Assembly (NCBI GenBank): GCA_003561535.1
Contig: PWWI01000232.1
Span: forward strand, 1 to 64,000
Origin: Nitriliruptoraceae bacterium
GTDB taxonomy: Bacteria; Actinomycetota; Nitriliruptoria; Nitriliruptorales; Nitriliruptoraceae
Direction of reading: 5' to 3'
DNA length: 64,000 nucleotides
Shown here in pieces: positions 1-64,000 of this stretch (its first letter is position 1; every line of letters starts with the position of its first letter). A program made the translations under genes and the position numbers. Under the pieces are notes generated by a model, which did not search any database, was not told where the DNA came from, and saw only the letters and a program-made list of their open reading frames with translations.

Positions 1-30
1 CGGGGGCGCAGACTCCTGGGATCGCGGTGG

Positions 31-126
31 TCAGATCCACCGCACCACGCTGACCGCGACGGCTGCTGCCAGCACCAGCGTCCCGGGCAGCAGGAGTGCG
101 GCGATGACCATGCGGATGTCCCTCAT
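31..126 (-). CDS. 31-aa single-TM microprotein (MRDIRMVIAALLLPGTLVLAAAVAVSVVRWI), translationally coupled to the upstream monooxygenase
   Basis: ATG at 126-124 overlaps the monooxygenase TGA (125-123) as ATGA; strongly hydrophobic core with charged N-terminus. Confidence 0.5.
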   Translation of the reverse strand: MRDIRMVIAALLLPGTLVLAAAVAVSVVRWI

Positions 127-1559
127 CGTCGGACCTCCTCGTTTCGTCGGGGGGTTGCTCGCCCACCAGCGGCCGACGGCTGGTCGCCTCGGGCCCTGGA
201 TGCGCGGCTCGGGTCGAGGCTGATCGCTCGTCGGCCACCGAGGAGCACGCGGGCCGCGACCCGCGGCCGCAGCAGCGTGGTCGGTGGATCCACCAACGCC
301 ATGACCCGTGCGAAGGCGACGGCCAGTTCCGGGTCGGTGGCGGCAGCGGCGTGGAGCCGGCCGATGTAGGCCCCCAGCGCCCGCACCTTCGGCGTCCGGG
401 GTCCATGCACCCCGGGCAGCGCGAGATCGCCGCCGACCACCATGTCCCAGGCGGGGTCGACGATCTGCGCCACACGGCGGAGCCAACGGTGCGGGTCGGG
501 CGCCGTCTGCTGCCCGAGGTGGGCCCGCAGCTCGAGTGCCTGGAGCGCCGCGACGGTCATCCCCTGGCCGTAGATCGGGTTCAGGCTGCACACCCCGTCC
601 CCCAGCGGCAGCAGCCCGTGGGGGAACCGGCGTAGCTGCTCGTAGCGGCGCCGCACGCTGGCGGGGAACCGCATGCGGACGGGCTCGTCGAGCGGTTCGC
701 CGGCACCGATCGCCTGCGCGAGGTCCGGGAAGGTGAGGGAGTCGGCGAAGTCGAGGAATCCCTCGGGCTCGGCCGGTGGATGGTCACCCAGCAGCCCGAA
801 CAGCGTCACGATCCAGCGGTCACCATCGATCCGTGCCAGGGCCCCACCGCGCAGGCACGTCGGCGTCGGCCCCTGGAGGGTGCCCCAGTCGCCCCCGAGC
901 ACGTCCGGTGCGAGCTGGTAGTGGCGGGTGGCGTAGCCGACGTCACCCGCGACCTCCGTCTCAGGCGGTGGGTCGTAACCGAGCTCCCCGAGCCACCTCG
1001 GTGTCCGAGAACCACGGCCCATCGCGTCGACGACCACCGCAGCCTCGAGCACCTCCTCGGCACTGCTGTCGGCCCGCCGGAGCACCCGCACCCCCGTCAC
1101 CCGTTCCCGATCCGGCGTCGTGGTGAGGCCGAGGACGTCGCAGGCCGGCGCGAAGGTCACGTTCGGCAGCTCCCGCACGCGGGCACGCACGACCGACTCC
1201 AGGAACGGCCGGCTCACGCTGACCGTCGACAGCCCCGCGTCGGCCCGGGCGAACCGGTGGCCGCTGAGCTGCACCCGGGTATCCCCGAGTAGGTCGCCGC
1301 GGGGCGCACCGGCATCGACGAGCTGGGCGGTCAGGCCGGGGAACAGCTCCTCCAGGATCTGTCGGCCCCGCGGGAGCAGGGCGTGGATGTGGCGGCCCTG
1401 TGGGACCCCGCGCCGGGCTCCGTCCTCGTGGCGGTGCCCGAGTTCGTCACGGTCGAGCACGCGCACGTCGAGGTCGTGCTCCGCCAGCACCCGGGCCGCG
1501 AGCAACCCCGCGACGCCCCCGCCCATGACCACCGCGTGGCCTGCTGCCGCCTGCTCCAT
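123..1559 (-). CDS. FAD-dependent monooxygenase/epoxidase-like oxidoreductase
   Basis: N-terminal dinucleotide-binding motif VVMGGGVAGLLAARVLAEH and FAD motif PLGDGVCSLNPIYGQGM. Confidence 0.8.
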   Translation of the reverse strand: MEQAAAGHAVVMGGGVAGLLAARVLAEHDLDVRVLDRDELGHRHEDGARRGVPQGRHIHALLPRGRQILEELFPGLTAQLVDAGAPRGDLLGDTRVQLSGHRFARADAGLSTVSVSRPFLESVVRARVRELPNVTFAPACDVLGLTTTPDRERVTGVRVLRRADSSAEEVLEAAVVVDAMGRGSRTPRWLGELGYDPPPETEVAGDVGYATRHYQLAPDVLGGDWGTLQGPTPTCLRGGALARIDGDRWIVTLFGLLGDHPPAEPEGFLDFADSLTFPDLAQAIGAGEPLDEPVRMRFPASVRRRYEQLRRFPHGLLPLGDGVCSLNPIYGQGMTVAALQALELRAHLGQQTAPDPHRWLRRVAQIVDPAWDMVVGGDLALPGVHGPRTPKVRALGAYIGRLHAAAATDPELAVAFARVMALVDPPTTLLRPRVAARVLLGGRRAISLDPSRASRARGDQPSAAGGRATPRRNEEVRR

Positions 1560-1647
1560 CGCTGTCTCCTCGTCATCGTGGACGAGGATGAGCGCCGCCG
1601 GTGTCCGGGGTCCAGACCGGTCGCTGCTCGATCGTGCTCACCACTGC

Positions 1648-3783
1648 TCATCGCGGACCGCCGGGGCCGTACACCTCCCGCTCCCACAGCCACGCGGCGA
1701 TGCGCTCCGTGCCCTGGGTGAGGTGGCGGCGGTAGGTGCTGAAGGGCAGGCCGAGGCGGGCGGCCGCCGCCTCCTGCGTCGGCGCCGGAGTGAGGTAGGT
1801 CGCCTCCACGGCCCGCAGCAGCTTGTCGTCCCGGGGGTGCTGTCGCAGCGCGTCGATCGCCTCCGACACCAACCCTGCGAGGCAGGTCGCATCCGGGTCG
1901 CTGTCGCCGGCAGCCTGCCGCACCAGCCGCGTATCGAGCAGCGGGTTGCGGGCCAGCAGGTCCGGGCGGTGGAGGTCGCGCAGCGCCTGACGGACCGCGT
2001 CGGTGAACCCGGCCTGCGAGAGCACCTGCGGTCGCGGGTCCGGCCCGAGCTGCAGGCTGGGGTCCTGGGCCAGCGACCGCTCGACCCACAGCTCGATCAG
2101 GGCGTCGACGGGACGCAGTCGGAAGTCGTGGGCGAACACCCCGTAGCGGCGCCCCTCCACCTCGAAGTCCGCCTCCGGCACGCGGTGGAGATCGGCCAGG
2201 GCGAAGAAGTCGTCCCACGCGTCGGGTTCGTGCATGGTCAGGTAGTCCCAGGCCAGGTTGGGGGTCGTCAGCTGCCGCTGGAGCGTCACGATGGGGACGG
2301 CGTTCAGCGTCGGTGACGGGCCCTGGTAGGCGTCGCGATCGACGATGAACCGGGTCTGGGTCACCACCTCGCCGGCCCGCGGTGGTCGCTGCGTGTGGGC
2401 ATGCTCCCAGACCGCGGCCGCCCCTGGATCGGCCTCCCGATCCTCCGCATCGGCCGCCGACAGGTCGACCAGGCAGACCACCCCCCGCACGCGGTCGTCG
2501 TCACCGCGCAGGACGGAGAACCCCTCGGGCTGGGCTGCCCACCAGCGCGCCGCGATCTGCCCCGCCTGCTCGCCCTCGGCCGCCGCGATCAGCGCAAGGA
2601 CGGCCTCGCCATCGTCCGGGTCCGCCGGCTGTGGATGGTGCTGCCCCCACGCCTCCCAGTCGACCGGGGACAGGACCCCCGGGATGTTGCGGAACAGGAA
2701 CTTCAGGTCCGAGATGGCCCGCTGCTGCTCCCGCCCCTGGACGGCCCGCACCCGGTCGCGGATGTGGTCGGCCACCCGCCGGAAGATGCGGGGGTACTCC
2801 GCCGCGTCCCGCCACCGCAGGTCCGCGTCCAGCACGTCCCGGGCGAGCTCGTGCGGGAACACCCCGTCCGGGCCCACCTCGACGAAGGACAGGCCGTGGA
2901 GCCAGGAGAACAGCTCGTGGGCCTGCGCAGTGCCATCGCCCGCAGCGTCGGCGTCGGACTGCCCCTTCCCGCCGAACTCCAGGACCGCTCGCAGGAGCGC
3001 CTCGGTGGTCACCCGAGCCTGCGCACAGACGGCCAGCACGATCCGCTGGTGCGCATCGGGCACCACATCGACGAAGCTGCGGACCAGGTCGGCGACCAGA
3101 TCCGGGTGGAGTCCATCGCTGCCGATCTCGCCGCCTCGCACCGCCACATCGGTGCACAGCGACAGCCCCAGCGGGTGGCCGTGGGTGAGGTCGATCAACC
3201 GCTCGTGCAGCGTCGAGTCGACCCCGCAGGCGGCGAGGTAGTCGCGGCTGTCGTCCGGGCCGAGGTTGCGCAGGGACACCACCCTCAGCAGATCGCGCCA
3301 GGCGGGATCCGCACGCCAGCCCGGTCCGGGTGGGGTCCGGCCCGCCAGCACCGTCACGGCATCCGTCGGCAGCCGCGTCACGAGCCGCTCACGCACCCAG
3401 TCGTCGACCGCCGCGAGACGCTCGTAGGTGTCGATCAGCAGCACGAGCCGTGCGTCGGGGGCTGCGATCGCGCCGTCTTCGGGCACCTCGATGTGGCGGC
3501 GCAGCGCGTCGAGCACCGCCGTCGGGGAGGCCGCGAACTCGCGCGCGTCGAGCCGCACCACCGACGCGCCGTGAGCGGCAGCGATACCGGCGAACGCCTC
3601 CAGCACGCTCGTCTTGCCGATGCCACCCGGGCCGTGGAGGTGGATGACCGCCGGCTCAGGGGTGTCCTCGGCGATCGCGGAGCGGAACAGCTCGAGCTCC
3701 GCCCTGCGACCCACGAACCGGCTGCGTCGCTGCGCACCCAGCACCTGACCGATCGTGGCCGGCTCTTGGCGGGGCGAGCTCAT
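1648..3783 (-). CDS. STAND-type ATPase with P-loop, mid-protein region of uncertain (possibly GNAT-like) fold and C-terminal HTH-like segment
   Basis: Walker A HGPGGIGKTS, Walker B RLVLLIDTYE; C-terminal PTQEAAAARLGLPFSTYRRHL resembles a helix-turn-helix. Confidence 0.65.
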   Translation of the reverse strand: MSSPRQEPATIGQVLGAQRRSRFVGRRAELELFRSAIAEDTPEPAVIHLHGPGGIGKTSVLEAFAGIAAAHGASVVRLDAREFAASPTAVLDALRRHIEVPEDGAIAAPDARLVLLIDTYERLAAVDDWVRERLVTRLPTDAVTVLAGRTPPGPGWRADPAWRDLLRVVSLRNLGPDDSRDYLAACGVDSTLHERLIDLTHGHPLGLSLCTDVAVRGGEIGSDGLHPDLVADLVRSFVDVVPDAHQRIVLAVCAQARVTTEALLRAVLEFGGKGQSDADAAGDGTAQAHELFSWLHGLSFVEVGPDGVFPHELARDVLDADLRWRDAAEYPRIFRRVADHIRDRVRAVQGREQQRAISDLKFLFRNIPGVLSPVDWEAWGQHHPQPADPDDGEAVLALIAAAEGEQAGQIAARWWAAQPEGFSVLRGDDDRVRGVVCLVDLSAADAEDREADPGAAAVWEHAHTQRPPRAGEVVTQTRFIVDRDAYQGPSPTLNAVPIVTLQRQLTTPNLAWDYLTMHEPDAWDDFFALADLHRVPEADFEVEGRRYGVFAHDFRLRPVDALIELWVERSLAQDPSLQLGPDPRPQVLSQAGFTDAVRQALRDLHRPDLLARNPLLDTRLVRQAAGDSDPDATCLAGLVSEAIDALRQHPRDDKLLRAVEATYLTPAPTQEAAAARLGLPFSTYRRHLTQGTERIAAWLWEREVYGPGGPR

Positions 3784-3789
3784 CCTGGC

Positions 3790-6201
3790 TCAGGGTAGGG
3801 GTTCACCCCCGGCCGCGTCGGGGAGTTCGACGTCCAGCAGCTGCGTGCCGAAAGCACCCCGGAGCTCGAGGGTCAGCGGCCCCGTCGCCGCGGTCCATGA
3901 CCGTGCGGCCGGGTCCCACCAGGCGAGACGGTCCCGTGCCACATCGACCCTGACCTCGCCCTCGTGCCCCGCCGCCACCTCGACCTTGGCGAAGCCGACC
4001 AGCCGCCGTGCGACACGACCGATCCCACGGGCGAAGACCTGGACGACGTCGCTGCCGGCACGGCTCGAGGTGTTGACGAGCCTGCCGTGGAGCGAGAGAC
4101 CCTCGCTGCCGACCGATGCCCGCGCGCCGGCGAGCTCGAAGGTGGCGTACGACAGCCCGTGCCCGAAGGCGAACCGGGGCTGCAGCTCCAGGTGGTCGTA
4201 CGCCCGGTAGCCGGCGTGGACCCCCTCCCCGTAGCGCACCGCGCCGGCTTCGCCGGGGAAGTTCAGCAGCCCGGGATGCTGACAGGAGTGGGCAGGCCAG
4301 GTGATCGGGAGCCGGCCACCCGGATCGACCGCACCGGTCAGAACGTCTGCGACCGCGTGCCCGACCTCCTGGCCGCCGTACCAGGCCTGCAGGACCGCCC
4401 GGACATCATCGAGCCACGGGAGCTCGACGGGTGCACCGGTGGCGAGGACGACCACCGTCGCCGGCTGCGCAGCGGCGACGGCAGCCACGAGCCGGTCCTC
4501 TTCCGCCGGCAGTCGCAGGTCCGGCCGATCGAACCCTTCGGACTCCAGCTCGGGTCCGAGCCCGACGACGACGATCGCGACATCAGCAGCGGCGGCGGCA
4601 CGCACGGCAGCGTCCAGGAGCTCCTCCGGCGCCTGGAGCTGCTCGACGCCGAGCCGAACGTGCCGCCACACCCGCTCGCCCGGTGAGGAGTACTCGATCA
4701 CCAGGTCGACCGGTTCACCGCCAAGCAGCTCGAGCTCCCACTCGCCCTTGGAGGGGCTCGGATCCCAGGACTCGAACCGCAGCTGGTCAGCCATCCAGAC
4801 CCGGACGTGACCGATCACCTCGAGCGAGAAGCGGTAGGTGCCATCCTCCGCGGGTGTGTAGTCACCCCGGAGCCGCAGAGAGAAGTCGGAGTAGTCGATC
4901 CAGTCGTCGCCGGGCCCGAAGAAGCCGAGCTCCGACCTCGCCGTCACCGCACGTCGCACGTGCGGGCCGGAGGGGTCGGACCCGACGACGTAGGACACCT
5001 CGAGACCGGGCTGGCCATCGTGGCTGAGGGTGTCCGAGGCGAGCAGCGGCAGCGGTGTCCCGGCTGCACCGCCGCGGGCCCAGGTGACCTCGACCGTGTC
5101 GCCGAGCGCGTCCCGCAGGCCGTCGAGGACCGACACCACACGGTGGGGCCGCACCGATGAGCTCCCACCCCCCTGGTGCGGGGTCGCGGCTGCCGACTCC
5201 CCGATGACCGCGATGCGAGTGACGTCGTCAGCCAGGGGGAGGACGCTGTCGTTGGTGAGCAGGACCGCGGCCTCGGCAGCGACCAGCCGTGCGACTGCGC
5301 GGTGCTCGTCGCGCTCCTCCATCCCGCCGTGGTCCGTCACGACACGATGGGGCCCACCCGTCCGCTCGATCAACTGCAGCAGGTTCGTCACCTTGCGATC
5401 GATGTCCGACACGCTGATCGTCCCGGCGTCGAGCGCTGCTTCGATGTGCTCCTGGCCCATCCAACGTGCAGGTCCTGGCATCTCGAGGTCGAGCCCGCCG
5501 GTGACCGCGGCCGCGGAGTACGTGCCGTACCAGTCGGACACGACCACCCCGTCGAAGCCGAACTCGGCGCGCAGGACCTCGTCGAGGAGGGGATGCTCGG
5601 AGGCGGTCGTGCCGTTGATCGTGTTGTAGGCGGACATCGCTGCCCAGGGGCGCGCGGCCGTCACGGCCAGGCGGAAGGGCTCGAGGTAGATCTCCCTGAG
5701 GGCACGCTCATCGACCCGAGCGTCGATCGAGAACCGATCGGTCTCCTGGTCGTTGCAGACCACGTGCTTGATGCACGCCGCGACCCTCTGCGACTGGACC
5801 CCCTCGACGTAGGCCGCTGCCACGGTGCCCGAGAGCACCGGGTCCTCGGAGAAGCACTCGAAGTTGCGGCCCGCGTTCGGGACGCGCGGGATGTTCATGG
5901 TGGGTCCGAGCAGGACCGAGGCGCCGTGGGCGTTGGCCTCCGCCCCCAACGCACGGCCGACCTCGCGGATGAGGTCGGGGTGGAACGTGGCGCCCATCGC
6001 GACCCCGACCGGGTAGCTCATCACGGTCGGTCCGTGTCGGTCATCGAACCCGCGGACCCCGTTCGGCCCGTCGGTGAGGCGCACCGACGGGATGCCGAGA
6101 CGGTCGATCGGCACCGTCGACCACAGGTCCCGCCCCGCCAGCAGCGCGATCTTCTCGTCGAGCGTCAGCGCGCCCAGGGTCTCCGCCAGCCAGTCAGTCA
6201 T
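3790..6201 (-). CDS. Glycoside hydrolase family 3 beta-glucosidase with PA14-like insertion, apparently cytoplasmic
   Basis: GH3 signatures (KHVVCNDQETDR, GFDGVVVSDWYG), PA14-like segment GDYTPAEDGTYRFSLEVIGHVRVWMAD, C-terminal Fn3-like domain; no signal peptide. Confidence 0.9.
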   Translation of the reverse strand: MTDWLAETLGALTLDEKIALLAGRDLWSTVPIDRLGIPSVRLTDGPNGVRGFDDRHGPTVMSYPVGVAMGATFHPDLIREVGRALGAEANAHGASVLLGPTMNIPRVPNAGRNFECFSEDPVLSGTVAAAYVEGVQSQRVAACIKHVVCNDQETDRFSIDARVDERALREIYLEPFRLAVTAARPWAAMSAYNTINGTTASEHPLLDEVLRAEFGFDGVVVSDWYGTYSAAAVTGGLDLEMPGPARWMGQEHIEAALDAGTISVSDIDRKVTNLLQLIERTGGPHRVVTDHGGMEERDEHRAVARLVAAEAAVLLTNDSVLPLADDVTRIAVIGESAAATPHQGGGSSSVRPHRVVSVLDGLRDALGDTVEVTWARGGAAGTPLPLLASDTLSHDGQPGLEVSYVVGSDPSGPHVRRAVTARSELGFFGPGDDWIDYSDFSLRLRGDYTPAEDGTYRFSLEVIGHVRVWMADQLRFESWDPSPSKGEWELELLGGEPVDLVIEYSSPGERVWRHVRLGVEQLQAPEELLDAAVRAAAAADVAIVVVGLGPELESEGFDRPDLRLPAEEDRLVAAVAAAQPATVVVLATGAPVELPWLDDVRAVLQAWYGGQEVGHAVADVLTGAVDPGGRLPITWPAHSCQHPGLLNFPGEAGAVRYGEGVHAGYRAYDHLELQPRFAFGHGLSYATFELAGARASVGSEGLSLHGRLVNTSSRAGSDVVQVFARGIGRVARRLVGFAKVEVAAGHEGEVRVDVARDRLAWWDPAARSWTAATGPLTLELRGAFGTQLLDVELPDAAGGEPLP

Positions 6202-7090
6202 CAGCTTCCTCGGTGCTGTAGACGCGCACGTGATCGATCGTGAAGGTCTGCGGGAAGGCCGTCTCCTCGGAGGGAGGGCCCGGCCACTGCCCGCCGACGG
6301 CGAGGTTGAGGATCAGGAAGTAGGGACCGTCGAAGACCCACCGATCGGGGTTCGGCAGCAGCGTCGGCAGCAACGTCCCGTAGTGGTCGTCGTCGACGTA
6401 CCAGCGGATCCGGTCGGGCTCCCACTCGATGGCGTAGGTGTGGAAATCCTCGGAGGGCAGTCCCTCCTCGAACAGGTAGCTGCCGCCGATGCCGTCACCG
6501 CCCGCGTAGGTCGGCCCGTGGACGGTCCCGTGGACCCGCCGTGGCTCACTCCCGATGTGCTCCATCACGTCGATCTCACCCGCGTTCGGCCAGCCGCGGA
6601 GGTCGATGTCCGCCCCCAGCATCCAGAAGGCCGGCCACATGCCGTCGCCCTCGGGCAGCTTGGCACGCACCTCGATCCGGCCGTACTCGACCTCGACCTT
6701 GTCCCTGGTCGTGATCCGGGCCGAGGTATAGCGACACTCCCCGTACCAGCACCAGGTCCCGTCCTCCGGCGGCCCCTCGGCAGCGGTGATGACCAGGTGG
6801 CCCTCCCCGTCGAGGGAGGCGGCAGAGGGCGCATCGGTGTAGTACTGCAGCTCCTGGTTGCCCCAGCCGTCGCCACCGACCTCGTGGGTCCACCACCGGG
6901 GGTCCGGCGGCTGGCCGGCGGGCCCTTCGAAGTCGTCCTCGAACACCAGCTCCCAGCGCTGGGTCGGGGCCTCAGCAGCGGCATCGGGCTCCGACGCCGA
7001 TGACGGCGTGTCCACCTCGGTCGAGGTGCTCGGCGAGCACCCCACGACCGCCAGCACCGCGCCGAGCGCGAGGAGGACGCGCCACCTCAT
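6194..7090 (-). CDS. GH16-family beta-glucanase lipoprotein (laminarinase-like)
   Basis: Lipobox-like AVVGCSPS; GH16 catalytic motif NAGEIDVMEHIG; GGDGWGNQELQYY. Confidence 0.9.
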   Translation of the reverse strand: MRWRVLLALGAVLAVVGCSPSTSTEVDTPSSASEPDAAAEAPTQRWELVFEDDFEGPAGQPPDPRWWTHEVGGDGWGNQELQYYTDAPSAASLDGEGHLVITAAEGPPEDGTWCWYGECRYTSARITTRDKVEVEYGRIEVRAKLPEGDGMWPAFWMLGADIDLRGWPNAGEIDVMEHIGSEPRRVHGTVHGPTYAGGDGIGGSYLFEEGLPSEDFHTYAIEWEPDRIRWYVDDDHYGTLLPTLLPNPDRWVFDGPYFLILNLAVGGQWPGPPSEETAFPQTFTIDHVRVYSTEEADD

Positions 7091-10000
7091 GGCTCGACCG
7101 GCACGGCCGTCGTCACGAACTCCACCTCGCTGATCTCACCGGTCCGCCCGAACAGCGCCGCCGACTCCTTCCGGCTCATCGACCGACCGTCGCGCTCGAC
7201 GACCTGTCCGTCGCCGTACCGCAGGCGTACGAGGTCGCGATCCCCCGGACGAACGAGTACCGGGGTCTGGCAGACGGTGCAGGAGTAGCCCGGACCGGTG
7301 TCCAGGCCGCCGCTCCACAGCTCACCAGGTGACAGCAGCGGACGACCGAAGGACAGCGTGCCAGCATCGATCACGAGTCCCAGCTCACCGAGCCGGGTGA
7401 TGACCTCCTCCTTGACCTGGCCGGTCATTCCCGGCTGCTGCGCCCCGGAGTGGGCTGGGGTGTGGGAGTAGCAGTCGGTGGGAACGGCGCCGAAGGTCGC
7501 CGGATCCTTGCGGAAGCCGAGGCCGTCCCGGACCCGGCGGTAGACGGCCGCCAACCCCTCGATCGTGTCCTCCGGCCCGTCACGCGCCGCCTCGGCGAGG
7601 TACCGCTCCTGGATGGCCAGCAGCAGCTTGGCGACCATGTGCCAGTAGATGGAGCCGAGGCCCTCGTAGCCGTACATGCCGCCCGAGCGGCCCGTGAACG
7701 CGTGATGGTCGAACAACTGCTCGTACACGTCCCGGATCTGCTCGCGCACCGCGGCGTCGGTGCCAAGGGCCTCCAGGGCGGCATCGAGGTCCCGTGCGTT
7801 CGCCAGCCCCGGCCGGAAGTGGACCGCGCCGGCCGCGTCGACGTCGAGCACCCCCGAAGAGCCCTTGCCCACGAGGGCACGCAACTCGGGATGCTGCTCC
7901 ATGACGGCCGGCGGCACGGTGTTGCGGTCCAGGAACGCCGCACGCCGTGCGGCCGGGTACAGCAGGAACGATCCCTGATCGGCTCGGTACAGCTCCGACG
8001 AGAAGAGCGCCTCGACGACCTCGAGCGCCGCGGACGCAGTCAGCGCGCTGGTGCCCAGCACCGCGACCTGGCCCTCGAGCATCGCGGGGAGGTGCGTGAT
8101 CTCCACACGGTCCGGCGAGGGGAAGGCCACGAGGTTGTACGCGTGGTAGAGACCATCCGGCCGGCGGGCGGTCGCGATCGTTGCTACCAGGTGCGCCAGG
8201 GCGTGGTCGATGAACCCGGCGACGACGGGGACCTCCACATCCACGGCGGTGGGATCGAAGCCCGAACGCGTGCGTTCGCGATGCGCCTCCCCGGCCCGCC
8301 CCAACCCGTCGAGGAGCCGTCGACGTGCCACCGGGTCACCGACGGCTGCGACCGGATCGTGCTCGGTGAGCGCCGTCGCCAACTCGGTGAGCCAGGCGAC
8401 CACCGGTCGGGTGAGCGTGACGATACCCCCGCTCGAGACGAGAAGTCCGCGGATGTCGCTGAGGTAGCGCTCAAGCTGGTAGAGCGTGACCATGGACAGG
8501 CCGTAGCCGGCGAGCGCGTTGTTCGCGTCGTTCCACTCCGGCCGCTGCGTGTTCATCCAGATGCCACCACCGGCGACGTAGCTCGAGAGCTTCGCCAGTG
8601 CGGGGACGAGGAGCTTCTCCGCCAGCGTCACCCGGACCAGGGCGTCGCCTGCGTGCACGAGCCGGCCATCAGCACCGAGCCGCGCGACGCGCGCGTCCAC
8701 AGCGGCGGCCGCCTCGCGGTCGAAGGTGATGGTCGCCCGTGGATCGCGGAGCATCTCCTCGTGGCCCGACAGCCGGTAGGGAACGTCGGCGTAGGTGAAG
8801 ATGGGCCGCTGCAGCCAGGCGAGCGGCCCTTCGGGCTCGGTCGCCTGCCACCCCTGCAGCAGACGATGGAGGTACACGATCTGGTGGTCACCCCAGTAGC
8901 CGATGTTGCCCCAGGGATCGTGGGGGTCGGGGACCTCCCAGTCGATTCCGGCGCGAGAGATCCGGTAGGCGTTGTGGCCATCGACCGTGCTGGCGTTCAG
9001 GAACTTGGCGACGGCGTGGGGCAGGTACCGCGGGTAGGAGCGCAGCAACGCCTCCCAGTTCTGGAAGATGTCGCGCCAGTTGCCCTCGTAGTTGAGGAGC
9101 TCGTCGCCCTCGTCGGTGGTGACCCGGATCGAGAACCGGTTCCAGGGGCGGCTCGGGTCGCCGTGACGACGGGAGAAGGTCAGGGGCAGGTACTCGAGCA
9201 CGAGCCGGAGCAGGTCGGGGTCGTCACCGTCGGTCGCGAGCCGATGGAGCACGTCGAGCGACACCGACGGGCCCTGCGCCGCCAGCGTCTGGCCGTGACG
9301 GCGGGACACCTCGAGGTTGTGGACGGCGAGGAAGTCGAGGAGGTCCGCGACCGGGAGCAGGTAGCCGTGGGGGAAGACGCCGCCACGCATGCAGTTGAAC
9401 AGGACGTTGGAGAGGTGGTGGGCATCAGCGATCGGATCACCCGTGTGCTGCCGGCCGTCGGCGCCGGCGAGCAACGCCGCGAGACGCTCGCTCCCGGCGC
9501 GCGCGTCCTCGGTGACCAGCTTCCGCGACTCCGGGTCGTCCGCGACCCGGATGGTGTCGAGCAGGGCCGCCTGTCCGAGACCGGTGTCCACCACCAGCAT
9601 CCAGGACGCGCTCATCGCGGCCCCGAGGTCGACCCGCCCGTGCCGGAGGTACGCCCCCCGCCGGCCGGTCAGCAGCTCGCTGGTCGGGTGCGGGCGGCCC
9701 GCACGGACGCTGTCGATGACCCGTTCATCGAGGTGGAGACGAGCCCCCTCGAACCCCGTGGACCACACCACGGTCGCCGACAGGGACTCCGCCGGCTCCG
9801 CGCGGTCGGTGATCAGGGTCTCGAGCGTGTAGATGGCGACCGTTCCCCAACGGCCGGTCTCCGAGCGCTTGTAGGCATCGACCAGGTTGGACGTCAGTTG
9901 TTCGGTCGCGGCGTCGACCCCTGCGGGCATCACGTCGAGAAGGCCGTCCAGCACCTCGTAGGACCCACCGACACCGCGGAGGTCGACGAGTTCCGAGGTG

Positions 10001-10440
10001 CGGACCCAGCCGTAGGCCCGCGACGGCTGCCAGGTCGAGCGGAAGGCGAGGCCCCAGCCAGCGTGCTCCTCCTCGAGCACGAGCGCATCACCGAGGACCT
10101 GCTTGCGGAGCACCCGGCGACAGCCGGGTTCGACGTGACGGGCGAAGGGCTGCCAGAGTTGTCGCTGTCCGTCGACGTCGCGAACCACCAGCGTCACCGG
10201 GCCCGAGACGTCGACCGCCCGGTGCAACCGGTCGTCGGTCTCGTAGGGCAGCACCGCCCGGTCGGCGTCGATGCGACCGGCCGTGAGTGGTCCGGCGCTG
10301 GAGACGAACATCCACAGGTCGCTGTCGGAGACCACCGACATGAGGAAGGGCTCCATGCGCTCCAGCCCATCGATCCGGTACCAGTCAGCGCCGTCGACGC
10401 GGACCAGCGTCCCGGTCACCCCGACACGATCCGTCGTCAT
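7087..10440 (-). CDS. Large (~1117 aa) (alpha/alpha)6-type protein, candidate GH94/149/161-like glycoside phosphorylase
   Basis: Start placed at MTTDRVG; ATGA overlap with the GH16 gene; QRPEWNDANNALAG resembles the general-acid WND motif of GH94-clan enzymes; NIGYWGDHQIVYL; operon context. Confidence 0.5.
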   Translation of the reverse strand: MTTDRVGVTGTLVRVDGADWYRIDGLERMEPFLMSVVSDSDLWMFVSSAGPLTAGRIDADRAVLPYETDDRLHRAVDVSGPVTLVVRDVDGQRQLWQPFARHVEPGCRRVLRKQVLGDALVLEEEHAGWGLAFRSTWQPSRAYGWVRTSELVDLRGVGGSYEVLDGLLDVMPAGVDAATEQLTSNLVDAYKRSETGRWGTVAIYTLETLITDRAEPAESLSATVVWSTGFEGARLHLDERVIDSVRAGRPHPTSELLTGRRGAYLRHGRVDLGAAMSASWMLVVDTGLGQAALLDTIRVADDPESRKLVTEDARAGSERLAALLAGADGRQHTGDPIADAHHLSNVLFNCMRGGVFPHGYLLPVADLLDFLAVHNLEVSRRHGQTLAAQGPSVSLDVLHRLATDGDDPDLLRLVLEYLPLTFSRRHGDPSRPWNRFSIRVTTDEGDELLNYEGNWRDIFQNWEALLRSYPRYLPHAVAKFLNASTVDGHNAYRISRAGIDWEVPDPHDPWGNIGYWGDHQIVYLHRLLQGWQATEPEGPLAWLQRPIFTYADVPYRLSGHEEMLRDPRATITFDREAAAAVDARVARLGADGRLVHAGDALVRVTLAEKLLVPALAKLSSYVAGGGIWMNTQRPEWNDANNALAGYGLSMVTLYQLERYLSDIRGLLVSSGGIVTLTRPVVAWLTELATALTEHDPVAAVGDPVARRRLLDGLGRAGEAHRERTRSGFDPTAVDVEVPVVAGFIDHALAHLVATIATARRPDGLYHAYNLVAFPSPDRVEITHLPAMLEGQVAVLGTSALTASAALEVVEALFSSELYRADQGSFLLYPAARRAAFLDRNTVPPAVMEQHPELRALVGKGSSGVLDVDAAGAVHFRPGLANARDLDAALEALGTDAAVREQIRDVYEQLFDHHAFTGRSGGMYGYEGLGSIYWHMVAKLLLAIQERYLAEAARDGPEDTIEGLAAVYRRVRDGLGFRKDPATFGAVPTDCYSHTPAHSGAQQPGMTGQVKEEVITRLGELGLVIDAGTLSFGRPLLSPGELWSGGLDTGPGYSCTVCQTPVLVRPGDRDLVRLRYGDGQVVERDGRSMSRKESAALFGRTGEISEVEFVTTAVPVEP

Positions 10441-10451
10441 CCGTTTGCCTC

Positions 10452-12431
10452 TCATCCCTCGCAGCTCGCCGCTCCAGGGAGCAGCCTTCCGTCGATGCCC
10501 AAGCCGTAGCCGTAGGGGTAGACCGCGCCATCGCAGGCATCCGACCTCACGCGGTCGAGGACACCGACGTCCTCCGGCCACGTGAAGGACAGACGCCCAC
10601 CGACCGGCTCCGCTCCGGTCAGCACGTCCACGACCCCGGCCCCCTCGGTGCCGGGCAGCCACGCCACGACGATGGCGTCCGCCAGCGTCGCGATCTCACC
10701 CAGCACCAGCGGGCGACCCGTCACCAGCACGACCACCAGCCGGTCCACCCGCTGGTGCAGCCGACGGACGACCTCGAGCTCCTGCTCCGACAGCGCGAGC
10801 CGATCGGTGTCACCCGCACCTTCCGCGTAGGGCCGCTCGCCCACCACGGCGATGCCGACCGGGGCGCGCTCGTCCTCCGCCAGCGAGGCGAAGCGACCGG
10901 TCCGGTCGTAGACGAGCGGCCCGTCGAGTGCCTCCTCGAGCGCCTCCAAGATGGTCGTTCCCTGGGTGGTCGCACCGCTGCCGCCCTGCCAGCTGATGGT
11001 CCAGCCACCCGACTGGATACCGATGTCGTTGGCTGCCGGACCCGCGACGAGGAGCGGCTCTGGGTCAGCCGCGTCCAAGGGCAACGTCGCTCCATCGGTC
11101 TCGAGCAGCACGACGGAGCGAGCGACCGCCTGCCTCGCCAACTGCCGGTGCTCGTCGGAGCCGATCAGCTCGATCAGCTCGGGCGAGGTCGACGGGCGAT
11201 CGAACAAGCCCATCGCGAACTTGACGGTGAGGACGCGCCGGACGGCCTCGTCGATCCGCTCCTCCTCGATGTCACCCTGCTCGACCGCACCACCCAGTGC
11301 GGTGAGGAACAGCTCGTAGTGGGTGGGCACCATGACCAGGTCGATACCGGCGTTGATCGACTGCACGACGGAGCCGTAGTAGTCCCCCGGCAGGACCTGG
11401 TCGACCGCTCCCCAGTCCGAGACGAGCAGCCCCTCGAAGCCGAGCTCGTCACGGAGCAGATCGGTCAGCAGGTACCGGTCACCGTGCACCTTGCCGTTCT
11501 CCCAGCTCGAGTACGAGGCCATCACCGTGATCGCACCGGCATCGAACGCGGCCGGGTAGGGCGCGACGTGGACGGTGCGGAGCTCCTCCTCGCCGGCCAG
11601 CGTCACCCCCTGGTCGATGCGGTAGCCGGACGCGATCGAGGTGTCCCACCCGGTCCCACCGTCGCCGACCCAGTGCTTGGGGGTCGCCAGGACCGAGGTC
11701 TCAGCGGTCAGATCGTCGCCTTGGAGCCCACGGACGAGGGCGGCGCCGAGCTCGCCGACGAGTTCCGGGTCCTCCCCGAACGCCTCGTAGGTCCGGCCCC
11801 ACCGCAGGTCCTGCGGGACCGCGAGCACCGGGGCGTAGTTCCAGCGGATGTCGGTCGCCGCCGTCTCGAGCGCGGTCGCTCGGCCGATCGCTTCGACGAG
11901 CGCCGGGTCCCGCGCCGCACCGAGGCCGACGTTGTGCGGGAAGATCGTCGCGCCGCGGAGGTTGTTGTGCCCGTGGATCGCATCCACGCCGTACAGGACC
12001 GGGATGCCGAGCGGGGTCTCGCCGGCCGCGGCCTGGTAGCTCCCGACCATCTCGCGCCACGCACCAGCAGTGTTGGGGGAGGGCGACCCGCCGCCACCGC
12101 TGAGGATGGCGCCGATCCCGCGCTCAGCTGCGGTCTCCGGGGAGATGGACCCCTTCTCGATCAACGTCATCTGGCCGAGCTTGTCCTCGAGCGTCATACG
12201 TGCCAGCAGGTCGTCGACGCGCTCCGCCACCGGGGCAGACGCGTCCCGGTAGCCCGGGGCGTCCGCCGTGGACTCCGCAGCTGTGTCCTCTGGCTCAGCA
12301 GGAGACGACTCGCCGGTGCACCCGCTCAGGACGATCAGGCACGCGAAGGCCAACGCGACCGAGGTCCGTCGCGTGGCGCGACGAGGGACACCCCAGGATG
12401 CACCGACCGGTGTCGGTCCGAACACCATCAT
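10452..12431 (-). CDS. GH3 beta-glucosidase lipoprotein
   Basis: Lipobox LIVLSGCTG; GH3 motifs TPKHWVGDG and GFEGLLVSDWGAVDQ; start set downstream of the ORF-track start, which overlaps the permease. Confidence 0.9.
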   Translation of the reverse strand: MMVFGPTPVGASWGVPRRATRRTSVALAFACLIVLSGCTGESSPAEPEDTAAESTADAPGYRDASAPVAERVDDLLARMTLEDKLGQMTLIEKGSISPETAAERGIGAILSGGGGSPSPNTAGAWREMVGSYQAAAGETPLGIPVLYGVDAIHGHNNLRGATIFPHNVGLGAARDPALVEAIGRATALETAATDIRWNYAPVLAVPQDLRWGRTYEAFGEDPELVGELGAALVRGLQGDDLTAETSVLATPKHWVGDGGTGWDTSIASGYRIDQGVTLAGEEELRTVHVAPYPAAFDAGAITVMASYSSWENGKVHGDRYLLTDLLRDELGFEGLLVSDWGAVDQVLPGDYYGSVVQSINAGIDLVMVPTHYELFLTALGGAVEQGDIEEERIDEAVRRVLTVKFAMGLFDRPSTSPELIELIGSDEHRQLARQAVARSVVLLETDGATLPLDAADPEPLLVAGPAANDIGIQSGGWTISWQGGSGATTQGTTILEALEEALDGPLVYDRTGRFASLAEDERAPVGIAVVGERPYAEGAGDTDRLALSEQELEVVRRLHQRVDRLVVVLVTGRPLVLGEIATLADAIVVAWLPGTEGAGVVDVLTGAEPVGGRLSFTWPEDVGVLDRVRSDACDGAVYPYGYGLGIDGRLLPGAASCEG

Positions 12432-12436
12432 CGAGA

Positions 12437-13513
12437 TCACTTGTCGACACCCGTGATGACGATGCCCTGGATGAAGACGCGCTGGGCGAAGAAGAAGATC
12501 ACCAGCGGGATCGCGAGGGGGATGAACGACGCGGCCATGATCAGCTGCGGCTCCGAGTCGTACACCCCGCTGAAGAAGGTGAGTCCGATGGAGATGGGCT
12601 GGATGTCCCGATTGCTGACGAGGTAGATCAGCGGTCCGAAGAAGTCGTTCCAGGCGAAGAAGAAGTGGAACAGCGAGACCGCGGTCAGCGCCGGGACGGA
12701 CTGCGGCAGGATGACGTAGAAGAAGGTCCTGAGCGCCCCCGCACCGTCGCCCGCCGCCGCCTGCTCCATCTCGGTGGGGATGGTGAAGAAGTACTGGCGG
12801 AGCAAGAACACGTTGTAGGCGTTGGCGAAGAACTGCGGGACGATCAGCGGCAACCAGGTCCCGGTCCAACCGATCCAACTGAAGAAGGCGTAGCTCGGCA
12901 CCTGGGTCACCGCCGGCGGCAGGATGATCGTGGCCATCAGCACCATGAAGAGCACGCCACGTCCTCGGAAACGGAACCTGGAGAAGCCGTAGGCGACGAA
13001 GGCTGAGGAGATCACCGCACCGAAGAGAGTGACGGTGGCGTAGAAGGTGGTCCAGAACAGCAGCCGCGGGAAGTTGATCAACTCCCAGGCCTCGGGGTAG
13101 TTCCCCCACGCCAGCGACAGCGACCGAACGGGCTCCAGGGTGCGCCAGCGGCCCTCCCAGGTGATGAGGCCGGCCTCGGGATCGGACGGGTCGACGAACT
13201 CGCTCGTCTCCCTGCCCCGGGTGACGAGGGCGAGTTCACGGTCCCCGTCGTCGAAGGGCACCTCGAAGACCTCGTACTTCCGATCCTCGAACTCGAAGGT
13301 CGCGATCTCGGTCGGGAGGATCGGGGCATCGGCCACCTGACTGCGCGTCTTCAGCGAGGTGACGCCGGCGTAGGCCAGCGGCATGAGCCACACGGAGAGG
13401 ATGGCCACCGCCAGGGTGGTCACCCCCCAGGTCATGAGCAGGCGCTTGCGCTTGATGCGGGCGGTGACCTCGTCGTAGGTCGTGACCTGACGCCGCGGAA
13501 CGAGGAGGTTCAT
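12437..13513 (-). CDS. CUT1 carbohydrate ABC transporter permease (MalG type) with enlarged extracytoplasmic loop
   Basis: EAA-like EMEQAAAGDGAGALRTFFYVILPQSVPAL; hydrophobic segments; position after partner permease. Confidence 0.9.
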   Translation of the reverse strand: MNLLVPRRQVTTYDEVTARIKRKRLLMTWGVTTLAVAILSVWLMPLAYAGVTSLKTRSQVADAPILPTEIATFEFEDRKYEVFEVPFDDGDRELALVTRGRETSEFVDPSDPEAGLITWEGRWRTLEPVRSLSLAWGNYPEAWELINFPRLLFWTTFYATVTLFGAVISSAFVAYGFSRFRFRGRGVLFMVLMATIILPPAVTQVPSYAFFSWIGWTGTWLPLIVPQFFANAYNVFLLRQYFFTIPTEMEQAAAGDGAGALRTFFYVILPQSVPALTAVSLFHFFFAWNDFFGPLIYLVSNRDIQPISIGLTFFSGVYDSEPQLIMAASFIPLAIPLVIFFFAQRVFIQGIVITGVDK

Positions 13514-14508
13514 GTCTGCTCCGCCGAGTAGTAGACCCAGGAGCGGGCCGTGCCGAAGACGACGATGGTGATGGCGAGCGCGACGAAGAAGAGGATCCAG
13601 GCCAGCGTCGCCCCGTAGCCCATCTGCGCGAACTGGAAGGCCTGCTTGTAGAAGTAGATCATGTAGAAGTTCGTGGCTCCCTGGGGGTACCCACTGGTGC
13701 CGTTGAGCACGAAGGGTTGGAGGAAGTACTGCAACAGCCCCACGAGACCGAGCACCAGGTTGTAGAAGATGACCGGGGAGACCATCGGGACCGTGATGTG
13801 CCACATCCGTCGCCACCAGCCGGCACCGTCGATGGACGCCGACTCGTAGAGCGCGGTCGGCACACCCTGGAGTCCGGCGAGGTTGATGAGGATGGCGTTG
13901 CCCAGACCCCAGATCCCGATGAAGGTGTAGGTCAGCGGGATCAACGTCGGGTTGTCCAGCCAGCGGATGCCGTCGACGCCTGTCGCGTCGATACCGAACA
14001 GGAACGAGATCAGGCGGTTCACCCAACCGGTCTGGCTGTTGAGGATCTGCGAGAAGATCAGCGTCGACGCGATGAAGGGCACGACCGACGGCGCGTAGAA
14101 CAGCGTCCGGAACAGGTTCCGGGAGCGCAGGTAGTCAGAGTTGAGGAGGAGCGCGAAGCCGAAGGCGACGACCAACCCGATGGGCAGGTTGATCACCGCG
14201 AACCGCAGGGTCACGATCCACGCCCGCCACACGTTCGGGTCGTTGAACAGTGCCCGCTGCCAGTTCCCGAGGCCGATGAACTCGGCCTCATCGGGCGTGG
14301 CCAGCTGGAAGCTGAGGGTCGAGAAGAACGCCGACGCCACCATCGGCAGTAGGTAGAACAGCAGGAAACCGACCAGCCAGGGCGAGATGAACAGCAGACC
14401 GGCGCGCGCGCGTCGCCGCTCCAGCGGCCCGATCTCCTGTCGCTTCGGGCGTGTGCGGTCGAGCCGCAACCTGCCCCACCCCGCGGGCTTCACCATCGTC
14501 GTCGCCAT
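13510..14508 (-). CDS. CUT1 carbohydrate ABC transporter permease (MalF type)
   Basis: EAA-like ALYESASIDGAGWWRRMWHITVPMVSPV; six hydrophobic segments. Confidence 0.92.
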   Translation of the reverse strand: MATTMVKPAGWGRLRLDRTRPKRQEIGPLERRRARAGLLFISPWLVGFLLFYLLPMVASAFFSTLSFQLATPDEAEFIGLGNWQRALFNDPNVWRAWIVTLRFAVINLPIGLVVAFGFALLLNSDYLRSRNLFRTLFYAPSVVPFIASTLIFSQILNSQTGWVNRLISFLFGIDATGVDGIRWLDNPTLIPLTYTFIGIWGLGNAILINLAGLQGVPTALYESASIDGAGWWRRMWHITVPMVSPVIFYNLVLGLVGLLQYFLQPFVLNGTSGYPQGATNFYMIYFYKQAFQFAQMGYGATLAWILFFVALAITIVVFGTARSWVYYSAEQT

Positions 14509-14531
14509 CGGACGCCCTCCTCGATCCCGGG

Positions 14532-14561
14532 TGGGGGCTGGCGGTCACCCGCCAGCCCCCA
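14532..14561 (-). promoter_or_regulatory. Perfect 13-bp-stem hairpin between substrate-binding protein gene and first permease gene
   Basis: T-GGGGGCTGGCGG / TCAC / CCGCCAGCCCCC-A. Confidence 0.8.
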
Positions 14562-14574
14562 GATCCGTGGCCAT

Positions 14575-16044
14575 CTACTCGACGAGCGTGCAGGCACCCG
14601 TACCGTCGTAGATGTTCTGAAGGTCGCCCACGAGCTGGTCGAGAGCGGCATCGACGTCGTAGTCGGGATCGACGAAGAGCCGGTTGGTGACGCGGTTGTA
14701 GCAGTCCTGGCTTTCCTGGCTGTTCGGCAGCCCCGCCTCGTGGTTGGGGTTGTCGTTGAAGGCCAGACTCGCCTCGACGACGTCCCAGTTCAGGCCCATA
14801 CCAGCGAACTGACCCTCATCCAACTCGTCGAAGAACGATCCCTGCAGGTCACTACGGGCTGGCATGCCGCCGTAGATCTTCAGCAGGTCGGAAGCCGCCT
14901 CACCGATCAGGTACTGCAGCACGGTGAAGGCCTCATCCGGGTGGTCAGTCGCCCGGGTGATGGTGAAGGTGTCGGCGTGCAGCTTGGCCGTGGTCTGCCC
15001 GAGCGCCGACGGCATCGGCGCCAGGTTCCAGGCATCCTCCAGCTCACCGGTGCAGCAGGTCGCGTACCACAGGTGCACCGCGCTCAGCGCCATGTTGCCG
15101 GAGTTGAACCAGTTCCCGGCATCGAGGAAGTCCGCACCGCCGTAGTCGGCGAAGGGGTAGGTGCCGTCCTCCCATGCGAGGTCCTGGTACCAGCTCATCG
15201 CCTCTCGCCAGTGGTCGGGCATGGTGGCATTGCCATCAGCGTCGACCAGCGCTCCCGGTCCGAACAGCGTTGCGAGACCGCGCATGTCGGTCCACTGGTT
15301 GCCGAATCCGAACTGGACGATGTCGTTGCGGTCGAAGTCCGAGCTGGTCGCGTCGTTGCCGTTGCCGTCGACCGTCAGGAGTTGGGCGAGCTCGCGCAGG
15401 GTGTCGACGTCCCAGTCGACCTCGGTGCCGTCAGGCATGACGTACGGCTCGTCGTAGGCGTCCGGGGGGTAGTTCAGACCCGCCTCGTCGAACAGATCGA
15501 GGTTGTAGAACATGAACTGCGGGAAGACGCCGAAGGGCAGGCCGAGCAGTCCCTCGCCCTCGACCTCGTAGAACTCCACCAGCTCGGGGTCGAAGACCGA
15601 TAGGTCGTACCCGCTCGATTCGACGAGCGGCTCGAGGTCGAGCCAGGCGCCCGGGAAGCCGTCACGCCCCCGGATCCCCACCGGCCCGACGATGTCGGGG
15701 GCATCACCGGCGGCGAGCTGGGGGTTGAGCACACCGTAAGCCGCGTCGTTGTCCACGATCTCGAGCACGAGCTCGATCTCGTCCTGGGAGGCGTTGAAGC
15801 GTTCGACGATCTCCTCCTGCGCGGGGATGGTGTCGACATCCGATCCGGCGCCGAGACCGACGAACCAGCGGATCCGTGTGGTGTCACCGCTCGGTGCCGA
15901 CTCCTCCTCTTCCTCCTCCGACGCGGCCGCGTCGGTGTCGTCCGTGATGTCAGGTTCCTCGGTGGGTGTCGTGCCAGCGCCGCAGGCCGCGAGGAGCAGC
16001 CCGAGGGCCAGTCCCAGAGGCAGCCAGTGTCGTGTCTTTCTCAT
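14575..16044 (-). CDS. Extracellular sugar-binding lipoprotein of CUT1 ABC transporter
   Basis: Lipobox LLLAACGAG, acidic linker, solute-binding protein family 1 features. Confidence 0.92.
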   Translation of the reverse strand: MRKTRHWLPLGLALGLLLAACGAGTTPTEEPDITDDTDAAASEEEEEESAPSGDTTRIRWFVGLGAGSDVDTIPAQEEIVERFNASQDEIELVLEIVDNDAAYGVLNPQLAAGDAPDIVGPVGIRGRDGFPGAWLDLEPLVESSGYDLSVFDPELVEFYEVEGEGLLGLPFGVFPQFMFYNLDLFDEAGLNYPPDAYDEPYVMPDGTEVDWDVDTLRELAQLLTVDGNGNDATSSDFDRNDIVQFGFGNQWTDMRGLATLFGPGALVDADGNATMPDHWREAMSWYQDLAWEDGTYPFADYGGADFLDAGNWFNSGNMALSAVHLWYATCCTGELEDAWNLAPMPSALGQTTAKLHADTFTITRATDHPDEAFTVLQYLIGEAASDLLKIYGGMPARSDLQGSFFDELDEGQFAGMGLNWDVVEASLAFNDNPNHEAGLPNSQESQDCYNRVTNRLFVDPDYDVDAALDQLVGDLQNIYDGTGACTLVE

Positions 16045-16190
16045 GGGTTCCTTCTTTCTCCCTGTGTCGGCCGCAGCCGACGCTCGATGCTGCAGGTGAA
16101 CTGCGGGGCCACTGCCCCGCGTTGTCGTGGCCCTCCGGAAGGCGCGAAGCCGCGGCCATCACCAGCCCGCCGGTGCGTTCGTGATGGCAA

Positions 16191-16214
16191 GAGAGCGCTC
16201 CCGGGTGCGCTCCC
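16191..16214. promoter_or_regulatory. Tandem LacI-family operator upstream of the transporter operon
   Basis: GAGAGCGCTCCC immediately followed by GGGTGCGCTCCC; near matches to CebR/CelR box TGGGAGCGCTCCCA. Confidence 0.75.
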
Positions 16215-16254
16215 AACATTGCAAATGAACTCGTGCGTCCTCACGTCGTCCCGA

Positions 16255-17301
16255 TCAGTCGTCGCAACCGCAGGAGCGGCGAACGATCAGCTCCGTCGGC
16301 AGGATGATGCGACTCGATGGTTCGGCTCGGCCCTCGGTGAGGTCCACCAGGAGCCGAACGGCTTCCTCACCGGTGCGGCGCACCGGCTGGGCCACCGTGG
16401 TGAGCGGTGGCGAGGTCTCGTAGGCTTCGACCAGCCCGTCGAAGCTGACGACGGCGATGTCGTCGGGGACCCGCAACCCGGCGCCCTTGATCGCCCGCAG
16501 CGCGCCGCGGGCCATCGTGTCCGATGCGCAGAAGATGGCGTCCGGTGGATGGTCGAGCAGCCGGGTTGCCGCCTCGAAGGCGACCGACTCGGTGAAGTCG
16601 GCCTCGACGACCCGGCGTGAGTCGATCTCGATGCCGGCGTCAGCAGCCGCGTCCAGGAAGCCGTTGCGCCGGTCGATACCCGTCGTGGTGTTGGACGGTC
16701 CCGTGATCGTCGCCAGCTTGGAGCGTCCGTGCTCGATGAGGTGACGGGTCCCATCGGCGGCGCCCTCGCGGTTCGATACGTCCACGTGGGAGATGGCGTC
16801 GTAGTCCGGCCGCCCCACCGTGATGAACGGGGTCCGGTCCTGCAGCATCAGGTCGACGAGCGGGTCGGCGGTCGTCGTCGCCGTGACGATGACGCCGTCA
16901 AGCATCCCGTTGGCGATGACGCGCGGGTAGAGATCGAGCTCCTCCCGGCGATCCTCGAACAGGAACAGCGACAGGGTGAGTTCGGCGCGGTTGGCGGCGC
17001 TGGTGATGCCTTGGATGAGGCGGCCGAAGTACGGATCCTGGAACACGTTCCTGACCCGACTCGGGATCACGAGGCCGAAGAGCCCCGTCCGACTCGACAC
17101 CAAGGATCGCGCCGCGCGGTTGGGCCGGTACCCGGTCTCCTCGATCGTCGCCAGGACCCGGCGCTTGACCTCCGGGCTGACCTCGGGGTGGTCGTTGACG
17201 ACCCTGGACACGGTCGAGCGTGAGACTCCTGCGAGCCTCCCGATCTCCTCCAGCGTCAGCCGCTTCACGGTCGTCACCCTATTGATCCGCGCCGACCTCA
17301 T
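16255..17301 (-). CDS. LacI-family transcriptional regulator (CebR/CelR-like)
   Basis: HTH KRLTLEEIGRLAGVSRSTVSRVVND; periplasmic-binding-protein-like sensor domain. Confidence 0.92.
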   Translation of the reverse strand: MRSARINRVTTVKRLTLEEIGRLAGVSRSTVSRVVNDHPEVSPEVKRRVLATIEETGYRPNRAARSLVSSRTGLFGLVIPSRVRNVFQDPYFGRLIQGITSAANRAELTLSLFLFEDRREELDLYPRVIANGMLDGVIVTATTTADPLVDLMLQDRTPFITVGRPDYDAISHVDVSNREGAADGTRHLIEHGRSKLATITGPSNTTTGIDRRNGFLDAAADAGIEIDSRRVVEADFTESVAFEAATRLLDHPPDAIFCASDTMARGALRAIKGAGLRVPDDIAVVSFDGLVEAYETSPPLTTVAQPVRRTGEEAVRLLVDLTEGRAEPSSRIILPTELIVRRSCGCDD

Positions 17302-17331
17302 GGGCCGGTCGTCGCCATCGGCGTGGTTGGC

Positions 17332-17355
17332 GGGAGCGCTCCTGGGAGCGCTCCC
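17332..17355. promoter_or_regulatory. Tandem LacI-family operator upstream of lacI-like gene
   Basis: GGGAGCGCTCCT immediately followed by GGGAGCGCTCCC. Confidence 0.8.
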
Positions 17356-17536
17356 GAAACTACTATGACTATGCACACCCGGGGAGTCCGTGTCAACGGT
17401 CGATGCTCACGAATCCGGAACGTCGGGCGGCCGTCGCGTGACCACCCTCGGTTCGGCCTCTGGCCGCTGGTCCTCCTGCTGTGGCTCGCGGTCGAGACAG
17501 GAGGCGCGGCAGCAGGACGGGGTGGGCTTCCAGCCG

Positions 17537-17681
17537 CCGATGGCCGCGCGGCATCCCCGCCGTACCCACCGCGGTCAGCGTGTGGCACGAAACCGGCCAT
17601 CCGTGGCCGCTCCCCGACCCACCAGGCCACGACCACGACCCACGCCGACGACCCACGCCGACGACCCCTGACCGCACGCGT
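17537..17681 (+). repeat. Dispersed intergenic repeat copy A (with internal 13-bp tandem duplication CGACCCACGCCGA x2)
   Basis: Shares 37-bp exact AACCGGCCATCCGTGGCCGCTCCCCGACCCACCAGGC (17591-17627) and flanking similarity with copy B. Confidence 0.75.
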
Positions 17682-17785
17682 GGACCTGAAGGTTCCCGGA
17701 AGGCTCCCCGGCACCTTGGGGCCGGCCCACCGACGCCGCGGGACGGCCCCGCACGGGGCGGGCCCGACCACGAGGGGCGGGATCG

Positions 17786-18972
17786 ATGGCGACGACGACC
17801 CGACGACGGGTGCTGATCACGCTGCAACCCGGTGACGGCCACCTCCCACCCATGCTCCCGCTCAGCCGCGCCCTGCGGGCCGCCGGCCATGAGGTGGTGT
17901 TCGCGACCAGCCCCACGTTCGTGTCCCGGGTCGAAGCAGCCGGGGAGCGCGCGATCGGGGCAGGGCTCGGCTGGCTGCTGAGCAACGGGCCGGCTCAGCC
18001 TGCCGAGCCGCTCCACCCCGGGGAGCACCCCCCGACCCTCTTCGAGCGGTTGTTCCTCGGCGAGGTCGCCGCCAGGATGGCTGACGACCTGCTGGACGTC
18101 GTCGACGACCTCGAGCCGGATGTCATCGTGCGGGACCCGGTCGAGTTCGCGGGCGCCGCCGTCGCCACGCGGCGAGGGGTACCACTGGCCACCTTCGAGC
18201 TGACCTTCCCCATCGATCACCACGTGATGACGAGCACCGGCGACCTCCGCGACGACACCGAGCTCCATCGGCTCCGCGACCGGGTCGGGCTGCCCCCCAG
18301 TGTCGACCCGGACTGGTTCCTCGGCCAGCTGCAGATCGGCACGTTGCCCGCCGGGTACGGGGCGGCCACCGAGCCCCACGGGCGGCGACTCACCATCGGA
18401 GCGCACACCACGGCGACCCCGACCGACACCCCCGAGCCCTCATGGTTGGCGGGGCTCGACCACGCGGTCTACGTCACCTTCGGCACCGTGTTCGCCCAGG
18501 CGTTCCCGAGGTGCTGGCCGAGGCCGCGCTCGGTGCATCCGGGGCGGGTATCCCGACGGTCGTCACCTGCGGCAACGCCGAGCCGCCGGCCCGCTTGACG
18601 GCAGCTGCCAGCACCCGGCTGCGGGTCGAGAGGTTCCTCCCCCAGGACGCGGTCCTCGGGCGCTGCGCCGCGGCGGTCATCCACGGCGGGACGGGGACCG
18701 TCCTCGGTGCCCTCGCCCGGGGGGTGCCGGTGGTCGTGATCCCCCTCGGCGCGGACCACGGTGGGCACGCCCGGGCCGTGACCGACCACGGGGCCGGGAT
18801 CGCCCTCCAGCGCGACGGCCTCCGGGCCGAGGACGTCACCGACGCCGTGCACCGCCTCCTCGGTGACCCCTGCTACCGGACCGCAGCCGCCCGGCTGGGA
18901 CACGAACTCGCAGCCCTCCCCGGACCAGAGCTCGCCGTGGGTGCGCTCGAGGCACTGAGCGCGAGGCGCTAG
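17786..18972 (+). pseudogene. MGT/UGT-like glycosyltransferase interrupted by a 1-nt frameshift near 18505-18510
   Basis: N-part (17786 frame) ends TFGTVFAQAFP; C-part in the 18442 frame continues EVLAEAALGASGAGIPTVVT...HGGTGTVLGALARGVPVVVIPLGADH. Confidence 0.8.
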
Positions 18973-19181
18973 CGCACAGCCTCGGTACCACCGACGCCAC
19001 CGGACGATCGTGCGGTGCCGTCGCACCGGCGCGATCGTGGCCCGCCGCTGCCCGCAGGCATCGGCGCCGTCCGTTCGCCGGTGGCGGGATCCACCTCGGC
19101 GTCCTTGGCTGAGATGGGTCGGGCCGGTGACCTATGGCGGCTATGGCGACCATGGCGACATGGGGGTGGAAGGCCACGGCG

Positions 19182-19862
19182 ATGACCGACGAACTCGAGC
19201 AGTACCGGACACGACGCGACCTCGAGGCGTCGCCCGAGCCTGCGGGCGAGGTCCGCGACGCGACGGAGCGACCGGTCTTCGTGATCCAGCAGCATGCCGC
19301 GTCCAGCCTGCACTACGACGTGCGTCTGGAGGCGGACGGGGTCCTGCTGTCCCGGGCGGTGCCCAAGGGGCCGTCGACCGACCCAGGGGACAAGCAGCTC
19401 GCGGTCCGGACCGAGGACCATCCCGTGGACTACGCCGACTTCGAGGGGCGGATCCCCGAGGGCGCGTACGGGGCCGGCACGGTCATCGTGTGGGACATCG
19501 GGCCCTACCGCAACCTCACCACCGACGACGACGGCGAGGAACTCCCGGTCGGATGCGCGGTGGAGCAGGGACACGTCAAGGTGTGGCTGGAGGGTGAGAA
19601 GCTGCGGGGCGGATACGCCCTCACCCACGCGAAGCTCGGTGGCGACGAGAGCAACTGGCTGCTGGTGAAGATCGACGACGAGGCAGCGGACGCCCGGCGC
19701 AACCCGACGTCGACCGAGCCGTACTCGGTGCTCTCGGACCGCACCATCGAGGAGGTCGCAGCCGAGGCGGACGAGGGCGATGGCCGCCTCCGCCACCCGC
19801 GGCACCTGGGACTGCGTGAGGACGAGGAGCCCCAGCACGTCGTACGCGAGACCCCGGACTGA
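19182..19862 (+). CDS. Stand-alone LigD-type 3'-phosphoesterase domain protein
   Basis: FVIQQHAASSLHYDVRLEADGVLLSRAVPKGPS and PEGAYGAGTVIVWD are typical of the LigD PE domain. Confidence 0.9.
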   Translation: MTDELEQYRTRRDLEASPEPAGEVRDATERPVFVIQQHAASSLHYDVRLEADGVLLSRAVPKGPSTDPGDKQLAVRTEDHPVDYADFEGRIPEGAYGAGTVIVWDIGPYRNLTTDDDGEELPVGCAVEQGHVKVWLEGEKLRGGYALTHAKLGGDESNWLLVKIDDEAADARRNPTSTEPYSVLSDRTIEEVAAEADEGDGRLRHPRHLGLREDEEPQHVVRETPD

Positions 19863-19874
19863 CCGGAGCATCCG

Positions 19875-20789
19875 ATGGACGCCGGCGAACAGCGTTGCTT
19901 CTCCCGCATGATCGACATCTCCAACGTCGACAAGGTCTTCTTCCCCGACGCCGGCCTCACCAAGGGGGAGTTGCTCGACTACCACGTCCGTATCGCCGAA
20001 CTGCTGCTCGCGCACCTCGATGGTCGTCCCGTGGCGGTCAAGCGCTACCCCGACGGGCTGGAGGGTCAGGGCTTCTTCCAGAAGAACGCCGGCTCGCACT
20101 TCACCGACTGGCTCCGACGGCAATACATCCCCAAGCGGGACGGCGGAACCCTGGACCACGTCGTCGTCGATGAGCCGGCCGCCCTGGTCTACCTCGCCGA
20201 CCAGGGCACCATCGAGTTCCACCCGTGGCTGTCGCTGGCCGACGATCTCGAGCACCCCATCGAGCTGGTCCTCGATCTCGACCCGCCGGCACAGGGCGAG
20301 GTCGGTGCCGTCCGCCAGGCGGCCCGACAGGTGCACACGTTGCTGGATGAGCTGGAGGTCGCGAGCCGGATCAAGACCAGTGGGTCCGCTGGCTTCCACG
20401 TCCACGTGCCGTTGGACGGCTCGGCGGGATGGGACGTGGTCTCGGCGCTCGCGCGCTCGCTGGCCGAGGCCGTCTGCGAGCGGCTTCCGGACGCGCTGAC
20501 GACCAGCCATCGCAAGCAGGGCAGGACCGGCCGGGTGTTCGTCGACTGGCTGCGCAACAGCTACGGGCAGACGAGCGTGGCCGCCTACTCCGTGCGGGCA
20601 CGGCCCGGGGCACCGGTCGCCACCCCGATCGACTGGGGCGAGCTGCGTACGGTCGAGCCCCGCAGCTACGACGTGGGCAACCTGTTCCGTCGTCTCGGTC
20701 AGCGCGACGATCCCTGGCGGGAGGATCCGCCAGCGGCTGCGGCGGCGCAGGTCAGCGACCGACTCGAGGCGCTCCGGGAGGACGGCTGA
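19875..20789 (+). CDS. Stand-alone LigD-type primase-polymerase domain protein
   Basis: ISNVDKVFFPDAGLTKGELLDYH, LVLDLDPP, KTSGSAGFHVHVPL. Confidence 0.92.
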   Translation: MDAGEQRCFSRMIDISNVDKVFFPDAGLTKGELLDYHVRIAELLLAHLDGRPVAVKRYPDGLEGQGFFQKNAGSHFTDWLRRQYIPKRDGGTLDHVVVDEPAALVYLADQGTIEFHPWLSLADDLEHPIELVLDLDPPAQGEVGAVRQAARQVHTLLDELEVASRIKTSGSAGFHVHVPLDGSAGWDVVSALARSLAEAVCERLPDALTTSHRKQGRTGRVFVDWLRNSYGQTSVAAYSVRARPGAPVATPIDWGELRTVEPRSYDVGNLFRRLGQRDDPWREDPPAAAAAQVSDRLEALREDG

Positions 20790-20900
20790 ACGACCGCGGC
20801 CGTCCGGACAGTGAGCGGAGGTCCGGATCGGCCCTGGCTCTTCGTGCCGTGGTGCCTACGGTGGTGCAAGAGCAGGAACTGGACTTGAGAGGTGGGTCGC

Positions 20901-21556
20901 ATGCGGTTCACGGATCGGGTCGATGCCGGCAAGCGCCTCGCGGCGTTGCTGGACGCCTACACCGGAGAGGACGTCGTGGTGCTCGCGCTCCCTCGCGGGG
21001 GGTGCCCGTCGCCACGGAGGTCGCACGGGCCCTCAACGCCCCGCTGGACGTGATCGGGGTGCGCAAGCTCGGCGCCCCGAGCCAGCCGGAGTTCGGCATC
21101 GGGGCCATCGCCGAGGGCGGCATCCGGGTGGTGGACGATGACAGCGCGTCCGCGGCCGGACTGGACGAGGAGGCGATCTCCGCGCTGGAGCAGCGGGAGC
21201 GCAAGGAGCTCCAGCGGCGCGTCCACGAGTACCGCGGTGACCGCGGGCTTCCGGAGCTGACCGGCAAGACCGTCATCGTCGTCGACGACGGGCTGGCCAC
21301 CGGCGTCACGGCGCGAGCCGCCTGCCGTGCGGTCCGTTCCCACGACCCGGCACGGCTGGTGCTGGCTGTCCCGGTCGCACCGCCCCGGTCGGTGGAGGCG
21401 CTGCGGTCGGAGGCCGATGACGTCGTGGTCGTGCACACACCGGCATCGTTGATGTCCGTGGGGGGTTGGTACGACGTCTTCGATCAGATCAGCGACGACG
21501 AGGTGCGGCGGCTGTTGGAGGAGACCAGGTCGGCGCAGGGAAGGACCGCGCCATGA
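20901..21556 (+). pseudogene. Phosphoribosyltransferase-family gene interrupted by a 1-nt deletion in a G-run (about 20997-21002)
   Basis: MRFTDRVDAGKRLAALLDAYTGEDVVVLALPRGG, then frame change into VPVATEVARALNAPLDVIGVRKLG...KTVIVVDDGLATG (PRPP motif). Confidence 0.8.
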
Positions 21557-22212
21557 GCGACGGCACCACCGCACTGGCCGAGGTGAAGATCGACGTCGGG
21601 ACCGGCGCGATCACGGGCGAGCTGTCGGTTCCTGAGGACGCGACCGGGGTCGTGGCCTTCGCGCACGGCAGCGGATCGAGCCGCCACAGCTCGCGCAACC
21701 AGCGGGTCGCCGCCACCCTGCGCGATGACCAGCTGGCGACCCTGCTGATCGACCTCCTCACCCCCGAGGAGGAGCAGGTCGACCTGCGCACCCGGGAACT
21801 GCGCTTCGACATCGAACTGCTCGCGACGAGGGTCGCCGCTGCGGTCGACTGGCTCCGCCAGGACGAACGCACGCAGCAACTCCCGGTCGGCCTGTTCGGG
21901 GCGAGCACCGGCGCTGCGGCTGCGCTGGTCGCCGCCGCCGAGCGTCCCGACACGGTCGCCGCCATCGTGTCGCGCGGCGGGCGTCCCGACCTGGCCGGTG
22001 CCGCGCTCGCAGACGTGCGAGCTCCGACCCTTCTGATCGTCGGCGGCGAGGACCGGACCGTGGTCGGTCTGAACGAGCAGGCCGAGGCGGAGATGGTCGC
22101 CGACGTCGAGGTGGTGACGGTGCCCGGTGCCACCCACCTGTTCGAGGAACCGGGTGCGCTCGAGCGCGTGGCGGAGTTGGCAAGCGACCACTTCTACCGG
22201 CACCTGCGATGA
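21553..22212 (+). CDS. Alpha/beta (dienelactone-hydrolase-like) hydrolase
   Basis: AHGSGSSRHSSRN, nucleophile elbow GLFGASTGAA, ATHLFEEPG; overlaps adjacent genes. Confidence 0.85.
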   Translation: MSDGTTALAEVKIDVGTGAITGELSVPEDATGVVAFAHGSGSSRHSSRNQRVAATLRDDQLATLLIDLLTPEEEQVDLRTRELRFDIELLATRVAAAVDWLRQDERTQQLPVGLFGASTGAAAALVAAAERPDTVAAIVSRGGRPDLAGAALADVRAPTLLIVGGEDRTVVGLNEQAEAEMVADVEVVTVPGATHLFEEPGALERVAELASDHFYRHLR

Positions 22213-23531
22213 ACGGGGCTCGCGGGGTGGCGACCGATCGCAGGTCGACGCTGACCGCCGATGTGCTCGAGACCGCGCTCCCCCTCGAGGATCCTGGCCA
22301 CCTCGATCCGCTCATCGAGCGCATCGGCCAGGCGCGGTTCGTCCTGATCGGCGAGGCATCGCACGGCACCCACGAGTACTACGCCTGGCGTGCCGAACTC
22401 ACGCGACGACTGCTCGCCGAGCAGGGCTTCGCCTTCGTCGCGGTCGAGGGCGACTGGCCCGACTGCGCACGCCTCGACCGTTGGGTTCGGGGAGAGGACG
22501 GACGATCGGCCGGGGACGTGCTGCGCACCTTCGAGCGCTGGCCGACCTGGATGTGGGCGAACCGCGAGGTCGAAGCCTTCCTGACCTGGCTGAGAGGCTG
22601 CAACGCCGAGCATCCGCCCGGCGAACGCGCCGGCTTCCACGGCCTCGACGTGTACTCCCTGTGGCAGTCGCTCCGGACCGTCATGGACCACCTCGAGGTC
22701 CACGACGGCGAGGCGGCGGCCACGGCGAGACGGGCATGGAGCTGCCTGGAGCCCTACGAAGAGGATCCGCAGCAGTACGCGCTGGCGACCCGGGTCGTGC
22801 CGAGCTCGTGCGAGGACGAGGTCGTCGACCTGTTGCAGCGCCTGCTGCGCAACGACGTGCCGGCCGACGGTGACGACGCGGTGCGCTTCGACGTCGAGCA
22901 GAACGCGGTGGTCGCAGCCAACGCGGAGCGCTACTACCGGGCCATGGTGCGGGGCGGCCAGAACTCCTGGAACGTGCGGGACGTCCACATGGCCGACACC
23001 CTCGACCGCCTGATCGAGCACTACGGACCCGACGCGAAGGCGGTCGTCTGGGAGCACAACACCCACATCGGGGATGCGCGAGCGACCGACATGGCCGCCG
23101 CCGGCATGGTCAACGTCGGACAGCTGGTCCGCGAGCGCCATCTCGACGAGGGTGTCGTCCTCATCGGCGCCGGGAGCTACCAGGGCAGCGTCATCGCCGC
23201 CCCGGGGTGGGGGGAGCCGTTCGAGGAGATGCCGGTGCCCCCGGCACGTCCGGCCAGCCACGAGCACCTGCTCCACGAGGTGGGGCTCGAGCAGCACCTG
23301 TTCGTCTTCCCGGACCACCCGACGGCCTGGCTCGACGCGTGGCTCGACCACCGTGCGATCGGCGTGGTCTACCGGCCACAGCTCGAACGTGCCGGCAACT
23401 ACGTCCCCACGGCGCTGGGTCGCCGCTACGACGCGTTCTGGTACTTCGACCGCACCCGCGCGCTGCGACCTCTGATGCCCGAGGAGCCGCAGCCCGAGGA
23501 CGAGCTCGAGACCTACCCGTTCGGGACGTGA
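22209..23531 (+). CDS. Erythromycin esterase family protein
   Basis: FVLIGEASHGTHEYYAWRAELTRRLL, AVEGDWPDC, VWEHNTHIGDAR. Confidence 0.93.
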   Translation: MNGARGVATDRRSTLTADVLETALPLEDPGHLDPLIERIGQARFVLIGEASHGTHEYYAWRAELTRRLLAEQGFAFVAVEGDWPDCARLDRWVRGEDGRSAGDVLRTFERWPTWMWANREVEAFLTWLRGCNAEHPPGERAGFHGLDVYSLWQSLRTVMDHLEVHDGEAAATARRAWSCLEPYEEDPQQYALATRVVPSSCEDEVVDLLQRLLRNDVPADGDDAVRFDVEQNAVVAANAERYYRAMVRGGQNSWNVRDVHMADTLDRLIEHYGPDAKAVVWEHNTHIGDARATDMAAAGMVNVGQLVRERHLDEGVVLIGAGSYQGSVIAAPGWGEPFEEMPVPPARPASHEHLLHEVGLEQHLFVFPDHPTAWLDAWLDHRAIGVVYRPQLERAGNYVPTALGRRYDAFWYFDRTRALRPLMPEEPQPEDELETYPFGT

Positions 23532-23569
23532 CGCTGCCGAGTTCGAGCCACTGTGTTCGGCTGCCGGCC

Positions 23570-23689
23570 GCTGACGGCCGCTCGGTGTCCCCGCCGTGGC
23601 CACCGTGGCCGGCGCGGGGCAGGTAACCGGCCATCCGTGGCCGCTCCCCGACCCACCAGGCTGCGACAGCGACCCCTGACCGCAAGCGT
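23570..23689 (+). repeat. Dispersed intergenic repeat copy B
   Basis: 37-bp exact match at 23625-23661 to copy A plus flanking similarity including GACCCCTGACCGCA. Confidence 0.75.
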
Positions 23690-23779
23690 CCGCCCACTCG
23701 CGGGTGGTGACCAGGGGTCCACCTCCGAGTTAGAGTCCACCGGGAGGTCGGCACCGCACCGGCCCGGTGAGGAGGCACG

Positions 23780-25171
23780 GTGAACCGACGACCTGATCCC
23801 ACGGAGCTGCGTGCGCGCGGCCGCGAGCTCCGCCAACGGGTGCCCCGCAGCTCGCACGCGGGCTTCCAGCCGGCGCCGGACCGCCCGGATCCCCTGGAGA
23901 CCCTCGCACAGCAGGACACGACCCGGGTCCCCGAGCTCGTGCCGATCCGCTACGGCCGGATGAGCGTCTCGCCCTTCGCCTTCTTCCGTGGTCAGGCTGC
24001 GGTCATGGCGGCTGACCTGGCGACGACACCGACGACTGAGATCACCGCGCAGCTGTGCGGGGACGCCCATCTCGCGAACTTCGGGACCTTCGCAACCCCG
24101 GAACGCCGCATGGTCTACGACATCAACGACTTCGACGAGACCCTGCCCGGTCCCTTCGAGTGGGACCTCAAGCGGCTGTCGGCGTCCCTCGTGATCGCGG
24201 CCCGGCATCGAGGCTTCGACGACGAGGTCGGCAGCGACGCCGTCAGGTCGGCCATCCGGACCTACCGCACCAAGATGGAGGAGCTCGCGAACGCCGGCGT
24301 GCTCGACGTCTGGTACGAGAGCCTCGATGACCAGCAGATCCTGGAGCTGCTCGACGACCGGGTCGCCGAGGGTGCGCTCGACACCGAGGCTGCAGCCGAC
24401 GCCCGCAAACTGTTCGACCGCGCCCAACGTCGCACCAGCCAGCATGCCGCCCGCAAGCTCACCGAGGTGGTCGACGGCGAGGTTCGTTTCCGGGAGGACC
24501 CGCCGATCCTGTCCCGTACCGCGATGCCGGCTGACCGCCTGGAGCGGATGTCGCGCTACCTCGAGCACTACCGTGAGAGCCTCCCCGCCCACCGCCACCA
24601 GGTGCTCTCCCGCTTCGAGGTGATCGACGCGGCCCGGCGCGTCGTGGGCGTCGGCAGCGTCGGCACCCGCGCCTACGTGGTGCTGCTCCACGGACGCGAT
24701 GCCGAGGACCCCCTCGTCCTGCAGGTCAAGGAGGCCGGCCCCTCGGTCCTGGAGCAGCACCTCGGGGCCAACCCGCACCCTCCTGCCGGACGGCGCGTGG
24801 TCGAGGGCCAGCACCTGATGCAGTCAGCGAGCGATCTGTTCCTCGGCTGGCTGAGCGGGACCGGGCTGGACGGACAGGAGCGCGACTACTACGTCCGGCA
24901 GTTCAGGGACATGAAGGGCAGCGTCGACCTGGAGCGGATCAGCCCGGACCGGCTCGTCGCCTACGCCGGCCTCTGCGGGGACCTGCTCGCTGCAGCCCAC
25001 GCCCGCAGCAGCGAGCCCGCGGAGATCGCCGGCTACCTCGGTTCCGGCGGCCGGTTCGAGGAGTCGCTCGTGGCGTTCTCGCACGACTACGCCGACGTCA
25101 ACGAGACGGATCACGCCCGACTGATCGAGGCGATCGCGGACGGGCGGATCGCCGCGGAGGTCGGTGCCTGA
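23780..25171 (+). CDS. DUF2252 family protein
   Basis: RMSVSPFAFFRGQA, CGDAHLANFGTFATPERRMVYDINDFDETLPGPFEWDLKRL. Confidence 0.93.
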   Translation: MNRRPDPTELRARGRELRQRVPRSSHAGFQPAPDRPDPLETLAQQDTTRVPELVPIRYGRMSVSPFAFFRGQAAVMAADLATTPTTEITAQLCGDAHLANFGTFATPERRMVYDINDFDETLPGPFEWDLKRLSASLVIAARHRGFDDEVGSDAVRSAIRTYRTKMEELANAGVLDVWYESLDDQQILELLDDRVAEGALDTEAAADARKLFDRAQRRTSQHAARKLTEVVDGEVRFREDPPILSRTAMPADRLERMSRYLEHYRESLPAHRHQVLSRFEVIDAARRVVGVGSVGTRAYVVLLHGRDAEDPLVLQVKEAGPSVLEQHLGANPHPPAGRRVVEGQHLMQSASDLFLGWLSGTGLDGQERDYYVRQFRDMKGSVDLERISPDRLVAYAGLCGDLLAAAHARSSEPAEIAGYLGSGGRFEESLVAFSHDYADVNETDHARLIEAIADGRIAAEVGA

Positions 25172-25181
25172 GGCAGGCACC
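25163..25181 (+). terminator. Possible terminator hairpin at the DUF2252 stop codon
   Basis: GGTGCCTG AGG CAGGCACC perfect 8-bp stem spanning the TGA; no T-tract. Confidence 0.35.
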
Positions 25182-25324
25182 ACCGGGTGTGGCTCGTAGC
25201 GAAGCCCCGGTCCAGAGCCCGGCCGGCTAGGCACCCGCGTCACTGGCCGCACCGGCCGGACCCCTTCCCACCGGGTGCTCAGGTGACCGGAGCTAAGGTG
25301 CTGCCGACGGGCGAAGGAGGTGCG

Positions 25325-25915
25325 ATGGCCTTCGAGGTTGCACCCGCGACGATCGATCGGTTCGACGACCTCGCGGTCATGCTCGGTCCGAAGCGCACGC
25401 CGGAGGCGTCGGTCTGCTGGTGCCTCAGCCACCGGTTGGAAGCGAAGACCGACCGGCAGCTGGTCGGCCCGGCCCGCGGCGAGTACGTCAGGACGTTGTG
25501 CACGGCCGAGACGGGGCCCGGGGGGCTGGCCTACGACGACGGCGAGGTGGTCGGGTGGGCCGCGCTCGCGCCCCGTGTTCAGCTGCCCTTCGCCCGGTCC
25601 CGGAAGATCCCCCACGTCGACGACGTCGCGGTCTGGTCGGTGTGGTGCCTTCGGGTCCGACCGGGCCATCGGGGTCGTGGGATCTCCCATGCACTGCTCT
25701 CCGGCGCCGTCGAGGAGGCGCGGTCGCGGGGTGCCCCCGCGGTCGAGGGTTACCCGGTCGACAACCGGGGCGCGAGGGTCGACACGACCATGGCCTACGT
25801 CGGCACCCGTGGCCTCTTCGAACGTGCCGGGTTCACCAAGGCTGTCGACACCGACGCCGTCTCCGGTGGGTTCCCGCGCGTGCTCATGCGCCGGGATCTG
25901 CGAACCGATGGCTGA
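25325..25915 (+). CDS. GNAT-family N-acetyltransferase
   Basis: SVWCLRVRPGHRGRGISHALLSGAVEEARSRGAPAVEGYPVD acetyl-CoA binding pattern. Confidence 0.85.
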   Translation: MAFEVAPATIDRFDDLAVMLGPKRTPEASVCWCLSHRLEAKTDRQLVGPARGEYVRTLCTAETGPGGLAYDDGEVVGWAALAPRVQLPFARSRKIPHVDDVAVWSVWCLRVRPGHRGRGISHALLSGAVEEARSRGAPAVEGYPVDNRGARVDTTMAYVGTRGLFERAGFTKAVDTDAVSGGFPRVLMRRDLRTDG

Positions 25916-28595
25916 CCGGGACGAAGCGATGTCGCTCGGACCTGTCGCACCTCATGCTGCGCCCGAGCCGTTCCCGTTCACCAAGTTCCTGCCACCGGTG
26001 CTGGACGAGCGCGTGGCGACCGACCACCTGGTCACGCTCCTGGAGAGGGGGATCAGCACTCGCCCGCTGACGGTGGTCACCGCACCGGCGGGCTCGGGGA
26101 AGACCACCGCGCTGGCCGCCTGGGCGGCCACGACGACCAGGGACATCGTGTGGGTCCGGCTCGACCAGGACGACAACGAACCGTCCGTCCTCGGGGCGGC
26201 GCTGTTGGAAGGCGCGCGGCGCCGGCTCGGTGGCGGGTTCGGCACGCGGCTCGCGCAACTGCTGGCCTACGGAGCGACGGCGCCGACGCCGAGGCAGCTC
26301 GCCGCGTCCCTGGTCAACGACCTCGGCGATCACGGTGCGATCACGTGGCTGCTCGACGACGTCCACGAGGTGACCGACGAGGCCACCCTCGCCCTCCTCG
26401 GTGCTCTGCTCGAGCAGCTGCCACCGGAGGTCAAGGTCGTGCTGAGCAGCCGGTCGGAGCCGGCGGTGTCGATGGCACGTCGACGGGTGCGCACCGAGGT
26501 GGCGGAGCTGGATCTGGAGGACCTCCTGCTCGATCGCGACGCCGTCGCGCACGTCCTCGCCCGGGAGAGGCCGGTGAGCGAGGCGGAGATCGACGGGGTA
26601 CTTGCCGCGAGCGGCGGTTGGGCGGCGGCGGTTCGGCTCGCGACCGCGCACGTCGATGTGGCAGCGACCCAGCGGCCTTCGCCGTCGGCGGGAGCGGTCC
26701 CGGACGTCCTCCCGGACGTGCTCCCGGATCTGCGGCGCTTCCTCGCCGAGGAGGTCTTCGACGCGCTCCAGGTGGGGTTGCGCGCCTTCCTGCTCCAGAC
26801 GTCGATCCTCGACGAGCTCTCGCCGCACACCTGCGACGCGGTCGCCGACCGGTCCGACAGCCACCGGGTCCTGGCAGAGCTGGACCGGCGCAACCTGTTC
26901 GTGACCCGCCACCGTGGAGCGGACGGCGACACTTGGCGGATCCACGACCTGTTCACCGCGTTCCTACGCGAGCAGCTCGCGGTGTCGTACGCACCGCAGG
27001 ACGTCGCGCGGCTGCATCGGCGCGCGGCCGGTGTCCTGCCGCCGTTGCAAGCGCTCCCGCACCTGCTCGCCGCGGGGGACCACGCCGCCGCCGCCGACCT
27101 GATCATCGACCTCGGCTTCTCCGACCTCGACACGAGCACCATGGTGCGGCTGGTACCCGCGGTCCGGGCCCTGCCCGCCGAGGTCCGGGCCCGCGACCAC
27201 CGGCTGGAGATACTGCGGATGTGGCTCGCAGACGTCGCCGGGCAGGCACACGAGGTCCTCCGCGAGCTCGAGCCGCTGCGGGACCGGTTGTTGGTTGCCG
27301 GCCGCCCGCAAGCCGCCGCCGAGGTGGAGGCCATGCTCGCCGAGGCGTACCTCCAGCTCGGCGACCTGGACCGCGCGGGAGAGGCCATCGCCCACGCGCT
27401 CGAGCACGTCGATCCGGCGTGGCGTCCGGCGATCCTGGCCGTCGCGACCTGGTGGAACTACTACCGCAACGACTGGGACGGGGTGTCGAACTGCGTCGAG
27501 GAGGCCGTGGAGCTGGCGCTGCGCTCCGGCGAACCCATGCAGCTCAAGGCGGTCGGGCCCACGCTGTCACCGACGCTGCTGTTCGTGGATCGCGGGCCGG
27601 CCTGGGTCGCCGACGCGGCGGACCGGCTCGGAGCCGGGCTGAGCGCGGACGATCAGGCCACGCTCACCGCCCTGCGGCCGGCGCGGGCCGGTGCGGCGCT
27701 GCTGCGGCTGGAGGTCGCCCGAGCCGCCGACGAGCTGCGCCGATGCCTGACGGAGTCGATGGGCTACGGCCGGATGGCGTGGAAGCACCAGGAGGCGGAG
27801 TGCCTGCTCATGGCCGTCTGCCTCGGCTCCGGGGATCTGGCCACCGTCCAACACCTCCTCGACGACACGCTGCCACGGCTCGACGACCCGGTGTACCGCC
27901 AGTTCCGCCACGTCTACGTGCACGCCGCCCTGCGCACGCACTGGCTGCGTGGCGAGCACCGACAACTCGTCGCCACCCACGACCGGCTCATGACCGGACA
28001 GCCTCGCAGCGGGCTCGCGGAGGTGACCGTGGTCCGCACGATCGCCGAGAGCATGGTGGCGCGCATCGAGGGGCGCACGGACGACGCCTTGGAGCTGCTG
28101 CGCGAGGGTGAGCAGGCCCAGAGCATCGGGCGCTGCTGGCTGTGGTCGGGCATGCCGGGGTTGGAGCGGGCCGGCCTCCTGCTGGAGCAGGGCCGGGCCG
28201 TCGCAGCGATCGAGGCGGCCATGCCGACCCTGGACGTCGCTGCCCGCATCGGGCCGGGGATCCTCTTCCCCGACGTGCAGGCGCACCGTGCGGTGCTGGA
28301 GCGCTGCGCCCAGGTGGGCCTGCACACCGACCTGCTCCGAGGGGTGCTCGCGATCGGCCAGTCCTCCGCCGCCCGTACGGCGACGGCGATCCCCGGCACC
28401 GACGAGGTGCTCTCACCACGTGAGCTCGAGGTTCTCGAACAGGTCGCCACGGGCGCCTCCAACCGGGACATCGCGGCCGCGCTGTTCATCAGCGAGCCGA
28501 CGGTCAAGTCGCACCTGACCCGCATCCTGCGCAAGCTGCAGGCGTCCTCCAGGACCCAGGCCTTCGCTCGGGCCAGGGAACTCCGGCTGCTGTGA
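25908..28595 (+). CDS. MalT-like LuxR-family (STAND) transcriptional regulator
   Basis: P-loop TAPAGSGKTTALAAW; C-terminal LuxR HTH LSPRELEVLEQVATGASNRDIAAALFISEPTVKSHLTRILRKL; overlaps upstream GNAT gene. Confidence 0.93.
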   Translation: MADRDEAMSLGPVAPHAAPEPFPFTKFLPPVLDERVATDHLVTLLERGISTRPLTVVTAPAGSGKTTALAAWAATTTRDIVWVRLDQDDNEPSVLGAALLEGARRRLGGGFGTRLAQLLAYGATAPTPRQLAASLVNDLGDHGAITWLLDDVHEVTDEATLALLGALLEQLPPEVKVVLSSRSEPAVSMARRRVRTEVAELDLEDLLLDRDAVAHVLARERPVSEAEIDGVLAASGGWAAAVRLATAHVDVAATQRPSPSAGAVPDVLPDVLPDLRRFLAEEVFDALQVGLRAFLLQTSILDELSPHTCDAVADRSDSHRVLAELDRRNLFVTRHRGADGDTWRIHDLFTAFLREQLAVSYAPQDVARLHRRAAGVLPPLQALPHLLAAGDHAAAADLIIDLGFSDLDTSTMVRLVPAVRALPAEVRARDHRLEILRMWLADVAGQAHEVLRELEPLRDRLLVAGRPQAAAEVEAMLAEAYLQLGDLDRAGEAIAHALEHVDPAWRPAILAVATWWNYYRNDWDGVSNCVEEAVELALRSGEPMQLKAVGPTLSPTLLFVDRGPAWVADAADRLGAGLSADDQATLTALRPARAGAALLRLEVARAADELRRCLTESMGYGRMAWKHQEAECLLMAVCLGSGDLATVQHLLDDTLPRLDDPVYRQFRHVYVHAALRTHWLRGEHRQLVATHDRLMTGQPRSGLAEVTVVRTIAESMVARIEGRTDDALELLREGEQAQSIGRCWLWSGMPGLERAGLLLEQGRAVAAIEAAMPTLDVAARIGPGILFPDVQAHRAVLERCAQVGLHTDLLRGVLAIGQSSAARTATAIPGTDEVLSPRELEVLEQVATGASNRDIAAALFISEPTVKSHLTRILRKLQASSRTQAFARARELRLL

Positions 28596-28717
28596 CGCCG
28601 CCTCCGACCACGGGCGTTGCGACCTCGTCGGCCGCCGTTCAGACCTTCGGTTGATGGCGGCTGCACGTCTGCCCCGTAGAACCGTTCCCAGGACGGATCC
28701 GGGTCAGGAGGAACAGC

Positions 28718-30286
28718 ATGCAGATCGCGGCCGCGCTCACCCGGCTGGGGGCCGCGGAGCTGGCACACAGCATCGCGGCGGGCGACGTCTCGACCACTGA
28801 GGTCGTCGACGCCCACATCGCTCGCCTCGAGGAGGTCGACGAGCAGCTCAACGCGCTCGCGTGGCCACGGTTCGAGGACGCACGCCGTGAGGCGGAGGAG
28901 GCCGACGCCGCCCGCCGCCGCGGCGACGTCCTCGGCCCGCTGCACGGCGTGCCGGTGACGATCAAGGACCAGTTCGACGTCGCGGGCCTGCCGACCACCT
29001 TCGGGATGGCCAGGCTGGCTGACCGACGCGTCGAGCAGGATGGTCCCTTGGTCGCCGCACTGCGGGAGGCCGGCGCGATCGTCCTCGGCAAGACCAACGT
29101 GCCCCCGGCGCTCGGCGCGATCGAGACCGACAACGCGATGTTCGGCCGGACCAACAACCCGTGGGATGTGGACCGGACGCCCGGTGGCAGCAGCGGTGGT
29201 GACGCGGCCCTGGTGGCGGCCGCGGGGATCCCCCTGAGCCTCGGCGCGGACTTCGGAGGCAGCCTGCGCGTCCCGGCCGCCTGGTGCGGCGTGTGCTCCC
29301 TGGTCCCCACCATCCCGCGTCTGCCGATCGACCGAGCGCCGGTCCGCACCGCCGCTGGCCTGGTCGACGCGCAGGCGGGGCCCTTCGCCCGCACCACCGC
29401 CGACGTGACGCTCGCGCTGCGCGTGATGGTGGACGGCATCGTCGCACGACCGAGCCACCGCACCCCGCCGGTGCCGTGGCGGGACGTCCCCGAAGCCGGT
29501 GTGGCCGGGCTCCGCGTCGCCCTGCTCCCGGACATCGATGGCTTCACCCCGTCGCCGGCGATCCGCCGCGCGCTCGATGCAGCCGCTGACGCCCTGCGCG
29601 CGGCGGGCGCGGTCGTCGAGGTGTGGGACGCACCCCCCGACACCGGTGAGGGGATCGCGATCGCGATGCGGATGTGGACCGCCGATGGCGGCTCCTGGCT
29701 GCGCCAGGTGCTCGGCGACGAGAAGCCGCACCCGCTCATCAAGCAGGACGCCCAGGTGACGGCCCTGCCCAACGCCGTGGTGCGCGCGCTCGCGGCAGCC
29801 CTCGGCGCCAGCGGACAGCAGCGGGCCGCCAAGATCGTCCGCCACGTCCGGAAGGGGTCCGCCGGCGACCTGATGGACATCCTCGGCGACCGCATGACCT
29901 ACGCGGCCTCCTTCACCGCGGCGCTCGACGCCGGTCGCTACGACCTGCTGCTGGCCCCCGCGACGCCGCTGCCCGCGGTGCCCCACGGGCTGTCCGCGAA
30001 ACTGCCGGACCTGTCGATGCCGAGCATCCTGTTCACCGCGCTCGGCCTGCCCGCCGGGGTGGTACCCGTGACGCGGGTCCGGCCCGGCGAGGAGTCGGAT
30101 CGGCCCGACAGCAAGGACGGGGCGCTACAGGCCGCGCGCACGGCCGAGCGGGGCAGCACCGGCCTGCCGGTCGGGGTCCAGATCGCCGGCCGCCACTGGC
30201 GCGAGGACCTCGTGCTCGCCGGCATGGCGGCGATCGAGTCACAGGTGTCGAGCCATCCCGACCACCCGGGCCTGCCGCCGCTGTGA
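28718..30286 (+). CDS. Amidase signature family protein
   Basis: GVPVTIKDQFDVAGLPTTFG, RTPGGSSGGDAALVAAAGIPLSLGADFGGSLRVPAAWCGV. Confidence 0.93.
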   Translation: MQIAAALTRLGAAELAHSIAAGDVSTTEVVDAHIARLEEVDEQLNALAWPRFEDARREAEEADAARRRGDVLGPLHGVPVTIKDQFDVAGLPTTFGMARLADRRVEQDGPLVAALREAGAIVLGKTNVPPALGAIETDNAMFGRTNNPWDVDRTPGGSSGGDAALVAAAGIPLSLGADFGGSLRVPAAWCGVCSLVPTIPRLPIDRAPVRTAAGLVDAQAGPFARTTADVTLALRVMVDGIVARPSHRTPPVPWRDVPEAGVAGLRVALLPDIDGFTPSPAIRRALDAAADALRAAGAVVEVWDAPPDTGEGIAIAMRMWTADGGSWLRQVLGDEKPHPLIKQDAQVTALPNAVVRALAAALGASGQQRAAKIVRHVRKGSAGDLMDILGDRMTYAASFTAALDAGRYDLLLAPATPLPAVPHGLSAKLPDLSMPSILFTALGLPAGVVPVTRVRPGEESDRPDSKDGALQAARTAERGSTGLPVGVQIAGRHWREDLVLAGMAAIESQVSSHPDHPGLPPL

Positions 30287-30494
30287 CCGCCTGACGCACG
30301 GAAGGTTCCCCGAAGGGTGAGTGGGAGAGTGGTGGACCCCGCACCCCCGAGCGGGGGCCAGCCCCCTGGCGGGAGCAGCGTCACCGGCCGATGATCGGTC
30401 ACCTCGCCCCCTGCCGACGGCCGACGGACCTGGACGACCACGTGACACCGGGCCCGCCTCACCACGACCTGCACCTCGCACGAGCCAAGGAGCG

Positions 30495-31328
30495 ATGATG
30501 ACCGAGACGACCACCCCACCGATCCCACGCTGGCGGCTGATCACCTTCTGGGTGTTGCTGGTGGTGCTGCTGTTCCTGCACCTCGGGGAGCGGCCGCAGC
30601 AGCTGTCCTTCATCGTCACCGCGTTCGGGGGCTTCCCCGCAGGCGAAGGCGCCACCCACGAGATGCACTGGTTCGCCCAGGGGGTGTTCGCGTGGAGCAT
30701 GGTCGCGGCCGTCGCGGCCCAGCTGCGGCGCCCGGCTGCCCAGGTGGGTGCCGCCTGGGTGTACGGCGCCGGCACGGTGCTGGCGTTCGTGATGGTCCTG
30801 GCGCTCGCGGACCTTCCGGCGGAGGGGATCCCGATCATCGCGGCCGCGATCGTGATCGCCGCGCTCGCGTTCGTCGCCCACCCCTCGTCGTGGCGGGCGA
30901 AGTTCACCTCGGTCACCACGCCGAGCCGGACGCTGTTCGCCCTGGCCGCCGTCGCGGCCGTGCCATCCGTCGTCTACGCGGTCGGTCAGCTCGACATCCA
31001 CCTCGGCAGCGGCCCGCACGACGAGCACTACGCGTTCGGCCACTGGGTCGTGATGGCCGTCTACGCGTTGCTGGTGCCGCTCTTCGGTGCGGTCGCCGCC
31101 TGGAAGGTGTCGGGCTGGCGTTTCCCGTTGTGGGTCGCCGGGATCATGGCTGCAGCGCTCGGGGTCGGTTCGCTCGGCATCACCGCGGTGTCACAGCTGA
31201 CCACCACCTGGTCGCTGCTCGCGATCGCGTGGGGAGCCGCGTTCATCGCCGTCGGTGAACTCGAGGCGCGACAGCCAGGCCCGCACAACCAGCCGGCACC
31301 GACCGATCGACGCCCCGTCTCGCCCTGA
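30495..31328 (+). CDS. Polytopic membrane protein of unknown function
   Basis: Multiple predicted TM segments; starts MMTETTTPPIPRWRLITFWVLLVVLLFLHL. Confidence 0.75.
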   Translation: MMTETTTPPIPRWRLITFWVLLVVLLFLHLGERPQQLSFIVTAFGGFPAGEGATHEMHWFAQGVFAWSMVAAVAAQLRRPAAQVGAAWVYGAGTVLAFVMVLALADLPAEGIPIIAAAIVIAALAFVAHPSSWRAKFTSVTTPSRTLFALAAVAAVPSVVYAVGQLDIHLGSGPHDEHYAFGHWVVMAVYALLVPLFGAVAAWKVSGWRFPLWVAGIMAAALGVGSLGITAVSQLTTTWSLLAIAWGAAFIAVGELEARQPGPHNQPAPTDRRPVSP

Positions 31329-31401
31329 CCGCCGGATCGCCGCTCGCGTCGGACCGGCTGGGTCACTTCACGGATACGAGGACGTCCTGGGGGGGCACAC
31401 C

Positions 31402-32610
31402 GTGCCAACGAGCGACGCGCCACGGCTGGTCAAGGTATCCCGGCCCCGACGAGCGGCATCCGTGCCGGCGCCACCGCGACCCGCCGAGATCCTCGGTACT
31501 CCTGCGATCCCGCCGGCCGCCATGACCCGGCTCGTGGTCCTGGGGCGCAGCCTGCTCGCGCGCCTGCACCGGGCATCGGCACCGCCCCCGAGCCGGATCA
31601 TGGAGGCCGCCCTGGCCGGGCTGTCACCGGCGGTGCTCGCCACGCTCTGCCACCTCGACGTCCCCGATCGGGTCACGGCACCGGTGCGCGTCGCCGACCT
31701 GGCGGGCGTCCTCGACGTCGATCCCGACCGCCTGGAGCGGCTGCTGCGGTTCGCGCACGTGCACGGGTGGCTCCGGCTCGATCGCGAAGGGCAGGTCCGC
31801 CCGACCAGGGTCACCGCCTTCCTCCGCCGCGACCATCCCGGCGGATGGCGCGCCTGGGCGGTCTTCGCCGCCCAACCGGAGGTGACCAGAGCACTGGGAG
31901 CGCTGACCGCGGCCCTGCCAGAGGACGGTGACGCGTTCCACGCCGCCAATCGGCAGCCGTTCTTCCCCTGGATGGCGTCGCATCCCGATGCAGGGGCCCG
32001 GTTCGACGAGGCGATGGCAGCCGGCGCCCGACTGCACGGGCTGCTCCTCGCGCGGGCGCTGGACTGGTCCGACCGACGCCGGATCTGTGACGTGGGTGGC
32101 GGGGACGGGACGCTGCTCGCCACGCTCGTCGCGCATCACCCACATCTCGACGCGACCGTCCTCGAGCTTCCCGAGGTCGTCGCACGCACACCCGACCGTC
32201 CGGGGATCGCCGCGATCGCCGGGGATGCCTTCGACGCCATCCCCACCGGCTTCGACACCTACCTGCTGGTCAACGTCGTCCACGACTGGGACGACCGAGA
32301 CGTGCAGCGCTTGCTGGAGCGGGTGGCCGCGGCTGCGCGGGCCTCGGCTGCGACGACCGCTGCGGTCCGGGTCGTGGTGGTCGAGAGCCGGGCACACCCC
32401 CGACCCGTGGAGGAGATCGCGCTCTCGGCGGACACCCTGATGCTCGCGTTGACCCCCGGCGGACGCGAGCGCACCGTCGACGAGGTCGCCGCGATCGGCC
32501 GGGCGGCCGGACTGTCCTGCCGTCGGTGGCTCACGCTGGCCTCCGGCGACGTGGCGATGGTGCTCGAGCCGGCCGCTGGTGCCCGCTCCGACGGACCGAG
32601 GAGGAACTGA
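31402..32610 (+). CDS. SAM-dependent (O-)methyltransferase; start uncertain
   Basis: RRICDVGGGDGTLLATLVAHHPHLDATVLELPEVV; NVVHDWDDRDVQRLL; N-terminal dimerisation-like domain. Confidence 0.88.
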   Translation: MPTSDAPRLVKVSRPRRAASVPAPPRPAEILGTPAIPPAAMTRLVVLGRSLLARLHRASAPPPSRIMEAALAGLSPAVLATLCHLDVPDRVTAPVRVADLAGVLDVDPDRLERLLRFAHVHGWLRLDREGQVRPTRVTAFLRRDHPGGWRAWAVFAAQPEVTRALGALTAALPEDGDAFHAANRQPFFPWMASHPDAGARFDEAMAAGARLHGLLLARALDWSDRRRICDVGGGDGTLLATLVAHHPHLDATVLELPEVVARTPDRPGIAAIAGDAFDAIPTGFDTYLLVNVVHDWDDRDVQRLLERVAAAARASAATTAAVRVVVVESRAHPRPVEEIALSADTLMLALTPGGRERTVDEVAAIGRAAGLSCRRWLTLASGDVAMVLEPAAGARSDGPRRN

Positions 32611-33599
32611 TGCACGAAGCGCGGTACCTGGAGGCCGAGCGACGCCTGTGGGCCTCCACGGGTGTCAGCCCCCACCAGAGGCGCGTCCGGCTCGAGCGCC
32701 TGGGGGTCACGGTGCGGGTCCAGGAGGTGGGTGAAGGACACCCGGTGGTGTTCGTCCACGGGGGCTCGAACGCTGGCAGCAGCTGGGCGCGGCTGGCAGC
32801 GCGGCTGTCGGCGCGGCTGCCCGGCTTCCGCTGCCTGCTGCTGGACCGGCCGGGGGGTGGGCTGTCCGAGCCGCTCACCGGACGGTTGGACGCCGAGGGC
32901 CAGTGGGAGGTGGCGCGCACCCAGATCGTCGATCTCCTGGACGCGCTCGAGCTGCCCTCAGCGGACGTGGTCGCCACCTCCTACGGGGGGCTGTCCGCCC
33001 TGCTCACCGCCGCGGCACATCCCGAGCGCATCGGCGGGATCGTGGAGCTCGGCTGGCCGGTGGGCGCACCGATCGCCCACGTCCCGATGGTGATGCGGAT
33101 CAGCGCGATCCGACCGTTGGGCCACCTGATGGCCGCGATCCCTCCCACGGAACGCTCCGTGCGCTCGATGCTCCGACAGGTCGGGCTGCGCCGGGCGATC
33201 GACACGGGCCGGTTCAGCCCCGAGGAGCTCGCCTGGTTCCGCGCGCTGCTCCGCGACACCGACACCATGGGTAACGAGCTGCGCTCCAACCGGTACCTGT
33301 CGCTGCGGCACGGCCTGTTCGGCGGGCTGACCATCCCGGACGAGCTGCTGTCGTCGATCCGCAACCCGCTGCTGTTCCTGTGGGGTGAGGACGACCCGTT
33401 CGGGGGCGCGCCGATCGCCCGGCAACTGGTGGCCCGCATCCCGGGGTCCCAGCTGGAGATGGTCGCTGACGCCGGTCACGCGGTGTGGGTCGACGAACTC
33501 GACCACACCGCCGCTGCGATCGCCCGGTTCCTCGGGACCGTCGAAGCGGGCGAACCTTCTGCGCACCAGCCACGCGACGACGCTGCCGCGACCGGGTGA
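32610..33599 (+). CDS. Alpha/beta-fold hydrolase
   Basis: VVFVHGGSNAGSSWARL, VVATSYGGLSALL, GEDDPFGG, ADAGHAVWVDE. Confidence 0.9.
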   Translation: MHEARYLEAERRLWASTGVSPHQRRVRLERLGVTVRVQEVGEGHPVVFVHGGSNAGSSWARLAARLSARLPGFRCLLLDRPGGGLSEPLTGRLDAEGQWEVARTQIVDLLDALELPSADVVATSYGGLSALLTAAAHPERIGGIVELGWPVGAPIAHVPMVMRISAIRPLGHLMAAIPPTERSVRSMLRQVGLRRAIDTGRFSPEELAWFRALLRDTDTMGNELRSNRYLSLRHGLFGGLTIPDELLSSIRNPLLFLWGEDDPFGGAPIARQLVARIPGSQLEMVADAGHAVWVDELDHTAAAIARFLGTVEAGEPSAHQPRDDAAATG

Positions 33600-33623
33600 G
33601 AGCGGGAGAGCGCGGACGCGATC

Positions 33624-34244
33624 TCAGCGACCGGGCGGGTCCGACTGGTTGAGCTCCCAGGACCGCGGCCGCTCGAGCGCCCGCCAGTCGTCGAGCGTCA
33701 TGGAGAACTGCACCAGGTCCGTCCGCCGGCCAGCGTGGGTGCCAGCCCCGCGCAGACGGCCCTCGACGACGAACCCGCACCGTTCGAAGGCCGCGAGCGA
33801 CCGCTGGTTGTGTTCGTCGGTGAAGCCGAAGATGCGCGGCAGGTCCAGGGACCCGAAGCCGAAGTCCACCGCCGCGTCGATCGCGTCGGTGCCGACACCG
33901 CGGCCCGGCGCCGCGATGTAGACGCTGATCTCGGCACCGCGAACCCGGTGGTCGATGTCCCAGACCCAGATCTGACCGAGGAACTCGTCGCTGCCGAGGG
34001 GACAGACGGTGAACCAGTAGCCGTCGACGCCGTGGCGTTCCACCACGGTCTTCTCGTACCACCGGCGCGTCTGCGCGAGGCTGGACGCGCCCACGTACCC
34101 GGCCCACCAGCCCGGTTCATGCTCGTTGATCGCTGCGCAGTAGTCCTCGAGATCGCCCTCGTCGATCGGGCGCAGCCACACCCTGCGGCCCCGTGCGATC
34201 GGCCTGGAAGGGACCGGCCGGTAGGGCTTCTCCTGGCCGTTCAT
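33624..34244 (-). CDS. GNAT-family N-acetyltransferase (RimJ/RimL-like)
   Basis: VWLRPIDEGDLEDY, AAPGRGVGTDAIDAAVDFGFGSLDLPRIFGFTDEHNQRSLAAFERCGF. Confidence 0.9.
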   Translation of the reverse strand: MNGQEKPYRPVPSRPIARGRRVWLRPIDEGDLEDYCAAINEHEPGWWAGYVGASSLAQTRRWYEKTVVERHGVDGYWFTVCPLGSDEFLGQIWVWDIDHRVRGAEISVYIAAPGRGVGTDAIDAAVDFGFGSLDLPRIFGFTDEHNQRSLAAFERCGFVVEGRLRGAGTHAGRRTDLVQFSMTLDDWRALERPRSWELNQSDPPGR

Positions 34245-34287
34245 GGTCGCTCCTTCGTGTGGCTGCAGACGGTCCGTGGCGCGGATC

Positions 34288-36834
34288 TCATGGCAGGGCG
34301 ACTGCGTCGCCGGCCAGGCCCTGCTCGAGCGCCCAGCGGGTCAGCTTCGTGCGCGAGTCGACACCGAGCTTCTGACGAGCGTGCGACACGTGGCTCTCGA
34401 CCGTCCGCTCGGAGATGAACAGCTCACCCGCGATCTCCGCGTTCGTCAGCCCGCGCCCCACCAGTCCGACGACCTGCGCTTCACGCGCCGTGAGGGGCCC
34501 GTCTCCGGAGACCTCGGGGGAGCGGATCGGGGCAGGGATCGCCGCCCACCGCGCCGACTCCAACGCGCGCGCCACGATGGCCGGATCCGACTCCGCCTCG
34601 GTCGCTGCGCGCTCGAGGGAGGAGACGTCCGCCACACCCCAGGCGGCGGTGAGGCCCCGCAACTCGCCGAGGCCGGCGTGGACGTCGCCGGTCCGGCCGA
34701 GCCGGTTCCACAGCGAGGTGGCATCCAGCAGACAGTCCCAGGACAGCTGCCGCTCGTCGACGCTGCGGGCCAGGTCGGCGAGGTTGTGCAGGGCCGTGGC
34801 CAGACGGCGCGCGTCGCCCATCTCCCGGAAGGCCTGGAGGCACTCGCCGTACAGCTCCATCGCCCGGCGTACCTGTCCGCGCTCGGCGGCGAGGTTGGCG
34901 AGGTTGTTGAGCGTCGCGGCCTCCCCGGCTCGATCGCCGACCTCCGCGAACAGCTGCCTCGCCGCCTCGGCGGCCTCCCAGGCTCCGTCGAGGTTGCCGC
35001 GTTGCTGGGCGACCAGGCAGAGGCTGTTCAGTGACAACGCCGCCCCCCGGGCGTCGCCGGCCTGCCGTTGCAACTGCAGCGCGCCCTCGTAGAACCGGTG
35101 GGCCCGCGCCGGCTGGCCGAGATCGGCAGCCAGGTTGCCGAGGGTGTCCAGCACGCTCGCGGCCTCACGGCCCAGCCCGAGCCGGCGGAACCCCTGGAGC
35201 GCCTCGAGGAGGTGCGACTCGGCGGCCACGGCGTGACGCGCGTGCTTCTCGATCATGCCGAGGCTCGTCTGGGCGAACGCGCTCCCTCCGGCGTTGTCCT
35301 GATCCTGGAAGCGTGTGAGGGCTTCCTCGGCCAGGGCACGTGCGGCGGCGGTGTCACCCTCGAAGAGGCGCACCATGGCGAAGCCGTTGAGGGCCGTGGC
35401 GAGCTCGTCCTCGTTGCCGAGCTCCCGGAACTCCTCCAGCCCCTGGGTGTACTGCTCCCCTGCCGTGGCGAGATCGCCCGCGAGGAAGGCCAGGTGCGCA
35501 GCGGCGATCCGGACCCGGGCGCGGTGGAGCCTGGCGTCGGTTGCCAACCCGAGGACCTCCGAGAGGACGTGGCGCCCCTCCGCGTGTCGTCCCGACTGCT
35601 CCCAGGCACGCCAGGTCGCGCTGGCGAGCTCGAGCGCGAGCTCGGTGTGGCGGCCCGCCACCGCCCAGGCGACGGTCGCAGCGACATCGTCGAGCTCCGG
35701 CGCGGTCGTGGCCGCGGTCGCCCGGGTAGCGGGCTCACAGGCGCGCCGCTGGGCGCAGGTGATGAGCCAGCGGGCCTGCTCCCGACGTGCGGTCTCCAGC
35801 TCCCCTGCGCCCTCGAGGTGGTGGTGTGCGTAGGCTCGCACCGTGTCCAGCAGGCGGTAGTGGCTCACCCCGTCTCGCGTCGCGACCACGAGCAGGCTCT
35901 TCTCGCACAGCCCGGCCAGCAACTCGTGGGTGTCGAGCTCTGAAAGGCCGCAGACCGCGGCGACGTCGGCCGCGGTCGTGGCGCCGAGGAAGAGCGAGAG
36001 TCGGCGCAGGACGCGTTGCTCCTCCGACGTGAGCAGCCGGTAGCTCCAATCGAGGGTCGCCGTCAGGGTGCGGTGCCGTTCCGAGGCGGTGGGGTCCCGC
36101 GAGGCCAGAGAGCCGGGATGGTGCAGCAAGCGGTCACGGATCTCGGCGGTCGAGAGGTGGCCCGCGCGCGCCGCAGCGAGCTCGATCGCGAGGGGGATGC
36201 CGTCGACGAGCTGACAGATCGCGGCGACATGGCCGAGGTTGTCCTCCGACAGTTCGAAGCCGCGGTGGCTCGTGGCGGCGCGGGCGACGAACAGACGGAT
36301 GGCAGGCGCCGGATGTCGTAGCGACGACGGGGCCACCGGTAAAGGGTCGACCGCGACCACGGCCTCCCCGGAGATGCGCAAGGGTTCGCGGCTGGTTGCG
36401 AGCACGGTCAGCTGCGGGCACCCCCCGAGCAGACGGTCCGTCAGTGCTGCGGCGTCGGGCAGGACCTGCTCGCAGTTGTCCAGGGTGAGCAACAGCTGGC
36501 GCGGACGCAGCAGGGCGACGAGTCGCGCGGCCGCCGCCTCGTCAGCGGCCGGACCGGCTGGGCTACCCGGGGGATCGAGCGTGGCGAGGATGGCGGCGAC
36601 GATCCCCGTGGCCGAGGTCACCGAATCCAGTTCAGCGATCCGCGCCCCGTCGCGGTAGGCGGGCGCGAGGCGGCACGCGACCTCGACGGCCAAACGGGTC
36701 TTCCCCGCCCCGCCCAAGCCGGCCAAGGTGACCAGGCGCGAGGAGGAGAGCGCGTCGGAGACCGCCTGCACATCGGCCTCGCGGCCGATCAGGCTCGTCC
36801 GGGTCGCCGGTGTGCCGGCCTCGTGGCCCTCCAC
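34288..36834 (-). CDS. NB-ARC/TPR LuxR-family regulator
   Basis: P-loop LAGLGGAGKTRLAVEVA; TPR-like repeats; LuxR HTH LTAREAQVVGLVGRGLTNAEIAGELFISERTVESHVSHARQKL. Confidence 0.93.
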   Translation of the reverse strand: MEGHEAGTPATRTSLIGREADVQAVSDALSSSRLVTLAGLGGAGKTRLAVEVACRLAPAYRDGARIAELDSVTSATGIVAAILATLDPPGSPAGPAADEAAAARLVALLRPRQLLLTLDNCEQVLPDAAALTDRLLGGCPQLTVLATSREPLRISGEAVVAVDPLPVAPSSLRHPAPAIRLFVARAATSHRGFELSEDNLGHVAAICQLVDGIPLAIELAAARAGHLSTAEIRDRLLHHPGSLASRDPTASERHRTLTATLDWSYRLLTSEEQRVLRRLSLFLGATTAADVAAVCGLSELDTHELLAGLCEKSLLVVATRDGVSHYRLLDTVRAYAHHHLEGAGELETARREQARWLITCAQRRACEPATRATAATTAPELDDVAATVAWAVAGRHTELALELASATWRAWEQSGRHAEGRHVLSEVLGLATDARLHRARVRIAAAHLAFLAGDLATAGEQYTQGLEEFRELGNEDELATALNGFAMVRLFEGDTAAARALAEEALTRFQDQDNAGGSAFAQTSLGMIEKHARHAVAAESHLLEALQGFRRLGLGREAASVLDTLGNLAADLGQPARAHRFYEGALQLQRQAGDARGAALSLNSLCLVAQQRGNLDGAWEAAEAARQLFAEVGDRAGEAATLNNLANLAAERGQVRRAMELYGECLQAFREMGDARRLATALHNLADLARSVDERQLSWDCLLDATSLWNRLGRTGDVHAGLGELRGLTAAWGVADVSSLERAATEAESDPAIVARALESARWAAIPAPIRSPEVSGDGPLTAREAQVVGLVGRGLTNAEIAGELFISERTVESHVSHARQKLGVDSRTKLTRWALEQGLAGDAVALP

Positions 36835-36847
36835 AGCTGCCGATCTA

Positions 36848-37117
36848 TCAGTTGGTGGGGGTCAGGTCCAGTGCTTCCGTGACGCGGGTGTAGGGGATCT
36901 CCGCGTCGTCGTTCAGATCGGCGACCACGTCCGCGTCCGGCGCCTCGAACAGGCACATGCAGTGGGCTTCGCCCGGGACGAAGGTGCTGCGGATGTAGCG
37001 GACGTTCCGCCCGTCCGCCTGGTAGCGCTGCGACCAGTCGATCGCGCGCCGCTGCGCGTCGGCCAGTTGCTCCATCGAGATGCCGGGAAGGTCTCGGTCG
37101 ACCATGTAGGTGGCCAT
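36848..37117 (-). CDS. DUF4242 (SCO4226 nickel-binding-like) small protein
   Basis: MATYMVDRDLPGISMEQLADAQRRAIDWSQRY...GEAHCMCLFEAPDADVVADLNDDAEIPYTRV. Confidence 0.85.
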   Translation of the reverse strand: MATYMVDRDLPGISMEQLADAQRRAIDWSQRYQADGRNVRYIRSTFVPGEAHCMCLFEAPDADVVADLNDDAEIPYTRVTEALDLTPTN

Positions 37118-37429
37118 GTCCTGCTCCTGGTGCTCGGGTGGCCGAACCGAGCTGCCCGGCCACGGTTGAGCAGTATGCGGAAGCGGCGACCCGTGCGCCT
37201 CCGTGCCAGCGCGGATTCCTCCGGATGTCCGGGCTCCCACGACGTGGCGAGGTGAACGGCTCGTGACACGCCCCGTCATCCTGACGATCCGGACGTGGCG
37301 GAGGTGGCTACCCCGCTCGGGCCGACCCGTTCCGACACCGCCAGCGAGCTCGTCAGACGCGTTCGGACCAGGGATCGTGGCCGCGGGATCGGTGGATGTC
37401 GGACCCGAGGACGGCCATGATGGCCGGCC

Positions 37430-37445
37430 CCCCTCCTCGGAGGGG
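37430..37445 (-). terminator. Possible hairpin terminator abutting the stop codon of the lipase gene
   Basis: CCCCTC CTCG GAGGGG. Confidence 0.35.
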
Positions 37446-39275
37446 TCAGTCGGTCTCGCAGGTGTCGACGGTCGGGTCGCTGGTGAGGCGGTCGGTGAGC
37501 CAGGCGACCACGTCGTCATCCGCGGCGTCGTCGACACCGAGGTGGCCGACGCCGGGGACCTCCCGGTACTCCAGCTGCTGGCCCAAGGCGCACAGCCGCT
37601 GCACGAAGCGACGCTGGATGTCCGCGCGGATCAGCACGTCGTCGGTGCCCTGCACGATCAGCAGGGGCGCGTCGATCGGGTCGTTCCCGGGGGTGTTCTC
37701 CGCGATCCGGCTCGCCCACGGCTCGGTCTCCCAGATGGGGGAAACCAGGAACCCGAGCTGCAGCAGCTCGGCATCGGTGAGCAACGAGACCGCCTCCGGA
37801 CCGGTCGCGACACAGGCGTCCGCGAGGCGCTCAACGATCGGCAGCACCACCGGATCGACGATGTCGGCGGCGTCGATGTCGTCGAACACCCGGTCCCAGG
37901 CCGCGACGGCGTAGGCGCCGAGCAGGTTGCCGAAGGTGGTGCCGTCGTTGGCCTCGATGAACGCTGCGAGTTCCGAGGCCGGGGCCAGCCCGGCCACGGC
38001 GACGAGTTCGAGCTCCGGGGCGTACACCCCCGCACGCTGGCCGGTGAACATCGCGGCATGGCCTCCCTGGGAGTGGCCGGCCACGGCGAACCGTGACGAG
38101 GCCTGCCCGTCGGCGAGGTCGATCGCTGCCCGGACCGCGTCGAGGGTGGAGACCGCCGCGACGTCGCCGACGAGGTAGGGGTGCACGCCCTCGGCACCCA
38201 GGCCGAGGTAGTCCGGGGCGGCGATGATCCACCCGGCATCGACGAAGGCCTCGAGCCCCCACATCTGCTCCACGTAGGCGCCGCCGAGCAGCGACGGTGC
38301 GCAGGATCGCGCGACCCCGATGGTGCCGTGGGTGAACGCGAGCACCGGCCGTCCCTCCTCAGGGACGTCGGCATCGTCCGGCACGATGATGATGCCGCTC
38401 ACCGCCGCAGGTGCACCCGCCAGGTCACGGCTCGTGTAGAGCACCCGGTACGCCGTCGCTCCCTCCACGAACGGGTCGATGACCTCCGAGCGCAGCACCG
38501 CGCCGGGCGTGGGGTCGAAAGCCGCCGGTGCGGCGTAGAAGGGGCCCGGCTCCGGTGTCGAGTCCCGTCCGATGAACGCCGCGGCACCGATCGCCAGGAT
38601 CGCGACCAGCAGCATCCCGAGGCTGCCGGCGAGGCGGGCCCCGGTCGACCACCGACCCGTCGCGACCTCCATCGGATGCCCGTGCCGGAGACGGTCGACA
38701 CCGAGGACGACGATCCGCGCGCCGAACAGCAGCCCCCACACGCTCAGCGCCACACCGAGGGTGAACGCCGAGATCGACGGCCACAGCAGGACGGCCCCTC
38801 CGAGCAGCAGGTGCGTGACCGCGCCAGCCGCGGCCGCGAACCGTAGGTTGGACGCAACGGGCAACCGCGCGAACATCACCAGCTCGACCACCCCACCGGC
38901 CAGCAGGGCGCCGCCGAACAGCCACGCCAGCACCGCGCTCGTCGGATCCGGCCACACAGCCATCGCCGTGGCGGCCACCAACCACACCACACCGGCGACC
39001 ATGCGGGGAGACCGGACCTGCCGCGCGGCCAGCAGCTGGCTCACCGCCGCGAGACCCAACGCCGCGCTCAGCAGCGGGCGGAGCCCCGCCGGCTCCCCCA
39101 CGTGGCGCACCAGCAGGAGACTCCCGAGAGCGACCAGCAGGGCGCCGACGACCACCAGCGCCCCCGCCAGTAGGGACCGCCCACGATGTCCGGTCAAGAG
39201 CCCCCTCCGCGTGAGCACCTGGAGCCGTCGACGGTCCGGTCCGTCCTGACGACCAGTGAGGAAGGAACGGACCAC
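37446..39275 (-). CDS. Membrane fusion protein: N-terminal HdeD-like multi-TM domain plus C-terminal secretory lipase-type alpha/beta hydrolase
   Basis: N-terminal hydrophobic repeats; C-terminal FTHGTIGVARSCAPS, AAPDYLGLGAEG, VAGHSQGGHAAMF, VQGTDDVLI. Confidence 0.8.
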   Translation of the reverse strand: MVRSFLTGRQDGPDRRRLQVLTRRGLLTGHRGRSLLAGALVVVGALLVALGSLLLVRHVGEPAGLRPLLSAALGLAAVSQLLAARQVRSPRMVAGVVWLVAATAMAVWPDPTSAVLAWLFGGALLAGGVVELVMFARLPVASNLRFAAAAGAVTHLLLGGAVLLWPSISAFTLGVALSVWGLLFGARIVVLGVDRLRHGHPMEVATGRWSTGARLAGSLGMLLVAILAIGAAAFIGRDSTPEPGPFYAAPAAFDPTPGAVLRSEVIDPFVEGATAYRVLYTSRDLAGAPAAVSGIIIVPDDADVPEEGRPVLAFTHGTIGVARSCAPSLLGGAYVEQMWGLEAFVDAGWIIAAPDYLGLGAEGVHPYLVGDVAAVSTLDAVRAAIDLADGQASSRFAVAGHSQGGHAAMFTGQRAGVYAPELELVAVAGLAPASELAAFIEANDGTTFGNLLGAYAVAAWDRVFDDIDAADIVDPVVLPIVERLADACVATGPEAVSLLTDAELLQLGFLVSPIWETEPWASRIAENTPGNDPIDAPLLIVQGTDDVLIRADIQRRFVQRLCALGQQLEYREVPGVGHLGVDDAADDDVVAWLTDRLTSDPTVDTCETD

Positions 39276-39326
39276 CGAGGCACGACCGGGCCTTGGGGCT
39301 CCCCGACAGTGCAGGATACGTGGGAT

Positions 39327-39343
39327 TCACCCCGACTGGGTGA
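39327..39343. promoter_or_regulatory. Inverted repeat TCACCC-CGACT-GGGTGA upstream of the fusion deacetylase gene
   Basis: Perfect 6-bp arms; same arms, flank GGA and downstream CTCGG spacing recur at 42283. Confidence 0.6.
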
Positions 39344-39421
39344 TAGTGCTGGTACTCGGGGGTGACGAGGCTCTGGTCCCCTCGTGACGGCAGGGTGGCC
39401 ACGAGCGGTGGAGGTTGGAGC

Positions 39422-41350
39422 ATGAGCGGACGCTGGTGGGTCGCTGCCGGGGGGTTGGCGGCTGCCGGCCTCCTGGTGCTGACCGTGGTGGTGGCAGGGC
39501 CACTGCGCGCAGGCGGGGATCAGCCGCCGCCGGAGCCGCCTCCGAGCGACCAAGAGCCCCCGCAACCGGAGACGCTGGAGAGCTTCCGCCTGGGCGCACC
39601 GGCGGACTGCGGCACCAACCCGTTCTGCCTCGACGGGTTGGGCCGCACCTACGGCATCGACGTGACGGAACTGCTCGTGCCAATGGAGCCGGGCGAGCCG
39701 ATCGTGACCGCCCTCCGCGAGGGCACGGTCGAGGTCGGGGTGCTGTTCACGACCGATCCGTTGCTGGCCGAGGAGGATCTCGTCGTCCTCGACGACGACC
39801 TCGGGATGCTGGCGGCGGAGAACGTGGTGCCCTACTCCCGGGCCGAGCTGATCGAGCAACGCGGGGACGGGCTGCGGGACGCGCTTGATCGTGTCAGCGA
39901 GGTGCTGACGACCGAGGCCGTGTCCCGCATGGTTGCCGAGCTACGCGCGGGCACACCCGCCGACCTGGCCGCGTCGCAGCTGATCGAGACCCTCGACCTC
40001 GACACGGTCGAGGTCGAGGTCGAGAGAGGCGACCCGATCCGCATCGGCGCGGAGCGCTTCGACGAGGACGTCGTGATCGCGCACGCGTACGTGGCCGGCC
40101 TGCTCACCCAGGGGGTCGACGCGGCGGTCGTCGAGCTCGACGGTTTCCGGGCCCTGGAGGTCGCGTCGCTGCTGGACCGCGAGATCGACGTGGCGATCGA
40201 CTACGCCGGCTCGCTGCTGGAGTTCCTCGACGGCTTCGCCTCGCTCGCCAGCCCCGACCCGAAGGAGACCGTCGCGGCGCTCGGTGAGCTCCTCGCGGTC
40301 GCCGACTACGAGCTGTTCGCCCCGTCGCCAGCCACCTCGGCGAACACGTTCGTGGTCACGGCCGCCACCGCCGAACGCTACGGCCTGTCGGCGCTGTCCG
40401 ACCTCGTCGATGCGGCACCGGCCGCCGAGGCCACCCCGCCACCCGGTGTCCGCCCCGAGGTGACCGAGCCGCTGGTGCTGCTCGGTGACGCCGCGCTGCG
40501 GGTCGGCGACACCGGGCCGGCCGTCCTGCAGTTGCAGGAGCTGCTCCAGGCGGCCGGTTACCCACCGGGCCCGCTCAACGGCATCTTCGAGGAACCGACC
40601 CGCCGTGCCGTCGCCGCCTTCCAGACCGACGCGGGCCTCCCGCCGACCGGGGTCGCCGGCCCACAGACGCTCGCCGCCCTCGAGGCCGCCGTGGCCGCCG
40701 CAGAGGAGACCGAGAGCGAGACCGACGGATCCGGCGGCACACCACCACCCGACCCGGAGCCAGCGCCGGACCGTCCGGCGCCGGACGGCGCGGTCGTGCA
40801 CCTCACCTTCGACGACGGGCCCAACGCGACCTACACCCCTCAGGTCCTCGACCTGCTGGCTCGCTACGACGCGCAAGCCGTGTTCTTCGCGATCGGGCAG
40901 CAGGTGAGCGGTGGCAGCGCGCTGGTGCAGCGGGCGACCGCCGACGGGCACCGACTCGGCAACCACTCCTGGAGCCACCCGTCCCTGGCCGAGCTGTCAC
41001 GGCCCGCGTTCGACCAGGAGATCGGAAGGACCCAGGACGCCGTCCAGGCAGCCACCGGCAGGCGGCCCACCTGCCTGCGCCCCCCGTACGGGGCGATGGG
41101 GAGCCAGACCCGCAGCTGGGCTGCCGAGGCCGGACTGGAGGTCGTGCTCTGGGACATCGATCCGCAGGACTGGGCCCGACCGGGGGTGGACTCGATCGTG
41201 CGCAGCGTGATCGACCACGTCCGCCCGGGCGACGTGGTGCTGTTCCACGACGGCGGCGGCAACCGTGAGCAGACCGTGGCCGCGCTCGAGCGGATCCTCG
41301 ACCAGCTCTCGGACCGCGGGTTCTCCTTCACGATCGCTCCCGGCTGCTGA
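39422..41350 (+). CDS. Secreted/membrane-anchored fusion: circularly permuted OpuAC-type solute-binding domain + PG_binding_1 domain + NodB polysaccharide deacetylase
   Basis: Canonical OpuAC C-half at aa ~55-195, N-half at aa ~204-333, PGBD aa ~357-420 (LRVGDTGPAVLQLQELLQAAGY), NodB aa ~457-640 (LTFDDGPN, HSWSHP, RPPYGAMG, DIDPQDW, VLFHDGGG). Confidence 0.85.
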   Translation: MSGRWWVAAGGLAAAGLLVLTVVVAGPLRAGGDQPPPEPPPSDQEPPQPETLESFRLGAPADCGTNPFCLDGLGRTYGIDVTELLVPMEPGEPIVTALREGTVEVGVLFTTDPLLAEEDLVVLDDDLGMLAAENVVPYSRAELIEQRGDGLRDALDRVSEVLTTEAVSRMVAELRAGTPADLAASQLIETLDLDTVEVEVERGDPIRIGAERFDEDVVIAHAYVAGLLTQGVDAAVVELDGFRALEVASLLDREIDVAIDYAGSLLEFLDGFASLASPDPKETVAALGELLAVADYELFAPSPATSANTFVVTAATAERYGLSALSDLVDAAPAAEATPPPGVRPEVTEPLVLLGDAALRVGDTGPAVLQLQELLQAAGYPPGPLNGIFEEPTRRAVAAFQTDAGLPPTGVAGPQTLAALEAAVAAAEETESETDGSGGTPPPDPEPAPDRPAPDGAVVHLTFDDGPNATYTPQVLDLLARYDAQAVFFAIGQQVSGGSALVQRATADGHRLGNHSWSHPSLAELSRPAFDQEIGRTQDAVQAATGRRPTCLRPPYGAMGSQTRSWAAEAGLEVVLWDIDPQDWARPGVDSIVRSVIDHVRPGDVVLFHDGGGNREQTVAALERILDQLSDRGFSFTIAPGC

Positions 41351-42377
41351 GCCCGGGCGGCTCGTCACCCCCGCACCGATCGACCAGGCCGCGAGGGTCG
41401 TCGCTGGCAGCCATCGCCAGCGCCGCGCTCCGCACACCCGCAGCCCACCCTTGCGTGCGTTCCTGCAGGGTGTGGACGCCGGCGCTGGAAAGGTGCAGGC
41501 CCTGCGTCGCGAGGTAGGTCGCGGTCTCCTCGGCGGTGAAGGCCAGGTCCTCGCTGTGGAGCTCGCGGACCCTGCCCTCCACACGCAGCCGTGGAAGGCC
41601 GATCGGAGGATCGCTGCGACTGATGAGCACGAGGTGCAGGCGTTCGGACGCCGCCCGAGCCAACCGTGCCAGCGAGCCGACCGCCTCCGGGTTCGTGACG
41701 ACGTGGACGTCGTCGAGGACCAACGAGAGCGGGGTTGCGAGGGACGCCACCGCCTCGGCGACACGCTTCACGAACACCTCGGTCACCTCGTGCGGCGTGG
41801 CGACCAGGTCGTGCAGGGCGGAGCGCTCTGGGAACGCCTCCGTCGCACGCAAGGCTGCGAGGATGCCCTCCCACCACCGGGCCGGGTCATCGTCGAACCG
41901 GTCGAAGCCATACCAGGCGACCAGACCGCCGTCCGCCATCCTGGTGGTCGCCCAGTCAGCGACCAGCGTCGTCTTGCCGGCTCCCGCGTGGGCGCTCACG
42001 AACGTGACGGCGCCTGGCTGCTGCTCCAGCCGACGAAGCAGGCGGTCGCGTCGGAGCACGGACGATGGCGACACCGGCGGACGCAACCGGACCGAGGTTG
42101 CAGGCCCCGGATCGTGGCTCGCCGCCGTGGCTTCAGGACCTCCACCCCAGTTGCGCACGACCACCCCGCGGGGCGCCGTCGAGGCCTGCACCACCCGGGC
42201 ACCGATCGGCACGGCGTGACGAACGAGCCACCCGCCCGAACCCATCGCGCCCGCCTCCAGAGGGGACCGGCCAACCTTGGAGTCACCCGGGACGGGTGAA
42301 GCGGGCACGGCTCGGATGCGGAAGGCTCGCGGAGGTGACCCACCTGCTCCCAACGACGTCGCTCGAGGACCGTCCAT
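41328..42377 (-). pseudogene. 3'-truncated MalT-like STAND regulator (ATPase domain only, no TPR or LuxR HTH); start uncertain
   Basis: SAHAGAGKTTLVADWATT, LSLVLDDVHVV, LHLVLISRSDPPIGLPRLRVEGRVREL..GWAAGVRSAALAM; stops inside the 3' end of the convergent deacetylase gene. Confidence 0.7.
42283..42299. promoter_or_regulatory. Inverted repeat TCACCC-GGGAC-GGGTGA
   Basis: Perfect 6-bp arms; matches element at 39327. Confidence 0.6.
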
Positions 42378-42378
42378 C

Positions 42379-42660
42379 GTGACCTTGCCGAAGGGCGGAC
42401 GCTACGAGTTCCACGTCACGCAGCGGCTGACGAGGGAGGCGGTCGAAGCCTTCCCGGGCTTCTCGGTTGCGAGCGCCCCCTCCGGCACCGTGCTGCTCGG
42501 GCACGTGCGGGACGATGACGAGCTCCGCGACATCCTCTCACGCATGCAGCGGTTGCGGCTGAGCATCCTGGACGTACACCGCCTGCCGGACCGACCCGGT
42601 GGTGACCAGCCAGGCGACGCGGATGCCCGACACCGGAGTCCGCCGTCACCGGTCAGGTAG
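42379..42660 (+). CDS. Small (~93 aa) uncharacterised protein; GTG start proposed
   Basis: Folded-looking GGRYEFHVTQRLTREAVEAFPGFSVASAPSGTVLLGHVRDDDELRDILSRMQRLRLSILDVHRL, resembling a common actinobacterial small protein pattern. Confidence 0.6.
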   Translation: MTLPKGGRYEFHVTQRLTREAVEAFPGFSVASAPSGTVLLGHVRDDDELRDILSRMQRLRLSILDVHRLPDRPGGDQPGDADARHRSPPSPVR

Positions 42661-42966
42661 GTGCCGGGCGGCACCGGGAGCGGCGGAAGCGAACTGGTGC
42701 GAACAACGGCGAACTGAGCGGATCGCGCGTCGTCGGGGATGCCCACGGTGGCAAGGATCGGGCAGAACCTGGCTGCGGTGACGCTCATGACAGGGCCTTT
42801 CGAGGAAGCGAACTGCTCACGCGAAGCTCCACCCATAGGGAGCATCGGATACGCGCGCGGGGTCTTGCGACGCGAGTGCGGTCGTCCAGCAACGCGGACC
42901 GTGGGCCGGGCTCGGACGCTCGACTGAGCTCAGCCGCGACGTCCCCGGTCCGGTGGGGCGCGCTCC

Positions 42967-44601
42967 CTATCGGCGCCCGCCGGGTCGCTCGAGGGGCGTC
43001 CCCCACGCGATCAGCGCGATGTGCAGCGACAGGCAGGTCTCAGGGTCGTCGAGGTCGGCGTCGAGTACCCGAGCGACGGTTGCGAGCCGGGCGTAGAACG
43101 CCGGGCGCGACAGATGGAGCGCCGCAGCGGCGCGGGTCTTGTTCCGTCCCGCATCCAGGTAGGCCCGCAACGTCGCGAGGAGGTCGCTCCCTCGCTCGGC
43201 GTCGTGGACCAGCAGCGACCCGAGCTCACGGTGCACGAAGTCCTGCAGCCGCGGGTCCTCGCGCAACACGTGCAGCAACCCCCGGACCCGGATGTCGAGC
43301 AGTTCCAGGTAGTCCTTGCGCCGGTCGATCGACGGCGAGGACGCCGCCACGTAGGCGGCCTCCCGCAGGGAACGCGCGACCTCGTCGACCGCCTGGACCA
43401 CCGAACCGACGCCGACGGTCGGCGCCTCGTTGCCGACGTCGCCGCGGAGGCTCCTGGCGAAGGGCTGCAGCACCTGGGCGCGATCGGTGTGCGCATCGAA
43501 GCTGGCGACCAGCCGGACCTGCCCGGGCGTGGACGCGTCGACCAGGGCGTCGAACCGGCCCGTCGCCGCGGCCACGACCCGCTCGACCTCGTCGCGACGC
43601 AGCCACTCGGGCTCGCGCCCTGCCCACGGCGGGGCCACGACGACGATGCCGACCAGGCTGCGACCCCGCAGCGGAACACCCAGCGCCGCGGCCCGGGCTT
43701 CGAGGACGTGGTTGGCGGGACGATCGCGGTCATCCGTCGTGGTGAGCGCTGCGAGCACCTCCTGGTGTGCCCGCAGCCGCAGAGCGAGCTCATCACGCTC
43801 CGACAGCCGGTTCACGGCCAGGGCCGCCGCCGCCCGCTCCAGCACCGATGCGGCGTCGCCGGGGGCGACGGCGTCGAGTGCGACGAGCCGTCCCCAGGCG
43901 ACCCCGCGTGCGACCACGGGCACCACGGTCCACCCGTCCTGCGCACCGCGGGTCGCGCCACGCGACCGTCGCTCCCAGTCCGCCAGGAGCGGACCCATCT
44001 GCCTGCCGCCGTCCGCGACCGCGATCACCTGGTGCGCCCGGTTCTCGAGCACCACCGGCCCGCCCGCGAGCTCCGCAGCGGCCGCGACGATGGCGGTCAC
44101 ATCGGCGCCATCGACGGTCAAGGCGGTGAAGCGACGATGCAGCCGATCTGACCAGCGCAACTGCGCCACCTGGGCATCGACGATACGGGTGTGCACCGCC
44201 TCGGTGACCTCCACGAACCGGACCTCTCGGTGCAGCACGATCAACGGCAGCCCCGCTCGGCGTGCGGCCATCGCCAGCGACTCGGGGACCGTGGTGAAGC
44301 GTCTGCCGAGCTCCACCAGCAGGGCGCCGACGTCAGCGGCAACCAGCCCGTCGACGTAGCGCTGTGACCCCAGGGGATCGTCGGGCAGCCCGATGCCGGT
44401 CGTCAGCACCAGCTCACCGCCGCGGAGCAACGGACCGATGTCGATGAGCTCCGACACATGGGCCCACCGGATGGATCGGTCCAGCTCATCCTGCCCGGTC
44501 ACCAGTTCCGGCGCACCCGCACGGACCGCCGGCAGCGCCAGCACCTCTCCCAATGCCAGCCCGACGGAGGGCGCAGGTGTGACAGATCGTCGTGTCTCCA
44601 C
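42967..44601 (-). CDS. PucR-family transcriptional regulator (GTG start)
   Basis: N-terminal RWAHVSELIDIGPLLRGGELVLTTG; C-terminal HTH TLRAYLDAGRNKTRAAAALHLSRPAFYARL; ORF-track extension to 46506 is antisense to mmsA. Confidence 0.9.
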   Translation of the reverse strand: METRRSVTPAPSVGLALGEVLALPAVRAGAPELVTGQDELDRSIRWAHVSELIDIGPLLRGGELVLTTGIGLPDDPLGSQRYVDGLVAADVGALLVELGRRFTTVPESLAMAARRAGLPLIVLHREVRFVEVTEAVHTRIVDAQVAQLRWSDRLHRRFTALTVDGADVTAIVAAAAELAGGPVVLENRAHQVIAVADGGRQMGPLLADWERRSRGATRGAQDGWTVVPVVARGVAWGRLVALDAVAPGDAASVLERAAAALAVNRLSERDELALRLRAHQEVLAALTTTDDRDRPANHVLEARAAALGVPLRGRSLVGIVVVAPPWAGREPEWLRRDEVERVVAAATGRFDALVDASTPGQVRLVASFDAHTDRAQVLQPFARSLRGDVGNEAPTVGVGSVVQAVDEVARSLREAAYVAASSPSIDRRKDYLELLDIRVRGLLHVLREDPRLQDFVHRELGSLLVHDAERGSDLLATLRAYLDAGRNKTRAAAALHLSRPAFYARLATVARVLDADLDDPETCLSLHIALIAWGTPLERPGGRR

Positions 44602-44700
44602 GGCAAAGAGCTTACAAGTCGTCCATTGCGTGCGCACGACCGGCCCGTCATCCTGCTGCCACGGCAGCACCGCAGGCAACGCCGGACCCGGGAGCAGACG

Positions 44701-46197
44701 ATGACCACCCGAATCACCCACTGGATCGGTGGTGCCCCCACCACCGCCTCCGCCGCACGTGCGGGCGACGTGTTCGACCCCGCGACCGGCGCCGTGACCG
44801 GCCGCGTCGACCTCGCCGACGCTGCCACGGTCGGTGCGGCGGTCGCCGTGGCAGAGGAGGCCGCGCAGGAGTGGCGTCAGGCCTCGCTCAGCCGACGGGC
44901 ACAGGTCATGTTCGCGTTCCGCGAGCTGCTGAACGCGCGCAAGGAGGAGCTGGCCGAGATCATCACCGCCGAGCACGGCAAGGTGCTCTCCGATGCGCTC
45001 GGGGAGGTGACGCGCGGGCAGGAGGTCGTGGAGTTCGCCTGCGGGATCCCGAACCTGATGAAGGGGTCGTTCTCCGAAGGGGTGTCGGCGGGCGTGGACG
45101 TGACCTCCGTGCGCCAGCCACTCGGTGTGGTCGCCATCATCAGCCCCTTCAACTTCCCCGCGATGGTCCCGATGTGGTTCTTCCCGCTCGCGATCGCGGC
45201 GGGCAACGCCGTGATCCTCAAGCCCAGCGAGAAGGACCCGTCGGCGGCGATGTGGATGGCCGCGCGCTTCAAGGAGGCCGGACTTCCCGACGGCGTGTTC
45301 AACGTGGTCCACGGTGACAAGGAGGCGGTCGACGCGATCCTCGAGCACCCCGGCATCGCGGCGGTGTCCTTCGTCGGCTCGACCCCGATCGCCCGCTACG
45401 TCTACGAGCAGGGCACACGGGCCGGCAAGCGGGTCCAGGCGCTCGGTGGCGCGAAGAACCACATGCTCGTGCTGCCCGACGCCGACCTCGACCTCGCCGC
45501 GGACGCCGCCGTCAACGCCGGGTTCGGGTCTGCCGGTGAGCGCTGCATGGCGATCTCCGCGCTCGTCGCGGTCGACCCGATCGGTGACGAGCTCGTCCAG
45601 CGCATCGTCGACCGGATGGGCAAGCTGCGCACCGGTGACGGGCGTCGCGGCTGCGACATGGGCCCGCTGGTCACCGCAGCGCACCGCGATCGGGTGGCGA
45701 GCTACCTCGACATCGGAGCCGAAGAGGGCGCGACGGTGGCGGTCGACGGCCGTGACGTCGGCGACGTCGACGGGGACGCCGACGGGTTCTGGCTCAAGCC
45801 GTCGCTGCTCGACCACGTCACCCCGACGATGCGGGTCTACACCGACGAGATCTTCGGTCCGGTCCTCAGCGTCCTGCGAGCCTCCTCGTACGACGAGGGA
45901 CTCGGGCTGATCAACGCCAACCCCTACGGCAACGGCACCGCGGTCTTCACCAACGATGGCGGGGCCGCCCGTCGGTTCCGTGAAGAGGTCCAGGTCGGGA
46001 TGATCGGGATCAACGTGCCCATCCCCGTGCCGATGGCCTACTACTCGTTCGGGGGCTGGAAGGCCTCGCTGTTCGGCGACACCCACGCCCACGGCGCGGA
46101 CGGGGTGCACTTCTACACCCGCGGCAAGGTCGTGACCTCGCGTTGGCTCGACCCGAGCCACGGCGGGCTGAACCTCGGCTTCCCCCAGCACGACTGA
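44701..46197 (+). CDS. mmsA: CoA-acylating methylmalonate/malonate-semialdehyde dehydrogenase
   Basis: [69 protein letters not shown]. Confidence 0.93.
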   Translation: MTTRITHWIGGAPTTASAARAGDVFDPATGAVTGRVDLADAATVGAAVAVAEEAAQEWRQASLSRRAQVMFAFRELLNARKEELAEIITAEHGKVLSDALGEVTRGQEVVEFACGIPNLMKGSFSEGVSAGVDVTSVRQPLGVVAIISPFNFPAMVPMWFFPLAIAAGNAVILKPSEKDPSAAMWMAARFKEAGLPDGVFNVVHGDKEAVDAILEHPGIAAVSFVGSTPIARYVYEQGTRAGKRVQALGGAKNHMLVLPDADLDLAADAAVNAGFGSAGERCMAISALVAVDPIGDELVQRIVDRMGKLRTGDGRRGCDMGPLVTAAHRDRVASYLDIGAEEGATVAVDGRDVGDVDGDADGFWLKPSLLDHVTPTMRVYTDEIFGPVLSVLRASSYDEGLGLINANPYGNGTAVFTNDGGAARRFREEVQVGMIGINVPIPVPMAYYSFGGWKASLFGDTHAHGADGVHFYTRGKVVTSRWLDPSHGGLNLGFPQHD

Positions 46198-46230
46198 CCA
46201 CCCGTCGACCACGCACACCGGAGCGCCGCC

Positions 46231-47586
46231 ATGGCCAAGGCCCCGATCGCCACCACCGCCACCACGCGCCACGAGGTCCATGCCCTCGACCGCGCCCACG
46301 TGTTCCACTCCTGGTCCGCACAGGCGGCGCTGGACCCGCTGGTCATCGCGGGCGCGTCGGGGAGCGAGGTCTGGGACCACGACGGCAACCGGTGGCTGGA
46401 CTTCTCCTCGCAGCTGGTCAACACCAACATCGGCCACCAGCACCCACGGGTCGTGGCGGCCATCAAGGAGCAGGCCGACCTGTTGTGCACGATCGCCCCA
46501 CAGCACGCCAACGACCGGCGCGGCGAGGCCGCGCAGCGGATCGCGTCACTGGCACCCGAGGGCCTCGAGAAGGTGTTCTTCACCAACGCTGGGGCGGAGG
46601 CGATCGAGCACGCGGTGCGCATGGCGCGGCTGCACACCGGCCGAACCAAGGTGCTGTCGACCTACCGGTCCTACCACGGCGGCACGACCACCGCGGTGAA
46701 CCTGACGGGCGACCCGAGACGCTGGCCCAACGAGCACGGCGCGACCGGCTTCGTGCACTTCTTCGGCCCGTTCCTGTACCGCTCGCACTTCCACGCCACC
46801 ACCATCGAGGAGGAACGCGACCGGGCGTTGGCCCACCTCGATGAGACGATCCGGTTCGAGGGGCCGGGCACCATCGCGGCGATCGTGCTGGAGACCATCC
46901 CCGGCACCGCCGGCATCATGGTGCCGCCACCCGGCTACCTCGCCGGCGTGCGGGAACTCTGCGACCAGCACGGCATCGTGATGATCCTCGACGAGGTCAT
47001 GGCCGGGTTCGGACGCACCGGTGCGTGGTTCGCCCTCGACCACTTCGATGTCACACCGGACCTGATCACCTTCGCGAAGGGCGTCACCTCGGGGTACGTG
47101 CCCCTCGGCGGGGTGATCATCTCCGAACCGATCGCCCACAGCTTCGACGAGCGGGTGTTCCCCGGCGGGCTGACCTACTCGGGGCACCCGCTGGCCTGTG
47201 CCGCAGCCGTGGCCACCATCGACCTGATGCAGGACGAGGGCATCGTCGATCATGCCGCCCGCATCGGGGCCGAGGTGCTGGGCCCGGAGCTGACCGCGAT
47301 GGCCGACCGGCACCCCTCCATCGGTGAGGTGCGAGGGCTCGGGGTGTTCTGGGCCGTCGAGTTGGTCCGCGACCGTGCCACGCGCGAACCGCTCGCGCCC
47401 TACGGGGCGTCGAGCCCGGCGATGGCCGCCACGCTGGCGGCGTGCAAGCAGGGCGGGCTGCTGCCGTTCGCGAACTTCAACCGCATCCACGTCGTGCCAC
47501 CGTGCACGGTCACCGAGGAGGAGGCCCGGCGTGGCCTCGCCATCCTCGACACCGCGCTCGACATCGCCGACCACCACCTCGACTGA
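46231..47586 (+). CDS. Class III PLP-dependent aminotransferase (omega-amino-acid/beta-alanine-pyruvate type)
   Basis: FTNAGAEAIEHAVRMAR, MILDEVMAGFGRTGAWFALDHFDVTPDLITFAKGVTSGYVPLGGVI. Confidence 0.92.
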   Translation: MAKAPIATTATTRHEVHALDRAHVFHSWSAQAALDPLVIAGASGSEVWDHDGNRWLDFSSQLVNTNIGHQHPRVVAAIKEQADLLCTIAPQHANDRRGEAAQRIASLAPEGLEKVFFTNAGAEAIEHAVRMARLHTGRTKVLSTYRSYHGGTTTAVNLTGDPRRWPNEHGATGFVHFFGPFLYRSHFHATTIEEERDRALAHLDETIRFEGPGTIAAIVLETIPGTAGIMVPPPGYLAGVRELCDQHGIVMILDEVMAGFGRTGAWFALDHFDVTPDLITFAKGVTSGYVPLGGVIISEPIAHSFDERVFPGGLTYSGHPLACAAAVATIDLMQDEGIVDHAARIGAEVLGPELTAMADRHPSIGEVRGLGVFWAVELVRDRATREPLAPYGASSPAMAATLAACKQGGLLPFANFNRIHVVPPCTVTEEEARRGLAILDTALDIADHHLD

Positions 47587-47641
47587 ACCGCCGCCCGGCT
47601 CGGGGTGTCAGCGCCACCGGACCTGGGACAGCTCGCCGCGA

Positions 47642-49375
47642 TCAGTCGGTGCGGTGGACCCGCGCACCGGCCAGCCAGGTCCCGGCCACCTCGACGTGGT
47701 GGAGGTCGTCGGACGCCAGGACGGACAGGTCCCCGTCGAGCAGCGCGAGGTCAGCTCGCTGCCCGACCGCGATCCGCCCGGCGACGGCCTCGTCACCCGC
47801 CTGGTAGGCGGAGCCGGCGGTGTAGGCCGACAGGGCCGTGTCGAGGTCGACGGCCTCCTCGGGGAGGAACGCGTCACGCGCGCCCCGACCGGAGACACCC
47901 CGCCGGGTGACGGCCACCGCGATGCCGTGCATCGGCACGTGGGAGGAGACGGGCCAGTCGCTGCCGAAGCTGATGTGGGCGCCCGTTCGTCGCACCGAGG
48001 CGATCGGGTACTGCCACGCCGCGCGCTCGGGCCCGAGCCGTGGCTCGGTCAGGTCGGTCATGATCTCGTTGCGCTGCGCCCACAACGGCTCGAAGTTCGC
48101 GATGGCACCCAACGCGGCGAACCGCGGTCGGTCCGCGGGGTGGACCAGGTGGGAGTGGGCCACGACCGGGCGGCGGTCCCGGGGCCCGTTGTGCTCGGCG
48201 ACGGCCTCGAAGGTGTCCAGGGCGAGGCGGACCGCGGCGTCCCCGATGGCATGGAGATGGAGCTGGAAGCCGGCCGCGTCCATCGCGGCGGCGGCCGCGA
48301 GCAGCTCGTCCCGCTCCCAGTTGGCGATGCCCTGGTCGTGCCCGCCGGTGCCGTCCCCACACCCCGCACCTGCTGGGCCGAAGGGCTCGTACGGCTCGAG
48401 CATCGCAGCCGTGCCGCCCTCGATGACGCCGTCGACGAAGAACTTCACCGTGGTCGCCGTCAGCCGCCCTCCGGGCACCCCGTCCTGCCGCCGGCGTGAC
48501 GCCGCGACCGCGGCGTCCTGCCGCGCCGCCTCGAACGTCGGCAGCTGCTCGGTCCAGCGTTCCACCTCGACCTTGAACGCGAGGTCGAGGTCGGCGGTGA
48601 GCTGGCCGGCGTCGGCGACCCGCTGGAAGGCGGGCAGGGTCGCGGGGGTGGTCCAGGCGTCCTGGGCCCACACCAGCCCGGCGGTGGCCATCCGGTCCAG
48701 CCCGACCAGCAGCCCGGCGGCCTCCTTGTCGACCCCTCGGGGCGGCAGGTGCGCCTCGAGCAGCAGCTCGGCCTCCTCCAGCAGGGTGCCGACGGGGTGA
48801 CCAGCCTCGTCGCGCACGATCGTGCCACGGGGTGGGTCGGAGGTCGCCGCGGTGATGCCGGCGACGGTCAGCGCCCGGGTGTTGCACCACACCATGTGAT
48901 GATCGGAGGACCACAGCGCGACCGGCCGCTCGCCCACCACGCGGTCGAGGGTGCTCGCCTGCCCCACCCCGTGGGCCAGCAGCTCCGGCGGGTAGCCGTA
49001 GCCCAGCACCCACGGACGATCGGGGTGCTCGGCCGCGTACGTCCCGAGACGTGCCAGGACCTCGGCGACGTCGGCGGCGTCCACGAGGTCGCAGTCGAGG
49101 GTCTCGACGCCGCCGGCCAGCGGGTGCAGGTGGCCGTCGCGGAACCCCGGCACCAGCGTCCGCCCGGTGAGCTCGACCACCTCGGTGGTGCTCCCGCGGC
49201 GCTCGAGCGCCTCGTGTCCGAGGGCGACGATCACCCCTTCTTCCACCGCGACCGCGCCCGTGCGGCTGAGCTCGCCGGCACGGTCACGGGTGCCGGTCCA
49301 CACCGCGCCGCCGGGTCCCCAGCCATCCCCGGCGGTCACCACGTACAGGGTGTTGGCGGCGCCTCCGCCGCTCAC
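47642..49375 (-). CDS. YtcJ-type amidohydrolase (GTG start)
   Basis: LVPGFRDGHLHPLAGG, LHLHAIGDAAVRLALDTFE, SFGSDWPV. Confidence 0.9.
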   Translation of the reverse strand: MSGGGAANTLYVVTAGDGWGPGGAVWTGTRDRAGELSRTGAVAVEEGVIVALGHEALERRGSTTEVVELTGRTLVPGFRDGHLHPLAGGVETLDCDLVDAADVAEVLARLGTYAAEHPDRPWVLGYGYPPELLAHGVGQASTLDRVVGERPVALWSSDHHMVWCNTRALTVAGITAATSDPPRGTIVRDEAGHPVGTLLEEAELLLEAHLPPRGVDKEAAGLLVGLDRMATAGLVWAQDAWTTPATLPAFQRVADAGQLTADLDLAFKVEVERWTEQLPTFEAARQDAAVAASRRRQDGVPGGRLTATTVKFFVDGVIEGGTAAMLEPYEPFGPAGAGCGDGTGGHDQGIANWERDELLAAAAAMDAAGFQLHLHAIGDAAVRLALDTFEAVAEHNGPRDRRPVVAHSHLVHPADRPRFAALGAIANFEPLWAQRNEIMTDLTEPRLGPERAAWQYPIASVRRTGAHISFGSDWPVSSHVPMHGIAVAVTRRGVSGRGARDAFLPEEAVDLDTALSAYTAGSAYQAGDEAVAGRIAVGQRADLALLDGDLSVLASDDLHHVEVAGTWLAGARVHRTD

Positions 49376-50865
49376 GCCGGGACGTCCGCGTCGTCGCCGT
49401 CGTGGTAGGGCAGCCACCACTCCTTGGGGGTGGGATCGAGGTCCCAGTGCACGTGCTTGGTCTCCAGGAAGGTCTCGAGTCCTTCGGGGCCGAGCTCACG
49501 ACCGCCACCGGTCATCTTCATCCCGCCGAACGGCCCGGCGTAGTTGTCGGTGAGGGGGTCGTTGATCCACACGGTGCCGACCTTGACCGCCTCGTAGAAC
49601 CGCTTGATGACGGCCGGGTCCGATGACCTGAGCGTCGCACCGAGCCCCATCTCGGACGCGTTGACCCGGCTGATGACCTCGTCGAGGTGGTCGTAGGTGG
49701 TGATCGGGATGGTCGGGCCGAAGGTCTCCTCGGTCATGATCCGCATCCGGTCCTGGACGTCGACCAACACGGTGGGCTCGTAGAAGTACCCGGCCCGCTC
49801 CGGCGCGCGGCCCCCGGTCAGGATGCGCGCGCCGTCGCGCACCGCGTCGGCGACGTGGCCGTCGACCTTGGTCCGGAACCGGTCAGCAGCCAGGGGGCCG
49901 AGGTCGGTCCCGGCCTCCAGACCCGGTCCGAGCCGGAGCGCCGCGACGTTGCTGGCCACCGCCTCGGCGAACTCGTCGCGCGCTGCGGCGGGGACGTAGA
50001 CCCGCTCGGCTGAGGTGCACACCTGGCCGGCGTTGATGAGCGCGGCGTAGGTGACGGCGTCGGCGGCCGCCTCGAGGTCGGCGTCGTGGGCGACGACGAA
50101 GGCGTCCTTGCCCCCGAGCTCCAGATGGAGGTGCTTCATCATCGGGGCAGCGACCGATGCGATGTGCTGGCCGGTCGCGACCGACCCGGTCATGGCGATG
50201 ACCCGCACCGCCGGGTGGCGCACCAGCGCCTCGCCCGCATCGGGTCCGGTGCCGGTGACCACGTTGACGACCCCAGCGGGGAGGTGGCCGAAGCAGCGCT
50301 CGACCCACTCCAGGGTCACCAACGAGGTCAGCTCCGAGGGCTTGATCACGACGGTGTTGCCCGCGGCGAGCGCCGGCGCGAGCTTCCAGCTCAGCAGCAG
50401 CAGCGGGTAGTTCCACGGGATGATCGCGCCGACCACCCCATAGGGCTCTTTGAGCACGAGGTTGAGCTGGGTACGCGGCTCACCGGACGGGATGACGCGA
50501 CCGAGCCCGTTGCGGCCCAGCTCGGCGTAGTAGCGCAGCGAGGTGAGCGCCCACTCGACCTCCTCCTCCTGCTCGGGCCGTGCCTTGCCCTGCTCGCGGG
50601 TGAGCAGCTCCACCAGTTCGTCGAGGTGCCCCATGCTGCGCGCGACGACCTCGTGCAGCAGCTCGGCACGATCGTTGGCTGCCGTGTAGCGCCACTCCTC
50701 CGCCGCGGTCTGTGCCGCAGCGACGGCCCGATCGACGTCGGCCGCCGTGCCGGCGGGCACCCGTCCGAGCACCTCCTCGGTCGCCGGGTCCTCGCTGTCG
50801 ATCCAGCCGCCCTCGGCGGGTCCGACATGGGCGTTGTCGATCCACATCGCTCGTTCCATGGTCAC
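49372..50865 (-). CDS. NAD(P)-dependent aldehyde dehydrogenase
   Basis: IIPWNYPLLLLSWKLAPALAAGNTVVIKPSE, LELGGKDAFVV, NAGQVCTSAERVYVP. Confidence 0.93.
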   Translation of the reverse strand: MTMERAMWIDNAHVGPAEGGWIDSEDPATEEVLGRVPAGTAADVDRAVAAAQTAAEEWRYTAANDRAELLHEVVARSMGHLDELVELLTREQGKARPEQEEEVEWALTSLRYYAELGRNGLGRVIPSGEPRTQLNLVLKEPYGVVGAIIPWNYPLLLLSWKLAPALAAGNTVVIKPSELTSLVTLEWVERCFGHLPAGVVNVVTGTGPDAGEALVRHPAVRVIAMTGSVATGQHIASVAAPMMKHLHLELGGKDAFVVAHDADLEAAADAVTYAALINAGQVCTSAERVYVPAAARDEFAEAVASNVAALRLGPGLEAGTDLGPLAADRFRTKVDGHVADAVRDGARILTGGRAPERAGYFYEPTVLVDVQDRMRIMTEETFGPTIPITTYDHLDEVISRVNASEMGLGATLRSSDPAVIKRFYEAVKVGTVWINDPLTDNYAGPFGGMKMTGGGRELGPEGLETFLETKHVHWDLDPTPKEWWLPYHDGDDADVPA

Positions 50866-50898
50866 CTCGGGGTCCTCCTGGGTGCGGGGTCGGACGGT

Positions 50899-51903
50899 TC
50901 AACGGGTCCGGGTCGGGGTCAGGCCACGGCGGCGATGGTCGGCCAACAGGGCCAGCAGCTCGTAGACGACGTGGGCGGCCGCGATGCCGGTGAGCTCGGC
51001 GTGGTCGTAGGCGGGTGCCACCTCGACGACGTCGGCGCCGACCAGGTCGAGCCCGGCCAGGCCACGGAGGATGCCGAGCAGTTCCCGTGAGGTGAGCCCA
51101 CCGGCCTCGGGCGTGCCCGTCCCGGGGGCGTGCGCCGGGTCGAGCACGTCGATGTCGATCGAGACGTAGACCGGCGCGTCACCGAGCCGCGCCCGGACCC
51201 GCTCGACGACCCCGGCCACGCCGATGGTCTCCACCTCGTCGGCGGAGACCGCCTGGAACCCGAGCTCGCGGTCCTCGGCGAGGTCCAGCCCGCGGTACAG
51301 CGGCCCGCGGATCCCGACGTGGCAGGACGCGGCCCGGTCGAGCAATCCCTCCTCGGACGCGCGGCGGAACGGCGTCCCGTGGGTGACCGGGGCTCCGAAG
51401 TAGGTGTCCCAGGTGTCGAGGTGGGCGTCGAAGTGCAGCACCGCAACGGGGCCGTGCCGGGCATGCACCTCGCGCAGGAGCGGCAGGGCGATGGTGTGGT
51501 CGCCACCGAGGGTCACCAGCCGCGCGCCGGTGGCCTCCACCACGGCGCGGGCACCGGCCTCGATGGCGGCCACCGCCTCGTCGAGATCGAAGGGGTTGAC
51601 GCCGAGGTCGCCGGCGTCGGCCACCTGCTGGAGACCGAAGGGCTCCACGTCCAACCCGGGGTGGTAGGGGCGGAGCAGCCGTGAGGAGGCGCGGATGTGG
51701 CCGGGTCCGAACCTCGCACCGGGGCGGTAGGACACGCCGGCATCGAAGGGCACGCCGAGCACCGCCACGTCCACGTGGTCGACCTCGTCGACCCGCGGCA
51801 GGCGCGCGAAGGTCCCCGGCCCGGCGAACCGGGGGACCTGCGTCGCGTCGACGGGGCCGAGGTTGCCCTCGGGCGACCGGGTTCGGGGTGGGGGCGTTGC
51901 CAT
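50899..51903 (-). CDS. Agmatinase/ureohydrolase family protein
   Basis: Mn-binding motifs [43 protein letters not shown]. Confidence 0.9.
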
Positions 51904-51999
51904 GGTGTCCGCGTCCGATCGGCACGCCGCCGCGGCGGGACCGCGCGCGGAACGCGAGAACGTGCGGGGCCCGGCCGGCTGCCGGACCCCGCATCGGGC

Positions 52000-53097
52000 C
52001 TAGCTCTTGGCCCGGGTGAACAGGTCCGTGAAGAGGATCTCGGCGTCACCGGTGTCCTCGAGGAAGAACAGGTTGTCCCGGGTTTCCTCGTCGGGGTAGA
52101 TGGCGGGGTTCTCGAGCACCTCGGGGTCGATGAACGCCGTGGCTGCGGCGTTGGGCGAGGCGTAGAAGGTCCAGTTGGTCAGCTGGGCCCCGTTCTCCGC
52201 GTCGAGGATGAAATCGACGAAGGTGTGCGCGGTGCAGGGCGAGGCGGACGTCGCCAGGATCGCCAGGTTGTCGGTCCAGATGACCGCGCCCTCGTCGGGG
52301 ATCAGATAGGCGTAGTTCTCGTCATCCCCGAAGTTGTCGAGGAAGTTGCCGCTGTACCCGTGAGCGACGACGGTCTCCCCGCCGAGCAGCAGGTCCGAGT
52401 ACTGGTCGGAGGTGAAGGCCGCCGTCCAATCGCGTGAGGCGGCGATCACGTCCGCGGCCTCCTCCAACTGGTCCTCGTCGGTGCTGTTCGGGTCGTAGCC
52501 GAGCCAGAACAGGGCTGCCGCCATCGCCTCACGCGGGTCGTCGAGGATCGACACCCGACCGGTCAGCTCGCCGGCGACGTCCGCGTCGAACAGCAGCGCC
52601 CAGCTCGCCTCGGCGTCACCCACGACCCCGAGGTCGACCCCCAGACCGGTGGTGCCCCACTGGTAGGGCACGGAGAACTCGAGGTCAGGGTCGTAGGGGG
52701 GGGAGGTGAAGTCGTCATCGAGGTTGACGGCGTTCGGGATCAGGTCGAAGTCCATCGCGAGGAGCAGGTCCTCCTGGATCATGATGTCGACCATGTAGTC
52801 GGAGGGGACGATGACGTCGTACTGGGCACCGCCGGCCTCGACCCGGGCGAACAGTTCCTCGTTCGAGGGGTAGAAGTCCTCGGTGACGGTGACCCCGAAC
52901 TCCTCCTCGAAAGCCTCGATCAGCTCCGGGTCCATGTAGTCCGACCAGTTGTACAAGGCCAGGTCGCCGTCGACGCCACCGACCTCGCAGTCGGCTGCTG
53001 CCGCATCACCTGCACCGTCGCCACCATCGCCGCACGCCGCCAACGCGACCGCGAGCACCAACAACCCGGCCAGCACCTTCGTTCGACGCAACCTCAT
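52000..53097 (-). CDS. potD: Spermidine/putrescine-type ABC transporter substrate-binding lipoprotein
   Basis: Lipobox ALAACGDG; LALYNWSDYMDPELIEAFEEEFGVTVTEDFYPSNEELFARVEAGG. Confidence 0.92.
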   Translation of the reverse strand: MRLRRTKVLAGLLVLAVALAACGDGGDGAGDAAAADCEVGGVDGDLALYNWSDYMDPELIEAFEEEFGVTVTEDFYPSNEELFARVEAGGAQYDVIVPSDYMVDIMIQEDLLLAMDFDLIPNAVNLDDDFTSPPYDPDLEFSVPYQWGTTGLGVDLGVVGDAEASWALLFDADVAGELTGRVSILDDPREAMAAALFWLGYDPNSTDEDQLEEAADVIAASRDWTAAFTSDQYSDLLLGGETVVAHGYSGNFLDNFGDDENYAYLIPDEGAVIWTDNLAILATSASPCTAHTFVDFILDAENGAQLTNWTFYASPNAAATAFIDPEVLENPAIYPDEETRDNLFFLEDTGDAEILFTDLFTRAKS

Positions 53098-53186
53098 GCT
53101 TGTTCCTCCGTCACCGGCACACCGCGCGTGTGCCGCTCTCGTCCCTTCGGCGACCGCGGCGCGACCACCGTTCCCGTCCCCGCCGC

Positions 53187-54068
53187 TCACGTCGTGTTGC
53201 GCTGCCGGGACAACAGCAGCGACGCGAGTACCAGCAACATCGATCCGACCAGCATCAGCACCGACACCGCGTTGATCAGCGGCGTCACTCCTCGGCGCAC
53301 CAGCCCGAAGACGTAGACCGGCAGGGTCGTGGACCCTGGTCCCGCGACGAAACTGGTGATGACCACCTCGTCCAGCGACAGCGTGAGCGCGAGCAGTGCC
53401 CCGCCCGCCACGCCAGGCGCGATCAGCGGGAGCGTCACCCGGCGGAACGCCTGCCACCGGCTGGCGTACAGGTCGGCCGCCGCCTCCTCCAGCGACGGGT
53501 CGAGCCCGACGATCCGGGCGCGGACCACCACCGCCACGAACGAGATGTTGAAGGCGATGTGGGACAGGGAGATGGTCCCGATCCCGAACGTCGCCGAGAC
53601 CCCGAGCATGGCTCCGAGCAGGTCGAAGGCCTGCACGAAGAACAACAGCATCATCACGGCCATCGTGACGTCGGGGATGATGACGGGCAGGTACAGCAGC
53701 CCGTCGTAGGTCCGTTGCCCGCGGTAGCGGAACCGTTCCAGGGACAGCCCCGCGGCGGTGCCGAGGATCGTGGACACGACGGTGGAGATGAACGCGACCA
53801 CGATCGAGTTGCGCAGGGCGCCGAGCACCGCGCTGTCGGTGATCATGGCGCGGTACCAGCGCAGGCTCGGTTCGGTCCACACCCCGACCACCCGGTTGTC
53901 GTTGAAGGACAGCACGAACAGCAGCAGGATCGGCAGGTACAGGAAGGCGAAGACCAGCCACGCGTTGCCGGCCAGCAGGCGCTCGACGCCCCGCTTGGGC
54001 CGGATCACCGAATCGTCGGCGACGAGCGGACGCGAGGCACCGGAGGTGTCGGTCAGGCTCATCGTCAC
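53187..54068 (-). CDS. potC: Polyamine ABC transporter permease (PotC type)
   Basis: EAA-like EEAAADLYASRWQAFRRVTLPLIAPGV; six TM segments. Confidence 0.92.
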   Translation of the reverse strand: MTMSLTDTSGASRPLVADDSVIRPKRGVERLLAGNAWLVFAFLYLPILLLFVLSFNDNRVVGVWTEPSLRWYRAMITDSAVLGALRNSIVVAFISTVVSTILGTAAGLSLERFRYRGQRTYDGLLYLPVIIPDVTMAVMMLLFFVQAFDLLGAMLGVSATFGIGTISLSHIAFNISFVAVVVRARIVGLDPSLEEAAADLYASRWQAFRRVTLPLIAPGVAGGALLALTLSLDEVVITSFVAGPGSTTLPVYVFGLVRRGVTPLINAVSVLMLVGSMLLVLASLLLSRQRNTT

Positions 54069-54985
54069 GCCTCCCGGTCGCGGGTTCGGAAGTAGACGAC
54101 CGCCGCGACCAGCATCACGGCCAGGATCGCCACCGAGAGTGCGGACCCGAACGGCCAGTCGCGCGCAGACAGGAACTGGCGCACGACGTAACTGCCGATC
54201 ATCGTCGTGCGGCCGCCGCCGAGGATCTCCGGGGTGACGTAGGCGCCGAACGAGGGGATGAACACCAGGATCGACCCGGCGACCACACCGGGTCGCGACA
54301 GCGGCCAGGTGACCCGCCAGAACGCCTGCCAGCCGGTGGCGTGGAGGTCACGGGCCGCCTCGACCAGCGAGAAGTCGAGCCGTTCCAGGGTCGCGTACAG
54401 CGGCAGGATCATGAAGGGCAGGTAGCCGTAGACGAGGCCGACCACCACCGCGAAGGGGGTGAACAGCAACTGCCCCTCGGTGCCGAGGATCGGCTCCAGG
54501 AACCGCACGAAGGGGCCGTCGCGACCGAGGATGACCCGCCAGGCGTAGGTCCGGATCAGGAAGTTCGACCAGAAGGGGATCATCACGAGGACGAGCAACA
54601 CGCCGCGCACCCGGGGGGAGCGGGTCGCGAGGTAGTAGGCGAACGGGTAGCCGACGACCAGTGAGATGACGGTGGTGAGCAGGGCGAGCCAGAGCGAACG
54701 CAGCCCGATCTCGAGCACCAACGGGTCGAACAACCGGGCGTAGCTGCTGAGGTTCCAGTCGGCCAGGATCGTGCGACCCGTGCGGCTGCGTGTCGCGAAC
54801 GAGTAGACGACCACGATGACCAGCGGTAGCGCGAACAGCACGACGAGGTAGAGCAGGCTGGGCAACCCGATCAGGAAGCCACGGCGGGACTCGGCCTGTT
54901 CGGCGGCGCGCTCGAGGCCCGGCTCGTCCGGCGCGGACGCCGGGGTGGGTGTCTGGGTGCGGGGCGGGTCGACGGTGGCGGCCAC
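54065..54985 (-). CDS. potB: Polyamine ABC transporter permease (PotB type)
   Basis: EAARDLHATGWQAFWRVTWPLSRPGV; overlap with potC. Confidence 0.92.
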   Translation of the reverse strand: MAATVDPPRTQTPTPASAPDEPGLERAAEQAESRRGFLIGLPSLLYLVVLFALPLVIVVVYSFATRSRTGRTILADWNLSSYARLFDPLVLEIGLRSLWLALLTTVISLVVGYPFAYYLATRSPRVRGVLLVLVMIPFWSNFLIRTYAWRVILGRDGPFVRFLEPILGTEGQLLFTPFAVVVGLVYGYLPFMILPLYATLERLDFSLVEAARDLHATGWQAFWRVTWPLSRPGVVAGSILVFIPSFGAYVTPEILGGGRTTMIGSYVVRQFLSARDWPFGSALSVAILAVMLVAAVVYFRTRDREA

Positions 54986-54991
54986 GGCGCC

Positions 54992-56200
54992 TCAGTCCTC
55001 CAGGACAGCGACGCTGCCCGGCAGCCACCGCACGCGCACCCGCTCACCGTCGGCGAAGTGCTCGATCCCCGGTGTGTTGCCCTGGCGCACGACCAACTCG
55101 ACGGGAGCGCGCTCGCCGGCGACCACCTCGTAGTTGATGGCGTTGCCGAGGAAGGTCACGCGCCGGATCGTGCCCGTCAGCGCGTCGAGGCGGAGGTCAC
55201 GTTCGGCGTCGGCGTGCCACAGCCCGAGCTTCTCGGGTCGGACCGCCAGCGTCACCGTCGACCCGGCTGGCGCCCCGGTGGGCACGCGCACGACGGTGCC
55301 GTCGTACAGCCGGGCGGTGTCGGCGTCCAGCACCTCGGCGATCAGCAGGTTGGTGTCCCCGATGAAGTCGGCCACGAAGCGGGTGCGCGGACGGTCGTAG
55401 ATCTCCTCCGGGTCACCGACCTGGAGCAGCCGCCCGCCGTCCATGACCGCGATGCGGTCCGACATGGTCAGCGCCTCCTCCTGGTCATGGGTGACGTAGA
55501 CGAAGGTGATGCCGACCTGCTCCTGGATCCGCTTGAGCTCGAGCTGCATCGCCTGGCGGAGCTTGAGGTCGAGGGCGCCGAGCGGCTCGTCGAGCAGCAG
55601 GACCTTCGGGTGGTTCACGAGCGCACGCGCGAGGGCGACCCGCTGCTGCTGCCCGCCGGACAGCTGCTTGGGCCGGCGTCCTTCACGGCCCTGGAGCTGG
55701 ACGAGCTCGATCACCTCCGCGACGCGTCGGTCGATCTCGTCGACGGGCAGCTGCTGCATCTCGAGCCCGAACGCGATGTTCTTCGCCACCGTCATGTGCG
55801 GGAACAGCGCGTAGGACTGGAACACGGTGTTCACCGGCCGCTTGTTGGGCGGCTCCAGGCCCACCTCCTGCCCGAAGATCTGCAGGCTGCCGGCGCTCGG
55901 ATACTCGAAACCGGCGATCATCCGCAGCGTCGTGGTCTTCCCGCACCCCGAGGGACCCAGCAGGGAGAAGAACTCCCCGTCGCGGATGTCGAGGTCCAGG
56001 TCGTCGACCGCGACGACCGGATCGTGGTTCCGGCCTCCCGGGAACCGCTTCGTCACCCCTTGGAGGCGCACGGCGGGTAGGGGGGCATCGACCTCGATGC
56101 CGGAGACCGCAGCCACCTCGGTGGTGACCGTGTCCAGGACGGGGGTCTTGGCTGCCAAGGGGCCGGCATCGAGTGTGCCGGCGAGCTGGTGATCGTCCAT
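54992..56200 (-). CDS. potA: Polyamine ABC transporter ATP-binding protein
   Basis: Walker A LLGPSGCGKTTTLRM, LSGGQQQRVALARALVNHPKVLLLDEPLGALD, TOBE-like C-terminus. Confidence 0.95.
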   Translation of the reverse strand: MDDHQLAGTLDAGPLAAKTPVLDTVTTEVAAVSGIEVDAPLPAVRLQGVTKRFPGGRNHDPVVAVDDLDLDIRDGEFFSLLGPSGCGKTTTLRMIAGFEYPSAGSLQIFGQEVGLEPPNKRPVNTVFQSYALFPHMTVAKNIAFGLEMQQLPVDEIDRRVAEVIELVQLQGREGRRPKQLSGGQQQRVALARALVNHPKVLLLDEPLGALDLKLRQAMQLELKRIQEQVGITFVYVTHDQEEALTMSDRIAVMDGGRLLQVGDPEEIYDRPRTRFVADFIGDTNLLIAEVLDADTARLYDGTVVRVPTGAPAGSTVTLAVRPEKLGLWHADAERDLRLDALTGTIRRVTFLGNAINYEVVAGERAPVELVVRQGNTPGIEHFADGERVRVRWLPGSVAVLED

Positions 56201-56255
56201 CAGCGTGGGACCTCCTGGACCAGGCTGGATGCTGTCGTGTGCGACGCGGGAACGG

Positions 56256-57620
56256 TCATGAGTCGAAGCCGATGCCGAAGCGCTCGAGGGCGGTGAGCCA
56301 CGGACCGCGTCGCCCCTGCCGACGATCGGCGCGCGCGATCGCCCGGCGGGTGGTCTGCACACCGATCCAGCGCACGGGTTCGGGGGGGAACGGGACCGGG
56401 CGGGTCGAGGTGAAGCGCAGCTCGAGCAGCGATGAGCCGGGATCGAGCAGACGGTCGGTGAGGACCCGACCCGCGAACCGGCTGGCCGCGACGCCGAGTC
56501 CGGTGTAGCCGAGCGCCCAGACCGCCCGTCCCCCCAGCGCGGTGCCGAAGGTCGCGGTGAAACGGGTGGTGGTGGCGATCGCACCGCCCCACCACCGCTC
56601 GAACCGGACATCCGCCAGCTGGGGGAAGGTGGCCCGGAAGTGCCGGGCCAGCAGGTCGTAGGTGGTCCGCCGGTGGTCGTGACGGGGCCCCACCCCGTTG
56701 CCGTAGTGGTAGATGGCGTCGTAGCCACCCCACAGGATGCGGTCGTCGGGGGTGAGCCGGTAGTAGTGGAACTGGTTGGCGGTGTCGGCCAGGCCCTGCC
56801 GTCCCTGCCCCCCGATCCTCGCCCGTTGGTCCGGGCGCAACGGCTCGGTCACCAGCACGTAGTCGTAGACCGGCACGAACCAGTGGCGCAGCGAGGGCAG
56901 GACGCGGTGGCTGTAGGCGTTGGTGGCCAGCACCGCCTGGTCGGCGAGCACGCGACCGGCGGGCGTCGTGACCGCGACCCCCGTGCCGTGGGCACGCAGG
57001 TCCGTGACCGGAGAACCCTCGTGGATGACCACCCCCCGCTCGCGCGCGACGCGGGCCAGCCCCCGAACCAGCGCCCCGGGATCGACCAGCCCACCGCCGT
57101 CGAGCCGCGCGAGTCCAGCGACGTAGGTGGGCGAGTCCACCTCTGCCCGCACCTCGTGGGTATCGAGCAGCTTGACCCGCTCCCCGCCGCGTTCGTACAC
57201 GTCGATGCTGTGCTCGAGCTCCCGGGCCTGCCAGTCAGCCGTCGCGACGTCGATCGCTCCCACCAGCTCGAGATCGCAGGCGATGTCGTGTGCACGGACG
57301 AAGGCGACCAGCTCGTCGAGGTTCTGGCGTCCCAACCGCTGGAGGTCGTCCAGCTCGTCCGGGAAGTGGGCCACCCCGTTGTGGATGCCGTGGGTCAGGG
57401 AGGGGTCGATGAACCCTCCGTTGCGGCCCGAGGCACCGGCTCCCACCCGGCTCGCTTCGAGCACGAGCACCCGCAGCGAAGGGTCACGGTCGGTCAGTGC
57501 CAGTGCCGTCCACAGCCCGGTGAACCCGCCGCCGACGATCACGACGTCCGCCTGGCCGTGGCCGATGAGCGGCTCGTGGACGGCGTCGGCGTCGTCCAGC
57601 CAGGTGGTCAGCCCGCTCAC
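56256..57620 (-). CDS. FAD-dependent amine/amino-acid oxidoreductase (DAO/PuuB-like)
   Basis: ADVVIVGGGFTGLWTALALTDRDPSLRVLVLEASRVGAGASGRNGGF. Confidence 0.9.
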   Translation of the reverse strand: MSGLTTWLDDADAVHEPLIGHGQADVVIVGGGFTGLWTALALTDRDPSLRVLVLEASRVGAGASGRNGGFIDPSLTHGIHNGVAHFPDELDDLQRLGRQNLDELVAFVRAHDIACDLELVGAIDVATADWQARELEHSIDVYERGGERVKLLDTHEVRAEVDSPTYVAGLARLDGGGLVDPGALVRGLARVARERGVVIHEGSPVTDLRAHGTGVAVTTPAGRVLADQAVLATNAYSHRVLPSLRHWFVPVYDYVLVTEPLRPDQRARIGGQGRQGLADTANQFHYYRLTPDDRILWGGYDAIYHYGNGVGPRHDHRRTTYDLLARHFRATFPQLADVRFERWWGGAIATTTRFTATFGTALGGRAVWALGYTGLGVAASRFAGRVLTDRLLDPGSSLLELRFTSTRPVPFPPEPVRWIGVQTTRRAIARADRRQGRRGPWLTALERFGIGFDS

Positions 57621-58750
57621 CCATGACCTCCCACGCCCGCCAGCGCCTCGGCGACCACGGGGTGGACCACCGCGTGGTCGCGCACGTTGCACGCCCCGGC
57701 GAGCGACGGGTGCTCGTCGTCGGTGCCGGCACGTCCCTGGGCGACGTCGTCAGCCAGGCGCAACAGCCGTGGCAGGACCGCTGCCGACAGCGCTGCCGAG
57801 GCGGTACGGGGGAACTGACCGGGCACGTTGGTCACGCAGTAGTGGACGACGCCGCGCTCGAGGTAGGTCGGGTTGCTGAGCGAGGTGGGCCGGGCCGTGG
57901 CCACGCACCCCCCCTGGTCGATGGCGAGATCGACGACGACCGAGCCCGGCCGCATCGTCTCGACCTGTTCCGCGGAGACGACCACGGGGGCGCGAGCCCC
58001 GGGGACCAGCGCGGCGCCGATGACCAGGTCCGCCAGGCGCAGGTGCTCGCCGAGCAGCGCGGGCTCGGAGCTGAGCGTCGCGTCGACCACGCCGTCGTTG
58101 CGCAACTGGTACAGGCGACCGAGGTCGACGTCCACCCCGGTGACGTGGGCACCGAGCCCCCGCAGCCCCCGGGCCGCGCAACTGCCGGCGACCCCGAGCC
58201 CGATGACCATGACCTTGGCGGGTGGTACGCCGGCGGCTCCTCCCATCAGCGTGCCCGAGCCACCGGCGGCGGTCGACAGCTGGGCTGCGCCGACGATCGC
58301 TGCCGCACGTCCGGCGATCTCCGACATCGGCGCGAGCAGTGGCAGACCACCGCGCCCGGTGAGGGTCTCGTAGGCGTACGCGCTGGTCCCGGCCGCGACG
58401 AGCGCAGCCGTGAGCTCAGGCTCGGCAGCCAGGTGCAGGAAGGTGAACAGGGTGAGATCCGGGCGGAAGTACGCGTACTCGGTGGGCTGCGGCTCCTTGA
58501 CCTTGACCACCAGGTCCGCTGCCCACGCCTGCTCAGCCTGCTCGACCAGCTCCGCGCCGACCTTCTCGTAGACCAGGTCGGGGAAGCCGGCACCCTCGCC
58601 GGCACCGCGCTCGATCAGGACCCGGTGGCCGGCATCGATCACCGCCCCGGCCGCCGAGGGTGTCAGCCCGACCCGGCGCTCGCGGTCCTTGGTCTCTGAG
58701 GGGACCCCGACCGTCAGCCCCGCCGGGCCCGGTCCCCCGGTCGGGCTCAC
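57617..58750 (-). CDS. ald: Alanine dehydrogenase
   Basis: VGVPSETKDRERRVGLTPSAAGAV, VKVKEPQPTEYAYFRPDLTLFTFLHLAAEPELT, NVPGQFPRTASAALSAAVLP. Confidence 0.93.
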   Translation of the reverse strand: MSPTGGPGPAGLTVGVPSETKDRERRVGLTPSAAGAVIDAGHRVLIERGAGEGAGFPDLVYEKVGAELVEQAEQAWAADLVVKVKEPQPTEYAYFRPDLTLFTFLHLAAEPELTAALVAAGTSAYAYETLTGRGGLPLLAPMSEIAGRAAAIVGAAQLSTAAGGSGTLMGGAAGVPPAKVMVIGLGVAGSCAARGLRGLGAHVTGVDVDLGRLYQLRNDGVVDATLSSEPALLGEHLRLADLVIGAALVPGARAPVVVSAEQVETMRPGSVVVDLAIDQGGCVATARPTSLSNPTYLERGVVHYCVTNVPGQFPRTASAALSAAVLPRLLRLADDVAQGRAGTDDEHPSLAGACNVRDHAVVHPVVAEALAGVGGHG

Positions 58751-60114
58751 GCCGCCATCTCGGCGGCCGCCTCGGTGAGCACCTGCTCGAGGATCGCGAT
58801 GATCTCCCCGAGCTCGACCTGGGTGTCGACGAGTGGGGGCGAGAGCTGGATCACCGGCTCGTCACGGTCGTCGGCGCGGCAGATCAGACCGAGCTCGAGC
58901 AACCGGCGCGACAGGAAGCCACGCAACAGGCGCTCGCTCTCCTCGTCGCTGAACCCGATCTTCTGCTCACGGTCCTTGACCAGCTCCAGGGCCCAGAAGT
59001 AGCCGGTGCCACGGACGTCACCGACGATCTCGTGGCGGTCGTAGAGCCCTCGCAGCTGCTCACCGAACCACGGGCCGTTGGTCTGCACGTTCTCGAGCAC
59101 GCCCTCCTTCTCGAACAGCTCGATGTTCGCGAGCGCCACCGCCGCGGCGACCGGGTGGCCGCCCCAGGTGGAACCGTGGAGGAACATCGAGGTGCGGTCC
59201 TGCTGGAGCACGTCGGCGACGTGGTGGCGGAACCCGAGCCCGCCCAGCGGCTGGTAGGCCGAGGTCACCCCTTTGGCGAAGGTGATGATGTCGGGCAGGT
59301 AGCCGTAGCGCTCGGCGCCGGTCCAGGTCCCCAGCCGACCGAAGGCGCAGATCACCTCGTCGGAGACCATCAGGATCCCGTACTTGTCGCAGATGCGACG
59401 GACCTCCTCGAGGTAGCCCGGCGGCGGCGTGAAGCACCCACCGGCGTTCTGGACCGGCTCGATGAAGATCGCGGCGATCTGGTCCGCCCCTTCGGCGATG
59501 ATCTGCTGCTCGAAGGAGCGGGCGCAGGACAGGTCGCAGGGCGGACAGGCCTGGGAGGTCTGGCAGCGGTACTCGTTGGTGTTGGGCACGTGGAAGTGGC
59601 CCGGTCGCAGCGGCTCGAACATCTTCCGCAGCCCCGGTAGGCCGGTCAGGCCGAGCGCCCCGAACGAGGTCCCGTGGTAGGCGTAGTTGCGGGAGATGAA
59701 CTTCCAGCGGTCCTCGCCGCGGCTGCGGTGGTACTGGATCGCGAGCTTCATCGCCGACTCCACCGCTTCGGAACCGGAGTTGACGAAGAAGAAGTGGTCG
59801 ATGTCCCCGGGGAACCTCGCCGCCAGGGCCTCGGCGAGATCGATCGCCGGCTGGTGGGCGTAGGACCAGTTGGTCGCGAACGGCAGCTTCGCCATCTGGG
59901 TGGCAGCGGCGTCCACGAGCGCCTGCTGGCCGTACCCGACCTGCGCACAGAACAGGGCGGACAAGCCGTCGAGGTAGCGCTTGCCGTGGCTGTCGTACAC
60001 GTAGCACCCCTCCCCGTGCTGGAGGACGGGGACGGTCGGGTGCTCGGTGATCCAGTCGGAGGAGCGGGTGAAGTGGAGCCAGAGGTTGCCGTCGGACAAC
60101 TGTGCCTGCGTCAT
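58747..60114 (-). CDS. Class III aminotransferase with Cys cluster (CQTSQACPPCDLSC)
   Basis: FFVNSGSEAVESAMKLAIQYH, MVSDEVICAFGRLGTWTGAERYGYLPDIITFAKGVTSAYQPLGGL. Confidence 0.92.
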   Translation of the reverse strand: MTQAQLSDGNLWLHFTRSSDWITEHPTVPVLQHGEGCYVYDSHGKRYLDGLSALFCAQVGYGQQALVDAAATQMAKLPFATNWSYAHQPAIDLAEALAARFPGDIDHFFFVNSGSEAVESAMKLAIQYHRSRGEDRWKFISRNYAYHGTSFGALGLTGLPGLRKMFEPLRPGHFHVPNTNEYRCQTSQACPPCDLSCARSFEQQIIAEGADQIAAIFIEPVQNAGGCFTPPPGYLEEVRRICDKYGILMVSDEVICAFGRLGTWTGAERYGYLPDIITFAKGVTSAYQPLGGLGFRHHVADVLQQDRTSMFLHGSTWGGHPVAAAVALANIELFEKEGVLENVQTNGPWFGEQLRGLYDRHEIVGDVRGTGYFWALELVKDREQKIGFSDEESERLLRGFLSRRLLELGLICRADDRDEPVIQLSPPLVDTQVELGEIIAILEQVLTEAAAEMAA

Positions 60115-60254
60115 GATCGAACTCCTGGTGGTCCGCTCCACGGCGAACCACGTCCGGTGACCGGCCGCAGCCGGTCATCCCTCGAACGCTACGGGGTCGT
60201 GCGTGTCGAACGTGTTTCGTGCGGGGGTCGGGCAACCAACAGAACGAGCACCGG

Positions 60255-61703
60255 TCACGCCTCGATGTTGCTCATCACGTGCTTGATCCGGGTGTAGTCC
60301 TCGAGGCTGTACATCGAGAGGTCCTTGCCATAGCCGGAGTGCTTGAAGCCACCGTGCGGCATCTCGGCCACGACGGGGATGTGGGTGTTGATCCACACCG
60401 CACCGAAGTCGAGCGCCTTGGCAGCCCGCATGGCACGCCCGTGGTCCTTCGTCCACACGCTGGAGGCCAGGCCGTACTTGACGCCGTTGGCCCAGCGCAG
60501 CGCCTCGTCCTCGTCGCTGAAGGGCTGCACGGTCATGACCGGCCCGAAGATCTCCTGCTGGCTCATCTCGTCGTCCTGGCGCAGCCCAGCGACCACCGTC
60601 GGCGCGAAGAAGAAGCCGTCCCGCACCATCGGGCTGCCACCGGCCACGACCTCGGCGTGGGCGGGTCGACGCTCGAGGAACCCCGACACACGCGCGTGCT
60701 GGTCGGTGTTGTTGAGCGGCCCGAAGTCCGGCTCGTCGGCGACGGGGCGGCCCTCGTGGTCGAAGGGCGCGCCCGTCGAGGTGGCGGCGGCCTGGGCAGC
60801 CAGCGCGTTGACCAGGTCGTCGTAGATACGCGGTCCGGCCAGGACCCGCGAGGCGGCGGTGCAGTCCTGCCCAGCGTTGAAGTACCCGGCACCCGCCAGC
60901 CCCTCCGCGGCAGCCTCGACGTCGGCATCGTCGAAGACGATGCAGGGGGCCTTCCCACCGAGCTCGAGGTGGACCCGCTTGAGGTCGTGCGCCACCGACT
61001 CCGCGACCTGCATGCCGGCCCGGACCGAGCCGGTGACCGACACCATCTGCGGGATCTCGTGGGTGACCAGCGACCGCCCGGTGTCACGGTCACCGCAGAT
61101 GACGTTGACGACCCCGTCGGGCAGGAACTCGCTCATGATCTCGGCCATCAGCACCGTGGACATCGGGGTGGTGTCGGACGGCTTGAGGACCACGGCGTTG
61201 CCCGCCGCGATCGCCGGTGCCCACTTCCACACCGCCATCATCATCGGGTAGTTCCAGGGCGTCACCTGCCCGCACACCCCGACGGGCTCGCGGCGGATCA
61301 TGGACGTGTGGCCCGCCATGTACTCACCGGCCGAGCGCCCCTCCAGCACCCGCGCCGCACCGGCGAAGAAGCGGATCTGGTCGACCATCGGCGGCAGCTC
61401 CTCGGCCATGGTCAGGCCGAAGGGCTTCCCGGTGTTCTCGCACTCGACCCGCACGAGCTCCTCGCCCCTGGCCTCGATCGCATCGGCGATCCGCAGCAGC
61501 GCGAGGCTTCGATCGGCCGGCGTGGCCTCCCGCCAGGTCTCGAACGCGGTGGCCGCAGCGCGGCAGGCGGCGTCGACGTCGCCCGGGCCGGACAACGGGG
61601 CCGTGGCGTAGACTTTGCCGGTGGCGGGATCGACGAGCTCGGTCGTGCGTCCATCCGCGGCGTCCTGCAGGGTGCCAGCCACGAGGTTCTTCGCTTCACG
61701 CAT
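60255..61703 (-). CDS. Aldehyde dehydrogenase, gamma-aminobutyraldehyde dehydrogenase-like
   Basis: [69 protein letters not shown]. Confidence 0.92.
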
Positions 61704-62008
61704 GGGCGGTCCCATCCTCCCGCGGCCGCGATCGGCAGCCGCACTCGCTGCTGTCCAAGGGCTCCCGAACCGCCCTCCCGGTGGCCGTCTCGCACGAGCT
61801 CGTGCGGGACGCGTCCCCCCCTCCGGTCCGAGGATGCTGGGACGATAGGGGCATGACTCCCCCGTGTCGCTGGTCGAATGGCGAAACGCGGGTGCGGAGG
61901 ATTGGACATCTGGCTATTGTCGGCCGCTGTGGGTGGCCCTTCGCTGCGGCAGCCTCGCCAGCTGTCCGAGGCTCCTGCCAAGCGACCAGCGCCACCGGGA
62001 GGCCGCCG

Positions 62009-63562
62009 ATGCCGGTGTGGTTGTCCGAGCTGCTCGGCGAGCCCGAGCTGGGTGCTCAGATCGTCGCGGGACGGGCGGGGGTGGACCGACGCGGCCCCAT
62101 CCGCTGGGCGCACATCTCGGAGCTGGCCGACCCGAGTCCATGGCTCGAGGGCGGCGAGCTGCTGCTGACCACCTGCCTGAGCCTGCGGCACGACCCTGCC
62201 ACGCAGGTTCGCTTCGTCGACCGGCTCACCGAGCACGGTGCGGTCGCCATCGGCGTCTCCCTGGGGGTGAGCGTCGATGCGGTCCCGACCGCGATGCTCA
62301 CTCGGTGTGACGAGCGCGAGCTACCGCTGTTCACCGTGCCGTACGAGGTGCCGTTCATCGCCATCAGCCGCCAGGTGGCCCACCACGTGTTCGCGGAGCG
62401 CTACGCCAACCTCAGTCGGACCATCGACCTGCACCGCAAGGTCCTCGCCTCGGTCGTGGCCGGCGCCGGGATCGCCGAGGTCCTGAGCACGGTGGCCCGG
62501 TCGATGCCAGGGGGGGCACTGCTCGCGCAGGACTTCAGCGGCACCGAACTCGTCCGGCTGGACCCGAGCGGCACCGCGGTCGACCTGACGGTCGACGTGC
62601 TCGCACCGGAACCGGTGCCGCTGCGGCCGGGAGGTCCCGTCCGCGCCCGAAGCGAGCTGCGGGGTCGGTCGGTCCTGCGGGCACCGGTCCTGCTGGGCGA
62701 GCACCTCGAGGCCTACGTCGTCGCGGTGAGCAGCGAGCCGCTGGTCGATCACGAGGAACTGCTGTTCGAGCAGGCCGTGGCGGGGGTGAGCCTGGAACTC
62801 GCGCGCCACCGGTCGGTGCGAGATGCCCGGCGTAGCCGGATCGACGAACTGCTCGAGGAGATCATCAGCGGACGGTCCACCACCCGGCGGATCAGGCAGG
62901 TACTGGAGCGGATGGCGGCACCGCTGCCCCAGCCGTACCAGGCACTGGCGCTGGCGCCACCGACGCGACCGAGCGTCGCCGTGGCGAGCGTGTGCGCGCT
63001 GGTCGAGGACGTGCTGCTCACCCACGGTGCGCCCCTCGTCGGCCACCTCGACGACACGGTGTACGCCTGCGCCCCGGCTGACACCGAGGTCGCCGAACAG
63101 GTGCTGGCGGCGACGCAGCGACGCGGGTGGCGGGGGGTGACGATCGGCCGCAGCCGGACCAAGCAGGGGATGGACGACCTCACGACCGCGCTGCGCGAGG
63201 CCGGGGCCGCCCTACTGGCAGGGGCGGAGGAGCAGGTGCACGACATCACGGGACTCGGGGTGGCCGGCCTGCTGGCAGGACTCCGCGACACCGGAGGGGC
63301 AGACGACTTCGTGGAGGAGCTGCTCGGCCCGGTCCTCGCGCAAGACCACGTGGCCGCGGGCCAGCTGGTGCACACCCTCCGCGCCTACCTCGCGCACGGG
63401 TGCCGGCCTGGCCCCGCGGCGCAGGAGCTCGGTGTGCACCGCCACACCCTGACGTACCGTCTGGACCGCATCCGCGACCTGACGGACCGCGATCCCCGCT
63501 CCGGCGACCACCTGATCGCCTACGGCCTCGCGCTGGAGATCCTGGAGAATCGACACCCATGA
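62009..63562 (+). CDS. PucR-family transcriptional regulator
   Basis: RWAHISELADPSPWLEGGELLLTTCLSL; C-terminal HTH LRAYLAHGCRPGPAAQELGVHRHTLTYRLDRIRDLT. Confidence 0.92.
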   Translation: MPVWLSELLGEPELGAQIVAGRAGVDRRGPIRWAHISELADPSPWLEGGELLLTTCLSLRHDPATQVRFVDRLTEHGAVAIGVSLGVSVDAVPTAMLTRCDERELPLFTVPYEVPFIAISRQVAHHVFAERYANLSRTIDLHRKVLASVVAGAGIAEVLSTVARSMPGGALLAQDFSGTELVRLDPSGTAVDLTVDVLAPEPVPLRPGGPVRARSELRGRSVLRAPVLLGEHLEAYVVAVSSEPLVDHEELLFEQAVAGVSLELARHRSVRDARRSRIDELLEEIISGRSTTRRIRQVLERMAAPLPQPYQALALAPPTRPSVAVASVCALVEDVLLTHGAPLVGHLDDTVYACAPADTEVAEQVLAATQRRGWRGVTIGRSRTKQGMDDLTTALREAGAALLAGAEEQVHDITGLGVAGLLAGLRDTGGADDFVEELLGPVLAQDHVAAGQLVHTLRAYLAHGCRPGPAAQELGVHRHTLTYRLDRIRDLTDRDPRSGDHLIAYGLALEILENRHP

Positions 63563-64000
63563 CGGTCAGCTACTGGCTGAAGGACGCGGAGGACGGGCTC
63601 AGTCCTCGGGAACCCCTGGACGGTTCCACCACCGTGGACGTCGCCGTGGTCGGTGCGGGGTTCAGCGGACTGTGGACCGCGCGGGAGATCCTGCGACGCG
63701 ACCCGGGCCGCTCGGTGGCGGTCGTCGAAGCCGAGGTCGCCGGCTTCGGCGCATCCGGCCGCAACGGGGCCTGGGCGACCGCCACGCTCGGCACCAGCGC
63801 AGCCGAGCTCGCCCGTCGCTACTCCCCCGCCACCGCGCGGGCCACCATCCAGGCGATGCGGGCCACGATCGACGAGCTCATCAGCGCCTGCGAGCAGGAC
63901 GGCATCGATGCTGGCCTGCAGCGCACGTCCGTCCTGCGCATCGCCCGGGGCAGGCAGGAGGAGCCCGGCCCCGCTCGGGCGCTGGCCAGCTACCGCGACC
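63559..64000 (+). CDS. FAD-dependent oxidoreductase (DAO family), truncated by window end
   Basis: VDVAVVGAGFSGLWTAREILRRDPGRSVAVVEAEVAGFGASGRNGAW; ATGA overlap with PucR gene. Confidence 0.9.
   Translation, partial: MTVSYWLKDAEDGLSPREPLDGSTTVDVAVVGAGFSGLWTAREILRRDPGRSVAVVEAEVAGFGASGRNGAWATATLGTSAAELARRYSPATARATIQAMRATIDELISACEQDGIDAGLQRTSVLRIARGRQEEPGPARALASYRD

Follow-up and report, generated by a model that had tools for sequence, protein, structure and literature searches.

On the forward strand of the 64-kb window (the whole stretch of DNA that was analysed), which comes from an actinobacterium of soda-lake type, lies a gene for a protein in which a hydrophobic N-terminal segment, two halves of an OpuAC-type solute-binding domain in reversed order, a peptidoglycan-binding domain (PGBD) and a NodB deacetylase follow one another (Table 1). 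An earlier sequence-only reading had given this open reading frame and the order of its OpuAC halves; both proved correct in the Pfam analysis, and Pfam matches together with motif reading also recovered the PGBD and the NodB domain with all its catalytic motifs behind the OpuAC halves. The hydrophobic segment lacks a lipobox Cys and is followed by a Pro-rich linker up to aa ~51. The protein is strongly acidic (D+E = 101, K+R = 38, with a single Lys), a composition that would fit an exported protein of a halophile. It is an exported protein, probably anchored in the membrane. The N-terminal OpuAC half stops at LSALSDL, which is the end point of Bacillus subtilis OpuAC.

Table 1. Coordinates of the fusion gene, its related loci and the cut sites of permuted OpuAC domains
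Feature	Position	Strand	Details
Whole gene: anchor, permuted OpuAC domain, PG_binding_1, NodB deacetylase	39422..41350	+	642 aa; ATG at 39422, stop codon ending at 41350
Shine-Dalgarno-like GGAGG	39410..39414	+	7 nt 5' of the ATG; read directly
Hydrophobic N-terminus, aa ~5-30 (anchor or signal peptide)	39434..39511	+	Hydropathy maximum 2.37, aa 7-25
OpuAC C-terminal half, placed first, aa 52-196	39575..40009	+	PF04069 profile 138-252 at aa 72-184
New short joint, native C- and N-termini fused, aa 197-202	40010..40027	+	Alignment with native homologues
OpuAC N-terminal half, placed second, aa ~203-333	40028..40420	+	PF04069 profile 1-113
PG_binding_1, aa 364-420	40511..40681	+	Pfam 4.1e-19
NodB / CE4 polysaccharide deacetylase, aa 455-637	40784..41332	+	Polysacc_deac_1 at aa 455-575, Pfam 8.1e-36
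Ortholog of the fusion gene	L037:3758-5758 / L072:4130-6130	- / +	In frame, same architecture, 76-77% identity
NodB paralogue-type proteins	L010:1501-3084 / L011:481-2115 / L012:275-1774	- / + / -	In congeners and in one further genus of this family
Cut A	~142/143 (native coordinates)		Fusion protein, ortholog, L075, L141-L149, L151, L153
Cut B	~172/173 (native coordinates)		~30 residues past A; L150 (1180-2322), L152, L183, L041
Cut C	~206/207 (native coordinates)		~64 residues past A; L131-L137, L139, L159 (Blastococcus, Geodermatophilus, others)

The sequence-only reading had proposed that the two halves form a single, circularly permuted domain and that the OpuAC match should improve when they are swapped. 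In the order found in the gene PF04069 needs two stretches to cover the region (83.9-86.3 bits; cut-off 21.2), whereas after the swap one stretch covers profile positions 2-252 at 96.0 bits. The best PDB sequence match rose from 25 to 32 bits after the swap, with an alignment that spans the artificial junction, and the swapped sequence aligns across this junction to the solved structures of EgtUC, OpuCC and AfProX. Some 50 homologues of native order align with both halves the other way round, at roughly 25-46% identity and far above chance, and the swapped domain aligns with native-order homologues from end to end.

An AlphaFold2 model of aa 46-345, built on an alignment in which two further proteins of the same order were combined with half-length rows from native-order homologues, shows one two-lobed, well-packed domain (mean pLDDT 90.6, pTM 0.87). 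In a Foldseek search, which keeps chain order, the first five places fell to four entries of B. subtilis OpuAC (targets of 258-268 residues; TM 0.58-0.66, E 4e-10 to 2e-8). The other 45 matches listed, native-order ProX/YehZ-type proteins included, reached a query-normalised TM of 0.34-0.40, so that B. subtilis OpuAC alone matched the model over its full length among the Foldseek matches listed. By the model and this ranking it is a single binding domain whose chain is connected as in B. subtilis OpuAC. Its fold is that of type II binding proteins, as seen in the model and in the match to 2b4l, and its topology is that of a permutant: the C-half precedes the N-half, and the cut lies between the SxxDL motif and the next strand of lobe 2. 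A full-length AlphaFold2 run made without an alignment gave a pLDDT of 39.5 and was uninformative. Two unrelated fragments can be rejected given the gain after the swap, the confident single-fold model and the Foldseek match to permuted OpuAC. Each of the refuting conditions named in the sequence-only reading was checked directly or in approximate form, and none of them spoke against the permutation. We are therefore nearly certain of the domain anatomy and of the permutation.

Circular permutation among glycine-betaine-binding proteins, 2b4l included, was published in 2008 with the CPSARST method (PMC2395249). Lactococcus lactis OpuAC maps onto B. subtilis OpuAC with its residues 100-252 at 7-158 and its residues 1-100 at 167-267; in Pfam coordinates B. 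subtilis OpuAC runs 118-256 and then 3-109, and the fusion protein 138-252 and then 1-113. These mappings indicate that the name-giving OpuAC is itself permuted and that the Pfam profile has the opposite order. The view of the sequence-only reading that the opposite order is the canonical one holds for the native-order relatives and the Pfam profile, but B. subtilis OpuAC (2b4l) has the order of the fusion protein. Nor is the permutation unique to the fusion protein, since both B. subtilis OpuAC and stand-alone same-cut proteins of Actinomycetota share it. By alignment, the fusion domain is a type II, ProX/EgtU-like, OpuAC-type solute-binding domain. It is closer in sequence to the ProX/EgtU/OpuCC group and to native-order actinobacterial proteins (~40%) than to 2b4l, and because of this affinity its cut was probably reached independently of B. 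subtilis OpuAC. A literature search for OpuAC together with 'domain dislocation' found nothing, and viral contigs searched for relatives held none.

A same-order profile was searched in 398 genomes, and a native-order profile was then used to place the cuts. Stand-alone proteins with the cut of the fusion domain are fairly common in Actinomycetota, where they occur in several families, and at least three cut sites were found in this phylum, at successive loops of the second lobe. At the loci examined, stand-alone permutants of all three cuts are the last gene of an ATPase-permease-permease-SBP operon, which suggests that they function in transport. In the tree of re-ordered domains cut C forms one clade and cut B requires two changes. 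The hypothesis that all cut-A forms go back to one origin was rejected (AU p = 0.0002, delta lnL 149), while a common origin is compatible with the data both for the fusion domain with L075 (AU p = 0.15) and for the ten core rows of cut A (AU p = 0.2); the resulting count of about three origins of cut A (P0001/L075, L148 and the core clade) is therefore a lower bound, and the tree cannot tell gain from loss or reversion. It is well supported that the OpuAC fold is prone to permutation, with three second-lobe loops cut in Actinomycetota, cut A common to Firmicute OpuAC, and the resulting forms serving as operon-borne transport proteins. At L127:4062-6149 two native-order OpuAC genes stand in tandem, 24 nt apart, an arrangement from which permutation by duplication could arise.

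The pocket of EgtU has a pentagon of F293, N339, Y341, Y419 and Y443 (PMC9732360). In our alignment these correspond to Y261, N308 and F310 in the N-half and to F109 and E133 in the C-half of the fusion domain. The five predicted pocket residues are identical in the ortholog and conform to the subfamily consensus, which in the same order is Y (42/42), N (38/42), F (25/42), F (35/42) and E or D (38/42). AfProX binds quaternary ammonium in an aromatic cage of Y63, Y111, Y190 and Y214 (PMC10087775). The fusion domain has Y, F, F and E at these places, the final aromatic being replaced by Glu as in the native relatives, so that membership of the OpuAC fold stands and specificity for glycine betaine does not follow from it. 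Glycine betaine was not adopted as the ligand, because the whole subfamily has Glu in place of one of the cage aromatics and because an actinobacterial ProX without the cage binds polyphenols and not betaine (PMC5894108). A cation is a plausible ligand, judging from the predicted pocket. In another genus of the family, L040:8640-9665 (-) encodes an anchored, stand-alone, same-cut OpuAC protein without enzyme or transporter genes. It has lost the pocket residues and sits on a very long branch; such modules can thus persist without ligand binding.

The NodB domain matches the CE4 profile and carries the five motifs (TFDDG 462, HSWSH 515, RPPYG 553, WDIDPQDW 577 and LFHDGG 607) with the Asp-His-His metal triad; its PDB relative is PgdA (2c1g, 4.9e-40). 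Peptidoglycan is what CE4 domains of the PgdA/PdaC type deacetylate and what PG_binding_1 binds. Judging from its PGBD and its similarity to PgdA/PdaC, the fusion protein is likely an envelope peptidoglycan deacetylase. The NodB domains of the three paralogue-type proteins are ~50-56% identical to that of the fusion protein. A domain scan of L010 gave DUF348-DUF348-G5-NodB, and by eye L011 and L012 seem to share this layout. As DUF348-G5 takes the place of the binding domain in these related proteins, the module at the N-terminus of these enzymes is exchangeable.

Of the genomes searched, the source genome and one congener (G003 = PWEU01000324.1, Nitriliruptoraceae MAG T1Sed10_7) have the complete architecture. 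The remaining congeners examined, which are 73-83% complete, gave no match over the length of the fusion gene, and a literature search for fusions of binding proteins with deacetylases found nothing relevant; the fusion of a permuted OpuAC domain with PGBD-NodB appears to be new and rare. The search for the same architecture elsewhere, which the sequence-only reading had suggested, thus yielded a second species with an identical domain order. The code T1Sed stands for samples taken at Tanatar-1, a soda lake saturated with salt (PMC6146748), and the match of this code places the MAG with the ortholog there. In a codon comparison with this single ortholog, dN/dS was 0.27 for the C-half and 0.29 for the N-half of the binding domain, 0.25 for the PGBD (90% identical) and 0.18 for NodB, whereas the linker that joins the binding domain to the PGBD gave 0.64; the regions are short and the values rough. 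The difference from the linker indicates purifying selection on every domain, so that the binding domain too is maintained. The ortholog has HSWSP for HSWSH, with Pro at the second metal-binding His of HxxxH; the change may leave the enzyme impaired or inactive, or may reflect an assembly error. In a different genus, L038:393-661 is a decayed relic of the fusion gene, in two pieces of 84-87% DNA identity with an internal deletion.

Neither the 64-kb window nor the contig of the ortholog holds an OpuA-type ATPase or permease, in agreement with the sequence-only reading of the window. The window does contain two ABC permease pairs, at 12467-14178 and 53214-54652 (-), but they look UgpAE-like and PotBC-like, not of the osmoprotectant type, and are unrelated to the fusion gene. 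In the source genome, a draft of 322 contigs and 81% completeness, contigs C42 and C219 encode further OpuAC-type systems together with permeases. The divergent neighbour at 37446-39275 (-) encodes a DUF308-like membrane part and a secretory-lipase-like hydrolase (PF03583); a homologue lies near the ortholog at L037:6734-8479 in the other relative orientation.

Same-cut stand-alone relatives close ATPase-permease-permease-SBP operons, and the fused gene is without such neighbours, which suggests that the fusion domain derives from a transport protein. Our favoured reading, held at a little under even confidence, is that a peptidoglycan deacetylase exapted an OpuAC-type binding protein as a module for input or tethering. 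The anchor would keep the protein at the membrane, the PGBD would retain the enzyme on peptidoglycan, and NodB would strip N-acetyl groups off the peptidoglycan sugars. The binding domain, with its pocket residues kept and its transporter partners lost, would sense a small solute, and closure of its lobes would shift the position, reach or activity of the deacetylase. Such ligand-responsive control is possible, and we hold it somewhat more tentatively. The cut lies in the second lobe (D2 of EgtU is 341-432, and the cut falls near 360-370 by alignment). Anchor and enzyme would then leave this lobe side by side, so that the binding module would hang as a side domain; a side-hung switchable tether, sensor or dock fits this layout better than a rigid lever. 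That the fold is prone to permutation and that one permutant became the ligand-input module of a deacetylase, taken jointly, is a proposal we make with still more reserve.

The binding domain might instead be a folded spacer, or a module in contact with the wall or with another protein, that sets the reach of NodB and senses no ligand. The exchangeable N-terminal module leaves room for such a role: DUF348-G5 stands at the same place in close NodB relatives of the genus, linkers flank the binding domain on both sides, and the anchored permuted relative L040 lost its pocket. We consider it rather unlikely, as both fused proteins retain all five residues of the pocket in line with the subfamily consensus, and as the dN/dS of the binding domain is about equal to that of the PGBD. 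It is quite improbable that the fused domain serves an ABC importer in trans, with PGBD-NodB doing no more than fix the binding protein to the wall. The same-cut relatives are true transport proteins and the source genome has the permeases on C42 and C219, but its other OpuAC proteins appear to own these permeases, no permease or ATPase of this ProX/EgtU-like subfamily adjoins the gene, and a dock would not need an intact catalytic domain.

Decay, in which a rearrangement joined two broken and non-cooperating OpuAC fragments, does occur in this gene, as the relic with the internal deletion (L038) proves. For the fusion protein itself it is very improbable in view of the confident two-lobed model, the full-length match to a permuted crystal structure, purifying selection on both halves and the same-cut stand-alone proteins in operons. 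An assembly or binning artefact that fused two genes might be suspected in a draft genome of this kind, but is scarcely credible and was rejected, because an independent MAG of another species repeats the architecture in frame at 76-77% identity.

Natural circular permutation is usually seen as a rare curiosity, and the OpuAC family has seemingly been permuted several times at a few preferred loops. Its permutants keep their place in transporter operons and so form a testable natural series of permutation tolerance, while sequence tools miss or split them. This kind of permutation was already known; it recurs more often than had been reported. Its repeated and varied occurrence in Actinomycetota is new, as is the attachment to a deacetylase. 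Should the fused domain sense a solute, (hyper)saline solute conditions would be linked to peptidoglycan deacetylation on one polypeptide, and in the literature we found no such solute-control route described for CE4 enzymes.

Several known systems resemble the fusion protein in part. B. subtilis OpuAC (2b4l, 2b4m, 3chg, 5nxx) has the order and cut of the fusion domain and is its best structural match, but is only 12-13% identical, belongs to a different subfamily and is a stand-alone transport protein. The same-cut stand-alone proteins of Actinomycetota (L075, L141-L149) are up to ~39% identical domain-wide; unlike the fusion protein, they are mostly lipoprotein-like, lie within operons and carry no enzyme. 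Native-order OpuAC-type proteins of Actinomycetota (ProX/EgtU-like, cluster F-III; L154, L073, L035) share ~40% identity per half and the pocket signature, whereas their halves run in the other order and they stand alone in transporter operons. Deacetylases of the PgdA/PdaC type (CE4; 2c1g, 6h8l) likewise have NodB with all motifs, but their N-terminal regions are different and include no binding-protein domain. The N-terminal domain of MltF is binding-protein-like. Muropeptide occupancy of this regulatory domain switches the peptidoglycan enzyme of MltF on (PMC10746161). As in the fusion protein, an N-terminal regulatory domain and a peptidoglycan enzyme share one chain, with gating shown in MltF and inferred here, whereas the enzyme of MltF is unrelated and its domain is non-permuted and comes from another binding-protein family. 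MltF may thus serve, as a loosely similar case, as a precedent of principle for the gating of a peptidoglycan enzyme by a binding domain.
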